From Lentilactobacillus raoultii (GTDB lineage: Bacteria; Bacillota; Bacilli; Lactobacillales; Lactobacillaceae): a stretch of 64,000 bases of DNA. Below the pieces are notes generated by a model. It was not told where the DNA came from. It saw only the letters and a program-made list of their open reading frames with translations, and ran no database searches. A program made the translations under genes and the position numbers. Numbering within the stretch: position 1 is the stretch's first letter; every line of letters starts with the position of its first letter. The stretch covers positions 124,001-188,000 of the forward strand of contig NZ_LS423000.1 of NCBI RefSeq assembly GCF_900411375.1, written 5' to 3'. This document shows positions 1 through 64,000 of this stretch, in pieces.

Positions 1-9
1 TTGTGAAAC

Positions 10-912
10 TCATTTTTTTGATTTTTGATCCTCATCACTCAGCTGCTTGCCAAGTGTCTTTAAATAAGACCGCAGACCAGTGGCAATTTCTGGATGTTGT
101 AGGCCAAAAATAATGTTGGTTTTAAGCCAACTGAGTTTATTACCAGTATCGTACCGTTGACCTTTAAATTCGTGGGCAAAGACCCGTTGAGTTTTATTCA
201 AAGTGTCAATCGCAGAAGTTAACTGAATTTCACCACTGGCATCCGGTTTAGCATTTTCCAGAATTCCAAAAATTTCCGGTGTTAATAAGTATCGACCAAT
301 AATGGCCAAATCACTTGGGGCTTTTTCTGGTGCCGGCTTTTCAACAAATTTTTTAACGTTAAATAATCCCGGCTGAACTTCCTCAGAAGGATCGATTACC
401 CCATACTTGGAAATATCCTGATGGGCAACCCGTTTAACAGCCAATGTTGAGGCACCGGTCTTTTGATAACTATCCATCAATTGTTTGGTTAAGGGGACTT
501 TATCTTTCATCACATCATCACCCAACATAACCACAAAGGGTTCATTACTAATGAAGCTTCGCGCCGTGTAAATGGCATCGCCAAGTCCTCTTGGATGTGA
601 CTGACGAATAAAGTAGATATTCATATCGTTGGTTTTACGAATTGTTTCCAACATATCTGTTTTATGGCGTTCTTCAAGATTTTGTTCCAGTTCCGGATTG
701 GCATCAAAATGGTCTTCAATAGACCGCTTACCTTTGCCAATCACGATCACAATATCTCGAATGCCGGACTTCTTGGCCTCTTCAACAATAAATTGAATGG
801 TCGGCGTATCGACAATCGGAAGCATCTCTTTAGGGAGTGCCTTGGTTTCCGGTAAAAAGCGGGTTCCTAATCCGGCGGCCGGAATAACAGCTTTGGTTAC
901 TTTTTTCTGCAT
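10..912 (-). CDS. galU: UTP-glucose-1-phosphate uridylyltransferase
   Basis: Makes UDP-glucose from UTP and glucose-1-phosphate in the cytoplasm, feeding glycolipid, teichoic acid glycosylation, exopolysaccharide and Leloir galactose metabolism. The 300-residue length is normal for bacterial GalU. The N-terminal nucleotidyltransferase signature ([19 protein letters not shown], about residues 12-30) and the later VEKP and GRYLL segments are intact. It is the last visible gene of the minus-strand run hprK-lgt-gpsA-galU and starts 18 bases after gpsA. The galKET operon at 46-50 kb uses UDP-glucose as the co-substrate of GalT, so the two loci are linked metabolically. The ATG start follows a GAGG-type ribosome binding site. 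Identity is secure from motifs and length. Confidence 0.96.
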
Positions 913-930
913 TTGTGTACCTCGTACTTT

Positions 931-1950
931 CTATTCGATTTCAGAACGACCTTCACGGGTCATCAATTGATTAATTGTCTCTTTGATGTCAGCACCATCA
1001 TATAGGACATGATAAATTGCACTGGTAATCGGCATATCAACTCCCCGCTGCTTAGAAAGTTCATAAGCGGCTCTAGTGGTTGCAATTCCCTCAATTACCA
1101 TACCCATATTTTTGATAACTTGATCCAACGATTCCCCACGACCTAATTCATTTCCGGCCCGCCAATTTCGTGAATTAGAACTGGTAGCGGTTACGATAAT
1201 ATCACCAACACCTGAAAGACCAATAAACGTTAAGGGATTGGCACCAAAGGAAGTCCCAAGCCGCGAAATTTCTGCCAATCCCCGAGTCATTAGCGCCGCC
1301 TTGGCATTATCCTTGTATCCCAAACCGTAGAGTGCGCCGGCACCAAGTGCAATGATATTTTTTAAAGCTGCTCCAATCTCAACGCCAATCACATCGTCAC
1401 TGGTATAGACCCGAAAATAGTGATTCATAAACAGTCCTTGAATCGTCTTAGCAGCTTTTTGATCATTGCTGGCTAACGTCACCAACGTGATATCCTTAAC
1501 GGCCACGTCTTCTGCCTGACTTGGACCGGATAAAACGGAAATCGATTGTCGATTCTCGGGAGCAATTTCTTGAGCTAATACCTGAGATAATCGTAAATAG
1601 GTTTTTTCTTCAATTCCCTTTGAAGCATGAATAATATTTACTTTTTGATGGCGGGCCTTTAAAATTTCAGCAACCTGGTGGGCAACCGATCTGGTGACTT
1701 GTGTTGGAACGACAAATAAAATATAGTCAACACCGTCGATTGCTTCTCCTAAATCATGGTAAGCCTTAATTGATTCCGCAAAGGTAAAGTTTTTAATATA
1801 CTTGGTGTTTGTGTGCAGATCATTAAATTCCTTTACCTGTTTTTCGTTATACGACCACAACCTGACATGTGACCCATTTTCATCAAGCACACTTGCCAAA
1901 ATACTTCCCCATGATCCAGCGCCAAGAACCGCAATTTCTTTAGTAGTCAT
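931..1950 (-). CDS. gpsA: Glycerol-3-phosphate dehydrogenase [NAD(P)+]
   Basis: Reduces dihydroxyacetone phosphate to sn-glycerol-3-phosphate, the backbone of phospholipids and teichoic acids. The N-terminal dinucleotide-binding loop is GAGSWGS (about residues 10-16). The substrate-binding region has [13 protein letters not shown] and the conserved [11 protein letters not shown] segment. About 339 residues is the usual length. Two adjacent ATG codons are available; the second (1950) is better spaced from the GGAGG motif, so I chose it, although 1953 is possible. It lies between lgt and galU on the same strand with short gaps, consistent with one transcript serving envelope lipid synthesis. 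Confidence 0.96.
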
Positions 1951-1979
1951 CATTTTCCTCCATTTTTGTTAAATCAACC

Positions 1980-2816
1980 TTAAAATTGAACATTCAGTGT
2001 GTTGCCCTCTAAATACCACGGATTTGTTTGATCACGCCGTCGATAAATTAATACCATTATTGCGCCCACAAACAAAAAAATCGATAAGATTTGAGAAACC
2101 CGTAAGTTAAGCAGCATCAAACTGTCCGTTCGCATTCCTTCGATAAAAAAGCGACCAAAGGAATACCACATCACATATCCCAGAAAGACCTCCCCTTGTT
2201 TAAACAGCTGTGGATTATGTCGCAGTGTCATCAGTACCAAAAAGCCAAGAAAGCTCCAAACAGATTCATACAAAAAAGTTGGCTGGCGATAAGCCCCGCT
2301 GATATACATCTGCGAAATAATAAAGTGAGGGAGGTGAAGTCCCTGAAGGTACGCCAACGAGGTAACTTTGCCAAACGCTTCTTGATTCATAAAATTGCCC
2401 CAACGACCGATTGATTGACCCAAAATCACCGTTGGCGCGGCAACATCAAGCATCAGCCAAACCGGAATAAATCGGCGACGGCAAAACCAGATCACCACAA
2501 TCATTGCCCCAATTAGCGACCCGTAAATGGCAATTCCACCATCCCAGATTTGGACGATTTGATCAAGATGATTCTTATAGTAAGACCATTGAAAAATAAC
2601 ATAGTATAAACGGGCGCAGATCAGTGCGGCCGGCAATGCCCATAAAATCATATCATAAATATTGTCAGGCGCGATTCCCCGCTTTTTGCCTTCTCTAACG
2701 GCTAAATAAACGGCTAACATGACACCGCAGGCAATGATCACACCATACCAGTGAACCTCAATCGGGCCTAAATGAAATGCGATCGGATTCAATGCTAAAC
2801 TTTTAAAACCAAACAA
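1980..2816 (-). CDS. lgt: Prolipoprotein diacylglyceryl transferase
   Basis: Integral membrane enzyme that transfers diacylglyceryl from phosphatidylglycerol to the lipobox cysteine of prolipoproteins, the first step of lipoprotein maturation. The 278 residues contain several hydrophobic segments and the Lgt signature [13 protein letters not shown] near residue 137. The EGMRTDSL segment near the C-terminus is also typical. The start is a TTG preceded at suitable distance by AGGAG. It lies 12 bases downstream of hprK, the conserved Firmicutes order hprK-lgt. Identity is secure; the exact start is inferred from the ribosome binding site. Confidence 0.95.
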
Positions 2817-2828
2817 AACTTGCCACTC

Positions 2829-3854
2829 CTATTTTTCCGAATCGGTTTGCCTTGATGGTTTGCCAATCAGATTTTTATTCTTTTCCTCAACATGCTTTTC
2901 TTCGACCTTTTCCTTAGCATCGGTTTGGCTGTTGAGTTTAATCAAGTTGTTCAAATTTCGATCAAACGTTTCAGTAGCATCATATCCCATTGATTCTGCC
3001 CGGAAGTTCATCGCTGCTGCTTCAATGATAATCGCCAAGTTTCGCCCAGTTTTAACCGGAATCGTTAATTTAGGAACGTCAACATCAAAAATATGCACAT
3101 TTTGAGTCCCGTTACCTAATCGATCAAATTTAGCATCTTTTGTATAATTTGCTAAATGAATAATCAAATCCACTTTAGTTTGACTTCTCACAGCACCGGT
3201 TCCAAAAAGGGTCATGACATCAATAATGCCAATTCCGCGAATTTCAAGCAAATGCCGTAAAATTGCCGGTGCGGTTCCGACCAACGTCTGTTCGTCCTGC
3301 TGGTAAACTTCAACCCGATCGTCAGCGATCAATCGATGGCCCCGTTTAACGAGTTCCAAAGCAGTTTCACTTTTGCCAATTCCACTGTCACCGGTAATGA
3401 GAATTCCCAACCCGTAAACATCAACCAAAACACCGTGAAGCGATTTACGCTCAGCTAATTTATCTTCCAGATAATTGGTCATATTACTTAAAATTCGTGA
3501 CGTCGTTAATTTTGACCCAAGCACTGGAATGTGTTCAGCCTTAGCAGCTTCCAACAATTCCTCTGGTGGGTCAAGCTGCGTTGAGACCACAAAGGCCGGC
3601 GTTTGCGGTTGACACATTTTTTTCATGACTTCTAATAAATTTTCGTGAGACATTCCCTTGGAATACGAAATCTCGGTAATTCCAAGTAGTTGGATCCGTT
3701 TGGCTGGATAATAATTAAAAAAACCGGTTAATTCAAGCCCGGGTCTGGATATATCACTGGTTGAAATGGATTTTGTTTCCAGATACTCTTTCCCATAATA
3801 AACATCTAAGCGGGTATTGGTTACTAAATCCGCAACACTTACACTTTCAGTCAA
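2829..3854 (-). CDS. hprK: HPr kinase/phosphorylase
   Basis: Bifunctional sensor enzyme that phosphorylates or dephosphorylates HPr on serine, generating the CcpA co-repressor for carbon catabolite repression. The Walker A motif GDSGIGKSETAL lies mid-protein and the C-terminal kinase signature (ETFDRNLNNLIKLNS) follows. I chose a TTG start because AGGAGGG abuts the upstream ATG with no spacer but lies 6 bases from the TTG; the resulting N-terminus (MTESVSVADL) resembles lactobacillus HprK. At about 341 residues it is longer than the usual 310-320 because of a charged Lys/Glu-rich tail after the signature. Candidate targets in this window are the cre-like sites near galK and lrgA. Confidence 0.95.
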   Translation of the reverse strand: MTESVSVADLVTNTRLDVYYGKEYLETKSISTSDISRPGLELTGFFNYYPAKRIQLLGITEISYSKGMSHENLLEVMKKMCQPQTPAFVVSTQLDPPEELLEAAKAEHIPVLGSKLTTSRILSNMTNYLEDKLAERKSLHGVLVDVYGLGILITGDSGIGKSETALELVKRGHRLIADDRVEVYQQDEQTLVGTAPAILRHLLEIRGIGIIDVMTLFGTGAVRSQTKVDLIIHLANYTKDAKFDRLGNGTQNVHIFDVDVPKLTIPVKTGRNLAIIIEAAAMNFRAESMGYDATETFDRNLNNLIKLNSQTDAKEKVEEKHVEEKNKNLIGKPSRQTDSEK

Positions 3855-3944
3855 GAACATCCCTCCTTAATAATCACTACAATTTTATCACTTTTAGACA
3901 TCCCGCGTCTTTAAGTGGATTGGCAAAATGTCAAAAATAATTTA

Positions 3945-4295
3945 TTAATCGGATCGATCAAAGTATGATGCAATAATGGCACTGACAATCGACATTAAAA
4001 TAGCAATTAACATTGCCGTCCAAAAAGATGCTAATTCAAAGCCGGTCCCCACAATCCCGGATGTTAATTCCAGCATCGCACCATTAATGACGATTCCAAA
4101 CAATCCCAAAGTTAATAAATTGATTGGCAGGGAAAGAATCACCAGAATTGGCTTAACCAGCCAATTCAAGACACCTAAAACCAGGGCAGCAATGACGGCC
4201 ACTTCGGCACTGGCCACATAAAGACTGTTTGGGAAAAAGCCACTAATCGCCATAAATAACAACGCGTCGATCAATACTGTCGATAAAAATCTCAA
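3945..4295 (-). CDS. YvlD-like small membrane protein (phage holin 4 family)
   Basis: A 116-residue, very hydrophobic protein with about four membrane segments. The middle part (GVLNWLVKPILVILSLPIN, then LLTLGLFGIVINGAML) is typical of the family labelled phage holin 4 superfamily, of which Bacillus YvlD is a chromosomal member. It starts 2 bases after the PspC-domain gene ends, so the two are almost certainly co-translated. In Bacillus the yvlC-yvlD pair also sits next to hprK and lgt and belongs to the envelope-stress response. Despite the family name nothing here suggests a prophage. Molecular function is not established. Confidence 0.8.
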   Translation of the reverse strand: MRFLSTVLIDALLFMAISGFFPNSLYVASAEVAVIAALVLGVLNWLVKPILVILSLPINLLTLGLFGIVINGAMLELTSGIVGTGFELASFWTAMLIAILMSIVSAIIASYFDRSD

Positions 4296-4297
4296 GA

Positions 4298-4621
4298 TTA
4301 CCCTCTTTTCTTGTTACGGTTAACGTCCTCTTCCTCTACACCATGAATGACCTTTCGCGATTTTTTAGAGGTGCTTTGATTCTGATAAATTGATTTTAAT
4401 TGATTAAAAAAGGAAGCTGGTGCGTCTTCTGCCGGGATAATGGCGATCATCACAACGTAGGCCAAAATCGCTGCCATCCCGATTCCCGGTGTCAACATTA
4501 AAACAATGTATAAAACTCGAACCAGAGTTGAATTCCAATCAAAGTAGCTTGAAATTCCTCCTAACACACCGGCAATCCAGCGGTCCTTAGATGATCTGAA
4601 TAGTTTCTTTTTATCACTCAT
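4298..4621 (-). CDS. PspC domain membrane protein
   Basis: 107 residues. An N-terminal PspC domain (RSSKDRWIAGVLGGISSYFDW, about residues 9-29) is followed by one or two hydrophobic segments (VRVLYIVLMLTPGIGMAA, then LAYVVMIAIIP) and a basic, polar tail. PspC-domain proteins belong to the phage-shock or LiaR-type envelope-stress systems of bacteria. It is the first gene of a two-gene unit with the YvlD-like protein. The start is ATG with a GGAGG motif about 8 bases upstream. The specific trigger and partner are unknown here, and no LiaRS-like two-component genes are adjacent. Confidence 0.85.
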   Translation of the reverse strand: MSDKKKLFRSSKDRWIAGVLGGISSYFDWNSTLVRVLYIVLMLTPGIGMAAILAYVVMIAIIPAEDAPASFFNQLKSIYQNQSTSKKSRKVIHGVEEEDVNRNKKRG

Positions 4622-4666
4622 AGAATAACCTCCATCTCAAATTGCCTCTTATGACCTAAGCGTATC

Positions 4667-4696
4667 AAAAAAAACACGGCAATCAAGTATGCCGCG
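4667..4696 (-). terminator. Intrinsic terminator after pst-phoU
   Basis: On the minus strand CGCGGCA and TGCCGTG form a stem around an 8-base loop, followed by eight T residues. It lies 18 bases beyond the phoU stop codon and closes the pstSCABB-phoU transcript before the PspC gene. Confidence 0.8.
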
Positions 4697-4713
4697 CTAA
4701 AAAATAGATTTTT

Positions 4714-5370
4714 TTAATTTAATTCAATGATTTTTCCAGTTGCCAGATAAATGGTCCATTCACAAATGTTTGTACTGTAATCACTGATCCGAGATAAGTC
4801 TTTGGCAACATTCAGGTACAAAATCGCTGCGTTAACAATCTCTGGATCTTTTGCCATTGCCTGATAACTTGGCGCCGCAATTTCATTATAGTGTTTTTCC
4901 ACAATCTGGTCGAATCGTTTAGCCGTTTGTTTGGCCCTTTCCTGGTCAGCTTGGCCATATGAACTAATTGACTCATCATATTGTTCACTGACATCCTTTG
5001 CCATTGACGCAATAATAGCTTCGACGGCAGCAATGCGGGGTTGGCCTTTAATGCTGACTGTCGATCTGGCAATATTACGCGCGTGATCGCCGGCTCGTTC
5101 CAAATCAGTGACTGCTTTTAAAATCCCAACGACTTCCCGTAAATTACCCGTTACGGGTTGGTAAAGCGCAATCATTTCAAATGACCGCTTTTCAATGTAA
5201 ATCTGTAAATGATTAATTTGGTGGTCATTGGTGATAACCGTTTCCGCTTTATGAACATCATGATCGATAAATGCCTGACCTGCATTAGCCACAGCTTCAC
5301 CCACCAGTGCCCCGAGTTTCATAAAATCTGCCTTTAACGTGACAATCTCTTCATCAAAAACTTTTCCCAT
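4714..5370 (-). CDS. phoU: Phosphate transport system regulator PhoU
   Basis: Cytoplasmic all-helical protein that couples the Pst phosphate transporter to the PhoR sensor kinase and limits phosphate uptake. The 218 residues show the repeated PhoU pattern: two three-helix halves, with the conserved ERAGDHARNIARS segment near residue 95 and the parallel LSRISDYSTNICEW segment near the C-terminus. It is the last gene of the pst operon, 11 bases after the second pstB, and is followed by a strong terminator. Expression should follow the PhoP-box promoter ahead of pstS. Confidence 0.95.
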   Translation of the reverse strand: MGKVFDEEIVTLKADFMKLGALVGEAVANAGQAFIDHDVHKAETVITNDHQINHLQIYIEKRSFEMIALYQPVTGNLREVVGILKAVTDLERAGDHARNIARSTVSIKGQPRIAAVEAIIASMAKDVSEQYDESISSYGQADQERAKQTAKRFDQIVEKHYNEIAAPSYQAMAKDPEIVNAAILYLNVAKDLSRISDYSTNICEWTIYLATGKIIELN

Positions 5371-5381
5371 TAAGTCATCCC

Positions 5382-6143
5382 CTATCCGAATCGGCCACTA
5401 ACATAGTCTTCAGTTTGTTTTTCGTCAGGATTAACAAACATTTTCGTAGTATCATCATATTCGATAACCCGACCTTCCATAAAGAAAGCCGTTTTATCAG
5501 AAATCCTGGACGCCTGCTGAAGGTTATGCGTGACAATAATGATTGTATAATTCTTTTTTAATTCCAGCAACGTATTTTCAATATTAGCACTTGAAATCGG
5601 ATCCAATGCGCTGGTTGGTTCATCCATCAAAATAATCGATGGCGAAACTGCCAGCACCCTGGCAATACAAATTCGTTGTTGTTGACCACCTGAAAACGAT
5701 AACGCATTATCGTACAAATGATCTTTAACTTCATCCCAAACAGCCGCCTGTTTTAGACTCCGTTCAACAATCGCGTCAAGCTTTTGCTTATTTTTGACGC
5801 CGGCAATTCTTAATCCATAAGTAATGTTGTCATAAACAGAAAATGGAAATGGGTTGGGTTGTTGAAAAACCATCCCGATTTCCTTTCTTAAATCAACCAA
5901 GTTAGCTTGTGGTGAATAAATATTTTGATCATGAAACTTAACGGTTCCGGTGATTGTGACACCATCTATCATATCATTCATTCGGTTTAAACACCTCAAA
6001 AATGTTGACTTTCCACAGCCGGACGGCCCAATTAAAGCGGAAATTTGATTTTGCTGAAAAGTCATCTGAATATTATGAAGTGCCTGAAAATCACCATAGT
6101 ACAGGTCAAGATTGCTTACTGAAATAATTGGTTCAACCATCAA
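5382..6143 (-). CDS. pstB: Phosphate ABC transporter ATP-binding protein (second copy)
   Basis: ATPase subunit of the high-affinity phosphate importer. Walker [10 protein letters not shown] lies near residue 39, the Q-loop region is [15 protein letters not shown], the ABC signature is FSGGQQQR and Walker B ends in [12 protein letters not shown]. 253 residues is normal. It is the second of two consecutive pstB genes; duplicate pstB genes are common in Firmicutes. It differs from the upstream copy in sequence and lacks that copy's N-terminal extension. The gap to the preceding pstB is only 9 bases, so they are co-transcribed. Both presumably pair with PstC and PstA; which copy dominates cannot be told. 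Confidence 0.95.
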
Positions 6144-6152
6144 AAGATCCTC

Positions 6153-6959
6153 CTAACCAAAGTTGCCGGAAACATAGTCATCAGTTAACTGAATTTTAGG
6201 CCTTGTAAAGATTTTTCGGGTTTTGTTATATTCGATCGCCTCACCTAAATTAAAGAAAACCGTATAGTCACTTAACCGGGCCGCCTGCTGCATGTTATGT
6301 GTCACAATAATAATGGTGTAATTAGGTTTTAATTCTCGAAGTGTTTGCTCCAGCTGCGCAGTGGAAACCGGATCAAGCGCACTGGCTGGCTCATCTAACA
6401 ACAAAACATCGGGTTTAACCGCCAGTGCCCGGGCGATGCATACCCGCTGTGCTTGACCACCGGATAATGCCTGAGCACTTTTATGAAGGCTGTCCTTGAC
6501 TTGGTCCCAAACAGCCGCTTGTTTCAAAGTTGTCTCTACAACTTTATCCAGTGTCCGCTTATCATGAATCCCTCGTCTCTGCAAAGCAAATGTCACATTG
6601 TCATAGATGGATTTAGCAAACGGATTTGGTCGTTGAAAGACCATCCCGATCCGCCGCCGAACTTCGTAAACGTCGATCCCGGGTTGATTAATATTAACCC
6701 CTTTGTACAAGATTTGACCATTTACGGTTGCCACATCATCATTCATCCGGTTTAGGGCTCGTAGAAAGGTTGATTTCCCCGAACCGGACGGACCGATCAG
6801 AGCTGTAATTGTATTTTTTTTGAATTGAATATCCGCATGATGCATGGCTAGTTGCTTGCCGTAATAGATTTCCAAATCCTTGGTCTGCATCTCAATGTCA
6901 TTTTCTTCCGGATTAAATTGATAAATAAATCGTTCGTGCTGATTTGTTTCAAATTGCAT
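6153..6959 (-). CDS. pstB: Phosphate ABC transporter ATP-binding protein (first copy)
   Basis: ATPase subunit of the Pst phosphate importer. Walker A is GPSGSGKST (about residue 55), the Q-loop region VFQRPNPFAKSIYDN, the ABC signature LSGGQAQR and Walker B LLLDEPASALDP. It has 268 residues, about 20 more at the N-terminus than the second copy. Its ATG start lies 12 bases after pstA ends. It carries all catalytic elements, so both copies should be functional. Confidence 0.95.
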   Translation of the reverse strand: MQFETNQHERFIYQFNPEENDIEMQTKDLEIYYGKQLAMHHADIQFKKNTITALIGPSGSGKSTFLRALNRMNDDVATVNGQILYKGVNINQPGIDVYEVRRRIGMVFQRPNPFAKSIYDNVTFALQRRGIHDKRTLDKVVETTLKQAAVWDQVKDSLHKSAQALSGGQAQRVCIARALAVKPDVLLLDEPASALDPVSTAQLEQTLRELKPNYTIIIVTHNMQQAARLSDYTVFFNLGEAIEYNKTRKIFTRPKIQLTDDYVSGNFG

Positions 6960-6971
6960 ATTGGATTCTCC

Positions 6972-7862
6972 CTAATTCACCGAAGTCATCTTTTCAAATA
7001 CCTTCCGACCGATATAACGGGCAGACAAGTTAAAAACTAGAATGGCCAAAACTAAGACAGCCGCCGATCCAGACGAAACCTTGGTTAAATCTGGCATAAT
7101 CCCTTCAGAGTTGATTTTCCAAATATGAACTGCCAGTGTTTCAGCGGGTCGTAGCGGACTGAGGGGGCTATCAATATTAAAGGGATTCCAATCGGCAAAG
7201 TTAAGGGCCGGTGCGCTTTGGCCAGCTGTATAGATCAACGCAGCCGCTTCTCCAAAGACCCGGCCGGCACATAAAATAATTCCACTAATAATCCCAGGTA
7301 ACGCAGCAGGAACAACGATGTGAATAATCGTTTCATACTTTGATAGGCCAAGTCCCAAGCCGCCCTGACGCTGGTCATCGGGAACGGCTGCCAGTGATTC
7401 TTCAATATTTCGGGTGAGCAAAGGTAAATTAAAAATTGTAAGTGTTAACGCGCCTGAAATAATTGAGAAACCAAAATTATAATGGACAACGAACAATAAA
7501 AAGCCGAACAACCCAACAACAACTGACGGCAGGGAGCTAAGAATTTCAATCGACGTCCGAATCATTGCCGTAAACCAATTATCTTTAGCATACTCACTTA
7601 AGTATATCGAAGCCCCCAACGCAATTGGTAATGAAATCACCATCGCTAAAATTAACAGGTAAAAAGAATTAAACAGTTGAATGCCAATGCCGCCACCGGC
7701 ACTAAACGCCTTGGCTGGAGAAGTTAAAAAGCGCCAACTCACATTTGGTAACCCCGTGACGAAGATATACCCAATCAGGAACGCTAGAATCAAAACGACG
7801 AATCCGGCGATGGCTTTTAGTAGTAAAATTGCCAATCGACTTTGTTTTTGCATTCGATTCAT
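6972..7862 (-). CDS. pstA: Phosphate ABC transporter permease PstA
   Basis: Membrane permease subunit of the Pst importer with about six hydrophobic segments in 296 residues. The cytoplasmic coupling region (LAAVPDDQRQGGLGLGLSKYETI) is the EAA-type loop that contacts PstB. Its ATG overlaps the pstC stop codon as ATGA, which implies translational coupling. A second in-frame ATG three codons later is an alternative start. Confidence 0.95.
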   Translation of the reverse strand: MNRMQKQSRLAILLLKAIAGFVVLILAFLIGYIFVTGLPNVSWRFLTSPAKAFSAGGGIGIQLFNSFYLLILAMVISLPIALGASIYLSEYAKDNWFTAMIRTSIEILSSLPSVVVGLFGFLLFVVHYNFGFSIISGALTLTIFNLPLLTRNIEESLAAVPDDQRQGGLGLGLSKYETIIHIVVPAALPGIISGIILCAGRVFGEAAALIYTAGQSAPALNFADWNPFNIDSPLSPLRPAETLAVHIWKINSEGIMPDLTKVSSGSAAVLVLAILVFNLSARYIGRKVFEKMTSVN

Positions 7863-8788
7863 TTACTAAACGCTCCCTTCCGGCCAATAAAGTGAACCAA
7901 TAAATTAAAGAATAGCGACATGATTAAAAGGACCAGCGCTAGTGACCACAGGGCATCGTTTTGCAACGATCCCATCACTGTGTTCCCCATGCCAGCGGTT
8001 AAAACAGAAGTGAGTGTTGAAGCTGGTGAAACCAAATTAACTGGCATCAGTGAGGCGTTTCCAATCACCATTTGAACGGCCAAGGCTTCACCAAAGGCTC
8101 TGGCCATGCCAAACACAATGGCGGTTAAAATTCCGGGGGTGGCGGCTCGAAGCACGACTTTCCAAATTGTCTGCCATTTGGTAGCCCCGAGTGCCATCGA
8201 AGCTTGTCGATAATATTGAGGAACCGATTTTAAAGAGTCCACCGTCATCGACACAATCGTTGGTAGAATCATGACGAACAGGACAAATGTGCCGGAAAGA
8301 ATCCCAAACCCACTGCCGCCAAATAGATGACGAACAAAGGGCACCACAACGGATAAGCCAATAAAACCATAAACCACGGACGGAATACCAACTAATAATT
8401 CTGTTACCGGTTGAAGAACTTTGGCACCGCGCTTAGGCGAAATTTCCGTCATATAAACCGCGGTTCCAATAGCAAACGGCGTTGAAATCACAGCAGCCAA
8501 AATAGTCACCAGAAACGAACCGACAATCATTGGTAATGCCCCGACCGCAGCATGGCCGCTTGGTGTTTTGGCTCCCGGATTCCAAAGGGTTCCCGCAAAG
8601 AAATCGGTCATTTTAATATGATCTTTTAGAAAAGTCGACATTCCCTTTGTGGCAATAAAGACAATGATGCCAATCACAACGGCCATAATCAGTAGTAAGG
8701 CTGAAAAGCACATTAATCGGCCAACTCGTTCATAGCGAGCGGTTTTTGATTTTTTAAATAACTGTTTGGCTAATTTTTGATCTTGCAT
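7859..8788 (-). CDS. pstC: Phosphate ABC transporter permease PstC
   Basis: Second permease subunit of the Pst importer, with about six membrane segments after a short cytoplasmic N-terminus and an EAA-type loop (YYRQASMALGATKWQTIW). I place the start at the ATG at 8788, which shares one base with the pstS stop (TAATG on the minus strand) and has AAGGAT and GGGAT upstream. An earlier in-frame ATG at 8827 would add 13 residues and overlap pstS by 40 bases, which is less likely. The product is 309 residues, a usual PstC length. Confidence 0.94.
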   Translation of the reverse strand: MQDQKLAKQLFKKSKTARYERVGRLMCFSALLLIMAVVIGIIVFIATKGMSTFLKDHIKMTDFFAGTLWNPGAKTPSGHAAVGALPMIVGSFLVTILAAVISTPFAIGTAVYMTEISPKRGAKVLQPVTELLVGIPSVVYGFIGLSVVVPFVRHLFGGSGFGILSGTFVLFVMILPTIVSMTVDSLKSVPQYYRQASMALGATKWQTIWKVVLRAATPGILTAIVFGMARAFGEALAVQMVIGNASLMPVNLVSPASTLTSVLTAGMGNTVMGSLQNDALWSLALVLLIMSLFFNLLVHFIGRKGAFSK

Positions 8789-9675
8789 TAGGCGATCCCT
8801 GATCCTTTCGAAATTTTCCCCTGCCAAGTTCGCTGGTACTGCATTTCTTTAACTGAAATATAACCAAGCTTATTGAAGAGCGAATGCTGAATATGATCAT
8901 TTTGAAGGTAATCGAGGAACTTTTTAGTCAGTCCGGTTGGCTTACCGTTCGTATAAATATGTTCGTACGACCAGATTTTCCAACGATTACGTTTAACATT
9001 CTGATTAGTTGGCGCGATGCCATCAATTGAAATGGGGCGAACCGACTTGTTAACATAGCCGAAAGAAACATAGCTAACAGCCCCTGGGGTTGAGCCAACG
9101 ATTTGGCGAACCGTGCCGGAAGAATCCTGCTCCTGAGCAACTGCACTTGAACGGCCCTTTAAGCCATATGCTTCAAAAGTCATTCGAGTCCCACTACCCT
9201 GAGTTCGGTTGATTAAAGTAATCGGTAAGTTCTTACCACCAACTTGTCGCCAGTTTGTCACTTTTCCAGTAAAAATCGCAATTAGTTGACGGGTCGTTAA
9301 CCGATGGATGCCAACGTCCGGATTCACAATTGGTGTGACGCCCACCACGGCAATCTTATGATCCACCAATTTTTTTGGATTAATCCCGGATTTTTCTTGA
9401 GCGAACAGATCAGAATTTCCCATCTGAACCGCACCGGATTCAATCTGACTTAACCCCGTTCCGGATCCGCCACCTTGGACATTAATGAAAACGCCTCTAT
9501 GTTGAGTGGTATATTCTTCACTGGCAGCTTCAACCAATGGCTGCAGCGCGGTTGAGCCAACCGCTGTAATCGACTGCTGATTAGTTGCCTGCTTGCTACG
9601 AGTTGTATAAGAGCCAATTCCCGCGATGATCACCGCCACGACCAACAGCCATTTAATTATTGTTTGTTTCCGCAT
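8788..9675 (-). CDS. pstS: Phosphate-binding protein PstS
   Basis: Extracytoplasmic phosphate-binding protein of the Pst importer. The mature part shows the PstS pattern: VGSTALQPLVEAASEEY, GGGSGTGLSQIESG and NRTQGSGTRMTFE, which line the phosphate site. The N-terminus (KQTIIKWLLVVAVIIAGIGS) is a hydrophobic signal or anchor segment but has no lipobox cysteine, unlike many Gram-positive PstS lipoproteins, so it may be held by an uncleaved anchor or released. I chose ATG 9675 over GTG 9681 because GAGGAGG is 8 bases from the former. It is the first gene of the operon, directly behind the PhoP-box promoter. Confidence 0.95.
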   Translation of the reverse strand: MRKQTIIKWLLVVAVIIAGIGSYTTRSKQATNQQSITAVGSTALQPLVEAASEEYTTQHRGVFINVQGGGSGTGLSQIESGAVQMGNSDLFAQEKSGINPKKLVDHKIAVVGVTPIVNPDVGIHRLTTRQLIAIFTGKVTNWRQVGGKNLPITLINRTQGSGTRMTFEAYGLKGRSSAVAQEQDSSGTVRQIVGSTPGAVSYVSFGYVNKSVRPISIDGIAPTNQNVKRNRWKIWSYEHIYTNGKPTGLTKKFLDYLQNDHIQHSLFNKLGYISVKEMQYQRTWQGKISKGSGIA

Positions 9676-9705
9676 CTGCACTTCCTCCTCAAATCTCCAC
9701 TACCA

Positions 9706-9759
9706 ATTGTATTAAATCAATGTAAAAATTTGATATTTGAAATGTAAAAGTTATGTAAA
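9706..9759 (-). promoter_or_regulatory. PhoP-box promoter of the pst operon
   Basis: Reading the minus strand, hexamers begin every 11 bases: TTTACA (9759-9754), TTTACA (9748-9743), a degenerate AATATC (9737-9732) and TTTACA (9726-9721). Nine bases later comes a -10 box TACAAT (9711-9706). Direct TTNACA repeats of 11-bp period just upstream of the -10 box are the known architecture of PhoP-activated promoters in Bacillus. The pstS start lies about 30 bases downstream of the -10. Repeats and spacing are seen directly; PhoP binding is inferred. Confidence 0.82.
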
Positions 9760-9854
9760 TCCAACAGGGGGTTCATAAAATTCTCGGACCATCTACTTTT
9801 ACCCGATACTCAAAAAATTGGTTAAAGACCATCGTCCAAACCAATTTAATTCGT

Positions 9855-11276
9855 TCAATTATTATCTTTTGACGTCTGACTGGTTGACGCGGTTTTCGCT
9901 GGAGTGGTCGATGATGCGTCATTAATTGGAAACTCCACTGTAAAGGTTGACCCAACACCCCGCTGACTTTTAACGTGGATGACACCGCCGATTGAATCCA
10001 CCAACTCTTTGACAATTGCTAATCCCAGACCAGTGCCACTGACCTTTTGCTTAGTTCGTGAATCATCAGCTCGATAAAACCGTTCGAATAATCGGGAAAC
10101 ATCTTTTTGTGCAATGCCAATTCCTGTATCACTCACATAAAGCTGCCAAAAACTGTCATTAGCAGAATATTTAACCGTTACTTGACCACCTGAACGATTA
10201 TACTTTACTGCATTGCTGACTAAATTTTGTAAAATTCTGGTTAATAATTTTGAATCAATTGTGACACTTGCTTCAGCCGGAACTTGATTAACTAATGTGA
10301 CCTCACGAAGCTTCGCCATCGACGTGTAGCCTCTCAGTAAGTTATCAACAAATTTCTTCAATTCAATTAACTGAGGTTTCTTCGGCGCCCCATTTTGGAT
10401 ATGTGAAATTGTTAAAACATCTTGAATCAACGAAGTCAATTGGGCACTTTGTTGATCGATAATTTTTAAAAACTCAACTAAGGTCTTGCGATCATCCATC
10501 GCACCTCCCAATAGCGTCTTCGCAAACCCTGAGATCGCTGTTACCGGCGTTTTTAATTCATGACTGGCATTTCTCAAGAAATCAATTTGCATCTGCTTCA
10601 CATTAATGATATCTGAAATGTCATACATGATCACCGATACGTGAAAATCATTTTCCAGTTGATTGTAAATGACACTCGTGTCCCAAGTTGCCGGTTGATC
10701 ACCCACACTTCTAATTTCGGCATGCTGCGACTCATGATCATCAAAGGTTCGTTCAATCATCGAAATCAATTGATAATTGCGAATGTCTTGGGAGTAAGAA
10801 TGGGGTTGGTTCAGGATGCGACGACCAATCATCGATGCCATTTGATGATTAGCAAAAATCACATCTTGACTGGAATCAATCACCATGATGCCAACGGGCA
10901 AGCTTGACAAAATCGTTACCAATTCTGTGTTGCTGTTCTTGATCGTTTTATTTTCATCTTGTTGCCTTGACTGCAATTCTGTCAGTTGGTCGGCAATCTG
11001 TTTATATGGGTTGCCTGGTCTCACGAACAGTGGCGCCACCGGCTGATGGGAAACAATATTTTTAGCCATATATTCTAACTGTCGGCGAACTTTTTCATTT
11101 TTTCGAAAGTCGATAGTTGCCTGAATAATAGCTAAAACAAGCCCTAAAGCAACTACCAACGAAAAAAATAACCATTCCCGATTATTCTTCAAAAACCCGT
11201 AGAATAATGTGACCGTTGTGAAGATACTTAGCCCAAGAATGACTAAGATTTGTTGGTACGCTTTACTCAGCGTCAT
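9855..11276 (-). CDS. phoR: Phosphate-responsive sensor histidine kinase PhoR
   Basis: Membrane histidine kinase paired with the upstream PhoP. Two hydrophobic segments lie within the first 60 residues with only a short loop between them. A PAS-like region (LPVGIMVIDSSQDVIFANHQ), the HisKA phosphoacceptor box (NASHELKTPVTAISGF) and ATPase boxes N (NLVSNAVKY), G1 (DTGIGI) and G2 (GTGLGLAIV) follow. It lacks the large extracytoplasmic domain of Bacillus PhoR, so sensing probably goes through Pst/PhoU. The frame is open upstream to 11303; the ATG at 11276 overlaps the end of phoP. Placement next to pst supports PhoR rather than the related WalK. It has a Ser/Thr-rich tail. Confidence 0.88.
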   Translation of the reverse strand: MTLSKAYQQILVILGLSIFTTVTLFYGFLKNNREWLFFSLVVALGLVLAIIQATIDFRKNEKVRRQLEYMAKNIVSHQPVAPLFVRPGNPYKQIADQLTELQSRQQDENKTIKNSNTELVTILSSLPVGIMVIDSSQDVIFANHQMASMIGRRILNQPHSYSQDIRNYQLISMIERTFDDHESQHAEIRSVGDQPATWDTSVIYNQLENDFHVSVIMYDISDIINVKQMQIDFLRNASHELKTPVTAISGFAKTLLGGAMDDRKTLVEFLKIIDQQSAQLTSLIQDVLTISHIQNGAPKKPQLIELKKFVDNLLRGYTSMAKLREVTLVNQVPAEASVTIDSKLLTRILQNLVSNAVKYNRSGGQVTVKYSANDSFWQLYVSDTGIGIAQKDVSRLFERFYRADDSRTKQKVSGTGLGLAIVKELVDSIGGVIHVKSQRGVGSTFTVEFPINDASSTTPAKTASTSQTSKDNN

Positions 11277-11988
11277 CATCTCCCGTTGAAAATTCATAAC
11301 CAAATCCGCGAACGGTCTTCAAATACTTTGGCTGCTTAGGATCTGGTTCAATCTTTTCTCTAAGATGAGCAATTTGAATATCAACCATTCGGCTTTGCCC
11401 CGAATAATCAAATCCCCAAACGCCCTGAAGCAGTTGGTCCCGACTTAACACTTGATTTTCGTGGCCTACAAGATATTGCATTAATTCAAATTCCTTCGGC
11501 GTTAATTTTAAATTTTTACCATTTGCACTGACTTTATATTGTTTATGGTCAATTGTAAATGGGCCAGCTACTTTTACTTCAGCGTTTTTGCCTGTTGGGG
11601 TAGTATCTGTCGATGTTTCGCTTTTTTCGTATCTCCTCAAAACCGCATTTATTCGGGCAATAACTTCTCGCGGACTAAATGGTTTGGGGACATAATCGTC
11701 CGCACCCATTTCCAAGCCGAAAACTTTATCGAATTCGGTATCCTTAGCGGTCAGTACGATAACCGGTGTGTCATTTCGATCCATGCGGACCCTTTTTAAC
11801 ACTTCTTCACCACTCATTCCCGGTAACATCAAATCAAGTAAGACAATGTCATAATGATGACTTTCAATCATCGAAAGTGCATCGGTCCCATTAGTAGCAC
11901 TTTGAACCTCAAAATTAGCCTGCTTCAAATTATATTCAAGTAGCGTTACAATTGCTGGTTCATCATCAACGACTAACACTTTTTTCAA
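11263..11988 (-). CDS. phoP: Response regulator PhoP (OmpR family)
   Basis: DNA-binding response regulator of phosphate limitation. The receiver domain has the acidic pair DD at residues 8-9, phosphoacceptor Asp52 (in VLLDLMLPG) and conserved Lys in PKPFSPRE. The C-terminal winged helix contains LTPKEFELMQYL and VRGFGYEF. 241 residues is normal. It overlaps phoR at its 3' end and follows the PDZ gene by 22 bases, so all three are probably one transcript. Its likely target sites are the 11-bp-period boxes upstream of pstS and upstream of the unrecognised gene at 52864. Confidence 0.9.
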   Translation of the reverse strand: MKKVLVVDDEPAIVTLLEYNLKQANFEVQSATNGTDALSMIESHHYDIVLLDLMLPGMSGEEVLKRVRMDRNDTPVIVLTAKDTEFDKVFGLEMGADDYVPKPFSPREVIARINAVLRRYEKSETSTDTTPTGKNAEVKVAGPFTIDHKQYKVSANGKNLKLTPKEFELMQYLVGHENQVLSRDQLLQGVWGFDYSGQSRMVDIQIAHLREKIEPDPKQPKYLKTVRGFGYEFSTGDDDAE

Positions 11989-12010
11989 GGGAAGCTCCTC
12001 CTATGTTCAC

Positions 12011-13171
12011 TTATTCAATGGCTTGTGAATACGTTTTAACACCAATTTCATGGGGCGAATTTTTAAAAATTGCCGATTCTGTCATCTTAAGCTGATCATG
12101 ACGATCTCTGACTTTAAATCGACAATACGTGGGGCTCGTCGATAAAGCTCGATAAAATTGATCTTCATTGGTCACTTGAAGATCATTAACCGTTAAGATG
12201 ACATCACCAACTGATAAATTCATTTTGGCTGCCGGCGTACCGGGCTGAATCCCAATCACCCGAATGCCATCCATCACTTCGCTATACTCAAAGGATTGCT
12301 TTCGGTCACGATGCCTGACCACCAAAATAACCAAATAATAAATTAATAGTAACCCAATCATGGCTGGTAAAATAATCTCACGGTCAAAGATCGCCCCAAT
12401 GACCATTAAAACACCAATTCCAGCGACCACGACCATTAATTTACCCAGATTTCTAAAAAATTCCCGAGGATTACTTTTTTTCACCGTCAATTTTAAGCCA
12501 ATCAACAGTGGCATCACTAGGATTACAAACGAATGCCCATTAACTTGAAAGAGTGGGATTCCCGGCAAATTAAGCTTAAACCAATCTCCCGGCAGCAAAA
12601 TTAAAAATGGCATGATGGTTAGTTCATTAAACGGATAAACAGCCACTTTATTGTGACGCTTATTTCTAGAAATTGCCGGTGAATCAAAGCGGCCGGCATT
12701 TTCACGAACAAACAACCCAGTTAATAAAATAGTTAATGTTAAAATGGCTAAATAATTAACCGGGTTGACAGCTTGAGCTGAAAGGCCAAGCTTAGCCAAC
12801 CAACTTTCAACTCCTTGAAGTTGATCAATTCGTGGACTTATCAATGATAAAATTCCCGTGATTCCCACCAACGTAACGCCGAAGAACTGCCAAGGAATGA
12901 ACACTAATGTCAATAAACTCAATCCTTCGTAAAGAATCAGCCATTGAACGGAAAGGTTCAGCAAGCAACTAAAAATAATTGAGGTGCCGATTCCTAAGAT
13001 CAAGCCACTCCTCAAGAAATGGCGTCCCTCATAAAAATCTTCATAAATTGCAGAACTGAAAATGTGGCGCTCACGCCTTATCCGATTTGTATGTATCAAA
13101 TAAGCTCGAATGACACCCACCCAAAGAATTGGTTGGCCAATATAAAAGCAAACTGCTAATAAAAATTTCAT
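12011..13171 (-). CDS. MinJ-like multispanning PDZ-domain protein
   Basis: 386 residues: about eight hydrophobic segments, then a C-terminal PDZ domain (GIQPGTPAAKMNLSVGDVIL, followed by VNDLQV). This layout matches Bacillus MinJ, which recruits MinD/DivIVA at division sites, and the length is close to MinJ. I chose ATG 13171 because GAGGG lies 7 bases upstream; the frame is open further to 13225 without a good ribosome binding site. It is first in a likely operon with phoP and phoR. In many Firmicutes this stretch between prfB and phoP carries ftsE-ftsX, which are absent here. Function is inferred from topology only. Confidence 0.62.
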   Translation of the reverse strand: MKFLLAVCFYIGQPILWVGVIRAYLIHTNRIRRERHIFSSAIYEDFYEGRHFLRSGLILGIGTSIIFSCLLNLSVQWLILYEGLSLLTLVFIPWQFFGVTLVGITGILSLISPRIDQLQGVESWLAKLGLSAQAVNPVNYLAILTLTILLTGLFVRENAGRFDSPAISRNKRHNKVAVYPFNELTIMPFLILLPGDWFKLNLPGIPLFQVNGHSFVILVMPLLIGLKLTVKKSNPREFFRNLGKLMVVVAGIGVLMVIGAIFDREIILPAMIGLLLIYYLVILVVRHRDRKQSFEYSEVMDGIRVIGIQPGTPAAKMNLSVGDVILTVNDLQVTNEDQFYRALSTSPTYCRFKVRDRHDQLKMTESAIFKNSPHEIGVKTYSQAIE

Positions 13172-13196
13172 AAATTTTCCCTCATTAAGCATGATT

Positions 13197-13214
13197 ATGC
13201 TATCAGTATAGCAT
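13197..13214 (-). promoter_or_regulatory. Extended -10 promoter with inverted repeat, PDZ-phoPR operon
   Basis: On the minus strand TGCTATACT is an extended -10 element (13213-13205), about 35 bases upstream of the PDZ gene start. It is embedded in a perfect 7-bp inverted repeat ATGCTAT-N4-ATAGCAT (13197-13214). The repeat could be an operator or chance symmetry of an AT-rich promoter. Confidence 0.5.
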
Positions 13215-13243
13215 TGATTAAACAACCTTTTAAAGTGCTATTG

Positions 13244-13295
13244 AAAAATAAACGGGCCAAGACAACTCTTTCAAAACTGATTTGTCCTGGTCCGT
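13244..13295 (-). terminator. Intrinsic terminator after prfB
   Basis: Minus-strand stem ACGGACCAGGACAA pairs with TTGTCTTGGCCCGT across a 16-base loop, then a T-rich run. It lies just past the prfB stop and separates prfB from the PDZ-phoPR unit. Confidence 0.8.
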
Positions 13296-13312
13296 CTATA
13301 AAATTGATTCCA

Positions 13313-14435
13313 TTATTCAGGATTGGCTTTGCTTAACTGCCATTGTAAATAAGCATTAATAAAGGGATCCAAATCACCGTCCATGACGCCATCAACGTTA
13401 GCCGTTTCATAATTTGTTCGATGATCCTTAACCATCGAATAGGGATGGAAAACATACGATCGAATTTGTGATCCCCAACCGATATCCAGTTGTTCACCCT
13501 CAATTTTAGCCTTTTCTTCCGCCTTTTTTTGTTCTTCCAATTCATAAAGTTTGGATTTCAACATGTTCATCGCCGTCTGCCGGTTCTGAAGCTGAGATCG
13601 TTGTGCTTGACTGGCAACGACAATTCCGGTTGGCAAATGCGTAATTCGAACAGCTGAAGACGTTTTGTTAACATGCTGGCCACCGGCACCACTCGATCGA
13701 TAAACATCCACTTTTAAATCATCCGGGTTAATTTTAATTGAGACATCATCGTTTAACTCCGGCATAACATCAACTGATGCAAACGACGTGTGCCGTCGAC
13801 CAGCAGAGTCAAATGGTGAAATTCGGACCAATCGGTGAACCCCCTTTTCAGAGCGTAAATACCCGTACGCATTTTCACCACTAATTAAAATGGCAACACT
13901 GCTAATACCGGCCACTTCGCCCACCTGGTAATCCAAAACTTGAACTTTAAAATCGTGTGCCTCAGCCCATCTGGTATACATTCTTAATAACATCGACCCC
14001 CAGTCTTGGGCTTCAGTGCCACCAGCTCCCGGATGGATTTCTAAGATCGCATTGTTGCGATCATATTTGCCATTTAATAATAACCCTAATTGATAACGAT
14101 CAAGTTGTTTCTTCAACTTCGCCGCATGATCCACAAACTCGTCCTGCATCCCGGAATCCGGGTCTTCCGTGATTAGTTCCAACGTGACTTTTAAATCCTC
14201 CAGCTGATTGGCTAAAGCATTAAAGTTATCCCGCTTGGTTTTCAGTTGATTCGTTTCATCAATTAATTTCTGGGCCCGTTGCTGATCATCCCAGAAACCG
14301 GGCTCAGCCATTTTAGCTTCGTTAATACTGATGCTTTCACTCAAGGCATCAAAGTCAAAGTGACCTCCTAAAGCCATCGATGGCTTTTTGCATCTCTGCG
14401 ATTTGTTTTTTGGCTTCACTTAATTCGAATGCCAT
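13313..14435 (-). CDS. prfB: Peptide chain release factor 2, programmed +1 frameshift
   Basis: Recognises UGA and UAA stop codons. The gene starts at ATG 14435, behind a GGGG-type site, encoding MAFELSEAKKQ and so on for 26 codons, then meets an in-frame TGA at 14357-14355. The slip site is CTT TGA C, preceded three bases earlier by AGGAGG, the canonical autoregulatory signal of RF2 genes. After skipping T14357 the frame continues as GAC TTT GAT (DFDAL) to the stop at 13313. The joined product is about 373 residues, with the SPFD-type specificity region (RISPFDSAGRRH) and the GGQ motif (SSGAGGQHVNKT). The CDS is therefore 14435-14358 joined to 14356-13313. Confidence 0.96.
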
Positions 14436-14484
14436 TTTAATTCCCCATTTCATTTATTTTATCTACGATTTACTTAACAACGGC

Positions 14485-14523
14485 AAAAAAGAGGTTAGAA
14501 CAAGTTGTCTTTGTTCCAGCCTC
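14485..14523 (-). terminator. Intrinsic terminator after secA
   Basis: Minus-strand arms GAGG and GAACAA pair with TTGTTC and CCTC across a short loop, followed by six T residues. Located immediately after the secA stop codon and ahead of prfB. Confidence 0.7.
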
Positions 14524-14534
14524 CCAATCATCAG

Positions 14535-16898
14535 CTATCTTTGCATATTTTGCCGAATCTCGGCCTTCATAAAGAGCCGGGTTGCATCATAATCAATATC
14601 TGCGATCATCTCTTCAAACATCTTGTAGCCTTCACGTTGGTACTCAACCAATGGATTTAATTGACCGTAGCCACGAAGACCGATCGACTGTCGAAGTTGA
14701 TCCATCATATCGATGTGATCAGTCCAATGAGAATCAACCACCCGCAGAATCACCACTTTTTCAAATTCAAGCATTTGTGATTCATCGTAAAGTTGTTTTT
14801 GCTTCTCTTTGTAAACTGAATCGGCAAGTCCCATTAACATCTTTTTAATTTCATCAGGTGTCTTATTTTGAAAGTCTTCAAGCGAAATCTTATCCGGACT
14901 AACCATGGCGCTAATTGCAAAATCAAGAATTGTTTGGAGATCCCAATCTTCTTTTTCACCTTGGGTATGCAGATCAACAATCCGGTTAACCGTTCGTTCG
15001 ATCATCGGCATAATAACCCACTTAAGATCTTTATTTTCTTCAATCACCTGTTGACGTTCACCATAAATGACTTCACGCTGTTGACGCATCACGTCATCAT
15101 ATTGAAGCACGTTTTTTCGTGAATCGTAGTTATTTCCTTCAACCCGCTTTTGGGCCGATTCAACCTGTTTGGTAATCATCTTAGAACGAATAACCGCATC
15201 TTCACCCTCGACGTTTAGATGTTCCAGGAAGTTTTTAATTTTATCTGACCCAAATCGACGCATTAAATCATCTTCAAGTGACAAATAAAATTGTGACAAG
15301 CCTGGATCACCTTGACGCCCGGAACGGCCACGAAGCTGATTATCGATTCGACGAGATTCATGTCGTTCAGTTCCGATAACAGCTAAACCGCCCAGTTCAA
15401 CGACGCCGGGGCCAAGTTTGATATCTGTTCCTCGTCCAGCCATGTTGGTGGCAATCGTAACGGCACCCTTTTGGCCGGCATTCATGACAATATCCGCTTC
15501 TTTGGCATGGTTCTTTGCGTTTAAAACAACGTGTGGAATCTGCTCTTCATCCAAGCGTTTAGACAAGTATTCGGAAGTTTCAACCGCCACAGTACCAATT
15601 AACATGGGTTGCCCTTTTTTATGCAATTTTTTAATTTCTTTAATAACGGCATCAAATTTAGCATCCAACGTTGGGTACAACACATCAGGATGGTCAACTC
15701 GAACAACCGGTTTGTTGGTTGGGACTGAAATGACTTCCATGTTATAGATCTCACGGAATTCTTCAGCTTCGGTTTTAGCCGTTCCAGTCATTCCGGCAAG
15801 TTTTTTATACATCCGGAACATATTCTGGTAAGTGATGGTTGCCATTGTCTTACTTTCTTCTTGGATCTCAACGCCTTCCTTGGCTTCGATCGCCTGGTGA
15901 AGGCCGTCGGAGAATCGACGTCCCTGCATAATACGACCAGTAAAGGAATCAACAATCAAGACCTCACCATCTTGAACCACGTAGTCTTTATCCCGCAGCA
16001 TAATGAAGTTAGCCCGCAGTGCTTGATCCAAATGGTGGGTTAAGGCTGTGTTGTCGGTATCGTATAAATTCTTTAAATTAAAGTACTTCTCAGCCTTTTC
16101 AATCCCTTTATCCGTTAACGAAACTGTTTTAGTTTCCAAGTCAATTTTAAAGTCTTCCCCTTCATGAAGGGTCTTGGCAAACCGGTCAGTTCGTTGATAT
16201 AATTCGGATGTACCGGTTGATTGGCCAGAAATAATCAACGGTGTTCGCGCCTCATCGATCAAGATTGAATCCACCTCATCGACAATCGCAAAGTTAAGTG
16301 GCCGCTGAACCATTTCTTCTTTATAGGCCACCATGTTATCACGCAAATAGTCAAAACCAATTTCACTATTGGTAGAATAAGTGATATCGCAGGCATAGGC
16401 TTCTCGCTTTTGGTCCGGTGTCATTTCAGCTAAATTGGCACCAACTGTCAGTCCCAGCCAATTATATAGTTCACCCATTTCAGTTGCATCACGTTGAGAA
16501 AGGTATTCGTTAACCGTTACCACATGGACACCTTTACCAGCCAACGCATTCAAATAAACCGGCATCGTCGCAGTCAGCGTTTTTCCTTCACCGGTTTTCA
16601 TTTCAGCAATATTACCTTCATGAAGAACAATGCCACCCATAATTTGAACATGGAATGGATAGAGGCCAAGGACTCGGCGAGCACCTTCACGAGCAACCGC
16701 AAAGGCTTCCGGAAGTAGATCATCAAGCGTTTCACCGTTTTGATAGCGTTTTTTAAATTCAGGCGTCTTGGCTTGTAATTCTTCATCACTGAGTTGACGA
16801 TAATCATCCGCATATGCCCCAACCTTATCAGCAATTTTGCTTAATCGTTTGAGTTCATGCTTATCGCTTTCAACCCATTTTTTTAAAACATTAGCCAT
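14535..16898 (-). CDS. secA: Protein translocase ATPase SecA
   Basis: Motor ATPase of the general secretion pathway, driving preproteins through SecYEG. Walker A MKTGEGKT lies near residue 100, the DEAD-type motif is [16 protein letters not shown], and the helicase-like second domain has [14 protein letters not shown] and [11 protein letters not shown]. At 787 residues it ends shortly after the helical scaffold ([13 protein letters not shown]) and lacks the C-terminal cysteine-rich zinc motif found in Bacillus and E. coli SecA; this shorter form is usual in lactobacilli. It is preceded by a 323-base gap holding its promoter and followed by prfB, the classical Firmicutes order. Confidence 0.97.
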
Positions 16899-17161
16899 TG
16901 GAAAATTCCCTTCTAAATCAAGTTAATCAGTTTAGTTTATCTTTTTGTCGTTTAATTGACTACATACCTATTCATTGTAACATTCAAGGCCAACAATGAA
17001 AATACTTTGATAACAATTGATGTCTAAAAGCACGATTAACGTTGCCTAACCAATTGTTTAACCAAAAGAACTCATTGCAGCATTCATTTATCATAGTACA
17101 TTCCGGTTTAATAGAAAAGGATAAGCTCGCTAAAGTCATCAATTTTTAATAATTTAAGCGA
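16899..17161 (-). promoter_or_regulatory. secA upstream region, 5' leader and promoter candidates
   Basis: No gene is seen between secA and hpf apart from the hpf terminator at its left-hand end. On the minus strand a plausible promoter is TTTTCA (17002-16997), 17 bases, TACAAT (16979-16974). A second -10-like TATGAT occurs near 17095-17090 with a poor -35. If the distal one is used, secA would have a leader of nearly 200 bases. I see no known riboswitch in it. Confidence 0.4.
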
Positions 17162-17217
17162 AAAAATTCCCCTTAAGCAACTAATTGACATAATTTAGTT
17201 GGCTTAAAGGGAATTTA
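17162..17217 (-). terminator. Strong intrinsic terminator after hpf
   Basis: Long minus-strand hairpin: AATTCCCTTTAAGC with CAACTAA pairs with TTAGTTG and CTTAAGGGGAATT, then a T run. It sits immediately after the hpf stop codon. Confidence 0.88.
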
Positions 17218-17221
17218 AATT

Positions 17222-17788
17222 TTAGTCTTCACCGGTTTCAATCAAACCATAACGGCCATCATTTCGACGGTAAACAATGTCAATATTTGAAGTTTCGGCA
17301 TCTTCATAAATAAAGAAGTCATGTCCCAACATGTCCATTTGAAGAATTGCCTCTTCGTTATCCATTGGTTTAAGTGCTAACCGTTTTGTGCGGACCACAT
17401 CAAATTGAGATTGATTATCATCATCTGAATCTGAAGCTGTTTGATCCTCATTTGGAACAAATTCCAAATTCTTGAAGCCCTTTTCACGTGATTTCCGGTT
17501 AACCTTAGTCTTATACTTTCGAATTTGTCGTTCGAGCTTATCAGTCACCAAGTCAACACTGGCATATAAATCATTGGAAAGTTCTTCAGCCCGCAAAGTT
17601 AGAAATGGCAAAGGAATGGTTACCTCAACTTTAGCTTGTTTATCCGGATAAACCCTCAAATTGACATGAGCTGTATTCTTCATGTCCTTTTCAAAGTATT
17701 TCTCCAGCTTGCTGACCCGTTTTTCGACATAATCACGAATCGCTTGAGTGACCTCGATGTTTTCTCCACGAATGTTAAAATTTAGCAT
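17222..17788 (-). CDS. hpf: Long-form ribosome hibernation promoting factor
   Basis: Dimerises 70S ribosomes into 100S particles in stationary phase or stress. The N-terminal RaiA/YfiA-like domain begins MLNFNIRGENIEVTQAI and covers about 100 residues; a linker follows and then the C-terminal dimerisation domain (KRLALKPMDNEEAILQMDML to the end), which defines the long form. I chose ATG 17788 because GGGAG is 8 bases upstream and the protein begins with the family's usual sequence; the reading frame is open 33 codons further but without support. The product is 188 residues. It sits between secA and the comF genes. Confidence 0.95.
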   Translation of the reverse strand: MLNFNIRGENIEVTQAIRDYVEKRVSKLEKYFEKDMKNTAHVNLRVYPDKQAKVEVTIPLPFLTLRAEELSNDLYASVDLVTDKLERQIRKYKTKVNRKSREKGFKNLEFVPNEDQTASDSDDDNQSQFDVVRTKRLALKPMDNEEAILQMDMLGHDFFIYEDAETSNIDIVYRRNDGRYGLIETGED

Positions 17789-17903
17789 AACGTTCTCTCC
17801 CTTCACCATTAATGGTCCGGTAATGAAAGTGATTACATTACCAGCTACAACTTTAGTATAAATGAAAGTTCGTCTTTTAACAATCATCAGCTCCCAAATA
17901 ATT

Positions 17904-18593
17904 TTAGCGGGCCAGGGTTAATCCACTGACAGAACTGGCACCAGCGCGGTATAACAAACTCGCAGCGTGTCTGATCGTCGTTCCGGTAGTGTAGACATCA
18001 TCGACTATTACCACCGATTGATTGGTTATCAGAGAAGCTTTTTCAGGAATCAGTTCAAACGGTTGTTCGGTTTTAAGTCGTTGAAACCGGCCCTTTTCTG
18101 ATTGACGCTGCTTTTTGGTTTCATAGCGGGTTTTCAAGCAATCAAGAAGTTGCACGCCTTCACACAGCCCCCGCACTTGATTAAAGCCGCGTCGCTGAAT
18201 GGTACTTGGATGAACCGGAATAACTACAATAGATGATCTGAACGATTTTAACTTTGAAACCATTAGTTGATTAAAAACCGCCCTTAAGCGATAATCTCCC
18301 AGAAATTTATATTGTCTCATATACGCCTTCATGGCCGCATTATACTCAAAGAGTGCCTGGTTAACGAACAAATGGGGGAATTGCTGGTGCCATTTAACAC
18401 AGTCTTGACACGGATCAATAGAATTCGCCGTCAGTTTTCGGCCACACTCGCAACAGGTTTTGACAGTTGAAAGCGCCACAAATTGCTTTAAACATGTATC
18501 GCAGACGGGAACTGGGTTTAACCTTTGAAGCGAAAAAATTTTTGATAATGTTAGGTCTGAGGAAACGATCCCTTGGCACAGCAAACAGTTCAT
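17904..18593 (-). CDS. comFC: Competence protein ComFC, phosphoribosyltransferase-like
   Basis: A DNA-uptake related protein of the ComF/GntX family. The N-terminus carries cysteine pairs (CLLC, CDTC, CCECG, CQDC) of a zinc-binding region; the C-terminal half contains a phosphoribosyltransferase signature VVIVDDVYTTGTTI. About 229 residues. Its ATG overlaps the comFA stop codon as ATGA, so the two are translationally coupled; this fixes the start at 18593 rather than the further upstream open frame. Role in transformation is known from Bacillus and streptococci; whether this strain is competent cannot be told. Confidence 0.9.
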   Translation of the reverse strand: MNCLLCQGIVSSDLTLSKIFSLQRLNPVPVCDTCLKQFVALSTVKTCCECGRKLTANSIDPCQDCVKWHQQFPHLFVNQALFEYNAAMKAYMRQYKFLGDYRLRAVFNQLMVSKLKSFRSSIVVIPVHPSTIQRRGFNQVRGLCEGVQLLDCLKTRYETKKQRQSEKGRFQRLKTEQPFELIPEKASLITNQSVVIVDDVYTTGTTIRHAASLLYRAGASSVSGLTLAR

Positions 18594-19918
18594 TTGATAG
18601 CGCCCGCCCTTCGATTCATTTCCTTGATTTGGCGTTCGCAAGCTTTGACTTCACGCGTTTTGGTATCACAATATAATAGCACCCGGCCAGTTGGTCGATC
18701 GCTGTTTCGGCCAACTCGGCCAGCAATTTGAACAAGTGCTGATGACGAAAAGATGTCATCATCGGCTTTTAATACGATCACATCAATTCCAGGAAAGGTA
18801 ACTCCCCGTTCCAAAATTGTTGTGGTAATTAAAAAATCCACTGCTTGACGACGCATGGCGGCCACTTTTTCCAACCTTGCCGGATCGGCTGAGTAAACAG
18901 TCAAAAACTGACAGTCAATATTGGCCTGTTCAATGGCCGCACTTACAAGCGCTAAATCCTTGATTCTTGGAACAAACAACAAAAAGCGTTGACGTTGTTT
19001 GACCAGATCGGTAATCATCTTTAAAACCGTTTTCGGGAGTTTTTGCTGATTAATTGTTCGTTTTAAATGCCGAATTTTAATCACTTTCGCAGTTGGCAGC
19101 AAGTGCCCATGATAACGAATTGGTAAGTAGCTAACTGAAAGTTCATGACGCTTGATTTTCTTTAAAAGCGCCGCATCCGGGGTGGCTGTCAAATATAAAA
19201 CCGCACCGTCGGGTTTTAGTGCGTTCTTAACAGCATAATGCAGCATTTCATTTCCGGAAAACGGAAAAACATCAACTTCATCAATTACCATAACGTCAAA
19301 AGCCTGATAAAAGCGCAGCAATTGGTGAGTCGTACAAACAGTCAATTGACAATATTGGTAAGGTTGCTCACTTTTACCGTGCAGCAATATACTCGAAACT
19401 CGGCTAAAGGCAGCTTGAATTCTGGGAAATAATTCAATGCAAACGTCAACCCTTGGTGAAGCAATGCAAATTCGAAGCTGGTTGATGACCGCCCAATTAA
19501 TCGCCGGAAACAGCATTTCAGTCTTCCCAGCACCAGTAACCGCCCACAAAAGATGTCGTTGACGTTTTTTAAAAACCTCAATAACCTTGTCTGCACATGC
19601 TTGCTGAAGCGACGTCAATTCTCCCTGCCAAGACATTGGCTTAGCCAACCGTTTAAACCGATTGGGCTCAACCATCGTTGCCAATTGCTGTCCCGTATCC
19701 ATTCGGCCCATCTGGATGCAGACCCAGCAGTAATAAGTGCCATTTGGCAATTGAACCTCTTTTGGTTTTAACTTGGCGCCACACCGAAAGCATCGCACAC
19801 GTCCATGTTCCAGCGTGACAGCCGGGCGAAGGATAAGTTGGGGATGCGCTTTGATTTTGGCCGGCAATTCTGATAACTTTATTTGGCGACCATACAACTC
19901 TGATATATGATTAATCAT
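18590..19918 (-). CDS. comFA: Competence helicase ComFA
   Basis: DEAD-box-like ATPase that drives transformation DNA import. Four cysteines in two pairs (CFRCG near residue 44, CWVC near residue 64) form the zinc finger typical of ComFA. Walker A is AVTGAGKTEML, Walker B VIDEVDVFPF, then YLTATP (motif III) and the motif VI region QIAGRVGR. 442 residues is normal. The ATG start follows GTGAGG. It is the promoter-proximal gene of comFA-comFC and is divergent from yigZ, the usual Firmicutes order. Confidence 0.94.
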   Translation of the reverse strand: MINHISELYGRQIKLSELPAKIKAHPQLILRPAVTLEHGRVRCFRCGAKLKPKEVQLPNGTYYCWVCIQMGRMDTGQQLATMVEPNRFKRLAKPMSWQGELTSLQQACADKVIEVFKKRQRHLLWAVTGAGKTEMLFPAINWAVINQLRICIASPRVDVCIELFPRIQAAFSRVSSILLHGKSEQPYQYCQLTVCTTHQLLRFYQAFDVMVIDEVDVFPFSGNEMLHYAVKNALKPDGAVLYLTATPDAALLKKIKRHELSVSYLPIRYHGHLLPTAKVIKIRHLKRTINQQKLPKTVLKMITDLVKQRQRFLLFVPRIKDLALVSAAIEQANIDCQFLTVYSADPARLEKVAAMRRQAVDFLITTTILERGVTFPGIDVIVLKADDDIFSSSALVQIAGRVGRNSDRPTGRVLLYCDTKTREVKACERQIKEMNRRAGAIK

Positions 19919-19965
19919 GTAATCACCTCACAAATTTTAAATACGATAAATCAGGAGGGATCTTT

Positions 19966-20634
19966 TTGACAAATCTATCACTCACCATTAAAGAAAACGG
20001 AACTTCTGAGCTCGTCATCAAAAAGTCCCGCTTTATTTGTACACTGGCGCGAATCGAAAATAAAACGCAAGCTAAAAAAATCATCGATGATGTCCGTCAG
20101 AAAAACGCCAAGGCAACCCACAACTGCTACGCCTATCTACTTGGTGACCAGGATCAAATTCAACGGGAAAGTGATAATGGTGAACCATCCGGAACAGCGG
20201 GAATCCCAATTCTTGAAGCGTTAAAAATGAATCAACTTCATAACGTTTTATCAGTCGTCACTCGATACTTCGGCGGCATTAAGTTAGGTGCCGGCGGGTT
20301 GATCAGAGCCTATAGCAACGCCACTTCCACTGCCATCGATCAGGTCGGCATTGTTAATCGAGTCTTAAAAAGACGCTTAACAATGACTGTTGACTATCAT
20401 CAATTCGATCCGTTAACTTATTTTCTTAAAACCAATCAGATTACAATTCAAGATACGACGTACGGCGCCCAAGTAAAAGTCACGGTTGCCATTAAAAACG
20501 CTGAGCTTGATTTGTTTCGACAAAAAATATTAGATCTGCTTGGCGGTCACGTTGCATTTATCGTCGGAGATGACGAAATTTTTGAAGAACCCTTTTCTCG
20601 TGATGAACGCGAACAGTTAGAACACAAAAACTAA
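19966..20634 (+). CDS. YigZ/IMPACT family protein
   Basis: 222 residues of the UPF0029/IMPACT family: an N-terminal domain with KKSRFICTLARI, KATHNCYAY and the signature DNGEPSGTAGIPIL followed by TRYFGGIKLGAGGLIRAYS, then a C-terminal DUF1949-type domain. Family members have been linked to translation control or peptide processing, but the biochemical function is not settled. Starts at TTG with AGGAGGG 6 bases upstream, divergently from comFA. A strong bidirectional terminator follows. Confidence 0.88.
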   Translation: MTNLSLTIKENGTSELVIKKSRFICTLARIENKTQAKKIIDDVRQKNAKATHNCYAYLLGDQDQIQRESDNGEPSGTAGIPILEALKMNQLHNVLSVVTRYFGGIKLGAGGLIRAYSNATSTAIDQVGIVNRVLKRRLTMTVDYHQFDPLTYFLKTNQITIQDTTYGAQVKVTVAIKNAELDLFRQKILDLLGGHVAFIVGDDEIFEEPFSRDEREQLEHKN

Positions 20635-20698
20635 AAACGACTTTTCGGTGACCGGCCAGGGAATAAATTTCCTGCCAGAACACCGAAAAGTCGTTTTT
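20633..20698. terminator. Bidirectional terminator between yigZ and tagO
   Basis: AAAAACGACTTTTCGGTG and its exact reverse complement frame a 30-base inner part that can also pair partly. Flanking A and T runs let it stop transcripts from both directions. Confidence 0.92.
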
Positions 20699-20730
20699 AA
20701 TTATTTCCAATAAAGTATGTAACCCAATGG

Positions 20731-21834
20731 CTAATCATCGTTACCATGATTTTCCTTACTTGTCGTATCCTTAACCAATTTTTTGATGCCGTTCAAGAGT
20801 GGCTGCCGATCTTCACCAACCAACCCAATCGTTTCGACAAACAGTTCCAATCCAATTAAAACGGCAATTGTTAGCAAAATCGAGCCCCAAAGAGTTGAAA
20901 TTGGATACAATAGCGAAATGAAGGAAAAAATTAAGGCAATTCCGTAAATCACCAGGACAGTTTGGCGATGGGTCAAACCAATTTGCATTAATCGATGATG
21001 TAGGTGTCGTTTATCAGCGTGAGAAATCGGCTCACGATTGAGTAATCGTCTAAAAATTGCGTACACCGTATCGGTAATCGGCACACCCAGGATCATCACA
21101 GGAATCAATAACGTAATGAAAGTGGCATTCTTCAAACCAAACAATGAAAAGACCGCCATCATAAACCCGATAAATAGGGCACCAGTATCCCCTAAATAAA
21201 TTCGAGCAGGAAAAAAATTATAAGGTAAAAAGCCAACGCATGAAGCTACCAAAGCAAAAATCATGATTGAAACGAAAATATTACCGACATTTAAAAAGAA
21301 CATCCCGGTAATTCCCATAGTCGTCAAGGCAATAATTGACACCCCAGTTGCCAAACCATCCAACCCATCAATCAGATTAACTGCATTTGTAATGGCCAAA
21401 ATCCACAGCCAGGTAACCGGTAAACTCAGCCAGCCCAAATGAAGCGTGAAAAACGGCAGCGTAATGGTGGTCATCTTAACGCCGGCAAAAAAATAAACCC
21501 AGAGGGCTGCTACCGAAATTCCAAGTACTTTTTGCCGCGGCCGCAGTACAAAAATGTCATCAACAATTCCGGTTAAAATAATAATCACTTCACCGCCATA
21601 TATTCCCCAAATCGTTTTAGTCGGAAATTGATTACGTAGCAGCACCATTGTACAAAAGGTGTACGCAATAAAAATGGCCAACCCACCAATTGTTGGCATT
21701 GGAATCTTATTAACCCGCCGTTTATTTGGCCGGTCTTCAGCCCCCACCGCGAAGGCCAGCTTTCTTACAAACGGTGTTAATACCGCGGAAATAATCATAG
21801 TCGCAAATAAAGATACAATGATTTCGAATTTCAA
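20731..21834 (-). CDS. tagO: Undecaprenyl-phosphate GlcNAc-1-phosphate transferase
   Basis: Polytopic membrane enzyme of the WecA/TagO/MraY family that starts wall teichoic acid or other undecaprenyl-linked polymer synthesis by moving GlcNAc-1-P from UDP-GlcNAc to undecaprenyl phosphate. About ten hydrophobic segments; the catalytic motifs are NLIDGLDGLATG, YLGDTGALF and the His-rich loop HADKRHLHHRLMQIG. 367 residues. The start is TTG with GAGG 8 bases upstream. It stands alone, convergent with yigZ. Which polymer it primes cannot be decided from this window. Confidence 0.92.
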   Translation of the reverse strand: MKFEIIVSLFATMIISAVLTPFVRKLAFAVGAEDRPNKRRVNKIPMPTIGGLAIFIAYTFCTMVLLRNQFPTKTIWGIYGGEVIIILTGIVDDIFVLRPRQKVLGISVAALWVYFFAGVKMTTITLPFFTLHLGWLSLPVTWLWILAITNAVNLIDGLDGLATGVSIIALTTMGITGMFFLNVGNIFVSIMIFALVASCVGFLPYNFFPARIYLGDTGALFIGFMMAVFSLFGLKNATFITLLIPVMILGVPITDTVYAIFRRLLNREPISHADKRHLHHRLMQIGLTHRQTVLVIYGIALIFSFISLLYPISTLWGSILLTIAVLIGLELFVETIGLVGEDRQPLLNGIKKLVKDTTSKENHGNDD

Positions 21835-21931
21835 ATTTGAAACCTCGCTAACTTCTTTACATTTCTTATCAAATCAATTATACAGACGACGTTTCATAAA
21901 AACAAGCCGCGGACAATTGATAGGGACAAAT

Positions 21932-21945
21932 CGGAAACGCTTTCT
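21932..21945 (+). promoter_or_regulatory. cre-like site upstream of lrgAB
   Basis: CGGAAACGCTTTCT matches the CcpA-site consensus TGNAANCGNWNNCW except at the first base. It lies about 60 bases upstream of the lrgA -35 box, between the divergent tagO and lrgA genes. Confidence 0.45.
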
Positions 21946-22002
21946 TTTTATACTTACAAATTGTACATTTTTTCACATTTTTGACAGATTCAGAGTTTTT
22001 GA

Positions 22003-22031
22003 TTGTCATATTTCACAAAAACAATTATACT
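22003..22031 (+). promoter_or_regulatory. lrgAB promoter
   Basis: TTGTCA (22003-22008), a 17-base spacer and TATACT (22026-22031). Each box has one mismatch to the sigma-A consensus. The lrgA start lies about 64 bases further on. Confidence 0.65.
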
Positions 22032-22094
22032 TAAGTTTGTAAGGTGACAGCATTTATGTAAACCTATACTTCACAAATGAAAGGAGTTTTCATC

Positions 22095-22544
22095 ATGGCT
22101 GACAAAGCAAAAGTTACACAAAGTGCACCAGATGAAAAGAAAGATGCCCCTATTTTAATTCAAATGGGGATCTTTGCAGCTGTCTTATTTGTTTCAAGTT
22201 TAATCTCACCATTGTTCCCGGCAAACTTCCCAGTTCCGGTTCCGGTTGTTGGACTTGTTCTGCTTTATTTATTGTTGACTTTCCATATCGTGAAAGTTGA
22301 GTGGGTTGATAAGTTTGCCTCCTTCATGATCAGTTTGATTGCATTCCTATTTGTGCCTTCAGGAATCCAATTAACTGCGTCATTGGATATTATGAAGGCC
22401 CAAGGTGTCAAAATCATTATTGCTATTATTATTTCAACCGTTGTCCTACTGGTTGTGGTTGCTTACACCACATCATTATTTATTTGGATCCGAAAGTCAC
22501 TTTTGCACGGCGACGTTAGTGTCAGTGATGAAGTGAAAAAATAA
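22095..22544 (+). CDS. lrgA: LrgA-family membrane protein (holin-like / pyruvate transport subunit)
   Basis: About 149 residues with four hydrophobic segments and a polar N-terminus. The FPANFPVPVPVVGLVLLYLLL segment is typical of CidA/LrgA proteins. These were first described as holin-like regulators of autolysis; in Bacillus the homologous PftA-PftB pair carries pyruvate, and pyruvate uptake has also been shown for streptococcal LrgAB. I chose ATG 22095 because AAAGGAG is 8 bases upstream. It is followed after 26 bases by lrgB. The cre-like site and well-formed promoter upstream favour a metabolic role, but this is inference. No LytSR-type regulator gene is nearby. Confidence 0.85.
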   Translation: MADKAKVTQSAPDEKKDAPILIQMGIFAAVLFVSSLISPLFPANFPVPVPVVGLVLLYLLLTFHIVKVEWVDKFASFMISLIAFLFVPSGIQLTASLDIMKAQGVKIIIAIIISTVVLLVVVAYTTSLFIWIRKSLLHGDVSVSDEVKK

Positions 22545-22570
22545 TTTAATTTAGAAAGGGTGAGTTATTT

Positions 22571-23323
22571 ATGAGCGCAACACAAACAACGATTATCACG
22601 TATCTTGGTACGCCAATCTTCGGGATCACGCTTTCAATTTTGCTATTCCTGTTTGGTCAATGGTTGTTTAAGATCGGCAAAGGTTTCTTCCTGTTTCAAC
22701 CACTATTTGTTGGTATGGTATTAGGTATTTTTGTCCTGTGGTTGATGGCTAAAGCCTTTGGTGTTAATGTTACCTGGTTCTACACCAACGCCTATAAACC
22801 AGGCGGTGACATCATTTTCTGGTTCTTAAATCCGGCAACCATTGCATTTGCCGTTCCGCTTTACAAACGAAATGATATCGTTAAACGTTTCTGGTTGGAA
22901 ATTCTATTGTCGCTAATTATTGGCCTGTTCATTTCCCTATTCGTCATTTACGGTGTCTCTAAGTTACTCGGGCTGGACAACAATGGTATCGCTTCAATGT
23001 TGCCACAAGCAGCTACTACAGCGATTGCAATGCCGATTTCCGGCGCCATTGGTGGCACACCTGCAATCACCGCAATGGCATGTATCCTAAACGCTGTTCT
23101 GATTTACGCATTGGCAACTTGGTTGATCAAGATCTTCCACTTGACTGAACCAATTGGCCAAGGGCTTGGTTTAGGAACTGCCGGCCACACGGTTGGTTCC
23201 GCAAAGGCACTTCAGTTAAGTTCAGCATCTGGTGCGATGGCCGCAATTGCCGTTGTTATCATTTCAATCGTTGTTGACTTGGTAGTGCCAACATTTGCAA
23301 ACTTCATGGGACTGATTAAATAA
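22571..23323 (+). CDS. lrgB: LrgB-family membrane protein
   Basis: Partner of LrgA. 250 residues with about seven hydrophobic segments; the conserved LrgB region ATTAIAMPISGAIGGTPAIT and the glycine-rich GLGTAGHTVGSAKAL stretch are intact. Co-transcribed with lrgA (GAAAGGGTGAG ribosome binding site before the ATG). The pair probably forms a membrane complex that moves pyruvate or a similar small acid, or modulates murein hydrolase activity. A strong terminator follows. Confidence 0.87.
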   Translation: MSATQTTIITYLGTPIFGITLSILLFLFGQWLFKIGKGFFLFQPLFVGMVLGIFVLWLMAKAFGVNVTWFYTNAYKPGGDIIFWFLNPATIAFAVPLYKRNDIVKRFWLEILLSLIIGLFISLFVIYGVSKLLGLDNNGIASMLPQAATTAIAMPISGAIGGTPAITAMACILNAVLIYALATWLIKIFHLTEPIGQGLGLGTAGHTVGSAKALQLSSASGAMAAIAVVIISIVVDLVVPTFANFMGLIK

Positions 23324-23341
23324 TCAGTAACCAATCAAATT

Positions 23342-23396
23342 AAAAAAGTCGGCTGGTTAACCTTGAATATCAGGGTTAGCCAGCCGACTTTTTTTA
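23342..23396. terminator. Bidirectional terminator between lrgB and the KimA-like gene
   Basis: AAAAAAGTCGGCTGG TTAACC pairs with GGTTAGCCAGCCGAC TTTTTT around a 12-base loop. Runs of A and T on both sides serve both convergent transcripts. Confidence 0.92.
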
Positions 23397-23406
23397 ATTA
23401 ATGAAC

Positions 23407-25248
23407 CTACTCTTTTAAATGATAATTGTAATTGGAAATAATAATATTTTGTCTGGAATTTAAAATTGTTCGTAACCGCAAGCTGGTCTGGTTATGCAGC
23501 AAATTTTCCCACCGATGCTTGGGAACAAATTGCGGGACTAAGACGGTTGTGGAGTAATTACGATCCGCAGCTCGTTTAGCAATCACATCGCAAAACCTTA
23601 AAGTCGGTTGGGCAATGGACCGGTAAGAGGAGTGAATATCTACAAAGCGCACATTGGGAAATTCCTTTTTGAACTCTTCAGATGTTTTATGCTCTTTTTC
23701 TGGATTAGAGTCAAAGGAAACGTGCATGGCAATCACGTAGTCACCGATTGACTGCGCATAGCTAATGGCATTAGCCGTCACTCTGGTCACCCCACCAACC
23801 AATACAATGACTGTGGAGCCGTCATAATGATGAGTGGCTGTAATTTGCGTATCTTCCTCAACAACCCGTAACTGCTCAGCAACTCGCTTATAATGGTGAT
23901 TAATCCGATAAAACAAGCGCAATAAGATCGGCATCACGATTAAATACGGCCAAACATTCGGAAACCTGAGCAAGAAGAGGCAAGTCACCAATGCTAGGGA
24001 AATAAAGGCCCCAACAAAGTTAATAACGGATTTAACCGGCCAATTCTTTCCCCGATGTCGCTGCCAATGAATAATCATGCCGGATTGAGACAATGTGAAT
24101 GGGATGAAGACACCAACCGCATAAAGAGGAATCAAAGAATTGGTACGACCACCAAAAATTAAAATCAAGACAATCGCACCAACCGCCAGTGAAATGATCC
24201 CATTTGAATAGCCAAGGCGGTCGCCTTTATCCAAATAAGCGTGTGGTAAGAATTTATCTTTTGCCAGGTTGTAAGCCAGAATTGGAAACGCTGAAAACCC
24301 AGTATTAGCAGCAACGGCCAAAATCATCGCCGTTGATAACTGAAGCAAGTAATAAATAATCCCGTGGCCAAAGACAGCAACCCCAATCTGGGAAAGGACC
24401 GTTTCGTGGTTATTTGGTACAATTCCAAGATAATAACTCATGTACGTAATCCCGCCAAAGAAGATTGCCAAAATGGTGGCCATAATTGCCAAAGTGGCCG
24501 AAGCGTTGTGACTCTTAGGCTTCTTGAAGTTGGGTACCGCATTACTAATCGCTTCAACACCGGTTAGTGAAGATGACCCGGATGAAAATGCCCGGAAGAA
24601 AAGCACCAAAGTCATTCCTTCAACCGGCGCACCAATATGAGCAGCCGCATGATATTCCAAATGACCACTCATGATGTTATAAGCCCCGAAAATAATCATG
24701 GCTAAAATCATGACAATAAACAAATAAACCGGTAAGGTCAGAAAAGAAGCTGATTCGCGAATCCCCCGCAAATTCAGTAACATAATTCCGACAACAATCA
24801 GGGAAGAAATCAACACTTGGTGAGCATACAAACTCGGAATCGCTGAAGTAATGGCTTCAGTTGCAGAAGTTGTTGATACCGCAACGGTCAGCATATAATC
24901 AACCAGCAAGGAGCCACCAGCCACTAAGCCGGCCCGTTCACCCCAATTTGTGCTGGCAACTACGTATGCACCCCCACCAGAAGGATACGCATGAATAATT
25001 TGTTGATACGACAGCGTAATTGCGGCCAATAGAACCAACACAAGCGCTGCCACCCAAATTTGATACATCAACGCAGCAGCTGATAACGTGATCAGAATGG
25101 TGGTAATTTGTTCAGTCCCATAAGCAACTGACGATAGCGCATCAGATGATAATAACGCCAAAGCCTTAAATTTGGTCAAGGCTTGGCCGCCTTCGTCAGT
25201 GGTTTTTAACGGCTTACCAATTAAAAGCCGTTTTAAATATCGCCACAT
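23407..25248 (-). CDS. APC-superfamily transporter, KimA-like potassium importer
   Basis: 613 residues. The N-terminal signature KALALLSSDALSSVAYGTEQI, about 12 membrane segments, and a soluble C-terminal domain of some 150 residues (TVIVLVGGVTRVTANAISYA) match the KimA/YdaO family. Bacillus KimA is a high-affinity K+/H+ symporter inhibited by c-di-AMP binding to its C-terminal domain. An amino acid substrate cannot be excluded from sequence alone. I chose ATG 25248 because AAAGGAG lies 10 bases upstream; the frame is open 12 codons further. No ydaO-type c-di-AMP riboswitch fits in the short leader, unlike the Bacillus gene. Confidence 0.78.
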   Translation of the reverse strand: MWRYLKRLLIGKPLKTTDEGGQALTKFKALALLSSDALSSVAYGTEQITTILITLSAAALMYQIWVAALVLVLLAAITLSYQQIIHAYPSGGGAYVVASTNWGERAGLVAGGSLLVDYMLTVAVSTTSATEAITSAIPSLYAHQVLISSLIVVGIMLLNLRGIRESASFLTLPVYLFIVMILAMIIFGAYNIMSGHLEYHAAAHIGAPVEGMTLVLFFRAFSSGSSSLTGVEAISNAVPNFKKPKSHNASATLAIMATILAIFFGGITYMSYYLGIVPNNHETVLSQIGVAVFGHGIIYYLLQLSTAMILAVAANTGFSAFPILAYNLAKDKFLPHAYLDKGDRLGYSNGIISLAVGAIVLILIFGGRTNSLIPLYAVGVFIPFTLSQSGMIIHWQRHRGKNWPVKSVINFVGAFISLALVTCLFLLRFPNVWPYLIVMPILLRLFYRINHHYKRVAEQLRVVEEDTQITATHHYDGSTVIVLVGGVTRVTANAISYAQSIGDYVIAMHVSFDSNPEKEHKTSEEFKKEFPNVRFVDIHSSYRSIAQPTLRFCDVIAKRAADRNYSTTVLVPQFVPKHRWENLLHNQTSLRLRTILNSRQNIIISNYNYHLKE

Positions 25249-25297
25249 ATAATCGTTACTCCTTTTATCATATTTACCATTCATGGTGAACCATAAA

Positions 25298-25326
25298 ATA
25301 ATAGTCCATCTTGCCTTTAATTACAA
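25298..25326 (-). promoter_or_regulatory. Promoter of the KimA-like gene
   Basis: Minus strand TTGTAA (25326-25321), 17-base spacer, TATTAT (25303-25298). It lies between the groEL terminator and the gene start, so the transporter has its own transcript. Confidence 0.6.
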
Positions 25327-25372
25327 GTACTGATTATGTACACAAAAATAGTCACTAATACCATACAACAAC

Positions 25373-25398
25373 AAAAAGCGCCCGACAAGCTCGGACGC
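25373..25398 (-). terminator. Intrinsic terminator after groEL
   Basis: Minus-strand GCGTCCGA pairs with TCGGGCGC (one G-T pair), followed by five T residues. It closes the groES-groEL operon. Confidence 0.8.
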
Positions 25399-25436
25399 CA
25401 ATTTTGTTTGTCTGAATGACTATTTTTTAATTTAAC

Positions 25437-27077
<1,641 letters not shown>

Positions 27078-27128
27078 TTATTTTTTTGATTATTTGTTAA
27101 ATTGTTGAATTACTAATTCGCAATTTGA

Positions 27129-27413
27129 TTATTCCACAATTGCGACAATATCTTTTTCATGTAAAACTAAATAGGATTTATCGTTATCTTCAATTTCCGT
27201 ACCGGCGTACTTATCGAACATAACCTTGTCGCCCTTCTTAACAACCGGAGCAACCGTTTGGCCGTTATCTAAAACCCGGCCGGAGCCAACGGCAACAACA
27301 GTGCCTGTCTGAGGCTTCTTCTTAGCGTTGTCAGCCAACACAATGCCGCCAACGTTTTTTTCCTCTTCTTCTTCTCTTTCGATAATGACGCGATCTCCTA
27401 ATGGTTTTAACAC
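27129..27413 (-). CDS. groS: Co-chaperonin GroES
   Basis: Hsp10 lid of the GroEL chamber. The protein begins [23 protein letters not shown], the usual GroES N-terminus with the mobile loop, and ends KDIVAIVE. The start is a GTG at 27413 with GGAGG about 8 bases upstream, which gives the normal length of 94 residues; the longer open frame upstream runs through the CIRCE operator and is not coding. Confidence 0.97.
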
Positions 27414-27448
27414 GTTAGTCCCTCCATTTGCAACAATTTTTAGCATCA

Positions 27449-27475
27449 TTAGCACTCGCATGACAAAAGTGCTAA
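27449..27475 (-). promoter_or_regulatory. CIRCE operator of groESL
   Basis: TTAGCACTC-N9-AAGTGCTAA. It matches the HrcA operator (TTAGCACTC-N9-GAGTGCTAA) with one mismatch in the right arm. It lies just downstream of the groES -10 box, as expected for HrcA repression of this operon. Confidence 0.95.
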
Positions 27476-27486
27476 TCACTGTTTAT

Positions 27487-27515
27487 AATATATTATTTTT
27501 TGGCACGAAATGCAA
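27487..27515 (-). promoter_or_regulatory. groESL promoter
   Basis: Minus strand TTGCAT (27515-27510), 17-base spacer, TATATT (27492-27487). A vegetative sigma-A type promoter directly upstream of the CIRCE element. Confidence 0.75.
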
Positions 27516-27659
27516 GGACTTTTGATTGAAAGTCATGATTATTGAAACTTTTTCCAATTGGTTTCACTAATTAATTGACTGTTAGTGAAACAAAAAAACC
27601 GAAACAAACATTTCTGTCCGCTTCAGCCTCAGCCAAATGATCATTATTTACCAGCGTCA

Positions 27660-28292
27660 TTACTTACCAAAATTTTCTATAAAGTAAATCAACGTCTGTA
27701 ATTCATTAGTTAAATCAACATTTTGCACCAGCACATCATCCGGGACGGAAAGCCGAATCGGTGTAAAGTTCAAAATTCCCTTTACCCCACCGGCAACCGC
27801 ATCATCGGTAACGGCTTGGGCAGCCTTTGATGGTACCGTTAAAATCACCACTTGAATTTGCTGTTCCTGAAGTTGATGGGCTAATTCCGGAATTGGATAA
27901 ACCGGGACCCCGTCTTCAATCTTATTGACAATGTGGTCGTCAATATCAAAAGCCGCCGAAATTCTTACATTCCCGTCTTTGTGAAAATTGAAGTTCAGCA
28001 GGGCATGACCCAGATTCCCCACTCCAATCAAGGCAACGTTTGTTAAATGCTCTTGGTTTAAAATCTGTTTAAAAAATGTCAGCAGACTGTCAACTTCATA
28101 ACCATAACCCCGTTTCCCCAGCGCGCCAAAATACGAAAAGTCTCGACGAATAGTTGCAGAATCAACTTGAACTGCCTCGGCCAATTCGGTTGAAGAAATT
28201 CGGTGTTTTCCTGTATCATGTAGTATATTTAAGTATCTGTAATAAATTGGTAACCGTTTTGCGGTTGCACGTGGAATATTTTCAGCTGTCAA
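27660..28292 (-). CDS. rex: Redox-sensing transcriptional repressor Rex
   Basis: NADH/NAD+ sensing repressor of fermentation genes. An N-terminal winged helix ([26 protein letters not shown]) is followed by a Rossmann domain with [12 protein letters not shown] and the C-terminal swapped helix. 210 residues is normal. It starts at TTG with AGGAGG 8 bases upstream. Divergent from the ABC-F gene; in Bacillus rex also neighbours an ABC-F gene (ydiF). An imperfect Rex-like palindrome lies upstream. Confidence 0.95.
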
Positions 28293-28382
28293 GAAAATTT
28301 CCTCCTAAATTTCATATATTTTTGATAATAGCATACTTTGTGAATCCCTCTTTACTTAGTATTCTAACATAAGATAACATCT

Positions 28383-28402
28383 TGTGAAATACATTTCAAA
28401 TA
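28383..28402. promoter_or_regulatory. Possible Rex operator between rex and the ABC-F gene
   Basis: TTGTGAAAT-AC-ATTTCAAAT. The left half is a perfect Rex half-site; the right half lacks one C, and the half-site spacing is two bases longer than the classical TTGTGAAATATTTCACAA. Weak candidate for autoregulation. Confidence 0.3.
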
Positions 28403-28524
28403 TTAGCGCTGAAATTACTTCATAAAAGCTGTCAAAGGGGTGACAAACTTAACTAAACCGCTTAATATCAGAGGATATGATAAAATTAAAAAAATAAGCA
28501 ATCTAACAGAAAGGTGGCACTCCA

Positions 28525-30477
28525 ATGATTATTTTACAAGCCCAAGATCTAACTAAAAGATTCAACGGCATGACAATATTTTCTAAAGTTAATTTATCAA
28601 TTCAGGAAAAAAGCCGAATTGCACTAGTTGGTCGAAACGGTGCCGGCAAATCCACATTAGTCAAAATGATCATCGGCGATCAATCGATTGACAGTGGTCA
28701 AGTAACCACTAAAAAGAATCTCACAATCGGCTACCTCGCCCAAGACACTGGTCTGGACTCCGATAAGGGCATCTATGAAGAAATGGCAAGTGTTTTCTCA
28801 GAATTAAAAAAACAGGAACACCAAATTCATGAATTAGAAGCACAGATGGGAACACTCAATCCGAAATCAGAAGCTTTTCAACGGGTTTCGGCAACCTATG
28901 ACCACATCAGAGCAGATTTTGAACAACACAACGGGTATGGCTACGATGCTGAAATTCGGGGGGTTCTTCACGGCTTCGGTTTTGATCAGGATCAATATAA
29001 TAAGCCGATTAACGAACTTTCGGGCGGTCAAAAAACGCAACTGGCACTCGCAAAATTACTGCTTGAAAAACCGGAACTGTTAATCCTTGATGAACCGACC
29101 AACCACTTGGATGTCGAAACCATCACTTGGTTGGAAGGTTACATTCAAAATTATAGTGGCGCCCTTCTAATTATTTCACATGACCGTTATTTTTTAGACC
29201 GAATTGTCAACGAAGTCTATGACTTAGCAAACGGGACATTGAAACACTATACTGGAAATTATACACAATATACGGAAAAGAAGGCCCAGGACATTTCCCT
29301 GCGTTGGAAAGCCTATGAAAAACAACAGGCAGAAATCACCAAATTACAAACCTTTGTTGATAAAAATATTGTCCGGGCTTCCACAACCAAGCAGGCCCAA
29401 GCCCGCCGAAAACAACTCGAAAAAATGCCCCGCATTGAAAAACCAACCAGTGACGGTAAAACAATCCGCTTTGCTTTTTCACCAAGCGCCAAAAGCGGTA
29501 ATAACGTCTTAAAAGTCAGTGACGCAGCAGTTGGGTATACCAAAGTGCTTGCAGAGCCGATTAATTTGGACATTAAACGCCACCAGGCAATCGCAATTGT
29601 CGGCCCTAATGGCGTCGGTAAATCGACGTTATTAAAAAGCATTCTGGGAATCATCCCCTTTCTAAAAGGTTCAGCTCAGTTTGGAACGGGTGTTGATACT
29701 GGCTACTACGATCAGGAGCAGGCCTCACTGCACCCTTCCAAAACCGTTCTAAATGAAGTATGGGATGATCATCCAACAACTCCTGAGGGCGATATTAGAA
29801 GCATTTTAGGCAGCTTTCTTTTCTCAGGGGATGATGTTGCCAAAATGGTGCATGATTTATCAGGTGGTGAAAAGGCCCGCCTGCTTTTAACCAAATTGGC
29901 AATGCAACATAATAACTTTTTGATTCTGGACGAGCCGACCAATCATTTGGATATCGACAGTCGAGAGGTTCTTGAAAAAGCTTTAAACCAATTTGACGGC
30001 ACCATTCTATTTGTTTCTCACGATCGTTACTTTATTAATAAAGTTGCTTCATCCGTGGTTGAACTTTCACGAACCGGCACAACTCTTTATCTGGGCGATT
30101 ATGATTACTATGTGGATAAAAAAGCTGAGCAATTGGCGATTAAACACCACGAGCAAGAAAAGCTCGGAACCAGTGAGGCAGCCGAACATCCCGTTGCCTC
30201 ATCAGCAGATAAAAAAAATTACCAAATTAATAAGCAAGCTCAAAGGAAAACCCGAAAGTTAAGCCGCGAGGTAACTGATCTAGAAACTCGACTAGATCAG
30301 CTGACTCATTCAAAAACTGAAGTTGAGACCAAAATGACGCAGCCTGAAGTTTTCAATGATCTTGACAAATCAGCTGAACTTCAAAAGAAGCTCGAGGCAC
30401 TCAATCAGCAAATTAAACAGACTGAAAATGATTGGGAGAAAAAAAGTTTGGCACTGGAAGATCTTCAATCTTCGTAG
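28525..30477 (+). CDS. ABC-F family ATPase (YdiF-like)
   Basis: 650-residue soluble protein with two ABC domains and no membrane segments, as in the ABC-F translation factors that act on the ribosome E site. First Walker A is GRNGAGKST with signature LSGGQKTQLAL; second Walker A is GPNGVGKST with signature LSGGEKARLLL. Each Walker B ends LDEPTNHLD. A charged linker of about 80 residues separates the domains, and a C-terminal coiled-coil (LSREVTDLETRLDQL onward) follows. The position beside rex matches Bacillus ydiF. It may aid stalled ribosomes; antibiotic protection is not indicated. Confidence 0.9.
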   Translation: MIILQAQDLTKRFNGMTIFSKVNLSIQEKSRIALVGRNGAGKSTLVKMIIGDQSIDSGQVTTKKNLTIGYLAQDTGLDSDKGIYEEMASVFSELKKQEHQIHELEAQMGTLNPKSEAFQRVSATYDHIRADFEQHNGYGYDAEIRGVLHGFGFDQDQYNKPINELSGGQKTQLALAKLLLEKPELLILDEPTNHLDVETITWLEGYIQNYSGALLIISHDRYFLDRIVNEVYDLANGTLKHYTGNYTQYTEKKAQDISLRWKAYEKQQAEITKLQTFVDKNIVRASTTKQAQARRKQLEKMPRIEKPTSDGKTIRFAFSPSAKSGNNVLKVSDAAVGYTKVLAEPINLDIKRHQAIAIVGPNGVGKSTLLKSILGIIPFLKGSAQFGTGVDTGYYDQEQASLHPSKTVLNEVWDDHPTTPEGDIRSILGSFLFSGDDVAKMVHDLSGGEKARLLLTKLAMQHNNFLILDEPTNHLDIDSREVLEKALNQFDGTILFVSHDRYFINKVASSVVELSRTGTTLYLGDYDYYVDKKAEQLAIKHHEQEKLGTSEAAEHPVASSADKKNYQINKQAQRKTRKLSREVTDLETRLDQLTHSKTEVETKMTQPEVFNDLDKSAELQKKLEALNQQIKQTENDWEKKSLALEDLQSS

Positions 30478-30497
30478 TGACCATGTGATCCTAAAAA

Positions 30498-30559
30498 CGG
30501 TCCTCAGAATCATCATCTAAATTGGCTTTATCCTTTTAGATAATGATTCACGAGGACCG
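30498..30559. terminator. Bidirectional terminator between ABC-F gene and tsaD
   Basis: CGGTCCTC and further pairing arms (AATCAT, ATCTAAA) face TTTAGAT, ATGATT and GAGGACCG. Long imperfect hairpin with A-rich left and T-rich right flanks. Confidence 0.85.
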
Positions 30560-30594
30560 CTTATTTTATTTCTTATTAAACATTCACTTTGTAA

Positions 30595-31629
30595 CTAATT
30601 TGATACAGACTCGCCAAGCCAATCAAATTCCAAGCCGGGGTCGGCATTCAACGAAGCATCCGCAAATACTCGATGACGATATAGCATTTCACCAGCCGCG
30701 CCAATCATCGCGGCATTATCACCGCATAAAGATAACGGCACTAACATCAATGTTGTTTGGGGAAAAGCCTGTATTTCGTGCTCAAGTCGACTCCGCAAGC
30801 CTTGATTGGCTGCCACACCACCGCCTAGAATCAGTTGTTTGACCGGATAGTCGTGAAGTGCCCGAACCGTTTTATCAGCCAGTACGTCCACGACCGCTTG
30901 TTGAAAGCTCGCTGCCAAATCCTGTTTGTTCAGTTGCTCATGAATCTGATCAGCGTGATGAACCGTATTAATAAAGGCACTTTTCAATCCACTAAAGCTG
31001 AAGTCAAAGTTGTCATCCTGATCCATTGCCCGTGGAAAATTAAACGTATCATGTCCTTGATGGGCCATTTCATCAACTTGCTTACCAGCTGGATAATTAA
31101 TGCCCAGCACCCGGCCAATTTTGTCATAAGCTTCACCTGCCGCATCGTCACGGGTTTCGCCAATGATTTCAAACCGATTCTCTTCAGGCATATAAACCAA
31201 CTCGGTGTGGCCACCTGAAACAACTAAAGCCATTGCGGGGAATAAAATTGGTTTAACTAATCTTGCAGCGTAAATATGGCCTGCTAAATGGTTCACCGGA
31301 ATTAATGGCAATTGATGGGCCCAAGCAACCGCCTTAGCTGCTGTCACCCCAATTAGCAGTGCGCCAACTAATCCTGGTCCATACGTTACCGCCACTGCCG
31401 TTAACTCATCATAGGTCACATTAGCTTGTTTTAAGGCATCATTAATACAACCGGTAATTTGTTCAATGTGGTGACGACTGGCGACTTCAGGCACCACGCC
31501 GCCAAATCGTTGATGGCTTTTTATTTGCGTTGCAACAATATTCGAAAGAATTTTTTCCCCATTTTCAATCACGGCAACGGAAGTCTCATCACAGCTTGTC
31601 TCAAACGAGAGAATCAGATTTTTTTCCAA
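30595..31629 (-). CDS. tsaD: tRNA N6-threonylcarbamoyladenosine transferase TsaD
   Basis: Transfers threonylcarbamoyl to A37 of ANN-decoding tRNAs together with TsaB and TsaE. ASKHA-fold motifs are present: [13 protein letters not shown] at the N-terminus, the metal-binding [16 protein letters not shown], and LGGGVAAN near the C-terminus. About 344 residues. The start is probably TTG 31629: AAGGGTG is suitably spaced from it but abuts the GTG at 31638. It ends the operon thioesterase-tsaB-rimI-tsaD. The TsaE gene is not in this window. Confidence 0.95.
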
Positions 31630-31652
31630 AAATTTCACCCTTCTTAATTCAG

Positions 31653-32228
31653 TTAACCTACTTTAGTGATATCCAACACCATGTTTAATGCATCTTCTCG
31701 GTCATTGAAATAGTAATCTTTTTTGTAACCGTTATCTATAAAGCCAATGTCCCGATACAGTTTTTGTGCGCGGGTATTGCTAACTCGAACCTCCAGTGTT
31801 ACTTTATCGTATTTTAACTGACGAGCCTTTTTAATAATGGTATTGACCAAAAAATAGCCGAGACCGTGATTTTGAAAATTGGGCGCAACGGCCACGTTTG
31901 TGATATGACAGTCCCTAGTATGATCGTTCAACGAACATCCAATGAAAGCCACCAACCAATCATTTCGTCTAAGGACTAAATACAACCGATCATTTTTACG
32001 CATCAATTCAGTTCGAAAGGCACGTTCATCCCATGGTGTTTGACCGCCGTAAACAGCTCGTTCAATCCCCAAAATCTCCGGAATATCCGGAATCATCGCT
32101 TTGGCCAGGAAATACTTCGTGCCGTTAATTTCGACATCATGATTTTTAATGTCCAGATAACGCTCACGAAGCTGAACCTGTTTGTTATAAAAGTTTTGTT
32201 GGAACCAGTCTTTAAATTTTTTCCACAT
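31653..32228 (-). CDS. rimI: Ribosomal protein S18-alanine N-acetyltransferase
   Basis: GNAT acetyltransferase that in its family acetylates the N-terminus of ribosomal protein S18. 191 residues; the acetyl-CoA loop [14 protein letters not shown], the [16 protein letters not shown] segment and the [13 protein letters not shown] tail are characteristic. About 40 residues precede the GNAT core (WKKFKDWFQ), more than in E. coli RimI but seen in lactobacilli. ATG 32228 overlaps the tsaB end by 17 bases. Position between tsaB and tsaD is the conserved Firmicutes order. Confidence 0.9.
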
Positions 32229-32934
32229 AGTTACGCGCGTCCTCACCTGGATGATCTTTTTTCCAATCAGCTTCAGCTTTGGTTAGGCGTAAGTATCTCG
32301 GCACAACCGCATCAATATCAGATACCGGCCTTAATTTGGCACCATAGAGACCAAGTTTAGCCGCATTGGGGACACCCATTAAATTGTCAGCTACTTGCAA
32401 TTGATTGCCAAACTGCTTTGAAAAAGCATCTAGAAACGGCGCTGTCTCTCCCAAAATTGTAATCGGCTCCTTAACGTCTGCCAATTTGGTCAGCCAATCA
32501 TTAAGATTTGTGTGTTGATCAGCAATAACGGCTGTCATAACGCCGTTTTCCCAACGATAAAGTCCCGTAAACATATTTTGATTTCGAGCATCAAAAATCG
32601 GATTAATTAAGCTCTTAGACGTTGAAACGTTCAAAGCCAATGTTAATAGGCTCGAAACAGTTACCAGTTCGATCTGCAATGTACTGGCAAGCGTTTTTGC
32701 TGCAGTTGTAGCCATTCGAATGCCCGTATAAGACCCCGGTCCAGAAGCCACCACGATTCGATCCAAATCATTAGGCGTTAATGCCGACTTTTGAACCAAA
32801 TCTTCAATCACCGGCATCAAAAATTCGGCGTGTTTCCGATGAGTCGTTAACGTGGTTTCGGCCAATAGCTGATCATTATCCATTACTGCAACGGATAATG
32901 GCTGGTTGGATGTGTCGATTGCTAAAATTTTCAT
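32212..32934 (-). CDS. tsaB: tRNA threonylcarbamoyladenosine biosynthesis protein TsaB
   Basis: Non-catalytic partner of TsaD in t6A37 synthesis. The ASKHA-fold start LAIDTSNQPLSVAV, HAEFLMPVIEDL and the signature ASGPGSYTGIRMA are present; 240 residues is typical. ATG overlaps the stop of the thioesterase gene as ATGA, and the 3' end overlaps rimI, so the operon is tightly coupled. Confidence 0.95.
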   Translation of the reverse strand: MKILAIDTSNQPLSVAVMDNDQLLAETTLTTHRKHAEFLMPVIEDLVQKSALTPNDLDRIVVASGPGSYTGIRMATTAAKTLASTLQIELVTVSSLLTLALNVSTSKSLINPIFDARNQNMFTGLYRWENGVMTAVIADQHTNLNDWLTKLADVKEPITILGETAPFLDAFSKQFGNQLQVADNLMGVPNAAKLGLYGAKLRPVSDIDAVVPRYLRLTKAEADWKKDHPGEDARNYVEKI

Positions 32935-33707
32935 CTAAAATTACCTTCTACATCATTTTTCTGCCATAAAAAGGTGGCACTGGACGATAAAACGTCATTC
33001 GACATAATTTCATGAACCGTTTTAACCTCGTCATGGTCTTGTGACTCAACAAGTACCGTACTCGTTACCCAGTTACCATATTTAACCTCGTTTTCAAACC
33101 GAATATCAATTTGGCGAGGCGTATGGGCAACCAAGAAATTAAGCGGCAAAACGTCTGTCATCCATTCAAGATAATGGGCATTATTGACGTGGCCGTTAAA
33201 ATCAATGTCACTTGCCCTTACCTGATATTTTTTAGTAGTGGTCTGACTCGCATCGTCAATTCGCTTCGGACGCGGCAGCCGGGGAACCCGGCGAACCTGC
33301 TCTGAACGATAGGGCCGAATAATATCTTGTGGGATTTCGGTAATTTTGCGAGCTTTTTCATCCATCAAGACCCAGATACTATCCACCTTAACTAATTCAT
33401 TTCCCTGTTCATCGTGTATCCAAAATTCTCGATAAGCAAAAAAACGGTTATATGAAGTTCCTCTAGTTGTAATTTTAACAGTTTCATCTACCCGTGGCAG
33501 TTGTTTGATTTTAATTGAATATTGAGTCACTACCCAGCCAACTCCGTAACGATCAATTAATGTTTGCTGTGCAACTCCCAGCTTTGCGTTTTGATGATCT
33601 GAACAAAGCATTAAAATGTTAATAAGCATTGGCATCGTCATTCGATAAGTGACATCTCCCTCAAAAAAGGGAATTGTATGATTTTCACTATACTGATCTG
33701 CAGGCAT
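32931..33707 (-). CDS. Acyl-ACP thioesterase (FatA-type)
   Basis: 258 residues with two hotdog domains. The N-terminal half has RYGVGWVVTQYSIKI and WIHDEQGNELVKVDS, and the second half has DIDFNGHVNNAHYLEWM, the catalytic-region signature. Bacterial relatives release fatty acids from acyl carrier protein. Start either ATG 33707 or GTG 33713. It is translationally coupled to tsaB by ATGA overlap, although the functions are unrelated; this arrangement recurs in lactobacilli to my recollection. Confidence 0.88.
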   Translation of the reverse strand: MPADQYSENHTIPFFEGDVTYRMTMPMLINILMLCSDHQNAKLGVAQQTLIDRYGVGWVVTQYSIKIKQLPRVDETVKITTRGTSYNRFFAYREFWIHDEQGNELVKVDSIWVLMDEKARKITEIPQDIIRPYRSEQVRRVPRLPRPKRIDDASQTTTKKYQVRASDIDFNGHVNNAHYLEWMTDVLPLNFLVAHTPRQIDIRFENEVKYGNWVTSTVLVESQDHDEVKTVHEIMSNDVLSSSATFLWQKNDVEGNFR

Positions 33708-33750
33708 TGACACGTCTTCTTTCCAGCATCATCTTAATTCAAATGATGAC

Positions 33751-34629
33751 TTATTTAATCTGATGGTATTCATTATAAACGATTTGTTTGCGTAAGTGAT
33801 GGGACTTGGCAACTTTTTTTATGGCTTCATTCACAGGCAGCCCACCTTCAATAAAGCGGTCCACCTGCTGTGATAATGACAGATTGGCAATCAACTCATC
33901 CTGGTCCGTCTGAACGGGATGCTGATTACCACTCACAATGATCACAAACTCCCCACGAATAGTGGTTCCATCAGCCCAAGCGATTAGTTGTTCAAGTGAC
34001 CCCCTGATAAATTCTTCATGTTTCTTGGTCAACTCTCGGCAGAGTGAAGCCATTCTGGAATCACCCAAAACAGCTTGCAGCATTTTTAAAGTCTTAAGAA
34101 GTCTGTGGGGCGCTTCATAAAAAATCAACGTTTCCGGACGATCAACCAATTCGGTTAATTCATGTCGCTGATCTTTTGGCTTTCGTGGCAGGAAACCATA
34201 AAAGTAGAAGGGCTGGGGAGAAATTCCCGACGCAATTAAGGCAGTTAGGCCAGCATTGGCGCCCGGTAACGGCACAACCGGGATCTGTGCTTTAATGCAG
34301 GCAGTTACCAACTCGTGACCCGGGTCACTGATAGACGGCATCCCAGCATCACTCACTTGGGCAATCGTTAACCCATCTTTTAATCGATTAATTAATTCAG
34401 GAATTCTTTGAACTGTATTATGTTCATGAAAACTAATTTGCTTGGTTTCAATTTCAAAATGATTAAGCAGCTTCTGAGTATTTCGCGTATCCTCTGCAGC
34501 AATGAGATCAGCCTGCTTCATTACCGAAACGGCCCGAAACGTCATATCCGCCAAATTACCAATGGGTGTTGGGACCAAGTAAAGGGTTCCAAATTTATTT
34601 TTTGGATCAAAACTTTTTTGAGTTATCAC
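33751..34629 (-). CDS. rsmI: 16S rRNA (cytidine1402-2'-O)-methyltransferase
   Basis: Methylates the ribose of C1402 in the ribosomal P-site decoding region. Tetrapyrrole-methylase fold motifs LYLVPTPIGNLADMTFRA (about residues 17-34), AAEDTRNTQKLLNHF and VSDAGMPSISDPG are present, and 292 residues is normal. It starts at GTG behind AAGGGATT. It follows yabA by 6 bases in the conserved tmk-darA-holB-yabA-rsmI order. Confidence 0.95.
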   Translation of the reverse strand: MITQKSFDPKNKFGTLYLVPTPIGNLADMTFRAVSVMKQADLIAAEDTRNTQKLLNHFEIETKQISFHEHNTVQRIPELINRLKDGLTIAQVSDAGMPSISDPGHELVTACIKAQIPVVPLPGANAGLTALIASGISPQPFYFYGFLPRKPKDQRHELTELVDRPETLIFYEAPHRLLKTLKMLQAVLGDSRMASLCRELTKKHEEFIRGSLEQLIAWADGTTIRGEFVIIVSGNQHPVQTDQDELIANLSLSQQVDRFIEGGLPVNEAIKKVAKSHHLRKQIVYNEYHQIK

Positions 34630-34635
34630 TGACTA

Positions 34636-34968
34636 TTAATCCCTTCGACCATAAATAATTTCTGTGCAAAAAATACAATCCTCACCGTTTTCACGACGTT
34701 TACCGTAATAGGAACTGCAAACATGAAAGCCTTCATTATAAAGCTTTTCAAGATTCTTACGAGATTCAGATAATTCAGGAGAATTATGACCGACTTTCTC
34801 CGTGATCTGATTGATTCGATCTCGTAAATGCTGGTTTTCAATTTCTAATTCAGCATTCTTTTCCATTAATTCAATTAATGATTCGTGCAATTGAGAGAAT
34901 TCTGCCGCAGTTGCGCCTAGATGCTGATTCATTTCTTTTAACTCATCATATAAGTTTTGACTATCCAC
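34636..34968 (-). CDS. yabA: Replication initiation control protein YabA
   Basis: Binds DnaA and DnaN to limit replication initiation in Firmicutes. About 110 residues: an N-terminal coiled-coil (LYDELKEMNQHLGATAAEF and on) for tetramerisation, and a C-terminal zinc site with FHVCSSYYG and DCIFC. I chose GTG 34968 since GATGAGG is well placed and it falls 8 bases after holB; the longer frame would overlap holB by 29 bases. Confidence 0.92.
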   Translation of the reverse strand: MDSQNLYDELKEMNQHLGATAAEFSQLHESLIELMEKNAELEIENQHLRDRINQITEKVGHNSPELSESRKNLEKLYNEGFHVCSSYYGKRRENGEDCIFCTEIIYGRRD

Positions 34969-34975
34969 TACTACC

Positions 34976-36001
34976 TCATCCTTTAAAGTTTGCTGGCTTA
35001 ACAATCGCTAACATCTTTAGCGTCACGGATTCAATGATATTTTGAAAATTGACGTTAACTGCCATACTACGGTGTGTCTCCAATAAATCTCCAAGCATCG
35101 CCATCAGCTGAGTACTTGACCACTTTTGAGCGGCTTGCTGGGTATCAGCCGCTATCTCCGGAAATTTAACGGCGGTTTTCTTTAACGTGTGATATTTAAT
35201 TTCAAGCACTTCATCAAAAATGCTGATCATTATTGATAAGGCTACCCGTTGTCGTTCCTTACCCGTTATTAATGGCATCAGTGTCATTTGAATCGCCGGC
35301 ATTGCCATCGGGTTGCCTTTCACTAAATAGTCAAACCATTTTGAAATAGCCTGCTGCAAAGAGGTGAACCAATTGTCGGCTTGCCAACTTTGAACTTCCG
35401 ATAAACTGTTGGTTAATGACATGAGTAAATTAACTTGACTGGGCAGGATCCCAGATTCACGCAATTCTTTTGCCATGATGTCTTTCCCAACGCTGGGAAA
35501 CTCAACGACCTGAGTTCGCGACACAATCGTTGGTAAAATCAAATGTCGATTTTGACTCAATAAAAAGCTGACCACATTTCCAGTCGGCTCTTCAATAAAC
35601 TTTAATAAACTATTAGCAGCACTGGTCGTCATTTTTTCGGCGTCGGAAATAATGAAAACCTTTTTGGCTCCCTCCATAGCACTCTTCGTGAACTCACTCT
35701 TGACATGGCGAATTTGATCAACTTTAATACTGAGTCCGTCCGGTTTAGTCATCACAACATCCGGATGATCATGATTCATAATCCGTGTGCACTCCGGACA
35801 TTTGCCACAGGGGTATCCATCCTGAAGATTGGTACAAAACAGCCGCATGGCGATTCCAATGGCAACTGCTTCTTGACCGGCACCATCCTCGCCCGTGAAA
35901 AGATAAGCGTGGGACAATTCATTTCGATCTATCACGTGCATAAATTGATGAAATAGCTTAGGTTGTTTAATTTTTGCTTCATTTAAAACATTTTCCGCCA
36001 T
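34976..36001 (-). CDS. holB: DNA polymerase III subunit delta prime
   Basis: Clamp-loader subunit. The N-terminal AAA+ fold has LFTGEDGAGQEAVA, a degenerate P-loop without the catalytic GKT, as expected for delta prime. A zinc module (CTNLQDGYPCGKCPECTR) and the SRC-type motif in VSRTQVVEFP follow. 341 residues. It follows darA by 9 bases. DnaX, its partner in the clamp loader, lies 2.4 kb away on the same strand. Confidence 0.94.
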   Translation of the reverse strand: MAENVLNEAKIKQPKLFHQFMHVIDRNELSHAYLFTGEDGAGQEAVAIGIAMRLFCTNLQDGYPCGKCPECTRIMNHDHPDVVMTKPDGLSIKVDQIRHVKSEFTKSAMEGAKKVFIISDAEKMTTSAANSLLKFIEEPTGNVVSFLLSQNRHLILPTIVSRTQVVEFPSVGKDIMAKELRESGILPSQVNLLMSLTNSLSEVQSWQADNWFTSLQQAISKWFDYLVKGNPMAMPAIQMTLMPLITGKERQRVALSIMISIFDEVLEIKYHTLKKTAVKFPEIAADTQQAAQKWSSTQLMAMLGDLLETHRSMAVNVNFQNIIESVTLKMLAIVKPANFKG

Positions 36002-36010
36002 ACTTAACCT

Positions 36011-36337
36011 CTAAAATTGATGAAACTGTTCGATTGGTAAGACCATTACCGTTGCGCCCCCGACTTGCACTTCAATTGGAAACGTGTGCTCTGCCGTATC
36101 ACCGTTCAAACTGACGGGTGGCGTCATAAACTGCTGACGCGCCGAGCAAGTTTCCTTAATCAATTGCAGTGTTAAAGGAACCTTTTCGTCATCAACAGCC
36201 ACTAGATAAGTCGTATTTCCGGCTCTCAAGAAGCTGCCGGTTGTTGAAAATCTGGTTGCAACAATATCATGAGCAACAAAAACCGAGCGTAGTTTGTTGG
36301 CATCCTTATCTTGCACAATGGCAATGACTAATTTCAT
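36011..36337 (-). CDS. darA: Cyclic-di-AMP receptor DarA (PstA-type)
   Basis: Small trimeric PII-like protein that binds c-di-AMP; its output is not firmly known. 108 residues beginning KLVIAIVQDKDANKLRSVF, with ATRFSTTGSFLRAGNTTYLV typical of YaaQ/DarA. The ATG overlaps the tmk stop as ATGA. Not to be confused with the phosphate permease PstA at 7 kb. A KimA-like K+ transporter, a family known to be c-di-AMP controlled, is also in this window. Confidence 0.94.
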   Translation of the reverse strand: MKLVIAIVQDKDANKLRSVFVAHDIVATRFSTTGSFLRAGNTTYLVAVDDEKVPLTLQLIKETCSARQQFMTPPVSLNGDTAEHTFPIEVQVGGATVMVLPIEQFHQF

Positions 36338-36990
36338 AGTGAGTCCTCCTCAAAAAATTCACTGGCAATTTGGTGAATCGCATGGGTTGTGTCTTCAACG
36401 ACTTTTTCAATTGGCTGGGTGGCATCAATCACCAAAAAGCGTCTTTGATTGCTATTAATAATTTGCAAATAACCTTGATGGACCCGCCGATGAAAAGCCA
36501 CGGTCTCCACATCCAAGCGATCAATCTTACTTGAGTCACGATGCTTGGCGATTCGATTCAACCCAACTTCAACAGGGATATCAAAATAAATGGTTTTGAA
36601 GGGTAACAATTTCTCAGTCGCAAATTCGTTCATTTGAGCCACAGCCTGCATGCCAATTTGGCGACCAGCGCCCTGATACGCCACCGAACTGTCAACGTAA
36701 CGATCGCAGAGAACCAATTTATTGGTTTTTAAAGCCGGTAAAATCGTTTCAACTAAATGTTGCCGACGGGCAGCCGCATATAATAAGGCTTCAGTCCGGT
36801 AATCCATTTCTGTATTCTTTCGATCCAAAATGACCCGCCGAATTTGCTCAGAAATCTTATTACCGCCTGGTTCCCTGGTAACCAACATCCGATCACCGAG
36901 TTGAGATTGAAACTGTTCGACAACTTTGTGCATAACAGACGTTTTCCCAGCACCATCAGGGCCTTCAAACGTAATAAATTTGCCAATCAA
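36334..36990 (-). CDS. tmk: Thymidylate kinase
   Basis: Phosphorylates dTMP to dTDP. P-loop FEGPDGAGKTS lies near residue 7; the DR(Y/H) motif is CDRYVDSSVAYQGAGR; the lid region follows. I chose TTG 36990 because GAGGGG is 8 bases upstream and this gives the standard N-terminus (IGKFITFEG), with 218 residues; the open frame continues 17 codons further upstream without support. Coupled to darA downstream. Confidence 0.95.
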   Translation of the reverse strand: MIGKFITFEGPDGAGKTSVMHKVVEQFQSQLGDRMLVTREPGGNKISEQIRRVILDRKNTEMDYRTEALLYAAARRQHLVETILPALKTNKLVLCDRYVDSSVAYQGAGRQIGMQAVAQMNEFATEKLLPFKTIYFDIPVEVGLNRIAKHRDSSKIDRLDVETVAFHRRVHQGYLQIINSNQRRFLVIDATQPIEKVVEDTTHAIHQIASEFFEEDSL

Positions 36991-37100
36991 AATACTTCCC
37001 CTCACTTCTATATTTAGATCAATTGTACTGTATGTTGTCAAGCCTGTCTATTAAGGCATGCAGCGATTAGTCAATAGTTTGAGTAAACAATTGGATAAAT

Positions 37101-37184
37101 AAAAAAGTGATTCACGTTAAAATGCCGGTTTAAATCTCAAACAATCGTGTCTCAGAAACACCGAACATTCATCAAGAATCACTC
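37101..37184 (-). terminator. Long branched terminator after yaaL
   Basis: Minus-strand outer stem AGTGATTC/GAATCACT encloses about 62 bases including an inner hairpin GTGTTTC-TGA-GACAC-type arm, and is followed by six T residues. Unusually large for a terminator; it could also be processed into a small RNA. Confidence 0.55.
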
Positions 37185-37205
37185 AAATTTTATCCCTAAT
37201 TTTAG

Positions 37206-37478
37206 CTACTGAAAATCATCATGGTCATAACTAATTACTGACGCTTGAATATGATCATTTTTAATATGCCTAAGTCGGGCCTCTTTATAAATAAAGAAGA
37301 ATTTTTGCTTTGCCAACGCGGTTTCCTGAGTCATTTCAATGTCACTATCAGCAACGGCATTCTGAGTTTGAACGGCATGGTCCCACTCTTCTTTAAGTTG
37401 GTTAATCAAATCCAGCAGCCGTTGATCATATTCAGCTTTAATATTTTGTCTTTTAAAGCCACCAAACCACATCATCAT
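37206..37478 (-). CDS. YaaL family protein (DUF2508)
   Basis: 90-residue helical, charged protein of the YaaL/DUF2508 family: WFGGFKRQNIKAEYDQRLL at the N-terminus, then long amphipathic helices. Always near recR in Bacilli; no biochemical role is known to me. Starts 8 bases after recR ends, with several adjacent ATG codons so the exact start may be one or two codons later. A large terminator follows. Confidence 0.82.
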   Translation of the reverse strand: MMMWFGGFKRQNIKAEYDQRLLDLINQLKEEWDHAVQTQNAVADSDIEMTQETALAKQKFFFIYKEARLRHIKNDHIQASVISYDHDDFQ

Positions 37479-37486
37479 TGCCTCCG

Positions 37487-38086
37487 TTACATTTCAGTTC
37501 GGCCTTGGACAGCCTTATACAGCGTCATTTCATCTGCATATTCAATATCTGTTCCAACTGACAAGCCATGTGCCAACCGAGTCACCCGAATACCGGCCGG
37601 CTTGATTAATTTGCTGAGATACATAGCCGTTGCCTCGCCCTCTGGGGTCGCATTAGTTGCAACAATTACTTCTTTAACTTTGTCATTTTTTTGAAGCCGT
37701 TTAATTAAAGAGCTAATATTCAAGTCTTCCGGCCCTTTGCCCTCAATCGGTGACAACACACCGTGAAGCACGTGGTAAAGGCCATGATACTCCTGAACTT
37801 TCTCCATCACCATAATGTCTTTTGGCTGTTCAACAACCAAAATTTTGGTTTGGTCACGGGTTTTATCACGACAAATTTCGCAAGGATCTTCATCAGTTAA
37901 ATTGCCACAAATTGAACAATAGTGCAAATCATTCTTAGTAGCGATTAACGCTTGTGAAAATTCTTTCACATCTTCTTTATTCATATCAACCGTATAGAAA
38001 GCCAGTCGGGTCGCTGTTTTATTACCAATCCCAGGTAGTTTCATATAACTGTCAATTAATTTTGCAATTGGTTCGGGATACTGCAT
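37487..38086 (-). CDS. recR: Recombination mediator RecR
   Basis: Works with RecF and RecO to load RecA on gapped DNA. 199 residues: an N-terminal helix-hairpin-helix ([16 protein letters not shown]), a four-cysteine zinc finger ([16 protein letters not shown]), a Toprim domain ([14 protein letters not shown]) and the C-terminal Walker-B-like region (GHGLSVG is seen as AHGLSVG). Part of the dnaX-ybaB-recR-yaaL cluster. Confidence 0.96.
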
Positions 38087-38110
38087 AATTTTTCCTTCCT
38101 CAGTAAAATG

Positions 38111-38422
38111 CTACATTCCCGGAATGCCTTTAGTGTATTTCCCCATTTTGCTTTGAGTGGTTTCTGTGATTTTCTTCATGGCATCATTGACAGCCGCAAC
38201 AATCAAATCAGATAGCATTTCCGGATCATCTGGATCAATTGCTTCCGGTTTAATCTTAGCATCCGTCATTTCTCGTTGGCCGTTAAATGTCACAACCACC
38301 ATATCGTCAGGAGAACTACCGGTAAATTCCTGCTTGTTTAAATTATCCTGTTCTTCTTTGATTTGTTTTTGCATTTTCTGCATCTGTTGCATCATTTTGT
38401 TCATATTCATTCGATTCATCAT
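38111..38422 (-). CDS. YbaB/EbfC nucleoid-associated protein
   Basis: 103 residues. Met-rich N-terminus ([19 protein letters not shown]) and coiled helices followed by the beta part [21 protein letters not shown]-binding protein of the YbaB family, nearly always between dnaX and recR. I chose ATG 38422, 10 bases from GGAGG; the first ATG at 38431 lies one base after that motif and is unlikely. Confidence 0.92.
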
Positions 38423-38449
38423 AATCTCCATTCCTCCAACTTAAGCTGA

Positions 38450-40225
38450 CTAATCATTTCTAATATCAAGAATTTCTTTGCCGAACAATTCCTCGGCTTT
38501 TTTTACGATGGGTTTTGCACCGTCTGTGGGCGGCTTCTCCCCTTCACCATCATTGTCTTCATCCGATGATGTCTCCTGTCCCTGCTGGGATGTTTCGTGT
38601 CGATTTTTTAATTCATCTTTATGACTGGCTAAATAGTCTTGACGAATTTTTGGCCACTGGTCTTCAGGCACAAAAACAATTTGTGGCACCTTACCAATCA
38701 ATCGATCTAAATTATTTTCCAATGTATCACTAAGTTCTTGGCTGGCCTGCGCTTGTTGAAAAATAAATGAAAACTTAAACGACACAATCACCCCGTCAGA
38801 ACTGGCCGCTACCGGTGTTGAAACCCCCATCACAGCTTTTTGCTTAACTGACAGCTGATTCATCAAGTCAGGCCAAACTTGCTGGATTTCAGTTAGATCC
38901 TTTCTGGTTGCTTTGCCCAGAATTGGATAAACCTTAGCTAATTCAACGTGCACCCGACCACCTTTGGCTTCAATTGGTTTTGGTGCTGAAGACGACTGGC
39001 TTTCAGTTTCTTCAGTGGGCGTTGCTGTCCTTAACCGCTCAATTTCTTTTTGTAAATCATCAACTTTTTCAGTTAACGCCTTAATTTTATCATTTTCATC
39101 GGCAGAAACGCCAGGATTAACCGTAGTTGCCACGTGGTTTGACTGTAAATGTGTCAGTTTAACCGTCAAAACTTGTAAATACACATCCGGGTGAGCTGTA
39201 TATCTTAATGAATTGGCGATGTCATTTAATTCATTGATCATTTGATAAATGGCTTCGTCGCTAATTTGGCCACTTAGTTTTTTAAACTTGTCGTCAACCA
39301 TGCCCAATTCCATCTGTTCAACAATTTGTGGATCCTGCTGATATAACAGAATGTCTTGACAGTAACTAGTGATATCCTCGACAAACCGACTGGCATCCTT
39401 GCCATTTTCTAAAATGTTTTGAACCGTAATCAGTGCGCTTTTAGTATCCTTTTGAATGATTTGCTCAAGATAAGTTGTCAATAAATCATTATTCACACTG
39501 CCTGTTACTTGAAGGGCGTTCTCATAGGTCACCTGATCATCCCCATAAGACATGGCCTGATCCAAAATACTTAGCGCATCTCGCATACCACCTTCGGCAG
39601 CTTTGGCAATCAGTTTCAATGCCCGATCGTCATAATTAATCTTTTTTTGCTTTAAAATGAAAGCCATTCGCTCCAAAATGTCTTCCGGCCTAATTCGCTT
39701 GAAATCAAACTTTTGTGTTCGTGAAATAATAGTTGCCGGAATCTTATGGGGTTCCGTGGTTGCCAAAATGAAAATGACATTTGCCGGCGGCTCCTCCAAC
39801 GTTTTTAGAAGGGCGTTAAAAGCACCCGTTGAAAGCATATGCACTTCGTCAATGATGTAGACTTTGTAATCGGCCTTGGTAGGCGCATACTTGACTTTGT
39901 CACGAATATCCCGAATTTCTTCAACCCCGTTATTCGAAGCCGCATCAATTTCAATCACGTCATTAAGACTACCATCATTGATTGCCCGACAGGTTTCACA
40001 CTTGTTGCAGGGTTCACCATTTTCCAAGTGATGGCAATTAACTGCTTTGGCAAAAATTTTAGCGGCCGAGGTTTTTCCAGTTCCCCGAGGACCGGTGAAC
40101 AGATAGGCGTGACTAATCTGCTTGGTCAAAATGGCATTTTTTAATGTCTGAGTAATAATCGACTGACCAATAATTTCATCAAATCGTTGTGGTCGCCAAA
40201 CCCGATAAAGTGCTTGATAGCTCAA
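38450..40225 (-). CDS. dnaX: DNA polymerase III subunits gamma/tau
   Basis: ATPase of the replicative clamp loader. 591 residues from TTG 40225, which has AAAGGAGG 7 bases upstream and gives the standard SYQALYRVWRPQRF start. Walker A GPRGTGKTSAAK, zinc module CHHLENGEPCNKCETC, Walker B IIDEVHML and the SRC motif in ISRTQKFDF are intact. The C-terminal third is tau-like with an acidic low-complexity stretch (SDEDNDGEGEK). A seven-A run occurs only near the very end, so a short gamma form by slippage is not indicated. Confidence 0.95.
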   Translation of the reverse strand: MSYQALYRVWRPQRFDEIIGQSIITQTLKNAILTKQISHAYLFTGPRGTGKTSAAKIFAKAVNCHHLENGEPCNKCETCRAINDGSLNDVIEIDAASNNGVEEIRDIRDKVKYAPTKADYKVYIIDEVHMLSTGAFNALLKTLEEPPANVIFILATTEPHKIPATIISRTQKFDFKRIRPEDILERMAFILKQKKINYDDRALKLIAKAAEGGMRDALSILDQAMSYGDDQVTYENALQVTGSVNNDLLTTYLEQIIQKDTKSALITVQNILENGKDASRFVEDITSYCQDILLYQQDPQIVEQMELGMVDDKFKKLSGQISDEAIYQMINELNDIANSLRYTAHPDVYLQVLTVKLTHLQSNHVATTVNPGVSADENDKIKALTEKVDDLQKEIERLRTATPTEETESQSSSAPKPIEAKGGRVHVELAKVYPILGKATRKDLTEIQQVWPDLMNQLSVKQKAVMGVSTPVAASSDGVIVSFKFSFIFQQAQASQELSDTLENNLDRLIGKVPQIVFVPEDQWPKIRQDYLASHKDELKNRHETSQQGQETSSDEDNDGEGEKPPTDGAKPIVKKAEELFGKEILDIRND

Positions 40226-40396
40226 GTCCGATCCTCCTTTCAATTTGGTTATTCCTAAAGCCGAAATGGCTATTTCCAACGATAAAACACTTAAATAATT
40301 ATATGCTGAATTGACAAGAAATGCCAACTAAAATCCCACACTGAAATTTTCCAAATCACCAAAAAGCTGCCCCGCTCCGAATCAAATCAACGACCA

Positions 40397-40434
40397 AAAA
40401 AATACGGATAAACTGACAACCAGTCTACCCGTAC
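40397..40434 (-). terminator. Intrinsic terminator after SRP RNA
   Basis: Minus-strand TACGGGTAGACTG pairs with CAGTTTATCCGTA (two G-T pairs) around a 5-base loop, then seven T residues. It should end the SRP RNA transcript ahead of dnaX. Confidence 0.85.
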
Positions 40435-40485
40435 TCAAACCTTTGTTATTGACCCTCTGATAATAATCAGAGGCCTTAATTTCAT

Positions 40486-40580
40486 ACTCAAGAGGCACAG
40501 TGTCGATGATACTTAGTGCTGCTTCCTTCCGGACCTGACACAGTTCGTAACCCGACCCTTGCCTCAGGGCCTTGCGGCAT
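40486..40580 (-). ncRNA. ffs: Signal recognition particle RNA (small bacterial type)
   Basis: The minus strand contains the universally conserved SRP domain IV: GGTTACGAACTGTGTCAGG followed by TCCGGAAGGAAGCAGCACTAAG, with the GGAAG tetraloop and symmetric loop. GAGGCA (40565-40560) and TGCCTC (40497-40492) close the hairpin. There is no room for a Bacillus-type Alu domain on the 5' side, as the -10-like TATGAT lies at 40591-40586. Position between tadA and dnaX is the conserved Firmicutes location. The ends are approximate. A separate 8-bp hairpin (40454-40473) lies between this RNA and its terminator. Confidence 0.93.
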
Positions 40581-40615
40581 TTACTATCATATCGTATTTT
40601 CAAGAAAAAAGCCAG

Positions 40616-41092
40616 TCACTTTTGCTTTTTTCTTTTCCGAGCAGCTTTAAAAAATTTTTTCATTATTTGAGAACAAGCCGTTTGCAAAATGCCCTCAGAA
40701 ACCGTTACACGATGATTTAAACGAGAATCTTCCAACACTTGGTATAAGCTTCTGGCTGCGCCGGCTTTGGGGTCTCGAGCACCGTACACAACTCTGCTAA
40801 TGCGTGAATTAATAATTGCCCCTGAACACATCAGACAAGGTTCAATTGTCACGTAAAGCTCACAATCAATGAGCCGCCAGCTTCTTAAGTAGCGGCAAGC
40901 TTCTTCAATTGCCAGTATTTCTGCGTGAGCGACCCCATCATGAAGATGTTCACGTAGATTATGACCTCGACCAATGATCTGGTTATCTTTGACTATCACG
41001 GCACCAATTGGCACCTCACCAATCAAATAAGCTTTTTTAGCTTCATCTAATGCCGCTGTCATAAATTTTTCGTCTCTATTTGTGGGTTCCAT
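40616..41092 (-). CDS. tadA: tRNA-specific adenosine deaminase
   Basis: Converts A34 to inosine in tRNA-Arg(ACG). 158 residues with zinc/catalytic motifs HAEILAIEEAC and EPCLMCSGAIINSRI, and RVVYGARDPKAGAA typical of TadA. Its C-terminus ends in a basic tail (KAARKRKKQK). Located upstream of the SRP RNA and dnaX as in other Bacilli. Confidence 0.95.
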   Translation of the reverse strand: MEPTNRDEKFMTAALDEAKKAYLIGEVPIGAVIVKDNQIIGRGHNLREHLHDGVAHAEILAIEEACRYLRSWRLIDCELYVTIEPCLMCSGAIINSRISRVVYGARDPKAGAARSLYQVLEDSRLNHRVTVSEGILQTACSQIMKKFFKAARKRKKQK

Positions 41093-41113
41093 TAAATCCT
41101 CTCTAAATTAAAA

Positions 41114-41722
41114 TTAATTTTTAACACTTTTTAAAATATAATATCCCTTGTCTCGTTTAACAATTTCACAATTGCCAAACAGCCTTGTCATTAATTTCTT
41201 AGTCGACGGTGCCCCCTGTTTCTTCTGGAGAACAACGGTCAGTGTCCCGGTTGGTTTTAAATGATCAATTGCGCCACTAATCATAGCGTCAACCACTTTC
41301 TTCCCTGCTCTAACTGGTGGGTTAGTCACAATTGCCGCATAATCATCGGTAATGTTAGAATAAACATCGCTGGCAAAAATATGAACGTTATCCAAGTGGT
41401 TAACCTGAGCATTTTTAACCGCCAAAGCCAGCGCAATTTCATTGACATCTACCATGTCAACTGTCCTTTTAGGTTGAACCATTGCGATTGCAAGTCCGAT
41501 TGGTCCATAGCCGGTTCCCATATCCAGAATCTTTCCAGCCGGAAGATCATGATAGTCAAAGTTGGCAATTAACACTCTGCTCCCATAATCAACCCGGTGT
41601 TTTGAAAACACTCCGTTGTCTGAAGTGAACACAAAGTTACGTCCCAGCAGCGTATATTCCCACGTAATCGGTTCGGACTCGACATCCGGGTGTGTTGAAT
41701 AGTAAAATTGATCGTGATTCAT
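41114..41722 (-). CDS. Class I SAM methyltransferase (RsmC-like)
   Basis: 202 residues. The glycine-rich SAM site DMGTGYGPIGLAIA lies mid-protein, followed by an acidic residue in VDMVDVNE and the substrate motif IVTNPPVRAGK, as in RsmC-type 16S rRNA guanine methyltransferases (small single-domain form). ATG 41722 has AAGGAG seven bases upstream; the longer frame is unsupported. Probably co-transcribed with tadA (21-base gap). The rRNA target is inferred from family only. Confidence 0.85.
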   Translation of the reverse strand: MNHDQFYYSTHPDVESEPITWEYTLLGRNFVFTSDNGVFSKHRVDYGSRVLIANFDYHDLPAGKILDMGTGYGPIGLAIAMVQPKRTVDMVDVNEIALALAVKNAQVNHLDNVHIFASDVYSNITDDYAAIVTNPPVRAGKKVVDAMISGAIDHLKPTGTLTVVLQKKQGAPSTKKLMTRLFGNCEIVKRDKGYYILKSVKN

Positions 41723-41789
41723 AAAAAAACTCCTTCTGGCTGACATTTTGTTGGGATTAACCATATTTGGTAGTGACAAGCAATTTCAT

Positions 41790-41850
41790 CACAATATATT
41801 GTGTCAATCCGTTGATTTTTTGTAAGTTTAGTGTAAACTAGAATCATAAA
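41790..41850 (+). promoter_or_regulatory. nrdHEF regulatory region with NrdR-like box
   Basis: CACAATATATTGTG (41790-41803) is a perfect palindrome fitting the NrdR-box consensus. About 32 bases on, a much weaker copy (GTAAGTTTAGTGTA, 41822-41835) would be the expected second box. A separate inverted repeat AGTTTA-GTG-TAAACT spans 41825-41839. A possible promoter is TTGTAA (41820-41825) with ATCATA (41843-41848). Confidence 0.55.
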
Positions 41851-41884
41851 ATAAAAAAGAAATGACTTAAGTGGGGGACGTCAA

Positions 41885-42115
41885 ATGCCGAAAATTACAG
41901 TTTATTCAAGAAACAATTGCATGCAGTGCAAGATGACAAAGCGTTACTTAACTGAACACAATGTTAAGTTTGAAGAACACAACATTAATGAACAACCGGA
42001 ATACGTAGATTACCTTAAGGACAAAGGTTTTCTATCATTACCAGTTGTTGATGTCGACGGACAAAAAGCTTTCAGTGGCTTTCGTCCCGACCAACTTCAA
42101 AAAATCGCCGGTTAA
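41885..42115 (+). CDS. nrdH: Glutaredoxin-like protein NrdH
   Basis: Electron donor to the class Ib ribonucleotide reductase. 76 residues with a thioredoxin fold, redox motif NNCMQCKMTKRYL near residue 10 and the NrdH-typical SGFRPDQL near the C-terminus. First gene of nrdH-nrdE-nrdF. The nrdI flavodoxin gene often found in such clusters is absent here. Confidence 0.95.
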   Translation: MPKITVYSRNNCMQCKMTKRYLTEHNVKFEEHNINEQPEYVDYLKDKGFLSLPVVDVDGQKAFSGFRPDQLQKIAG

Positions 42116-42214
42116 TCTTTGTCCATTTTAACATATTGATCGGTTTGAAACGGGCGGAACCAAATTTGGCTTCGCTTATTTTATTCTCAAAATTACAGAA
42201 AGTGTGAGTTCACT

Positions 42215-44380
42215 ATGTCTCTTCATAACCTTAAAGATGTTACTTACTTTGATTTGAACAATGAAATCAATATCCCAGTCAACAACCAAATTCCTCTGCA
42301 AAAAGATCAGGAAGCTCTCCAAGCATTTTTGGTGCAGAATGTTAAACCGAATTTAATGACGTTTGACAGTTTACAAGCGCGGTTTGATTATCTTACCAAG
42401 CATCACTATTACGAGTCGGGCTTTATCCAAAAGTATTCGATGGCATTCATTGAAAAACTTTATCAATATTTAAAGGACCAGGATTTTCACTTTAAATCAT
42501 TCATGGCTGCCTACAAATTTTATGCCCAGTACGCACTTAAAACCAATGATAATGATCAATACTTGGAAACTTTTCTTGACCGGGTTGCAGCCAATGCCCT
42601 GTTTTTTGCTGACGGTAACGAGCAATTGGCAATGGATTTAGCTGATGAAATTGTTCATCAACGTTATCAACCTGCAACTCCAAGCTTTTTAAATGCTGGT
42701 CGAGAAAATCGTGGGGAATTTGTTTCCTGCTTTTTAATTCAAACCACTGATGACATGAATACAATTGGCCGAACCATCAACTCAGCACTCCAACTTTCAA
42801 GAATTGGCGGCGGCGTCGGCATTAATTTATCCAATTTAAGGGCTGCCGGCGATCCCATCAAACATATCGAAGGCGCTGCATCTGGTGTCGTTCCGGTGAT
42901 GAAATTACTGGAAGACAGTTTCTCTTATTCCAATCAACTGGGTCAACGTCAAGGGGCCGGTGTCGTCTATCTTTCCGTCTTTCACCCAGACATTATTTCG
43001 TTTTTAGGTGCTAAGAAAGAAAACGCTGACGAGAAAATTCGGTTGAAGACGCTTTCGTTGGGGGTTACTGTTCCGGATAAATACTATGAATTAGTTAAGA
43101 AAAACGCTGATATGTACTTGTTTAGCCCTTACGATGTCGAGCGGGAATATGGCGTTCCGTTTTCATACGTTGATATTACTAAAGAGTACGATCATTTAGT
43201 AGCTAACCAACACATTAAAAAGACTAAACTCAAGGCGCGGGATTTGGAAACTGAAATCAGTAAGCTCCAACAGGAGTCCGGTTATCCATATGTTATTAAC
43301 ATTGATACGGCTAACCGGGAAAATCCAATTGCCGGTCGAATCGTCATGAGTAACTTATGTTCAGAAATTCTTCAAGTTCAAACGCCCTCAACCGTTGATA
43401 ACGAACAGCACTATATTAAATTAGGAAAAGATATTTCTTGTAACTTAGGCTCAACAAACATCGTCAACCTGATGAACGCTCAAGATTTTGGCCATTCAGT
43501 TGAGTCAATGGTTCGGGCATTAACCTTTGTGACAGATCATTCAAATATCGATGTTGTGCCGTCAATTCAAAAGGGCAATCGTGAATCACACTCCATCGGT
43601 TTGGGTGCCATGGGGCTTCATAGTTACTTCGCTAAAAATCATATGCACTATGGCTCACCGGAATCCATTGAATTCACCAGTGTCTACTTCATGTTATTAA
43701 ATTACTGGAGTCTGGTTGCTTCAAATAAAATCGCTAAAGAACGTCATGAAACGTTTGATAATTTTGAAAAAAGTAAGTACGCCGATGGTTCTTACTTTGA
43801 TAAGTATCTTAAACGATCCTACGCACCAAAGTCAGATCAAGTTAAGCAATTATTCGACGGGATTTTTATTCCGACAGCCGAGGACTGGCTTAAGTTAAAA
43901 AAGGCTGTTATGAAGGACGGCCTTTATCACCAAAATCGCTTGGCAGTTGCGCCAAATGGGTCAATTTCCTACATTAACGACACAACGGCCAGCCTTCACC
44001 CGATTATTAATCGAATCGAAGAGCGCCAGGAATCAAAGATTGGTAAAATCTACTATCCAGCACCATACCTTTCCAACGATACCATTCCCTACTACACATC
44101 CGCTTACGACATGGACATGCGAAAAGTAATCGACATTTATGCTGCGGCACAAGAGCACGTTGATCAGGGAATGGCGATGACACTCTTTATGCGTTCGACG
44201 ATTCCGGAAGGCCTTTATGACTGGAAAAAAGGTCGGACTGATAAAATGACGACCCGTGATTTAAACATCCTTAGAAACTATGCGCATCGTAAAGGCATTA
44301 AGTCCATTTACTACATTAGGACCTTCACCGATGATCAACAGGAAGTTGGGTCAAATCAGTGTGAAAGCTGCGTTATTTAA
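42215..44380 (+). CDS. nrdE: Class Ib ribonucleoside-diphosphate reductase alpha subunit
   Basis: Large catalytic subunit making deoxyribonucleotides. 721 residues without an ATP-cone activity domain, as expected for NrdE. ATPSFLNAGR, SCFLIQTTDDM, the catalytic-cysteine segment MSNLCSEILQ, the NLGSTNIVNL segment and PNGSISYINDTTAS are conserved; the C-terminal redox pair is in CESCVI. It lies 99 bases after nrdH and 38 bases before nrdF, so the operon order is H-E-F. Confidence 0.97.
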   Translation: MSLHNLKDVTYFDLNNEINIPVNNQIPLQKDQEALQAFLVQNVKPNLMTFDSLQARFDYLTKHHYYESGFIQKYSMAFIEKLYQYLKDQDFHFKSFMAAYKFYAQYALKTNDNDQYLETFLDRVAANALFFADGNEQLAMDLADEIVHQRYQPATPSFLNAGRENRGEFVSCFLIQTTDDMNTIGRTINSALQLSRIGGGVGINLSNLRAAGDPIKHIEGAASGVVPVMKLLEDSFSYSNQLGQRQGAGVVYLSVFHPDIISFLGAKKENADEKIRLKTLSLGVTVPDKYYELVKKNADMYLFSPYDVEREYGVPFSYVDITKEYDHLVANQHIKKTKLKARDLETEISKLQQESGYPYVINIDTANRENPIAGRIVMSNLCSEILQVQTPSTVDNEQHYIKLGKDISCNLGSTNIVNLMNAQDFGHSVESMVRALTFVTDHSNIDVVPSIQKGNRESHSIGLGAMGLHSYFAKNHMHYGSPESIEFTSVYFMLLNYWSLVASNKIAKERHETFDNFEKSKYADGSYFDKYLKRSYAPKSDQVKQLFDGIFIPTAEDWLKLKKAVMKDGLYHQNRLAVAPNGSISYINDTTASLHPIINRIEERQESKIGKIYYPAPYLSNDTIPYYTSAYDMDMRKVIDIYAAAQEHVDQGMAMTLFMRSTIPEGLYDWKKGRTDKMTTRDLNILRNYAHRKGIKSIYYIRTFTDDQQEVGSNQCESCVI

Positions 44381-44418
44381 TTAACCCAGTGCGATTAACA
44401 AGAAAAAGGAAGTTAGTT

Positions 44419-45375
44419 ATGACTGAAAACTATAAAGCAATTAATTGGAATGCGATCGATGATCAAATTGATAAAGCCACTTGGGAAAAATTAACGGAAC
44501 AATTTTGGCTGGACACCAGAATTCCGCTTTCAAACGATTTAGCCGATTGGCGAACACTGGATCAAGATCATCAATGGGTGGTTGGCCACGTCTTTGGTGG
44601 CTTGACTTTACTAGATACCTTGCAATCTCAAGAAGGGATGGCTTCCTTGAGAAAAGACGTTCAAACACCTCATGAAACTGCTGTTTTAAACAATATCCAA
44701 TTTATGGAATCTGTTCACGCCAAAAGTTATTCTTCAATCTTTTCAACGCTGAATACCCCTGAAGAAATCGACGAAATTTTTGATTGGAGTGATTCTGAAG
44801 AATTCCTCCAAAATAAAGCCCTTAAAATCCGTGATATTTACGAAAGCAATTCCGATCCGTTAAAAAAGAAAATTGCCAGCGTCTTTTTGGAAACGTTCCT
44901 CTTTTATTCCGGCTTCTACACCCCACTTTGGTATCTTGGCCACAACAAGATTCCAAACGTTGCCGAAATTATCAAATTAATTTTGCGGGATGAGTCCGTT
45001 CACGGTACTTATATTGGTTATAAATTCCAGATTGGCTTTAATCAACTCTCAAAGCCCAAGCAGGAAGATTTGAAAAATTGGCTGTACGACCTACTCTATA
45101 AGCTTTACGCAAACGAGGAAAAGTATACCCATCTGTTGTATGATCAAACCGGCTGGACAGATGATGTATTGGTCTTTATTCGCTACAATGCTAATAAAGC
45201 CCTCATGAATTTAGGTCAGGACCCACTCTTTCCCGATACTGCCGAAGATGTTAATCCGGTTGTCATGAACGGGATTTCTACTTCAACTGCTAATCACGAC
45301 TTCTTCTCGCAAGTCGGTAATGGCTACTTGTTAGGCAATGTGGAATCAATGTCTGACAGCGATTACGATATCTAG
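44419..45375 (+). CDS. nrdF: Class Ib ribonucleoside-diphosphate reductase beta subunit
   Basis: Small subunit carrying the dimanganese- or diiron-tyrosyl radical. 318 residues. Metal ligands are in FMESVHAKSYSSIF and RDESVHGTYIGYKF; WNAIDDQIDKATWEKL is a typical NrdF start. ATG 44419 has AAAAAGGAAG upstream; the open frame extends 10 codons further without support. Assembly of a manganese centre would need NrdI, which must be encoded elsewhere. Confidence 0.96.
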   Translation: MTENYKAINWNAIDDQIDKATWEKLTEQFWLDTRIPLSNDLADWRTLDQDHQWVVGHVFGGLTLLDTLQSQEGMASLRKDVQTPHETAVLNNIQFMESVHAKSYSSIFSTLNTPEEIDEIFDWSDSEEFLQNKALKIRDIYESNSDPLKKKIASVFLETFLFYSGFYTPLWYLGHNKIPNVAEIIKLILRDESVHGTYIGYKFQIGFNQLSKPKQEDLKNWLYDLLYKLYANEEKYTHLLYDQTGWTDDVLVFIRYNANKALMNLGQDPLFPDTAEDVNPVVMNGISTSTANHDFFSQVGNGYLLGNVESMSDSDYDI

Positions 45376-45398
45376 TCTCTTTTAATTTAATGAGCATC

Positions 45399-45428
45399 AA
45401 AAAAGGAATCCAGACGGGTTCCTTTTTT
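45399..45428. terminator. Bidirectional terminator between nrdF and ldh
   Basis: AAAAAAGGAA and TTCCTTTTTT flank a 10-base loop. Serves the convergent nrdHEF and D-LDH transcripts. Confidence 0.85.
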
Positions 45429-45433
45429 TAATC

Positions 45434-46435
45434 CTAATTTTCATCAATCAAGTTAGCGGGCTTTTCACCCATAACCATGGCCTTTAAGTTATTCAAAGAA
45501 ATGTTGACCATGTTTTTCACCGACTCAGTTGTATGAAAAGCAGAATGTGGCGTAACCAAGACATTGGGCATCACCGATAATTTAATTAACTCCGCATCGG
45601 CCACCTTCTTAGTTGAGCGTGAATCTTGTAAGTCAGCCGACTCATTTTCCAATGTGTCAATGCCGGCGGCCGCGATTTCACCACTTTCCAAAGCAAAAAT
45701 TAAATCGTTAGTGTTAACAATTGAACCTCGGGCCGTATTGATCAGAATCGCGTTGGCCTTCATTTCTTCAAACACTTCATGATTGAAAAGATGATGATTA
45801 TCCGAAGTTGCCGGCATGTGCAGGCTGATAATGTCACTTTGGTTTAATAATGTTTCTAAACGATCAACATAGGTAAATTCACCGTTAGTCGATTTTTGTG
45901 GGTACTTATCATATGCAATTACTTTAGCACCCAGTCCATGAAATAAGTGGATTGCGGCTCGGCCAATCCGACCGGTTCCGATGATTCCAACCGTCTGTTC
46001 ACTAATCAGCCGACCCATAAATTCCGGCGAAAAGTGAAATTCATGTTGATCTTGTAATTGCTGACGCATGTAACCGACTTTTCTGGTTAAATAAAGTGCC
46101 ATCATCACTGCAAATTCAGCAATACTTTCAGGACTATAGGCCGGGACATTAGTAATGGTGACGTCGTTTGCCTTGGCCGCTGCCCGATCAATATTATCAA
46201 CGCCAACGTTTCTTAGTGCCAAGTAACGAATGCCCATGCGGTGAAAGGCTTCAAATAACTCTTTGGTGTAAGGAATCGTTTGTAGACATGAAACACCATC
46301 GAAACCTTGTGCTTCATTAACCGTTTCAGTGTTAAGCGTGGTTGTCGTTGTCACAACCTCGACGTGATGATCTCGGCCCCACTTTTCAACAAAAGGGATT
46401 TCATCATCACGAACGTTGTAAATAATAAATTTCAA
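45434..46435 (-). CDS. D-lactate dehydrogenase / D-2-hydroxyacid dehydrogenase
   Basis: NAD-dependent reductase making D-lactate from pyruvate or a related 2-hydroxyacid. 333 residues. NAD-binding GIIGTGRIGRAA lies near residue 152; catalytic Arg in INTARGSIVNT, Glu in DTLENES and His in VTPHSAFHTTES are present. LALRNVGVDNID and NVPAYSPESIAEFAV are typical of the LdhD family of lactobacilli. Hydroxyisocaproate dehydrogenases look alike, so substrate is not certain. Single-gene transcript with a well-formed -10 box and an inverted repeat upstream. Confidence 0.88.
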   Translation of the reverse strand: MKFIIYNVRDDEIPFVEKWGRDHHVEVVTTTTTLNTETVNEAQGFDGVSCLQTIPYTKELFEAFHRMGIRYLALRNVGVDNIDRAAAKANDVTITNVPAYSPESIAEFAVMMALYLTRKVGYMRQQLQDQHEFHFSPEFMGRLISEQTVGIIGTGRIGRAAIHLFHGLGAKVIAYDKYPQKSTNGEFTYVDRLETLLNQSDIISLHMPATSDNHHLFNHEVFEEMKANAILINTARGSIVNTNDLIFALESGEIAAAGIDTLENESADLQDSRSTKKVADAELIKLSVMPNVLVTPHSAFHTTESVKNMVNISLNNLKAMVMGEKPANLIDEN

Positions 46436-46470
46436 AAAAAGGCCTCCTCAGTTGGCATTCGATGTTTAAG

Positions 46471-46502
46471 ATTATACCAATGGCCGGTTATTTTGAACCG
46501 GC
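46471..46502 (-). promoter_or_regulatory. ldh promoter with candidate operator
   Basis: Minus-strand -10 TATAAT at 46476-46471. A perfect 7-bp inverted repeat GCCGGTT-N6-AACCGGC (46483-46502) covers the -35 region. No T run follows, so it is more like an operator than a terminator. Confidence 0.5.
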
Positions 46503-46533
46503 TATTTAACATTTCTTTTAACCATACTATACC

Positions 46534-46575
46534 AAAAAAGGCACTGGCAACCCAATGATCGGGTTTGTCAGTCCC
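46534..46575 (-). terminator. Intrinsic terminator after galT
   Basis: Minus-strand GGGACTGACAAACCC pairs with GGGTTGCCAGTGCC around a 7-base loop, then six T residues. It closes galK-galE-galT. Confidence 0.85.
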
Positions 46576-46609
46576 CCTTCTTAAACGAACGCAAATGAAA
46601 GCATATCAG

Positions 46610-48076
46610 TTATTTGAGTGCTTGAATAAATTTATCGAAGGCCGCTTGTCCCTTCTCGTTCCATTTATAAACGCCTGCGTCTTCAAGGACTCGGGCAAAA
46701 ACCAACCCGATTTCTTTATCGACAATCTTTTCAACATTTTCCGATTTAAACTCGTATCGCTGCTTTAAATCATCGGCCCATGCCTTGTGATAAGCAGCCA
46801 TTTGATTAGGTTGATTCAGTAGGTATTTTTCAACCTCTTTCATTTCCGTTTTGAGCCGAGCCGGTAAAACTGCCCGTCCCATCACTTCAATTAAGCCAAT
46901 GTTTTCTTTTTTAATGTGTTGCACATCTTTATGCGGATGGAAAATGCCGTCCGGATATTCTACTGAGGTTTGGTTATCACGCAACACAACATCCAGTGTG
47001 AATTGATCACCACTCTTATATGCAATCGGCGTCACAGTATGATGACGTTCACCATCCGTATAGGCTCTGATATCGACAGACTCGTCTGAATAATTTTTCC
47101 AAGTATTGGCGATCTTAGTTGCTGCGACAATCACTTGATTAGCATCGGCACTTTGAAGACGAATGGTTGCCATTGGCCATTTAACAATTCCAGCCTTTAA
47201 GCCGTCAACTCCAAGATCAATTGATCGATCGATACCGGCCTTCATCATTGGAAATTGATGGCGGCCACCTTGATAATGATCTTGAGCTAACAATGACCCA
47301 CCGACAATTGGTAAATCAGCATTACTGCCAACAAAATAATGGGGCAACTGCTTAATGATATCTGTCAAATTGACAAAAGTCTGCTGATTAATTTTCATTG
47401 GCACGTGCTTTTGATTGAGAAAAATCGCGTGTTCGCCAAAGTAGGCATATGGTGAATACTGGAACCCCCACGGCTGGCCACCAATCATCATTCGAATGAC
47501 CCGGTGGTTACTTCGGGCCGGATATCCTAAACGACCCAAATAGCCTTCATTTTCAATTGCCAAGGGCCCCACAGGATAACCCGTTGCCTTTTTCTTGCCC
47601 GCAGCCGCAATCGCCTTTGGATCCTTTTCCGGTTTGGATAAATTAATGGTAATCTCCAAATCCCCATAATCCGTCGCCGCTTTGTAAGAAATATTTTTGG
47701 CAATGGCGCGTGTCTTGATATAATCATTGTTTTGACTTAACTGATAGAAATAATCAGTGGCTTTTTCTGGAGATTGCTGATATTTATCCCAAAAAAGTGC
47801 GTTTACTTTTGATGGAATTGGTGTTAATAAATCCATCAACTGATCCTCAAGAATTTCCCGGTTAGTAATCGAATCTGAAATTTTTCCGTGTTGGATTGCC
47901 AACTCGACTAGTTCATTTGCCAAATCAACCGGCGATTCATTCTTAGTAGGATCACCAAGCCCATCACCAATTAGTCGAAAAATTAAATTGGTCACGTAGA
48001 TTCGATCAATGTTTTGGTAGGGTGAATCCGATTTAATAACTAAATCGACAAATTTTTCAACTGCTGATTGACTCAT
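46610..48076 (-). CDS. galT: UDP-glucose-hexose-1-phosphate uridylyltransferase (Firmicutes type)
   Basis: Leloir enzyme exchanging galactose-1-phosphate with UDP-glucose. 488 residues is the long GalT class of Firmicutes, unlike the 350-residue E. coli form. Conserved stretches include TNLIFRLIGDGLGDPTKNE, GAEHR-like LNQKHVPMKI and DLPIVGGSLLAQDHYQGGRH, which holds the nucleotidyl-accepting His region. Third gene of galKET, 5 bases after galE. Confidence 0.95.
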   Translation of the reverse strand: MSQSAVEKFVDLVIKSDSPYQNIDRIYVTNLIFRLIGDGLGDPTKNESPVDLANELVELAIQHGKISDSITNREILEDQLMDLLTPIPSKVNALFWDKYQQSPEKATDYFYQLSQNNDYIKTRAIAKNISYKAATDYGDLEITINLSKPEKDPKAIAAAGKKKATGYPVGPLAIENEGYLGRLGYPARSNHRVIRMMIGGQPWGFQYSPYAYFGEHAIFLNQKHVPMKINQQTFVNLTDIIKQLPHYFVGSNADLPIVGGSLLAQDHYQGGRHQFPMMKAGIDRSIDLGVDGLKAGIVKWPMATIRLQSADANQVIVAATKIANTWKNYSDESVDIRAYTDGERHHTVTPIAYKSGDQFTLDVVLRDNQTSVEYPDGIFHPHKDVQHIKKENIGLIEVMGRAVLPARLKTEMKEVEKYLLNQPNQMAAYHKAWADDLKQRYEFKSENVEKIVDKEIGLVFARVLEDAGVYKWNEKGQAAFDKFIQALK

Positions 48077-48081
48077 ACTCG

Positions 48082-49083
48082 CTAATTTTCCTTTCTGTCA
48101 TCGTAACCCTTTGGATGAGTTTGCTTCCAGTTCCATGCGGTTTTAATAATTTCATGAACATCATCAAACTGTGGGTCCCATCCAAGTACGCGACGTGCCT
48201 TGTCACTGGCAGCAATTAAAGTGCTTGGATCACCAGCCCGGCGTGGTCCCATTTTTGCCGGAATTGGCTTTCCAGTTACATCTCGGGCCGCTTCAAGCAT
48301 TTCTTTGTTTGAAAAACCAGTTGAAGAGCCTAAATTAAAGGCATCACTGTCATGACCTTCCTGAAGATACTTCAAGGCAAGGATATGTGCATCAGCCAAA
48401 TCAACGACGTGAACATAGTCACGAACGTTGGTCCCATCTTTAGTATCGTAATCATCACCAAAGATGGTTAATTGATCACGTTCACCGGCCGCTACTTGAA
48501 GAATAATCGGTACTAAATGCGTTTCTGGCGAATGATCCTCCCCAATTGATCCATCTGGTTTGGCACCAGCAACGTTAAAGTATCGTAAAGCAACAAATTT
48601 AATGCCATAAGCAACATCGCTCCAGTGCATAATCTTTTCCATTGCTAATTTGCTTTCGCCATAGGGATTAGTTGGTACCTGGGGATCCGTTTCCTTAATT
48701 GGGATGTGTTTAGGTTCACCATAGGTTGCTGCAGTTGACGAGAAGACAATCTTCTTGACGTGGTGAGCGTTCATGACTTCCAAAAGACTAATCATTCCAT
48801 AGGTATTGTTGTCAAAGTACTTTAACGGTTTCGCCATTGATTCCGGAACAACTGAGAAGGCCGCAAAGTGAATCACCCCTTCAATTGTTTCCTTATCAAA
48901 GACCTGATTAAGAAATGCTTTGTCACGAACATCGCCTTCGTAAAAGCGGGCTTTTTTATTAACTGCAGCCCGATGCCCAGTCACCAAATTATCGACAACT
49001 GCAACATCGTATCCCTTTTGAACCAATCGATCAACAGTGTGTGAGCCGATATAACCGGCACCACCCAATACTAAAATTGCCAT
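48082..49083 (-). CDS. galE: UDP-glucose 4-epimerase
   Basis: Interconverts UDP-galactose and UDP-glucose. 333 residues of the extended SDR family: NAD loop [12 protein letters not shown] at the N-terminus, catalytic serine/threonine region [10 protein letters not shown] and the YGESKLAME (YxxxK) motif. The C-terminal substrate region [11 protein letters not shown] is typical. Middle gene of galKET, 37 bases after galK. Confidence 0.96.
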
Positions 49084-49120
49084 CTTAATATCCTCTCCTT
49101 CTCAATTTATCTTTATCAAA

Positions 49121-50287
49121 CTACTTAATCTCTTTAGGACCATCTGAAATTTCAGCAATGTAAAATTCAGCCGGATGCCCAATTTCCTGTTCATAAACCT
49201 GACCAACGTTTTTCTTAAAAGCTTCAACTTGATGACGGTCAACAATTGCAATCGCGCAACCACCGAAACCGGCACCCGTCATTCGAGCGCCAACCACACC
49301 AGGTTGTTTCCAAGCTGTTTCAGCCAAGGTATCCAATTCTTTACCCGTTACTTCAAAATCATAATGCAACGAAATATGAGAAGCGTTAATTAATTTACCA
49401 AATTCTTCAAGGTTATTGTTAACCAATGCATCCTTAGCTTTCAAAGTTCGTTGATTTTCAAAAACTGCGTGGCGAGCCCGACGAATCAGAATGTCATCAT
49501 TAATCAGGTAGCTGTTTTCATCAAATTCGGATTCACTTAAATCACCAAGCGTTTTAATTGGCAAGTTTGTTTGAAGCCGTTTTAGTGCTTCTTCACACTG
49601 AGCTCGACGTTCATTGTACTTGGAATCCTGCAATTCACGATGCTTCTTAGTATTCATGATGACAACGACTCGATCCCCCATTTCTACGGGAACATAGTCA
49701 TATTTCAGGGTATTGGTATCAAGCAAAATTGCTTGATTACGTTTCCCCATCCCAATGGCAAATTGATCCATAATTCCGGTTTGAAGACCCAAGTAGCTGT
49801 TTTCAACCAACTGACCATATTTAACCAGTTCAACCTCATCAATGTTAAAGCCAAAAACATCATTGACGATTTCAGCCGTTAATAATTCAATGCAGGCTGA
49901 CGATGATAAGCCGGCCGCATCGGGAAGATTGCCATCAACCGCCAAATCAAAACCATGGTTTAATTGATGACCATGTTCAACAATCTGGGCAATCATTCCC
50001 TTCGGATAGCTGGCCCAGCCGTCTGATTTGCTATAAGCCAAATCATCCAGTGAAAATTCAATCACGCCTTGATCAGCAACGTTAGCCGAAAAGACACGGA
50101 CCGTCTTGTCTTCACGGGCACCATACGCACCATAAATTCCCATGCTGATTGCACAAGGAAAAACATGACCACCATTAAAATCAGTATATTCACCAATTAA
50201 ATTAATTCGACCGGGAGAAAAGAAGACCCGACTTGAATCATAACCAAATTTATCATTAAAAATCTTTTTTACGTCATCAGAAAGCAT
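49121..50287 (-). CDS. galK: Galactokinase
   Basis: Phosphorylates galactose to galactose-1-phosphate. GHMP-kinase motifs: PGRINLIGEYTDFNGGHV (galactokinase signature), PDAAGLSSSACIELL (ATP loop) and GARMTGAGFGGCAIA near the C-terminus. About 388 residues. Two ATGs, 50296 and 50287; the second is 9 bases from AAAGGG and is preferred. First gene of the operon; its promoter overlaps a consensus cre site, so strong glucose repression is likely. Confidence 0.95.
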   Translation of the reverse strand: MLSDDVKKIFNDKFGYDSSRVFFSPGRINLIGEYTDFNGGHVFPCAISMGIYGAYGAREDKTVRVFSANVADQGVIEFSLDDLAYSKSDGWASYPKGMIAQIVEHGHQLNHGFDLAVDGNLPDAAGLSSSACIELLTAEIVNDVFGFNIDEVELVKYGQLVENSYLGLQTGIMDQFAIGMGKRNQAILLDTNTLKYDYVPVEMGDRVVVIMNTKKHRELQDSKYNERRAQCEEALKRLQTNLPIKTLGDLSESEFDENSYLINDDILIRRARHAVFENQRTLKAKDALVNNNLEEFGKLINASHISLHYDFEVTGKELDTLAETAWKQPGVVGARMTGAGFGGCAIAIVDRHQVEAFKKNVGQVYEQEIGHPAEFYIAEISDGPKEIK

Positions 50288-50329
50288 TACATTCATCCCT
50301 TTACTTTTTAGTAAATTTTACTCAAATAC

Positions 50330-50358
50330 AAGGTACCTCATTTTGAGAGCGTTGTCAA
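50330..50358 (-). promoter_or_regulatory. galKET promoter overlapping a cre site
   Basis: Minus strand TTGACA (50358-50353), 17-base spacer, TACCTT (50335-50330). A full consensus CcpA site TGACAACGCTCTCA (50357-50344) overlaps the -35 and spacer, placing it ideally for CcpA repression. Confidence 0.75.
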
Positions 50359-50461
50359 CTCCTGATTTCCTAAAATCAATCAACTTGCTCAATTAAATAA
50401 AGCATTGAATCACTAATATGACTGATATAAAAGCGTCTTGGATCAAAAAATTCACAAGATA

Positions 50462-50476
50462 ATGGAAGCGCTTAAT
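50462..50476. promoter_or_regulatory. Second cre-like site upstream of galK
   Basis: ATGGAAGCGCTTAAT fits WTGNAANCGNWNNCW with one mismatch and contains the perfect core palindrome AAGCGCTT. It lies about 105 bases upstream of the galK -35. The rest of the 320-base gap 50297-50616 shows no gene; its left part holds the galK leader and its right part the terminator of the YeiH gene. Confidence 0.55.
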
Positions 50477-50560
50477 TATTTTTTGATTGTTCTTAATAAC
50501 CGTTAGTAAAGTTAAGTAAATTCTTGGAGTCATCATGAATCTTACGTCATTTAATCGTTA

Positions 50561-50605
50561 AAAAAAGGCCAACTCAGCATCGTTACCGATGGCGGGTTGA
50601 CCCTT
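50561..50605 (-). terminator. Intrinsic terminator after the YeiH-like gene
   Basis: Minus-strand GGTCAACCCGCCATCG pairs with CGATGCTGAGTTGGCC around a 4-base loop with two mismatches, then seven T residues. Confidence 0.85.
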
Positions 50606-50616
50606 AAATGGCTAAT

Positions 50617-51648
50617 TTAAAAGAAAGTTTTGCTAACAACAATTGTAAACATTAATAAAATTACTGAAGAGATAAAAGCGGCCAGAAAAACGTTGCGCCC
50701 TCGTTGAAGAATCACCCGGAAGTTGACACTCATTCCCAAAGCTGCCATTGCCATCCCAAGAAATAGATAAGCAGTTTTTACCAAGAAACCAAGTGTAGCG
50801 TTCCCAAGTGGTAAAAAGGTGCCTAGAACACTCGCCAAAATAAAGCCGGCCATAAACCACGGAATGGGCAACTTTTGCTTGAGCTCGCCTTCCTTAACCG
50901 GTGTCGTTCGTTGATACCAACCACCAATGACCAGTGCTGCCGGCGCCAACATCAGAACTCGCGACAGTTTCGTAATAATGGCCGTATCCAAACTAATCGG
51001 GCCACCCGAACTTCCGGCTGCAACAGCATGCGCAATTTCGTGAAGCGATGCGCCAGTCATCACACCAAATTGAGTTGGTGTTAGATGCAACAGGGGTTTA
51101 ATGCCAATTTCAATCAAGGTGAAGACAGTTCCCAGAATTGCAACCACGGCAACTGCCATGACTTCATTTTCTCGTTGCCGCGTCAGTTTACTTTCAGCAA
51201 CTTTAATTTGCGGGGAGATTCCCATGACGGCAGCTGCACCACAAATTCCCGTTCCACCAGCGGATAAAATTGCTAATTCTTTTTCAACACCAAATTTACG
51301 AGCAATAAAATAAGTCATTGAAACCGTGCCGGCAACCACCACTACGGCTAATAAAATGGTTTTCACGCCTGCTGATGCCAAATCAATTAGATTTAATTTA
51401 AATCCTAATAAAATAATGCCTAACCGTAAAAACTTATTCGAAATAAAACCGATACCTTCACGTGAAGCTTCAATTGGTCGTTGAAACACTTGAAAAAGCA
51501 TTCCTAAAATTAACGAAATAACCAAAGCCCCGATTAAACTTAAATACGGCAGTCCACCAAAATAGTTACCTGCCAAAGCACAAACCAGTGTTAACGCTAA
51601 CGCAATAAAAAAGCCGTTTGTCCTTAGCACACCATAATTTTTCATCAT
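50617..51648 (-). CDS. YeiH family putative sulfate/anion exporter
   Basis: 343 residues with about ten membrane segments. GGLPYLSLIGALVISLILG near the N-terminus, LLGFKLNL, LSAGGTGICGAAAVMGISP and GASLHEIAHAVAAGSS are characteristic of the YeiH/UPF0324 family, annotated as putative sulfate exporters. The true substrate is not established. ATG 51648 follows GAGAGG; the frame is open upstream without support. A LysR-type regulator is transcribed divergently, as with E. coli yeiE-yeiH, so the two probably form a regulated pair responding to a sulfur compound. Confidence 0.83.
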   Translation of the reverse strand: MMKNYGVLRTNGFFIALALTLVCALAGNYFGGLPYLSLIGALVISLILGMLFQVFQRPIEASREGIGFISNKFLRLGIILLGFKLNLIDLASAGVKTILLAVVVVAGTVSMTYFIARKFGVEKELAILSAGGTGICGAAAVMGISPQIKVAESKLTRQRENEVMAVAVVAILGTVFTLIEIGIKPLLHLTPTQFGVMTGASLHEIAHAVAAGSSGGPISLDTAIITKLSRVLMLAPAALVIGGWYQRTTPVKEGELKQKLPIPWFMAGFILASVLGTFLPLGNATLGFLVKTAYLFLGMAMAALGMSVNFRVILQRGRNVFLAAFISSVILLMFTIVVSKTFF

Positions 51649-51765
51649 CTTTTCCTCTCTTTGTTCAACATGAATACTCATAGAATATTACCAGAAAAGA
51701 GCAATTATATAAAATTATAATGTATAATAGCAATATAAATAATTCTAATTAAGGCGATGATCACT

Positions 51766-52653
51766 TTGATACTTGACCGACGATACGAAACTTTCCTAAC
51801 ACTGGCTAAAACCGCCTCCTACACTAAAACAGCTCAGCAACTGTTTATTACACAACCAGCAGTGACCCAGCAAATTGCTAGCTTGCAAAAAGATCTTCAG
51901 ATTGAACTGGTTAAATATGAACGGCCCAAATTGATTATTACGCCGGCCGGACAAGAATTGGCGAAATTCATTGAAAGTGTCACTATTAAAAGCCACCAAA
52001 TTTTGGCCCACCTAAAACAGCCCAACGACAAACGACCACTGAAATTCGGGGCCACACTTTCATTTAATGCAATTGTTGAACCGCAATTTATTAAGCAGAT
52101 TTCTGATCAATTTACAGATATCAATTGCCTGGTTGCCAACACTGATCAGATTTTATCTCAAATCGACAATGGTGAGATTGAGTTTGGACTGGTTGAAGGA
52201 AATTTTCAATTAGCGGATTATGATTTTATCCCGATTTTTAAGGACGACTTTATTGCTGTCTGTAATTCAAAAAATCCTTTAGCTAAGAAAAAAGCCGTTC
52301 AGCTAACAGACTGCCTACAGTGGCCACTCTTATTGCGAGAACGCGGATCCGGCACCCGTTCAATTCTTGAAAACTGGCTTGGAACAATGAACCGTTCCGT
52401 GACCGATTTTTCCAAAGTCATTACGGTTGGTGACATGACCACCATTATCGGCTTACTGGAGTCAAATCTGGGAATTAGTTTCATGTATCGTTCACTGCTG
52501 CCACAGCAGCTGGCAAACGGCCAACTTATCCAACTTCCCCTTGCCGACTTTAAAATCACCAGAACCCTTAGTATGGTCTTTCAACGGCAAAGCTATTATG
52601 AAGCTCAGTATCGACAAATGGCTAACATTATCAAGCGGTTGTTGGGTCAGTGA
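51766..52653 (+). CDS. LysR family transcriptional regulator
   Basis: About 295 residues. N-terminal winged helix (RRYETFLTLAKTASYTKTA, then QQLFITQPAVTQQIASLQ) and a C-terminal periplasmic-binding-like effector domain with RERGSGTRSILENWL, typical of the CysB/YeiE branch where this loop binds small anions. The start is uncertain: ATG 51757 directly abuts AAGGCG with no spacer, while TTG 51766 gives the usual LysR N-terminal length, so I prefer the latter. It is divergent from the YeiH-like gene with a 117-base, very AT-rich intergenic region. Confidence 0.88.
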   Translation: MILDRRYETFLTLAKTASYTKTAQQLFITQPAVTQQIASLQKDLQIELVKYERPKLIITPAGQELAKFIESVTIKSHQILAHLKQPNDKRPLKFGATLSFNAIVEPQFIKQISDQFTDINCLVANTDQILSQIDNGEIEFGLVEGNFQLADYDFIPIFKDDFIAVCNSKNPLAKKKAVQLTDCLQWPLLLRERGSGTRSILENWLGTMNRSVTDFSKVITVGDMTTIIGLLESNLGISFMYRSLLPQQLANGQLIQLPLADFKITRTLSMVFQRQSYYEAQYRQMANIIKRLLGQ

Positions 52654-52679
52654 CCGTTTAAACGACGTCTTCAGGGAAG

Positions 52680-52733
52680 GTCACATTCTGTTCACAATTT
52701 GTTCACAAAAAAACCATATTTATTTTTTATAAT
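52680..52733 (+). promoter_or_regulatory. PhoP-box-like promoter of the unrecognised gene at 52864
   Basis: Hexamers start every 11 bases: GTCACA (52680), TTCACA (52691), TTCACA (52702) and a degenerate ACCATA (52713). Exactly nine bases follow, then a perfect -10 TATAAT (52728-52733). The number, period and 9-base distance equal those of the pst promoter at 9706-9759. It begins 27 bases after the LysR gene stop. Confidence 0.65.
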
Positions 52734-52863
52734 GCTTGTATTAGGTCAGTTTTTAAAATAGTTAACATTCGACTTTTTGCACCCGAGCATCCCACTTTCG
52801 CTAACCATTCGCTTGGGGCTGCTCACTGTCATAATCAGCATAGTATTTGGGAGGAGCATTTTT

Positions 52864-53385
52864 GTGGAACAGCCGGTCACTTTGATGCCACGGCATTGGA
52901 AATTTTCCATCTTCGTTATAGTCTGCTTGATCTTTAGTTTAACGGCATCGACTTATTTGTTAATTCATAATCGAAGTCCCCAAATTGCGATGGATCAGCT
53001 TGCTCAACAACACAGTCATCAAATGATTGATAAAAAAAGTGTTGTGGCTTTATCCGCCGATAACCGCGGCGATCAAGTTGTTTTGGGATTCACTAAAAGG
53101 AATCAATTAATTGTTCAATTTCGAGAACGAATTTTGGGCGGCTATGCACCTCAGGGATATCACGTGACTCAAATGACTGCTCAAAATCTGAATCATCCCT
53201 ACCAATTGAAAAACATTGTCGCCCATAAATACATTAACAATTTCACCTATGGTTTTCTTAAAAACGGGCAACGAGCACCCAAAATTAAGGGAAACCGCAC
53301 ATCACTGATCACACATCACGGTCAGCGGATCTTTTATAGTTTTACCAAGCCGAATGAAAAAGTAGCTGTTCAATTCAACTCGTAA
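52864..53385 (+). CDS. Unrecognised single-pass membrane protein, likely Pho-regulated
   Basis: I do not recognise this protein. From GTG 52864 it has 173 residues: a short N-terminus, one membrane segment (FSIFVIVCLIFSLTASTYLLI, about residues 14-34), then about 135 residues probably outside the cell with few cysteines and many basic residues. The start is set by GGGAGGAG 7 bases upstream; the frame is open to TTG 52777 and that part also reads hydrophobic, so a two-segment form is possible but has no ribosome binding site. Its promoter resembles that of pstS. It is convergent with mprF. Function unknown. Confidence 0.72.
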   Translation: MEQPVTLMPRHWKFSIFVIVCLIFSLTASTYLLIHNRSPQIAMDQLAQQHSHQMIDKKSVVALSADNRGDQVVLGFTKRNQLIVQFRERILGGYAPQGYHVTQMTAQNLNHPYQLKNIVAHKYINNFTYGFLKNGQRAPKIKGNRTSLITHHGQRIFYSFTKPNEKVAVQFNS

Positions 53386-53392
53386 TTTAACT

Positions 53393-53436
53393 AAAAAAAC
53401 AGTTTGACATTTTCATCAATGCCAAGCTGTTTTTTT
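53393..53436. terminator. Bidirectional terminator between unrecognised gene and mprF
   Basis: AAAAAAACAG with TTTG and CATT pairs with AATG, CAAG and CTGTTTTTTT around a short loop. A and T runs on both sides. Confidence 0.82.
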
Positions 53437-53458
53437 AAATTTAATTTGTTTGCCACCA

Positions 53459-56026
53459 CTAATCAGCGATAAGCCACTTAACTAATCCCAGCCGAACTTT
53501 CCTTTGCGGTCGATTAACAACCGGTAAAATTTGAAGCACTGAGAAAACGAGTCCACTTCCCCGGTAATAGGCAATGTATTTGGATTGCCACTTATCAACG
53601 TATTTATTTTTAAAGGATCGTAACCCTTCAAACCGATATAGTTTATAACCGTATTCATAAATTAAATGAACAACTCGTTCCTGGGTAAAACTAAATCGCG
53701 ATGTACCAACATTCGAAAGTGGTGACATGCCTAAATCAAAGTAATGATACCCAGCTTCACGGGCCCGATCGTACAGATTAATTAAAAGTCCATCCATAAT
53801 TCCTGAAGGCGCCTTTGAAGAGGAACGCATCAAATCAATCGAAGTGACTTCTTGATTACCATCCGGCATCAAATTCGCAAAAGCGATAATTTCACCATTT
53901 GGATTCTTCATCACTGCAATCGGTGATTGATTCAAATAAAATTCATCAAAGAAGCCAAGCGAAAAGCCCTTTTCAGGCCGACCTTCCAACCACTCAGCCG
54001 AGATCTTTTTCAAGGTTGTCATCAGCTGATCATCAAAGGGTGGTTTCAAAAGATCAAATTGATACCCTTCCCGGTTGAATTTATTTATCAACGCTCGTTC
54101 TCCGCGATGGCGCTTACCACTCAACGTAAATTGCGTAACGTCCACTAACCCATCTTCACCGGTTTTAATAAAATCAAAGCCGCTTTCATGCAACTGCATT
54201 GTCAGTTCCTGATTGATTTCGTAGAATAGCAGTTTATAATCGGCTTTATCCGCAACTACCATAAATTGATCGATTGCTGCACTAATTTTCTCCTGATTAC
54301 CAACCGGTTCACCCATAATCAAAATTTTATCAGCCGTTTTACGAAACATAAAGAAGACTTGGTCCTGACCATTTTCTTGATAAAAGTAGAGCTGCTTATC
54401 TCGAAGAAATGCCAAATGACTGTTTTCATTGCCGCCATACTGATCAATAACGTGCCGAACCCGGTCAGCATTAAACGGCTCATACAACCATGATGGTCGA
54501 CCAGCAGACAAATATCGATTAACGGCGAACAGGACTAATAAAGCGATGACCAAACCGACAAAACCGGCCAGCCAAGCTGCCTGTGACGGAAACAGATAGG
54601 CTTTGTCAAAATGTAATGGTGTGTGGGGATTGGCAGCAATCCCCACCAATGTATAGCTAATAAAGGTAATGACAAATAATGACCCATTAAATAACAAGGT
54701 ACCCCATGAATTGGCCATCCGACTACGATAAAGCACGCCTCTTGAAAGCCAGAGAATAGCCAGAATAAAAAGGAACAGGGCAATCATTCGCCAAGTAAAC
54801 GCTTCATTAAGCCAGGTGTTTAAAACCGAAATAATCAGGACTACCACCGTCGGCCAAAACGCTCGCTTTGTTCGTGCCCAAATGCCACTTGCCAGCCCAA
54901 TTAATAAAAAGGCAACGATAATATTCATAATATGACTAACAAAGAAAATTGAATAGGGAAACAATCGAATGTAAAGTCGGTTAACCGCAACAACATTGGG
55001 AACGGTCGCAAAGAGCAACATCATAATACCTGAAAAATACATAAAAATCGTCAAAATCACTTGAGCAAACCGCTGAATCAAAATTTTAGGCAGGTTGTCC
55101 AAAAAAGCATTGATTTTATCGCCAGTATCGTGAATAAATAAACCGGCACCAACGACAAATGGCACTAAGTAATAAAACGTTCGGTACAGTAGGATCCAGA
55201 CTAAGGCATCGCTTCGACCAACGCCGATAAAACCAAGCCCGATAATCACGAAAATATCAAATGATCCCAATCCTCCAGGAATCATTGAAACGACTCCGGC
55301 AACGTTGGCAACAACAAAAATTGGCACCACCGCCGCAAAATCAATAGGCAGGTCCATTAAGAAACCAACTAAGATAAAGAACCCCAAGGCACTTGACCAT
55401 TCCAATAAGGAACCGGTTGCCATAATCATTTCCTGCTTAGTTGAAAGATCCTTAAAAAAGTCGGATTGATTTAATTTAGTCATTAAAAAGACTGCCGGGA
55501 AATAACTGGCGCCGCCCAATAACCAAATCCAGTAATGCGAAAAAGTCTGACCGACTCCAAAGCCAAAAATCATGATTAAAGAAACCAGACATAAAAGTGA
55601 TAAACCAGAGATTAAAAATAAGGCCACTTTGGAAATCGCATAAAGAATTTGTTTACGAGAAGCTCCTTTACTATAAAAGTGAGCCCGCAGACTAGCACCC
55701 AAAAGCCCGCCAAATCCTAATAGATTTGTAAATGTATTAACAACCCAGCCGCTTCGAATGACGTACCAAGGTGAAAATTTGGTTGGTAAAAAAGTGACAA
55801 TCGAGAAATCATAAATCAACATCGGTAGAATCGAAACGAACCCCACCACTAACATAATCAACAACGATGTATTCGTTTGATTACTTAAAATTTGCTTAAA
55901 TGCTTCACCATTAACCTGACGGATAATTTTTGCCAACTGTCGAACAACAAAAATTAAAACCGAAAAGACGAATAACAACTTAATGACTGTCATTCGTTTA
56001 TCAAGAAAGGCTTTCAATTTTGCCAA
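53459..56026 (-). CDS. mprF: Phosphatidylglycerol lysyltransferase/flippase MprF
   Basis: Adds lysine (or another amino acid) from tRNA to phosphatidylglycerol and flips the product outward, giving resistance to cationic peptides. About 855 residues: an N-terminal flippase region with roughly 14 membrane segments and a C-terminal soluble synthase domain of the GNAT/DUF2156 type (ISAEWLEGRPEKGFSLGFFD, DLMRSSSKAPSGIMDGLL, FDLGMSPLSNVG). Full-length, no break seen. The start is probably TTG 56026 (after GGTGAG) giving AKLKAFLDKRMTVIKLLF; a later TTG or the ATG at 55993 are alternatives. Confidence 0.93.
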   Translation of the reverse strand: MAKLKAFLDKRMTVIKLLFVFSVLIFVVRQLAKIIRQVNGEAFKQILSNQTNTSLLIMLVVGFVSILPMLIYDFSIVTFLPTKFSPWYVIRSGWVVNTFTNLLGFGGLLGASLRAHFYSKGASRKQILYAISKVALFLISGLSLLCLVSLIMIFGFGVGQTFSHYWIWLLGGASYFPAVFLMTKLNQSDFFKDLSTKQEMIMATGSLLEWSSALGFFILVGFLMDLPIDFAAVVPIFVVANVAGVVSMIPGGLGSFDIFVIIGLGFIGVGRSDALVWILLYRTFYYLVPFVVGAGLFIHDTGDKINAFLDNLPKILIQRFAQVILTIFMYFSGIMMLLFATVPNVVAVNRLYIRLFPYSIFFVSHIMNIIVAFLLIGLASGIWARTKRAFWPTVVVLIISVLNTWLNEAFTWRMIALFLFILAILWLSRGVLYRSRMANSWGTLLFNGSLFVITFISYTLVGIAANPHTPLHFDKAYLFPSQAAWLAGFVGLVIALLVLFAVNRYLSAGRPSWLYEPFNADRVRHVIDQYGGNENSHLAFLRDKQLYFYQENGQDQVFFMFRKTADKILIMGEPVGNQEKISAAIDQFMVVADKADYKLLFYEINQELTMQLHESGFDFIKTGEDGLVDVTQFTLSGKRHRGERALINKFNREGYQFDLLKPPFDDQLMTTLKKISAEWLEGRPEKGFSLGFFDEFYLNQSPIAVMKNPNGEIIAFANLMPDGNQEVTSIDLMRSSSKAPSGIMDGLLINLYDRAREAGYHYFDLGMSPLSNVGTSRFSFTQERVVHLIYEYGYKLYRFEGLRSFKNKYVDKWQSKYIAYYRGSGLVFSVLQILPVVNRPQRKVRLGLVKWLIAD

Positions 56027-56147
56027 ATAACTCACCCCAAAATAAATGTCTTGTTTTATTATGCCAATTAACGGCGCTGATAACAAGAAATGACACCTAT
56101 CCGTTAAGAAAACTTATTGGCTGGTCCAAAGCGTTTCTCATTACTAA

Positions 56148-56954
56148 CTACCACCAAGGTGGTCCCCAGCCATTTCCACCAAAATGATCATGGTCAAACC
56201 AACCCCAAAAGTAGCCTTCACCAAAGCCATTATCGTTAGGCATGTCTTTACTAAGCTGCCATCCAGGATGCCTTAACTTCCAAATAATTAAGCTTGGAAT
56301 CAAAGCAACCGCTAAAATAACCAGCGTTAACACATTCCAGCTGGGACCGGCCTTAATTTTCTTGACGTTGGCAACGTGCTTTGCCACAAATGGTTGATAA
56401 CGATTGAAATAAGTTATGATTTTAGCCCCATTACCATGCTTTCTTGGCAACCCCAATGCTAAATACCAAGCTTGAAAATCAGACATCGCTGTTCCTAATT
56501 GATCAGAGGGAACCATTACTATTTGTAATTGCTTATGTATCGGGTACACAATAATGAACGAAACCCGTTTTTCCAAACGATTGGCTCGTTGAATAATTGC
56601 GGTCTGATAATCACCTTCTACATGAGAGATTGGCTTAGTGCGAGCCACCCTTTGCAATTCATCCTCGGCAAACGACTGAAAAGAAGTTGCTGCATCCTCG
56701 TCATGAGTTCCAAAAGTCGGATCATCACGGACGCTTGATGGCAATCTCTTTAAGGTGTAAACCCAAATCTCTGGTTGATTTCGACTACGCTGCCAACCTC
56801 GATTACATTCAATCACTCGCTTCTTTTGAGAAGCCGTTAGTAAGTGACGTTGATCATGAATGGTTTCCGTTGAAAGCGAATCGGCTTGCACAACAACGAC
56901 CATTCCAAAAGAAATCAAGAAAACCGTTATGATCATTAAAATCAGTCTTCTCAC
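56148..56954 (-). CDS. Secreted/membrane TPM-domain protein with aromatic-glycine tail
   Basis: 268 residues: signal peptide (LILMIITVFLISFGMVVVVQA), an extracellular TPM domain of about 150 residues (IHDQRHLLTASQKKRVIE, PEIWVYTLKRLP, VSFIIVYPIHKQLQIVMV), one membrane segment (WNVLTLVILAVALIPSLIIW) and a short tail rich in Gly, Trp and Phe ending GGNGWGPPWW. TPM-domain proteins are membrane-associated and some act in photosystem repair, but in Firmicutes their role is unclear. It is a single-gene unit with a promoter that overlaps an inverted repeat. Confidence 0.75.
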   Translation of the reverse strand: MRRLILMIITVFLISFGMVVVVQADSLSTETIHDQRHLLTASQKKRVIECNRGWQRSRNQPEIWVYTLKRLPSSVRDDPTFGTHDEDAATSFQSFAEDELQRVARTKPISHVEGDYQTAIIQRANRLEKRVSFIIVYPIHKQLQIVMVPSDQLGTAMSDFQAWYLALGLPRKHGNGAKIITYFNRYQPFVAKHVANVKKIKAGPSWNVLTLVILAVALIPSLIIWKLRHPGWQLSKDMPNDNGFGEGYFWGWFDHDHFGGNGWGPPWW

Positions 56955-56971
56955 TCGATCCTCATCTCCCC

Positions 56972-56995
56972 AATCAAGCTGTTATCTTGATTATG
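56972..56995 (-). promoter_or_regulatory. Promoter and inverted repeat of the TPM-domain gene
   Basis: A -10-like CATAAT (56995-56990) overlaps a perfect 7-bp inverted repeat AATCAAG-N7-CTTGATT (56972-56992). TTGTGA occurs 16 bases upstream of the -10. Possible operator; no regulator is known. Confidence 0.42.
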
Positions 56996-57072
56996 GCACT
57001 TTTAAAAAAATTCACAACTACAAGCTGAATCAAAAGTGAATAAACGATTGAGTTTGAACACTCAAGCAAATT

Positions 57073-57111
57073 AAAAAAGCACCCCGCATCAGTTTTACTG
57101 ACACAGGGTGC
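57073..57111 (-). terminator. Intrinsic terminator after rplL
   Basis: Minus-strand GCACCCTGTGTCAGT pairs with ACTGATGCGGGGTGC around a short loop, then six T residues. Ends the rplJ-rplL transcript. Confidence 0.88.
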
Positions 57112-57136
57112 TATATTTTAACTAATTTTAATTAGC

Positions 57137-57502
57137 TTATTTTAAGGTTACGACGCCACCAACAGCCTCAAGAGTTTCCTTGATTTTGTTAGCTTCATCT
57201 TCAGAAACGCCTTCCTTGATAGTTGAAGGTACTTTGTCGACAAGCCCTTTAGCATCTTTCAAACCAAGACCAGTGATTTCACGAACTGCCTTGATTGCTT
57301 TAACCTTTTGGTCACCGGATTCAGTTAATTCAACATCGTATGAATCCTTAGTAGCACCTTCGTCACCGTTACCACCAGCAGCAGCTACCGGAGCTGAAGC
57401 GGAGACACCAAATTCATCTTCGATTGACTTAACTAAGTCGTTAAGATCGCTAATCGAAGCATCTTTTAATTGATCAATAATATTATCTTTATCGAAAGCC
57501 AT
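57137..57502 (-). CDS. rplL: 50S ribosomal protein L7/L12
   Basis: Flexible stalk protein that recruits translation GTPases. 121 residues: N-terminal dimerisation helices ([19 protein letters not shown]), an Ala/Gly hinge ([15 protein letters not shown]) and the C-terminal domain ([20 protein letters not shown]). Follows rplJ by 39 bases. Confidence 0.98.
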
Positions 57503-57541
57503 TATATTTTCCTCCAGTTTAATTGGAATTGATTTTAGTCT

Positions 57542-58057
57542 TTAGGCAGCGTCACCGTCGCCATTTTCTTGTTTCTTATCAGCAATTGCTTTAACACCGT
57601 ATGCAAAGTTACGAACAGGTGCTTGAAGAATATTAGCAAGCGTAGAAAGCAATTCTTCACGACTCGGCAATGCAGCATAAGCATTAATTTCATCAAGTGT
57701 GGCAACCTTACCATCAATCACACCACCCTTAAGTTCAAGGGCATCGTTACTTTTAGCAAAGTTGTGAACAATCTTCGGTCCGGCAATTGGATCTTCTGAT
57801 GAAAAGACAACGGCCGTTGGACCTGCAAATGTCTCTTTCAAATCATCCAAGCCAGCTTTTTCAGCAGCTCGAACCAAAACCTTATTCTTGATAACTTGCA
57901 TCTTAACGCCTTCATCACGTAATTGCTTACGTAAATCGGTTACTTCAGCAACAGTTAAACCACGGTAATCAACAATGACAATTGAGGAAGCCGCCTTCAT
58001 ACTTTCAGCAGCTTCTTCAACCTTCTTTGCTTTAACCGCAACAGTTTGTTCACTCAC
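57542..58057 (-). CDS. rplJ: 50S ribosomal protein L10
   Basis: Anchors L7/L12 dimers to the ribosomal stalk. 171 residues with SSIVIVDYRGLTVAEVTDLR and KNKVLVRAAEKAG typical of L10. The start is GTG 58057, six bases after GGGAGGTG; the GTG at 58066 abuts that motif and is unlikely. Preceded by an L10 leader with an attenuator hairpin. Confidence 0.97.
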   Translation of the reverse strand: MSEQTVAVKAKKVEEAAESMKAASSIVIVDYRGLTVAEVTDLRKQLRDEGVKMQVIKNKVLVRAAEKAGLDDLKETFAGPTAVVFSSEDPIAGPKIVHNFAKSNDALELKGGVIDGKVATLDEINAYAALPSREELLSTLANILQAPVRNFAYGVKAIADKKQENGDGDAA

Positions 58058-58074
58058 GAGTTTCACCTCCCAAA

Positions 58075-58200
58075 AATTTTATGGGATTTAATAAAAAATC
58101 CCTATGCCAACCTAGACATAGGAAAAAAATTCGTTTCCTCGGCAGGATATTAAGGCAATTGCCACCTGAGTCTTAGGCATATATCAGCATTGACTAGCAT
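58075..58200 (-). promoter_or_regulatory. Ribosomal protein L10 leader with attenuator
   Basis: Minus-strand leader of rplJ-rplL. It contains the segments CTAAGACTCAGGTGGCAATT and CCTGCCGAGGAAACG resembling the L10(L12)4-binding leader, then an attenuator hairpin CCTATG-N10-CATAGG followed by GATTTTTT (58122-58093). This is expected to stop transcription when free L10-L12 complex binds the leader. The boundaries are approximate. Confidence 0.75.
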
Positions 58201-58253
58201 ATCATAATTTATCTTAGCAAGTCAATTAGGGATTTAATTTAAATCGAAAATCA

Positions 58254-58952
58254 TTATTCACCAAATGATTCAAGATCGACTTTGACACCTGGGCCAAAGG
58301 TTGAAGAAATTGAAACGTTTTTGACATAAGTTCCCCGAACAGAAGCCGGACGAGCTTTAACAATGACGTCTTCAATGGTCTTCAAATTACCGACTAATTG
58401 GTCAGTTCCAAATGAAACTTTACCAACCGGCACAGCAACGTTCCCGTCTCTGTCAGTCCGATAAGTTACCTTACCAGCCTTAGATTCTTCAACCGCCTTG
58501 GCAACATCCATGGTAACCGTGCCGGTCTTAGGGTTAGGCATCAACCCTTTAGGGCCAAGAACTCGACCCAAACGACCCACTTGAGCCATCATATCAGGTG
58601 TGGCAATGGCAACATCAAAGTCTAACCAGCCATCCTGGATCTTTTCAACCAAGTCAGTGTCCCCAACAAAGTCGGCACCGGCTGCTTGGGCATCCTTAGC
58701 CTTGTCACCCTTAGCAAATACGATAACGGTCTGTTCTTTACCAGTTCCGTTTGGTAAAACAACCGCCCCACGTAATTGTTGGTCAGCTTGCTTAGTATCA
58801 ACATTTAATTTAAATACAATTTCAACAGTTGCATCAAATTTTGCATAATCAATTTTTTTGACAAGTTCAACGGCATCTTGAAGTGGGTAAGCCTTTGACG
58901 GGTCTACTTGTTCAAGAGCTGTTTTATATTGTTTACCTCTTTTACGAGCCAT
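58254..58952 (-). CDS. rplA: 50S ribosomal protein L1
   Basis: Forms the L1 stalk near the ribosomal E site and acts as a translational repressor of its own operon. 232 residues; [19 protein letters not shown] at the N-terminus and the L1 signature around [19 protein letters not shown]. Separated from rplK by 104 bases holding a GTGGGAGG element. Confidence 0.98.
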
Positions 58953-58970
58953 GTGTTTTCCTCCTTGTTT

Positions 58971-58996
58971 GTGGTTCTAACGGATTAACCTCCCAC
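58971..58996 (-). promoter_or_regulatory. Candidate L1-binding mRNA element before rplA
   Basis: Minus-strand GTGGGAGG (58996-58989) and ACCAC (58975-58971) flank a short loop just upstream of the rplA ribosome binding site. It parallels the element ahead of rplK, as expected for L1 autoregulation by rRNA mimicry. Confidence 0.5.
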
Positions 58997-59056
58997 GCAA
59001 CGTTCAAACAACGCTTGCAATAGCGTTGGTCCTACTTCGTCAGTATGTTGTTGGCC

Positions 59057-59482
59057 TTAATCTTCAACCGTAAAGCCCATACTACGTGCAGTTCCTTCAA
59101 CCATTCGCATGGCTGCTTCAACGTCAGCTGCGTTTAAGTCTTTCATCTTTGTTTCGGCAATTTGCTTAACTTGGTCTTTAGTAACTTTAGCAACCTTGTT
59201 AGTGTTTGGTTCACCGGAACCCTTTTGAACACCGGCAGCTTTCTTGAGTAACACAGCAGCAGGTGGTGTCTTGGTGATAAAGTCGAATGAACGATCTTCA
59301 TACACAGTAATAACAACCGGAATAATCATACCTGCTTGATCAGCAGTACGAGCGTTAAATTCCTTGGTGAAGCCCATAATGTTGATCCCTGCTTGACCTA
59401 AAGCAGGACCAACTGGAGGGGCAGGTGTTGCTTTGCCCGCAGGAATTTGTAATTTAACAACGTTAGCTACTTTTTTAGCCAC
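59057..59482 (-). CDS. rplK: 50S ribosomal protein L11
   Basis: Part of the GTPase-associated centre with L10-L12. 141 residues. [20 protein letters not shown] near the N-terminus and [14 protein letters not shown] are characteristic. First gene of rplK-rplA, with its own promoter upstream. Confidence 0.98.
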
Positions 59483-59507
59483 GAGACATACCTCCTTAAG
59501 TCCGTGT

Positions 59508-59541
59508 GTGGTAAATTGGAGAGCAATATTTCTCCTCCCAC
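59508..59541 (-). promoter_or_regulatory. Candidate L1-binding mRNA element before rplK
   Basis: Minus-strand GTGGGAGG (59541-59534) and ACCAC (59512-59508) with a GGAG/CTCC hairpin between. Same flanking motifs as before rplA. Confidence 0.5.
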
Positions 59542-59578
59542 GTCCATATGCTTATTATCTAAATAAACATACCAACAT

Positions 59579-59607
59579 AATATACCACAGACAGCTCCAA
59601 CAAACAA
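59579..59607 (-). promoter_or_regulatory. rplK-rplA promoter
   Basis: Minus strand TTGTTT (59607-59602), 17-base spacer, TATATT (59584-59579). About 100 bases upstream of the rplK start, leaving room for the leader element. Confidence 0.7.
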
Positions 59608-59615
59608 TATAAAAA

Positions 59616-60464
59616 TTATTGTGTCCACAAAAATTTGGCAATACTTTTATCAACCAGCCGATTTTCATGTAACAATCGGTGGCTTGCCCGCCGACCACGG
59701 ACAATTAATTCATGATACCGCCTTAATGATCGATTCAGCAAATATCGCAATGAGAAGGCGCTGTTAACTGATACCTGACCGTCATCCTTTTGTTGATCAC
59801 TAATTCTACCCGCAATGTTCAGAACTTGAATGGAAGCCGGTAGTGTTGCGATATTGGCCGCTAAGGCTGAATAAATTGGCCGTTTTTTTAGCGGTCCAGC
59901 GGCTGTTAGTGGCACCGAATCAACGATCGCCGTATTACGGGCAATTTCGGAATCATTAAACGGCCCCGCAATTGCAACGACCCGATCAATCGTCACGGCA
60001 GCGTGTTGCTGCTGATGAGTTAAGTACCAAAAAATAGTAATGCATCCCATCGAATGACCAACCAAATTGAGATGATCAATTTGATACTGATTCTTTAGTA
60101 ATTGGCAAATTTGATCAAGCCAAACGGCCTGCTGCCGAGGTTTTGACGTCTTGTCTTCAAACAGTATTTGAACGACACTGCGTTTTGCTGCAAGCTCACC
60201 AATCAATTTCAAACGGCCGGTTCGTTTAACGATAATGACCAGCGATTTATCCGCTTGATAATTTTTAACCAGTCGTTTTAAGAGTGGGCCAAAGGAAAAC
60301 CGACTGCCAAAATACCCTGGTAAAAAAAGGGTTACAGCACCAATCTCTGTCGCCAAACGGCCCTGACGCTTAATAGGGCGGCCTAAGGCAACTACCCACC
60401 GAATCAAAAGCGTCAAGCTAATTAGTAAGACCAGTGTTGTGCCGGTAATCAAAACTAGTTTCAA
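59616..60464 (-). CDS. Membrane-anchored alpha/beta hydrolase (DUF915-type)
   Basis: About 282 residues: an N-terminal membrane anchor (LVLITGTTLVLLISLTLLI) and an alpha/beta-hydrolase fold with the nucleophile elbow LVGHSMGCI. It resembles the cell-surface hydrolases with DUF915 common in lactobacilli; the substrate is unknown, probably a small ester. Start uncertain: TTG 60464 after GGTG is preferred over TTG 60476. It interrupts the usual nusG-rplK adjacency, so it looks like a lineage insertion; only 32 bases separate it from nusG, so the two may share a transcript. Confidence 0.75.
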   Translation of the reverse strand: MKLVLITGTTLVLLISLTLLIRWVVALGRPIKRQGRLATEIGAVTLFLPGYFGSRFSFGPLLKRLVKNYQADKSLVIIVKRTGRLKLIGELAAKRSVVQILFEDKTSKPRQQAVWLDQICQLLKNQYQIDHLNLVGHSMGCITIFWYLTHQQQHAAVTIDRVVAIAGPFNDSEIARNTAIVDSVPLTAAGPLKKRPIYSALAANIATLPASIQVLNIAGRISDQQKDDGQVSVNSAFSLRYLLNRSLRRYHELIVRGRRASHRLLHENRLVDKSIAKFLWTQ

Positions 60465-60508
60465 TCCAATCACCAACTTTTAGGTTATGCGCGTCACCCA
60501 AGTGCAAT

Positions 60509-61060
60509 CTAAATTTCCGGATCCACTTGATTAAATTCCAACTCGGTGCTGGTTTCTCGGCCAAACATTTCAATATTAACTTTCAGGCGCATTTTTTCAT
60601 TATCAATTTCAGTTACTTTGCCATCCAACCCAGTAAAGGCTCCATCGACAATCTTAACGGTGTCACCGACGTTGACGTTGAGCTCCTCATGGCGTGAACT
60701 CATCCCGATTCGCTTCAATACCAGTTCAACCTCATCCGGAAGCAGCGGGGTTGGTTTACTTCCCTGCCCGTGAGAACCAACGAAGCCGGTAACTCCTGGT
60801 GTATTACGAACCACGTACCAAGCTTGATCCGTCATAATCATTTCAACCAAGACATAGCCAGGAAAAGTCTTATCCATTTTAACCTTGTCTTTGCCTTTTT
60901 TATCAACTTCGTGCTCTTCAGTTTCAGGTACGACCACTCGAAAAATCAAATCAGACATTCCCATTGACTGTTTCCGACTATCCAAATTCATCTTAACTTT
61001 ATTCTCATACCCAGAATAAGTATGCAACACATACCATTTTTTCTCTGCTGATTCCACCAT
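60509..61060 (-). CDS. nusG: Transcription termination/antitermination protein NusG
   Basis: Binds RNA polymerase and controls pausing and termination. 183 residues: NGN domain starting KKWYVLHTYSGYENKVK and a C-terminal KOW domain (VGDTVKIVDGAFTGLDGKV). ATG with GAGGAG upstream. Follows secE as in nearly all bacteria. Confidence 0.97.
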   Translation of the reverse strand: MVESAEKKWYVLHTYSGYENKVKMNLDSRKQSMGMSDLIFRVVVPETEEHEVDKKGKDKVKMDKTFPGYVLVEMIMTDQAWYVVRNTPGVTGFVGSHGQGSKPTPLLPDEVELVLKRIGMSSRHEELNVNVGDTVKIVDGAFTGLDGKVTEIDNEKMRLKVNIEMFGRETSTELEFNQVDPEI

Positions 61061-61167
61061 GTTTACAGCTCCTCTTTTACTTCAAAACAATATTAATTCA
61101 AACAAAAAAACCTGACAACATTTGCAGGTTTTAACAACATAACTATATCAAAAATTTGCCCAAAAGG

Positions 61168-61344
61168 CTATGCAAGAAATGAAAGTGCCCACTGGACGAT
61201 CAAATCAATCAAGCCCAAAAAGATAGCCATGATAATGGAAGTCCCGATTACCGTTGATGTATCGGTTCGGGTCTGCTTAACATTTGGCCATGTAACAATT
61301 TTCATTTCTTTAACAACATTTTTACAAAAGTTCCAGAGTCTCAA
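61168..61344 (-). CDS. secE: Protein translocase subunit SecE
   Basis: 58-residue essential SecYEG subunit. After TTG 61344 the protein reads RLWNFCKNVVKEMKIVTWPN, with the conserved amphipathic helix VVKEMKIVTWP, then one membrane segment (GTSIIMAIFLGLIDLIVQW) and a short end. AAGGGG is 8 bases before the TTG. It sits between rpmG and nusG, the conserved place. Confidence 0.95.
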   Translation of the reverse strand: MRLWNFCKNVVKEMKIVTWPNVKQTRTDTSTVIGTSIIMAIFLGLIDLIVQWALSFLA

Positions 61345-61369
61345 ATTCGTATCCCCTTACATCGTTTGT

Positions 61370-61519
61370 CTAGCGAGTTTCCTTGTGTAGTGTGTACTTC
61401 CCACAATACTTGCAAAACTTATTAAGCTCTAACCGTTTCGTTCGATTAGGGTTTGCAGGGATAGTATAATTTCTCGACCCGCAAACAGAACATGCCAGAG
61501 CAACTTTCTTTTGTGCCAT
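61370..61519 (-). CDS. rpmG: 50S ribosomal protein L33
   Basis: 49-residue zinc-type (C+) L33 with two cysteine pairs, CSVC and CKYC, and the end [12 protein letters not shown] 61519 is 7 bases from GGAGG; the frame continues 12 codons upstream without support. The zinc form is often paired with a non-zinc paralogue elsewhere in the genome. Located between sigH and secE. Confidence 0.95.
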
Positions 61520-61556
61520 CGTGGCACCTCCTAACAAGCATAGTAATTCTAGCATT

Positions 61557-62120
61557 CTAAATCAATCCAGTCAATTTATCCATCAAAAGATATTTATATC
61601 GACACCTTGAACGGGCATTAATGAACGCACCATGATCAAGATGAATTTCCGAATCAAGTTTAAAGATAAATCGCAGTGCTTCCTTCTCAATTGGCGTGGC
61701 CACTTGATATAGCCGTTCCAGATGATCTTTCAATAGTGCCGAATCTTCGGGATTAACTGCTGAATAATCCACTAACTTCGTTGAGAGACTCTCTAATTCC
61801 CTATCCAGTCTGACCAGAGGGACTTTGGGTGCTCTCTTTTTAGCATTCATCTTTCGGATCAAGTCGGTTGTTCGATTTTTTAAATTATGTTTAAAAAAGG
61901 TCCCAAAGCTTGCCCGATGCCCCTGTTGGAAATGTTTCGCCGATTTAATCAGTACAAGACCTGCTTCCTGATCAAAATCATCCTTGTCCATTCCTTCTAT
62001 GCGAAAGGTCCTTCTCATTTTTCTTATAACTGGATAATACTTGTGAAAAAGCAGTATAAATGCCTGCTCATCACCGTCTGCCAGTGACTTTATTATATCG
62101 CATTCCTTCATACTAAACAT
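61557..62120 (-). CDS. sigH: Sigma-70 family factor, SigH/ComX-like
   Basis: 187-residue alternative sigma factor. Region 2 is visible: [19 protein letters not shown], then [19 protein letters not shown]. The C-terminal part ([19 protein letters not shown] onward) would be region 4. Position between yacP and rpmG-secE-nusG matches sigH of Bacillus; in lactobacilli such factors are linked to competence genes, though activity is often low. ATG start follows AAGGAG at 10 bases. Its targets, perhaps comFA-comFC in this window, are not shown. Confidence 0.85.
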
Positions 62121-62269
62121 CGATCAGATTCTCCTTTTTACGCATTAATTAACGCAAATTAGATTACAGAAGGATTAATTTAGTCTCAAGGGAACGACAA
62201 TTCATCAATTATAAAACTAACTATACCAATCAAATGATATAAAAAAATCAATATTATAATTTATAATCA

Positions 62270-62803
62270 TTATTTATTGTCACCAGTTAAATGATCACGT
62301 AACTTTTCCAACTCTAACAATTGTTTTGGGCTCCACGGCGTTTGTCGCAGCGCGTGCGATTTATCGGTCATTTTACGGGCTTCCATATCCACTTCCTGCT
62401 TAGCTCGCTGGATATCGCGCAACAGTTCTCTGGCAGGAATTCTCAGCGCCCCTGCAGCAAATATTGTCCATTGTTCAGCCTGGTCACTGGTAGCCACAAT
62501 CACCTGGGTAAATCGATTTTGTTTTTTCCTGGCCAATGCCTCAATGTAACTGTCGGCCGTTTGATCTTTACTTGTCCAAACAATCTCCATATCAAATTTT
62601 CGAAAGCTCTTTGAATTTCCCGGCACATACATGGCATCAAAGACAACAATCATGTTAATGTCTCGATATTTTTTGTATTCCGACAACTCAGCCAGTAGCT
62701 GATCCCTGGCATCTGCCAATCGATCAGCCTGTTTTAATTTATTTAAATGAGGCCAATTGCCGATCATATTGTAAGCATCAACAATAAGCAAATCCTCTTT
62801 CAT
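62270..62803 (-). CDS. NYN/PIN-domain ribosome-dependent endonuclease (YacP, Rae1)
   Basis: 177 residues: LLIVDAYNMIGNWPHL at the N-terminus with the metal-binding Asp, then IVVFDAMYVPG and QVIVATSDQAEQW. In Bacillus YacP (Rae1) cleaves mRNA on the ribosome A site. Located between rlmB and sigH, the conserved order mrnC-rlmB-yacP-sigH. Confidence 0.92.
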   Translation of the reverse strand: MKEDLLIVDAYNMIGNWPHLNKLKQADRLADARDQLLAELSEYKKYRDINMIVVFDAMYVPGNSKSFRKFDMEIVWTSKDQTADSYIEALARKKQNRFTQVIVATSDQAEQWTIFAAGALRIPARELLRDIQRAKQEVDMEARKMTDKSHALRQTPWSPKQLLELEKLRDHLTGDNK

Positions 62804-62816
62804 ACGCCCACCGACC

Positions 62817-63584
62817 TTACTTCGTCCTTAAGGGATGGCGGGAATTAAAGCCTTGGTAAATCAGGACACTCGCAGCAACACTGGCATTTAAGCTCTGAAT
62901 GTCACCAATCATCGGAACCGTTAACATCTCATCAACTTGCTTTTTTAGCAATGGTGAAATTCCCTTGCCCTCGTTTCCAATCACAAGCGCAACGGCACCA
63001 GTTGCATCCCAGTGTCGATAATCTGTTCCAACGACATCCGTTCCAAAAATCCATAAGCCACGTTTCTTAAGGTCTTTAATCGTTGCTGATAAGTTGGTTA
63101 CCCGAGCAACCGGAACCCGTTCAATAGCACCGGCAGAGGTTTTCGCAACGACGGCTGTTAAGCCGACTGCCCGGTGCTTAGGGATAATAATTCCTGAAAC
63201 ACCAGCTGCATCAGCCGTCCTGATAATTGAGCCAAGGTTATGAGGATCTTCAATATTATCCAAAATTACAAAGAAGGGCGGCATCGCCTGATCTTCTGCA
63301 TTTTTAAACAAGTCATCAATGGTCGCATATTCAAATGCTGCTACCGATAGCACAACTCCCTGATGGTTTTGACCATTGGCAAGTTTATCCATCTTTTGTT
63401 TAGGTACTTCCGAAATAACCAAGCGCTGTTTTCGCGCTAATTTTAAAATTTCGGTAATTGTTGATTCATCTTTTTTAATACCCGTTTGAATAAACAGCTT
63501 ATTAAGCGGCGTCTGGCTTTTCATGGCTGCTTCGACAGGGTGCCTGCCAATAATAAATTCTTCGTTTTCCTGATCATGCTTCAT
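62817..63584 (-). CDS. rlmB: 23S rRNA (guanosine2251-2'-O)-methyltransferase, TrmH/SpoU family
   Basis: 255 residues: an N-terminal substrate-binding part ([16 protein letters not shown]) and the SPOUT catalytic domain with [35 protein letters not shown] and [14 protein letters not shown] (trefoil-knot SAM site). The target G2251 is inferred from the family and place. Overlaps mrnC by 11 bases. Confidence 0.93.
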
Positions 63585-63984
63585 GTTTTAAGTGCCCACT
63601 TTCCACCTGTTTAATACACCAATCAGCCAACTGTTTCATTCGATCATCTTGGTCACTTAGGCTGAGGTAGCCAAAAACCGCTTCAAAGCCTGTTGAAATT
63701 CGGTAGGTAATGACATCGGTGTTCTTAGCATGGGTGTGACTTTTGGCATTTCTGCCGCGTTTAAAATAGTCCCATTCTTTATTGGTCAATACCCCATCTT
63801 TGGTCATTAACTCAATTAAAGCGGCCTGAGCCTTTGCTGAAACGTACTTCGTGGCAACATGCTGCAAACGAGTCGGTTTGGCGATGCCATTTTCAATTAA
63901 ATGTCGCCGAATAAAGACTTCATATGCGGCATCACCCATGTAAGCCAATGCAATGCCGTTGAGCTGTGAGAAATCATCTGTCAT
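63574..63984 (-). CDS. mrnC: Mini-ribonuclease III
   Basis: RNase III catalytic domain without a dsRNA-binding domain; matures 23S rRNA ends in Firmicutes. 136 residues with [35 protein letters not shown] and [14 protein letters not shown] (catalytic acidic residues). It is the first visible gene of a block that continues to nusG; cysS normally lies beyond the window edge. Confidence 0.95.
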
Positions 63985-64000
63985 AGATTTAACTTATTCC

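Follow-up and report, generated by a model that had tools for sequence, protein, structure and literature searches.

A four-box KTCAYA promoter upstream of a 173-residue membrane protein gene in Lentilactobacillus raoultii and its probable place in an envelope/stress regulon separate from that of PhoP

The membrane protein gene and its promoter

The stretch of L. raoultii DNA analysed here (64,000 nucleotides, hereafter the window) belongs to a genome of 3.07 Mb (G000) and contains a gene for a 173-residue single-pass membrane protein, preceded by a four-box operator, a -10 element and a ribosome binding site (Table 1). On one side of it lies a gene that we take to be of the LysR type and on the other a convergent gene that we take to be mprF-like; the same gene order is repeated in loci L292 and L293. 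The 173-residue open frame given in the first-pass annotation, which was made from the letters of the window, is correct; it runs from a GTG to the stop behind a good ribosome binding site.

Table 1. Positions of the features discussed, numbered within the window unless a contig is named
Feature	Position	Strand	Description and basis
pst promoter, TTTACA class	9706..9759	-	-10 TACAAT; used for comparison
PhoP-type response regulator gene (locus L129)	11263..11988	-	so named for its sequence and its location next to pst
Small SRP RNA	40484-40570	-	Rfam match
Four-box operator	52680..52718	+	GTCACA 52680-52685, TTCACA 52691-52696, TTCACA 52702-52707, ACCATA 52713-52718; period 11 bp; sequence and orthologues
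-10 element TATAAT	52728..52733	+	9 bp after the fourth box; sequence, orthologues and KTCAYA-class phase
Ribosome binding site GGGAGGAG	52849..52856	+	precedes GTG 52864; sequence
173-residue single-pass membrane protein gene	52864..53385	+	GTG start, stop included; N-terminal helix and beta-rich domain
Ribosomal protein L10 leader	58084-58195	-	Rfam match
sRNA-like locus L138	G000:C25:19.9-20.3 kb	-	further loci are listed in the text

The promoter described in that annotation, with GTCACA, TTCACA, TTCACA and ACCATA starting every 11 bp and then 9 bp before TATAAT, was confirmed in every element. A search of the window for KTCACA three times over at period 11, with at most 2 mismatches, found a single site, which is this promoter and matches perfectly (0.02 expected, and the pattern present in 2 of 100 shuffles of the window), the pattern having been picked after the site had been seen. 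With a looser pattern of two TTNACA boxes and 1 mismatch, the window holds 19 sites against a shuffle mean of 11.1 (sd 3.5), a mild enrichment only, as 3 of the 100 shuffles reached the same number. A consensus promoter scan paired no -35 hexamer with the TATAAT at 52728-52733; it lists TTCACA 52691 with CATATT 52715-52720 (9/12), and in the region it counts 4 sites, where shuffles give 2.3.

Stronger evidence for the array than these chance counts is its conservation in orthologues. Matches to the protein occur in 6 of the 24 Lentilactobacillus genomes, namely the L. raoultii genome itself, four with an orthologue (62, 60, 51 and 46% identical to the 173-residue protein) and G021, which has distant relatives only. 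A comparison of the orthologues for the repeats had been proposed beforehand, and the four box positions and the 9 bp to the -10 are found in the L. raoultii copy and in 4/4 orthologues. Some boxes are degenerate among the five arrays, which read GTCACA/TTCACA/TTCACA/ACCATA in L. raoultii, GTCACA/TTCACA/TTCACA/GTCACA in G005, GTCACA/TTCACA/TTCACA/GTCATA in G007, TTCATA/TTCATA/TTCACA/GTCACA in G015 and TTCATA/TTCATT/GTCACA/TTCAAA in G004. When the five copies are aligned by hand-anchoring on the fourth box, column identity averaged over all pairs comes to 0.81 for the boxes, 0.87 for the -10 and 0.55 for the spacers, in large contrast to the 0.24 and 0.33 of the 60-bp flanks. A comb moved by 1 bp still scores 0.78, and thus it is the block as a whole that is conserved, the contrast between boxes and spacers being modest.

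The structure model of the protein has a single long N-terminal helix (residues 12-35). By this one helix the product is predicted to be anchored in the membrane, and the beta-rich domain, as modelled, would lie outside the cell. Database searches gave little: the 173-residue protein has no Pfam match at E <= 10 and a single NCBIfam match at E 0.04, far below the cut-off; Pfam matches among 13 family members are confined to single members (best E 0.013); and the PDB sequences yielded nothing below E 0.17. Foldseek returned nothing for the model at E <= 0.001 and the VIA structure comparison gave Z scores that are only middling, so the attempt to read a function from the fold was dropped. Compared with the extracytoplasmic domains of YpmB/YpeB, the Z is of the size seen for common arrangements, and neither Foldseek (E <= 0.001) nor the sequence search gave a match. 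There was no match in a plasmid collection, and a scan of genome contigs with the single 173-residue protein as query found nothing. Among the 13 aligned family members, 7 have arrays upstream and 6 have none within 400 bp upstream.

The KTCAYA promoter class and its targets

Promoters of this type occur across the genus. In the 24 genomes, two KTCAYA/KTCANA boxes with a -10 at the right distance are found 39 times against 6 for the reversed pattern, and three KTCAYA boxes with <=1 mismatch 83 times against 12 reversed, overlapping registers of one promoter being counted separately; the latter are present in 19/24 genomes. The exact sequence TTCACA-N5-TTCACA occurs 32 times in seven genomes (3 times for the reversed pattern). 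When one mismatch is allowed in the pattern of two boxes plus -10, the L. raoultii genome gives 26 matches against 21, which is hardly an enrichment, and so only strict matches are informative.

The position of the -10 points the same way. Hexamers resembling a -10 stand 84 times at the phase predicted from the present promoter on the 129 arrays in the fetched loci, a redundant set that includes orthologues and overlapping registers and that was chosen without regard to a -10, yet with some loci that had entered through a pattern containing one. Of these, 83 lie at four offsets shared with the control (control mean 15, maximum 24), and most (49, the main peak) stand where four boxes followed by 9 bp would place them. 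The 173-residue gene itself has the period-11 boxes and a -10 nine bp past the fourth box position. In 301 genomes of the family, the strict three-box form is mostly found in Lentilactobacillus, with matches in 6/15 genomes of that genus and 5/286 others (control 2); the L. raoultii genome is not among them.

The genes downstream of KTCAYA arrays include a Transgly_assoc gene and, behind it on the same strand, an Asp23 gene (both Pfam), genes for large secreted surface proteins (one with a GW-domain match), some of which form a cluster on L. raoultii contig C9, a gene whose product has a pro-kumamolisin activation domain (Pfam; the array has one mismatch), an ABC transporter gene (Pfam) and a 69-residue gene without a Pfam match. 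Two more members of the 173-residue protein family, L009 in G004 and L136/L043 in L. raoultii, are also preceded by a pair of boxes with a -10 at a distance of 9 bp. Other targets are, by their look, presumably a lipoate ligase, a further ABC transporter and a cation ATPase. No phosphate gene is among the identified targets. Given the company of this regulon, the 173-residue protein probably has a part in monitoring the cell envelope or in its protection. Several motif matches fall within coding regions or lead to no evident gene, and not all of them are believable. The surface protein cluster itself (L137 and L136, G000:C9:5-36 kb) contains several KTCAYA arrays and one further family member.

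Tandem KTCAYA arrays adjoining a YafQ-type toxin gene (Pfam) precede small-RNA-like stretches of 102-108 nt, of which the fetched loci contain 17 distinct versions (L138 in L. raoultii; also L067, L069, L073, L076, L079, L082, L085 and L094). These stretches comprise three hairpins with C-rich loops, the last of which is a terminator with a U run, and UCCCC occurs three times in 16 of the 17 versions and twice in one. Two such sequences were folded and gave -26.0 kcal/mol (z -8.2) and -25.9 kcal/mol (z -7.5). Eight of the loci (all but L079) had no Rfam match at the gathering threshold; the two Rfam matches in the window, both on the minus strand, are listed in Table 1. The UCCCC loops of these predicted small RNAs may pair with Shine-Dalgarno sequences. 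At two loci of genus g5 (L307 and L308), two strict three-box arrays are followed by a stretch that looks by eye like a C-rich hairpin, which suggests that the link between promoter and small RNA extends beyond Lentilactobacillus. We found no description of the KTCAYA motif, the regulon or the small RNAs in the open-access papers searched.

Candidate regulators of the class

The L. raoultii genome encodes nine OmpR-type response regulator domains. The recognition helix of one of them, the CiaR-like L133 (C5:317 kb), is VVEVYMSNLRKKI, and 9 of its 13 residues are identical to the streptococcal CiaR helix VVEVYVSKVRKKL given in the available excerpt of PMC3091779; the helices of the other eight share 3-6 of 13 with it. 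The kinase of the L133 system is found in 23 of the 24 genomes, and in G012 there is a distant kinase match only. We favour the CiaR-like two-component system as the most likely regulator of the KTCAYA class, with a confidence that falls a little short of even, because the same promoters precede tandem UCCCC-loop small RNAs, just as CiaR drives the csRNAs in streptococci. To our knowledge, such a small-RNA parallel to this promoter type exists for CiaR only.

The streptococcal system, as the excerpt of PMC3091779 describes it, has csRNAs with anti-Shine-Dalgarno stretches under TTTAAG-N5-TTTAAG promoters. Direct hexamer repeats spaced by N5 upstream of a -10 are common to the two systems, and the small RNAs predicted here, with their anti-Shine-Dalgarno-like sequence, and the similar recognition helix would be further likenesses. 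They differ in the half-site, which is TTTAAG in the same excerpt and TTCACA (KTCAYA) here, with no TTTAAG-N5-TTTAAG at the present promoter, and in the C-rich stretches, which form hairpin loops here and are unpaired regions in the streptococcal csRNAs of that excerpt. The excerpt also reports that CiaRH was not found outside streptococci, Lactobacillus being named among the genera without it. It is quite possible, if slightly less so than the choice of regulator, that Lentilactobacillus has an undescribed CiaR-like regulon in which the CiaR-type helix has been kept and reads TTCACA instead of TTTAAG, driving envelope-protection genes, among them the 173-residue protein family, and a tandem set of small RNAs of three UCCCC-loop hairpins that would block ribosome binding sites, all from four-box promoters with no good -35. 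If so, Lentilactobacillus and streptococci would have promoter logic and small-RNA output in common, with the operator rewritten.

Streptococcal CiaR controls itself and htrA. In L. raoultii, none of the nine response regulator domains has KTCAYA-N5-KTCAYA at a distance of 1.5 kb or less, so autoregulation failed as a guide to the regulator, and position-weight scoring near the response regulators found nothing good except one site inside a phoR-like coding sequence. The promoter of the gene that we take to be htrA has no array and no good score.

The distribution of regulators was also tried as a key. G011, G018 and G019 have the CiaR-type helix, yet 0, 1 and 0 three-box matches. G003 and G017 have 0 matches in the stricter array searches and three two-box sites each, and with these two-box sites presence or absence of a regulator fell as a key. 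G013 has seven response regulators, each of which G003 and G017 also possess with an identical recognition helix, and the kinase of the LisR-like L127 is part of the core (24/24 genomes); with regulator sets so much in common, distribution singles out no regulator. A second CiaH-like kinase (51-52% identical) is encoded at L301 (G000:C2:92.7-94.0 kb, minus strand) and also in G005, G007 and G015, and is thus present in 4 of the 5 genomes that hold the 173-residue gene or an orthologue; in G005 the gene is incomplete and has an internal stop, and no response regulator gene adjoins L301 in L. raoultii.

That the class is read by L127 (C5:105.7 kb), which we take from its look to be LisR-like, or by another core regulator (L130 or L131) and not by the CiaR-like protein is unlikely, though far from negligible. 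Besides the ubiquity of its kinase, a LisR/CssR-type system would go well with the envelope-stress character of the targets. The L127 helix shares 4 of 13 residues with that of CiaR, and the L133 helix 9 of 13, a difference that bears on the CiaR comparison only; no array lies near L127, and the small-RNA parallel is known to us for CiaR only.

Comparison with PhoP-type and WalR-type promoters

The first-pass annotation had placed the 173-residue gene in the phosphate-starvation regulon on the strength of the pst promoter in the window, which is indeed as described there (TTTACA, TTTACA, AATATC, TTTACA, 9 bp and TACAAT on the minus strand). PstS matches number 43 in 23 of the 24 genomes; loci for 30 of them were examined, with 13 left out, and 29 of the 30 have a pst-type array (boxes 1, 2 and 4, then 9 bp and a TA...T hexamer). 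L117, where the exact array is absent, was left out of the box count. With position 3 left free in the search, this base is T in 87/87 boxes of the 29 loci (80 TTTACA and 7 TTTACG), which are related and not independent, whereas it is C in 20/20 boxes (KTCAYA) at the 173-residue gene and its orthologues.

This complete separation at position 3 gives no support to the PhoP reading, and membership of the PhoP regulon was rejected on the half-site. The promoter does have the 11-bp direct repeats upstream of a -10, and its period, box number and 9-bp gap are identical to those of pst, with a PhoP-type regulator encoded in the same window; its half-site, however, is not the TTTACA/TTTACG of pst. 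Moreover, the whole KTCAYA class has this period and this gap, and so they do not point to PhoP. Activation by PhoP in phosphate starvation, with the genus tolerating C at position 3 in some promoters, is thus quite improbable. The third base of the Bacillus PhoP box is flexible and its consensus accepts C there, so a weak effect of PhoP at the 173-residue gene may occur; the identified KTCAYA targets, however, are envelope/stress genes and small RNAs with no phosphate gene among them. What stands of the earlier interpretation is an array that looks OmpR-type, has pst-like geometry and is conserved in orthologues, together with a possible role at the envelope, and what does not stand is the assignment to the phosphate regulon.

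Compared with promoters of the Bacillus PhoP type in general, the likeness lies in the 11-bp direct repeats, an array that ends 9 bp before the -10 and the geometry of an OmpR-family activator, and the difference in the KTCAYA half-site and the non-phosphate targets. It follows that an 11-bp repeat with a 9-bp gap does not by itself mark a PhoP promoter, and that within Lentilactobacillus the classes are distinguished by position 3 of the half-site. Very probably, the 173-residue gene belongs to a genus-wide Lentilactobacillus envelope/stress regulon that is separate from the PhoP regulon. This regulon, in a genus of food fermentation, is open to testing; its promoter code is compact, and it takes in an orphan family of membrane proteins and conserved multi-hairpin RNAs with C-rich loops.

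The proposed mechanism, an OmpR-type activator on 11-bp direct repeats, is of a known kind. We propose that an OmpR-family response regulator other than PhoP would occupy as many as four KTCAYA half-sites, which are arranged head to tail along one face of the helix. As 9 bp separate the end of the last site from the -10, the bound regulator would take the place of the -35, and from there it could recruit RNA polymerase although the promoter has no good -35 of its own.

WalR (L128), also known as YycF, would be an unlikely regulator of the class: read on the other strand, TTCACA-N5-TTCACA becomes TGTGAA-N5-TGTGAA, near the WalR consensus TGTWAH-N5-TGTWAH and with the same 11-bp period of direct hexamer repeats, and several targets have a cell-wall flavour, but the reversed boxes have G at position 4, and the reversed pst boxes (TGTAAA) fit that consensus better than the KTCAYA boxes do.

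A second pstS-type gene with TTTACA arrays was seen at L132 (G000:C7:189.7 kb) and at L120-L126; at L132, with no kinase gene seen beside it, this gene adjoins a response regulator gene.
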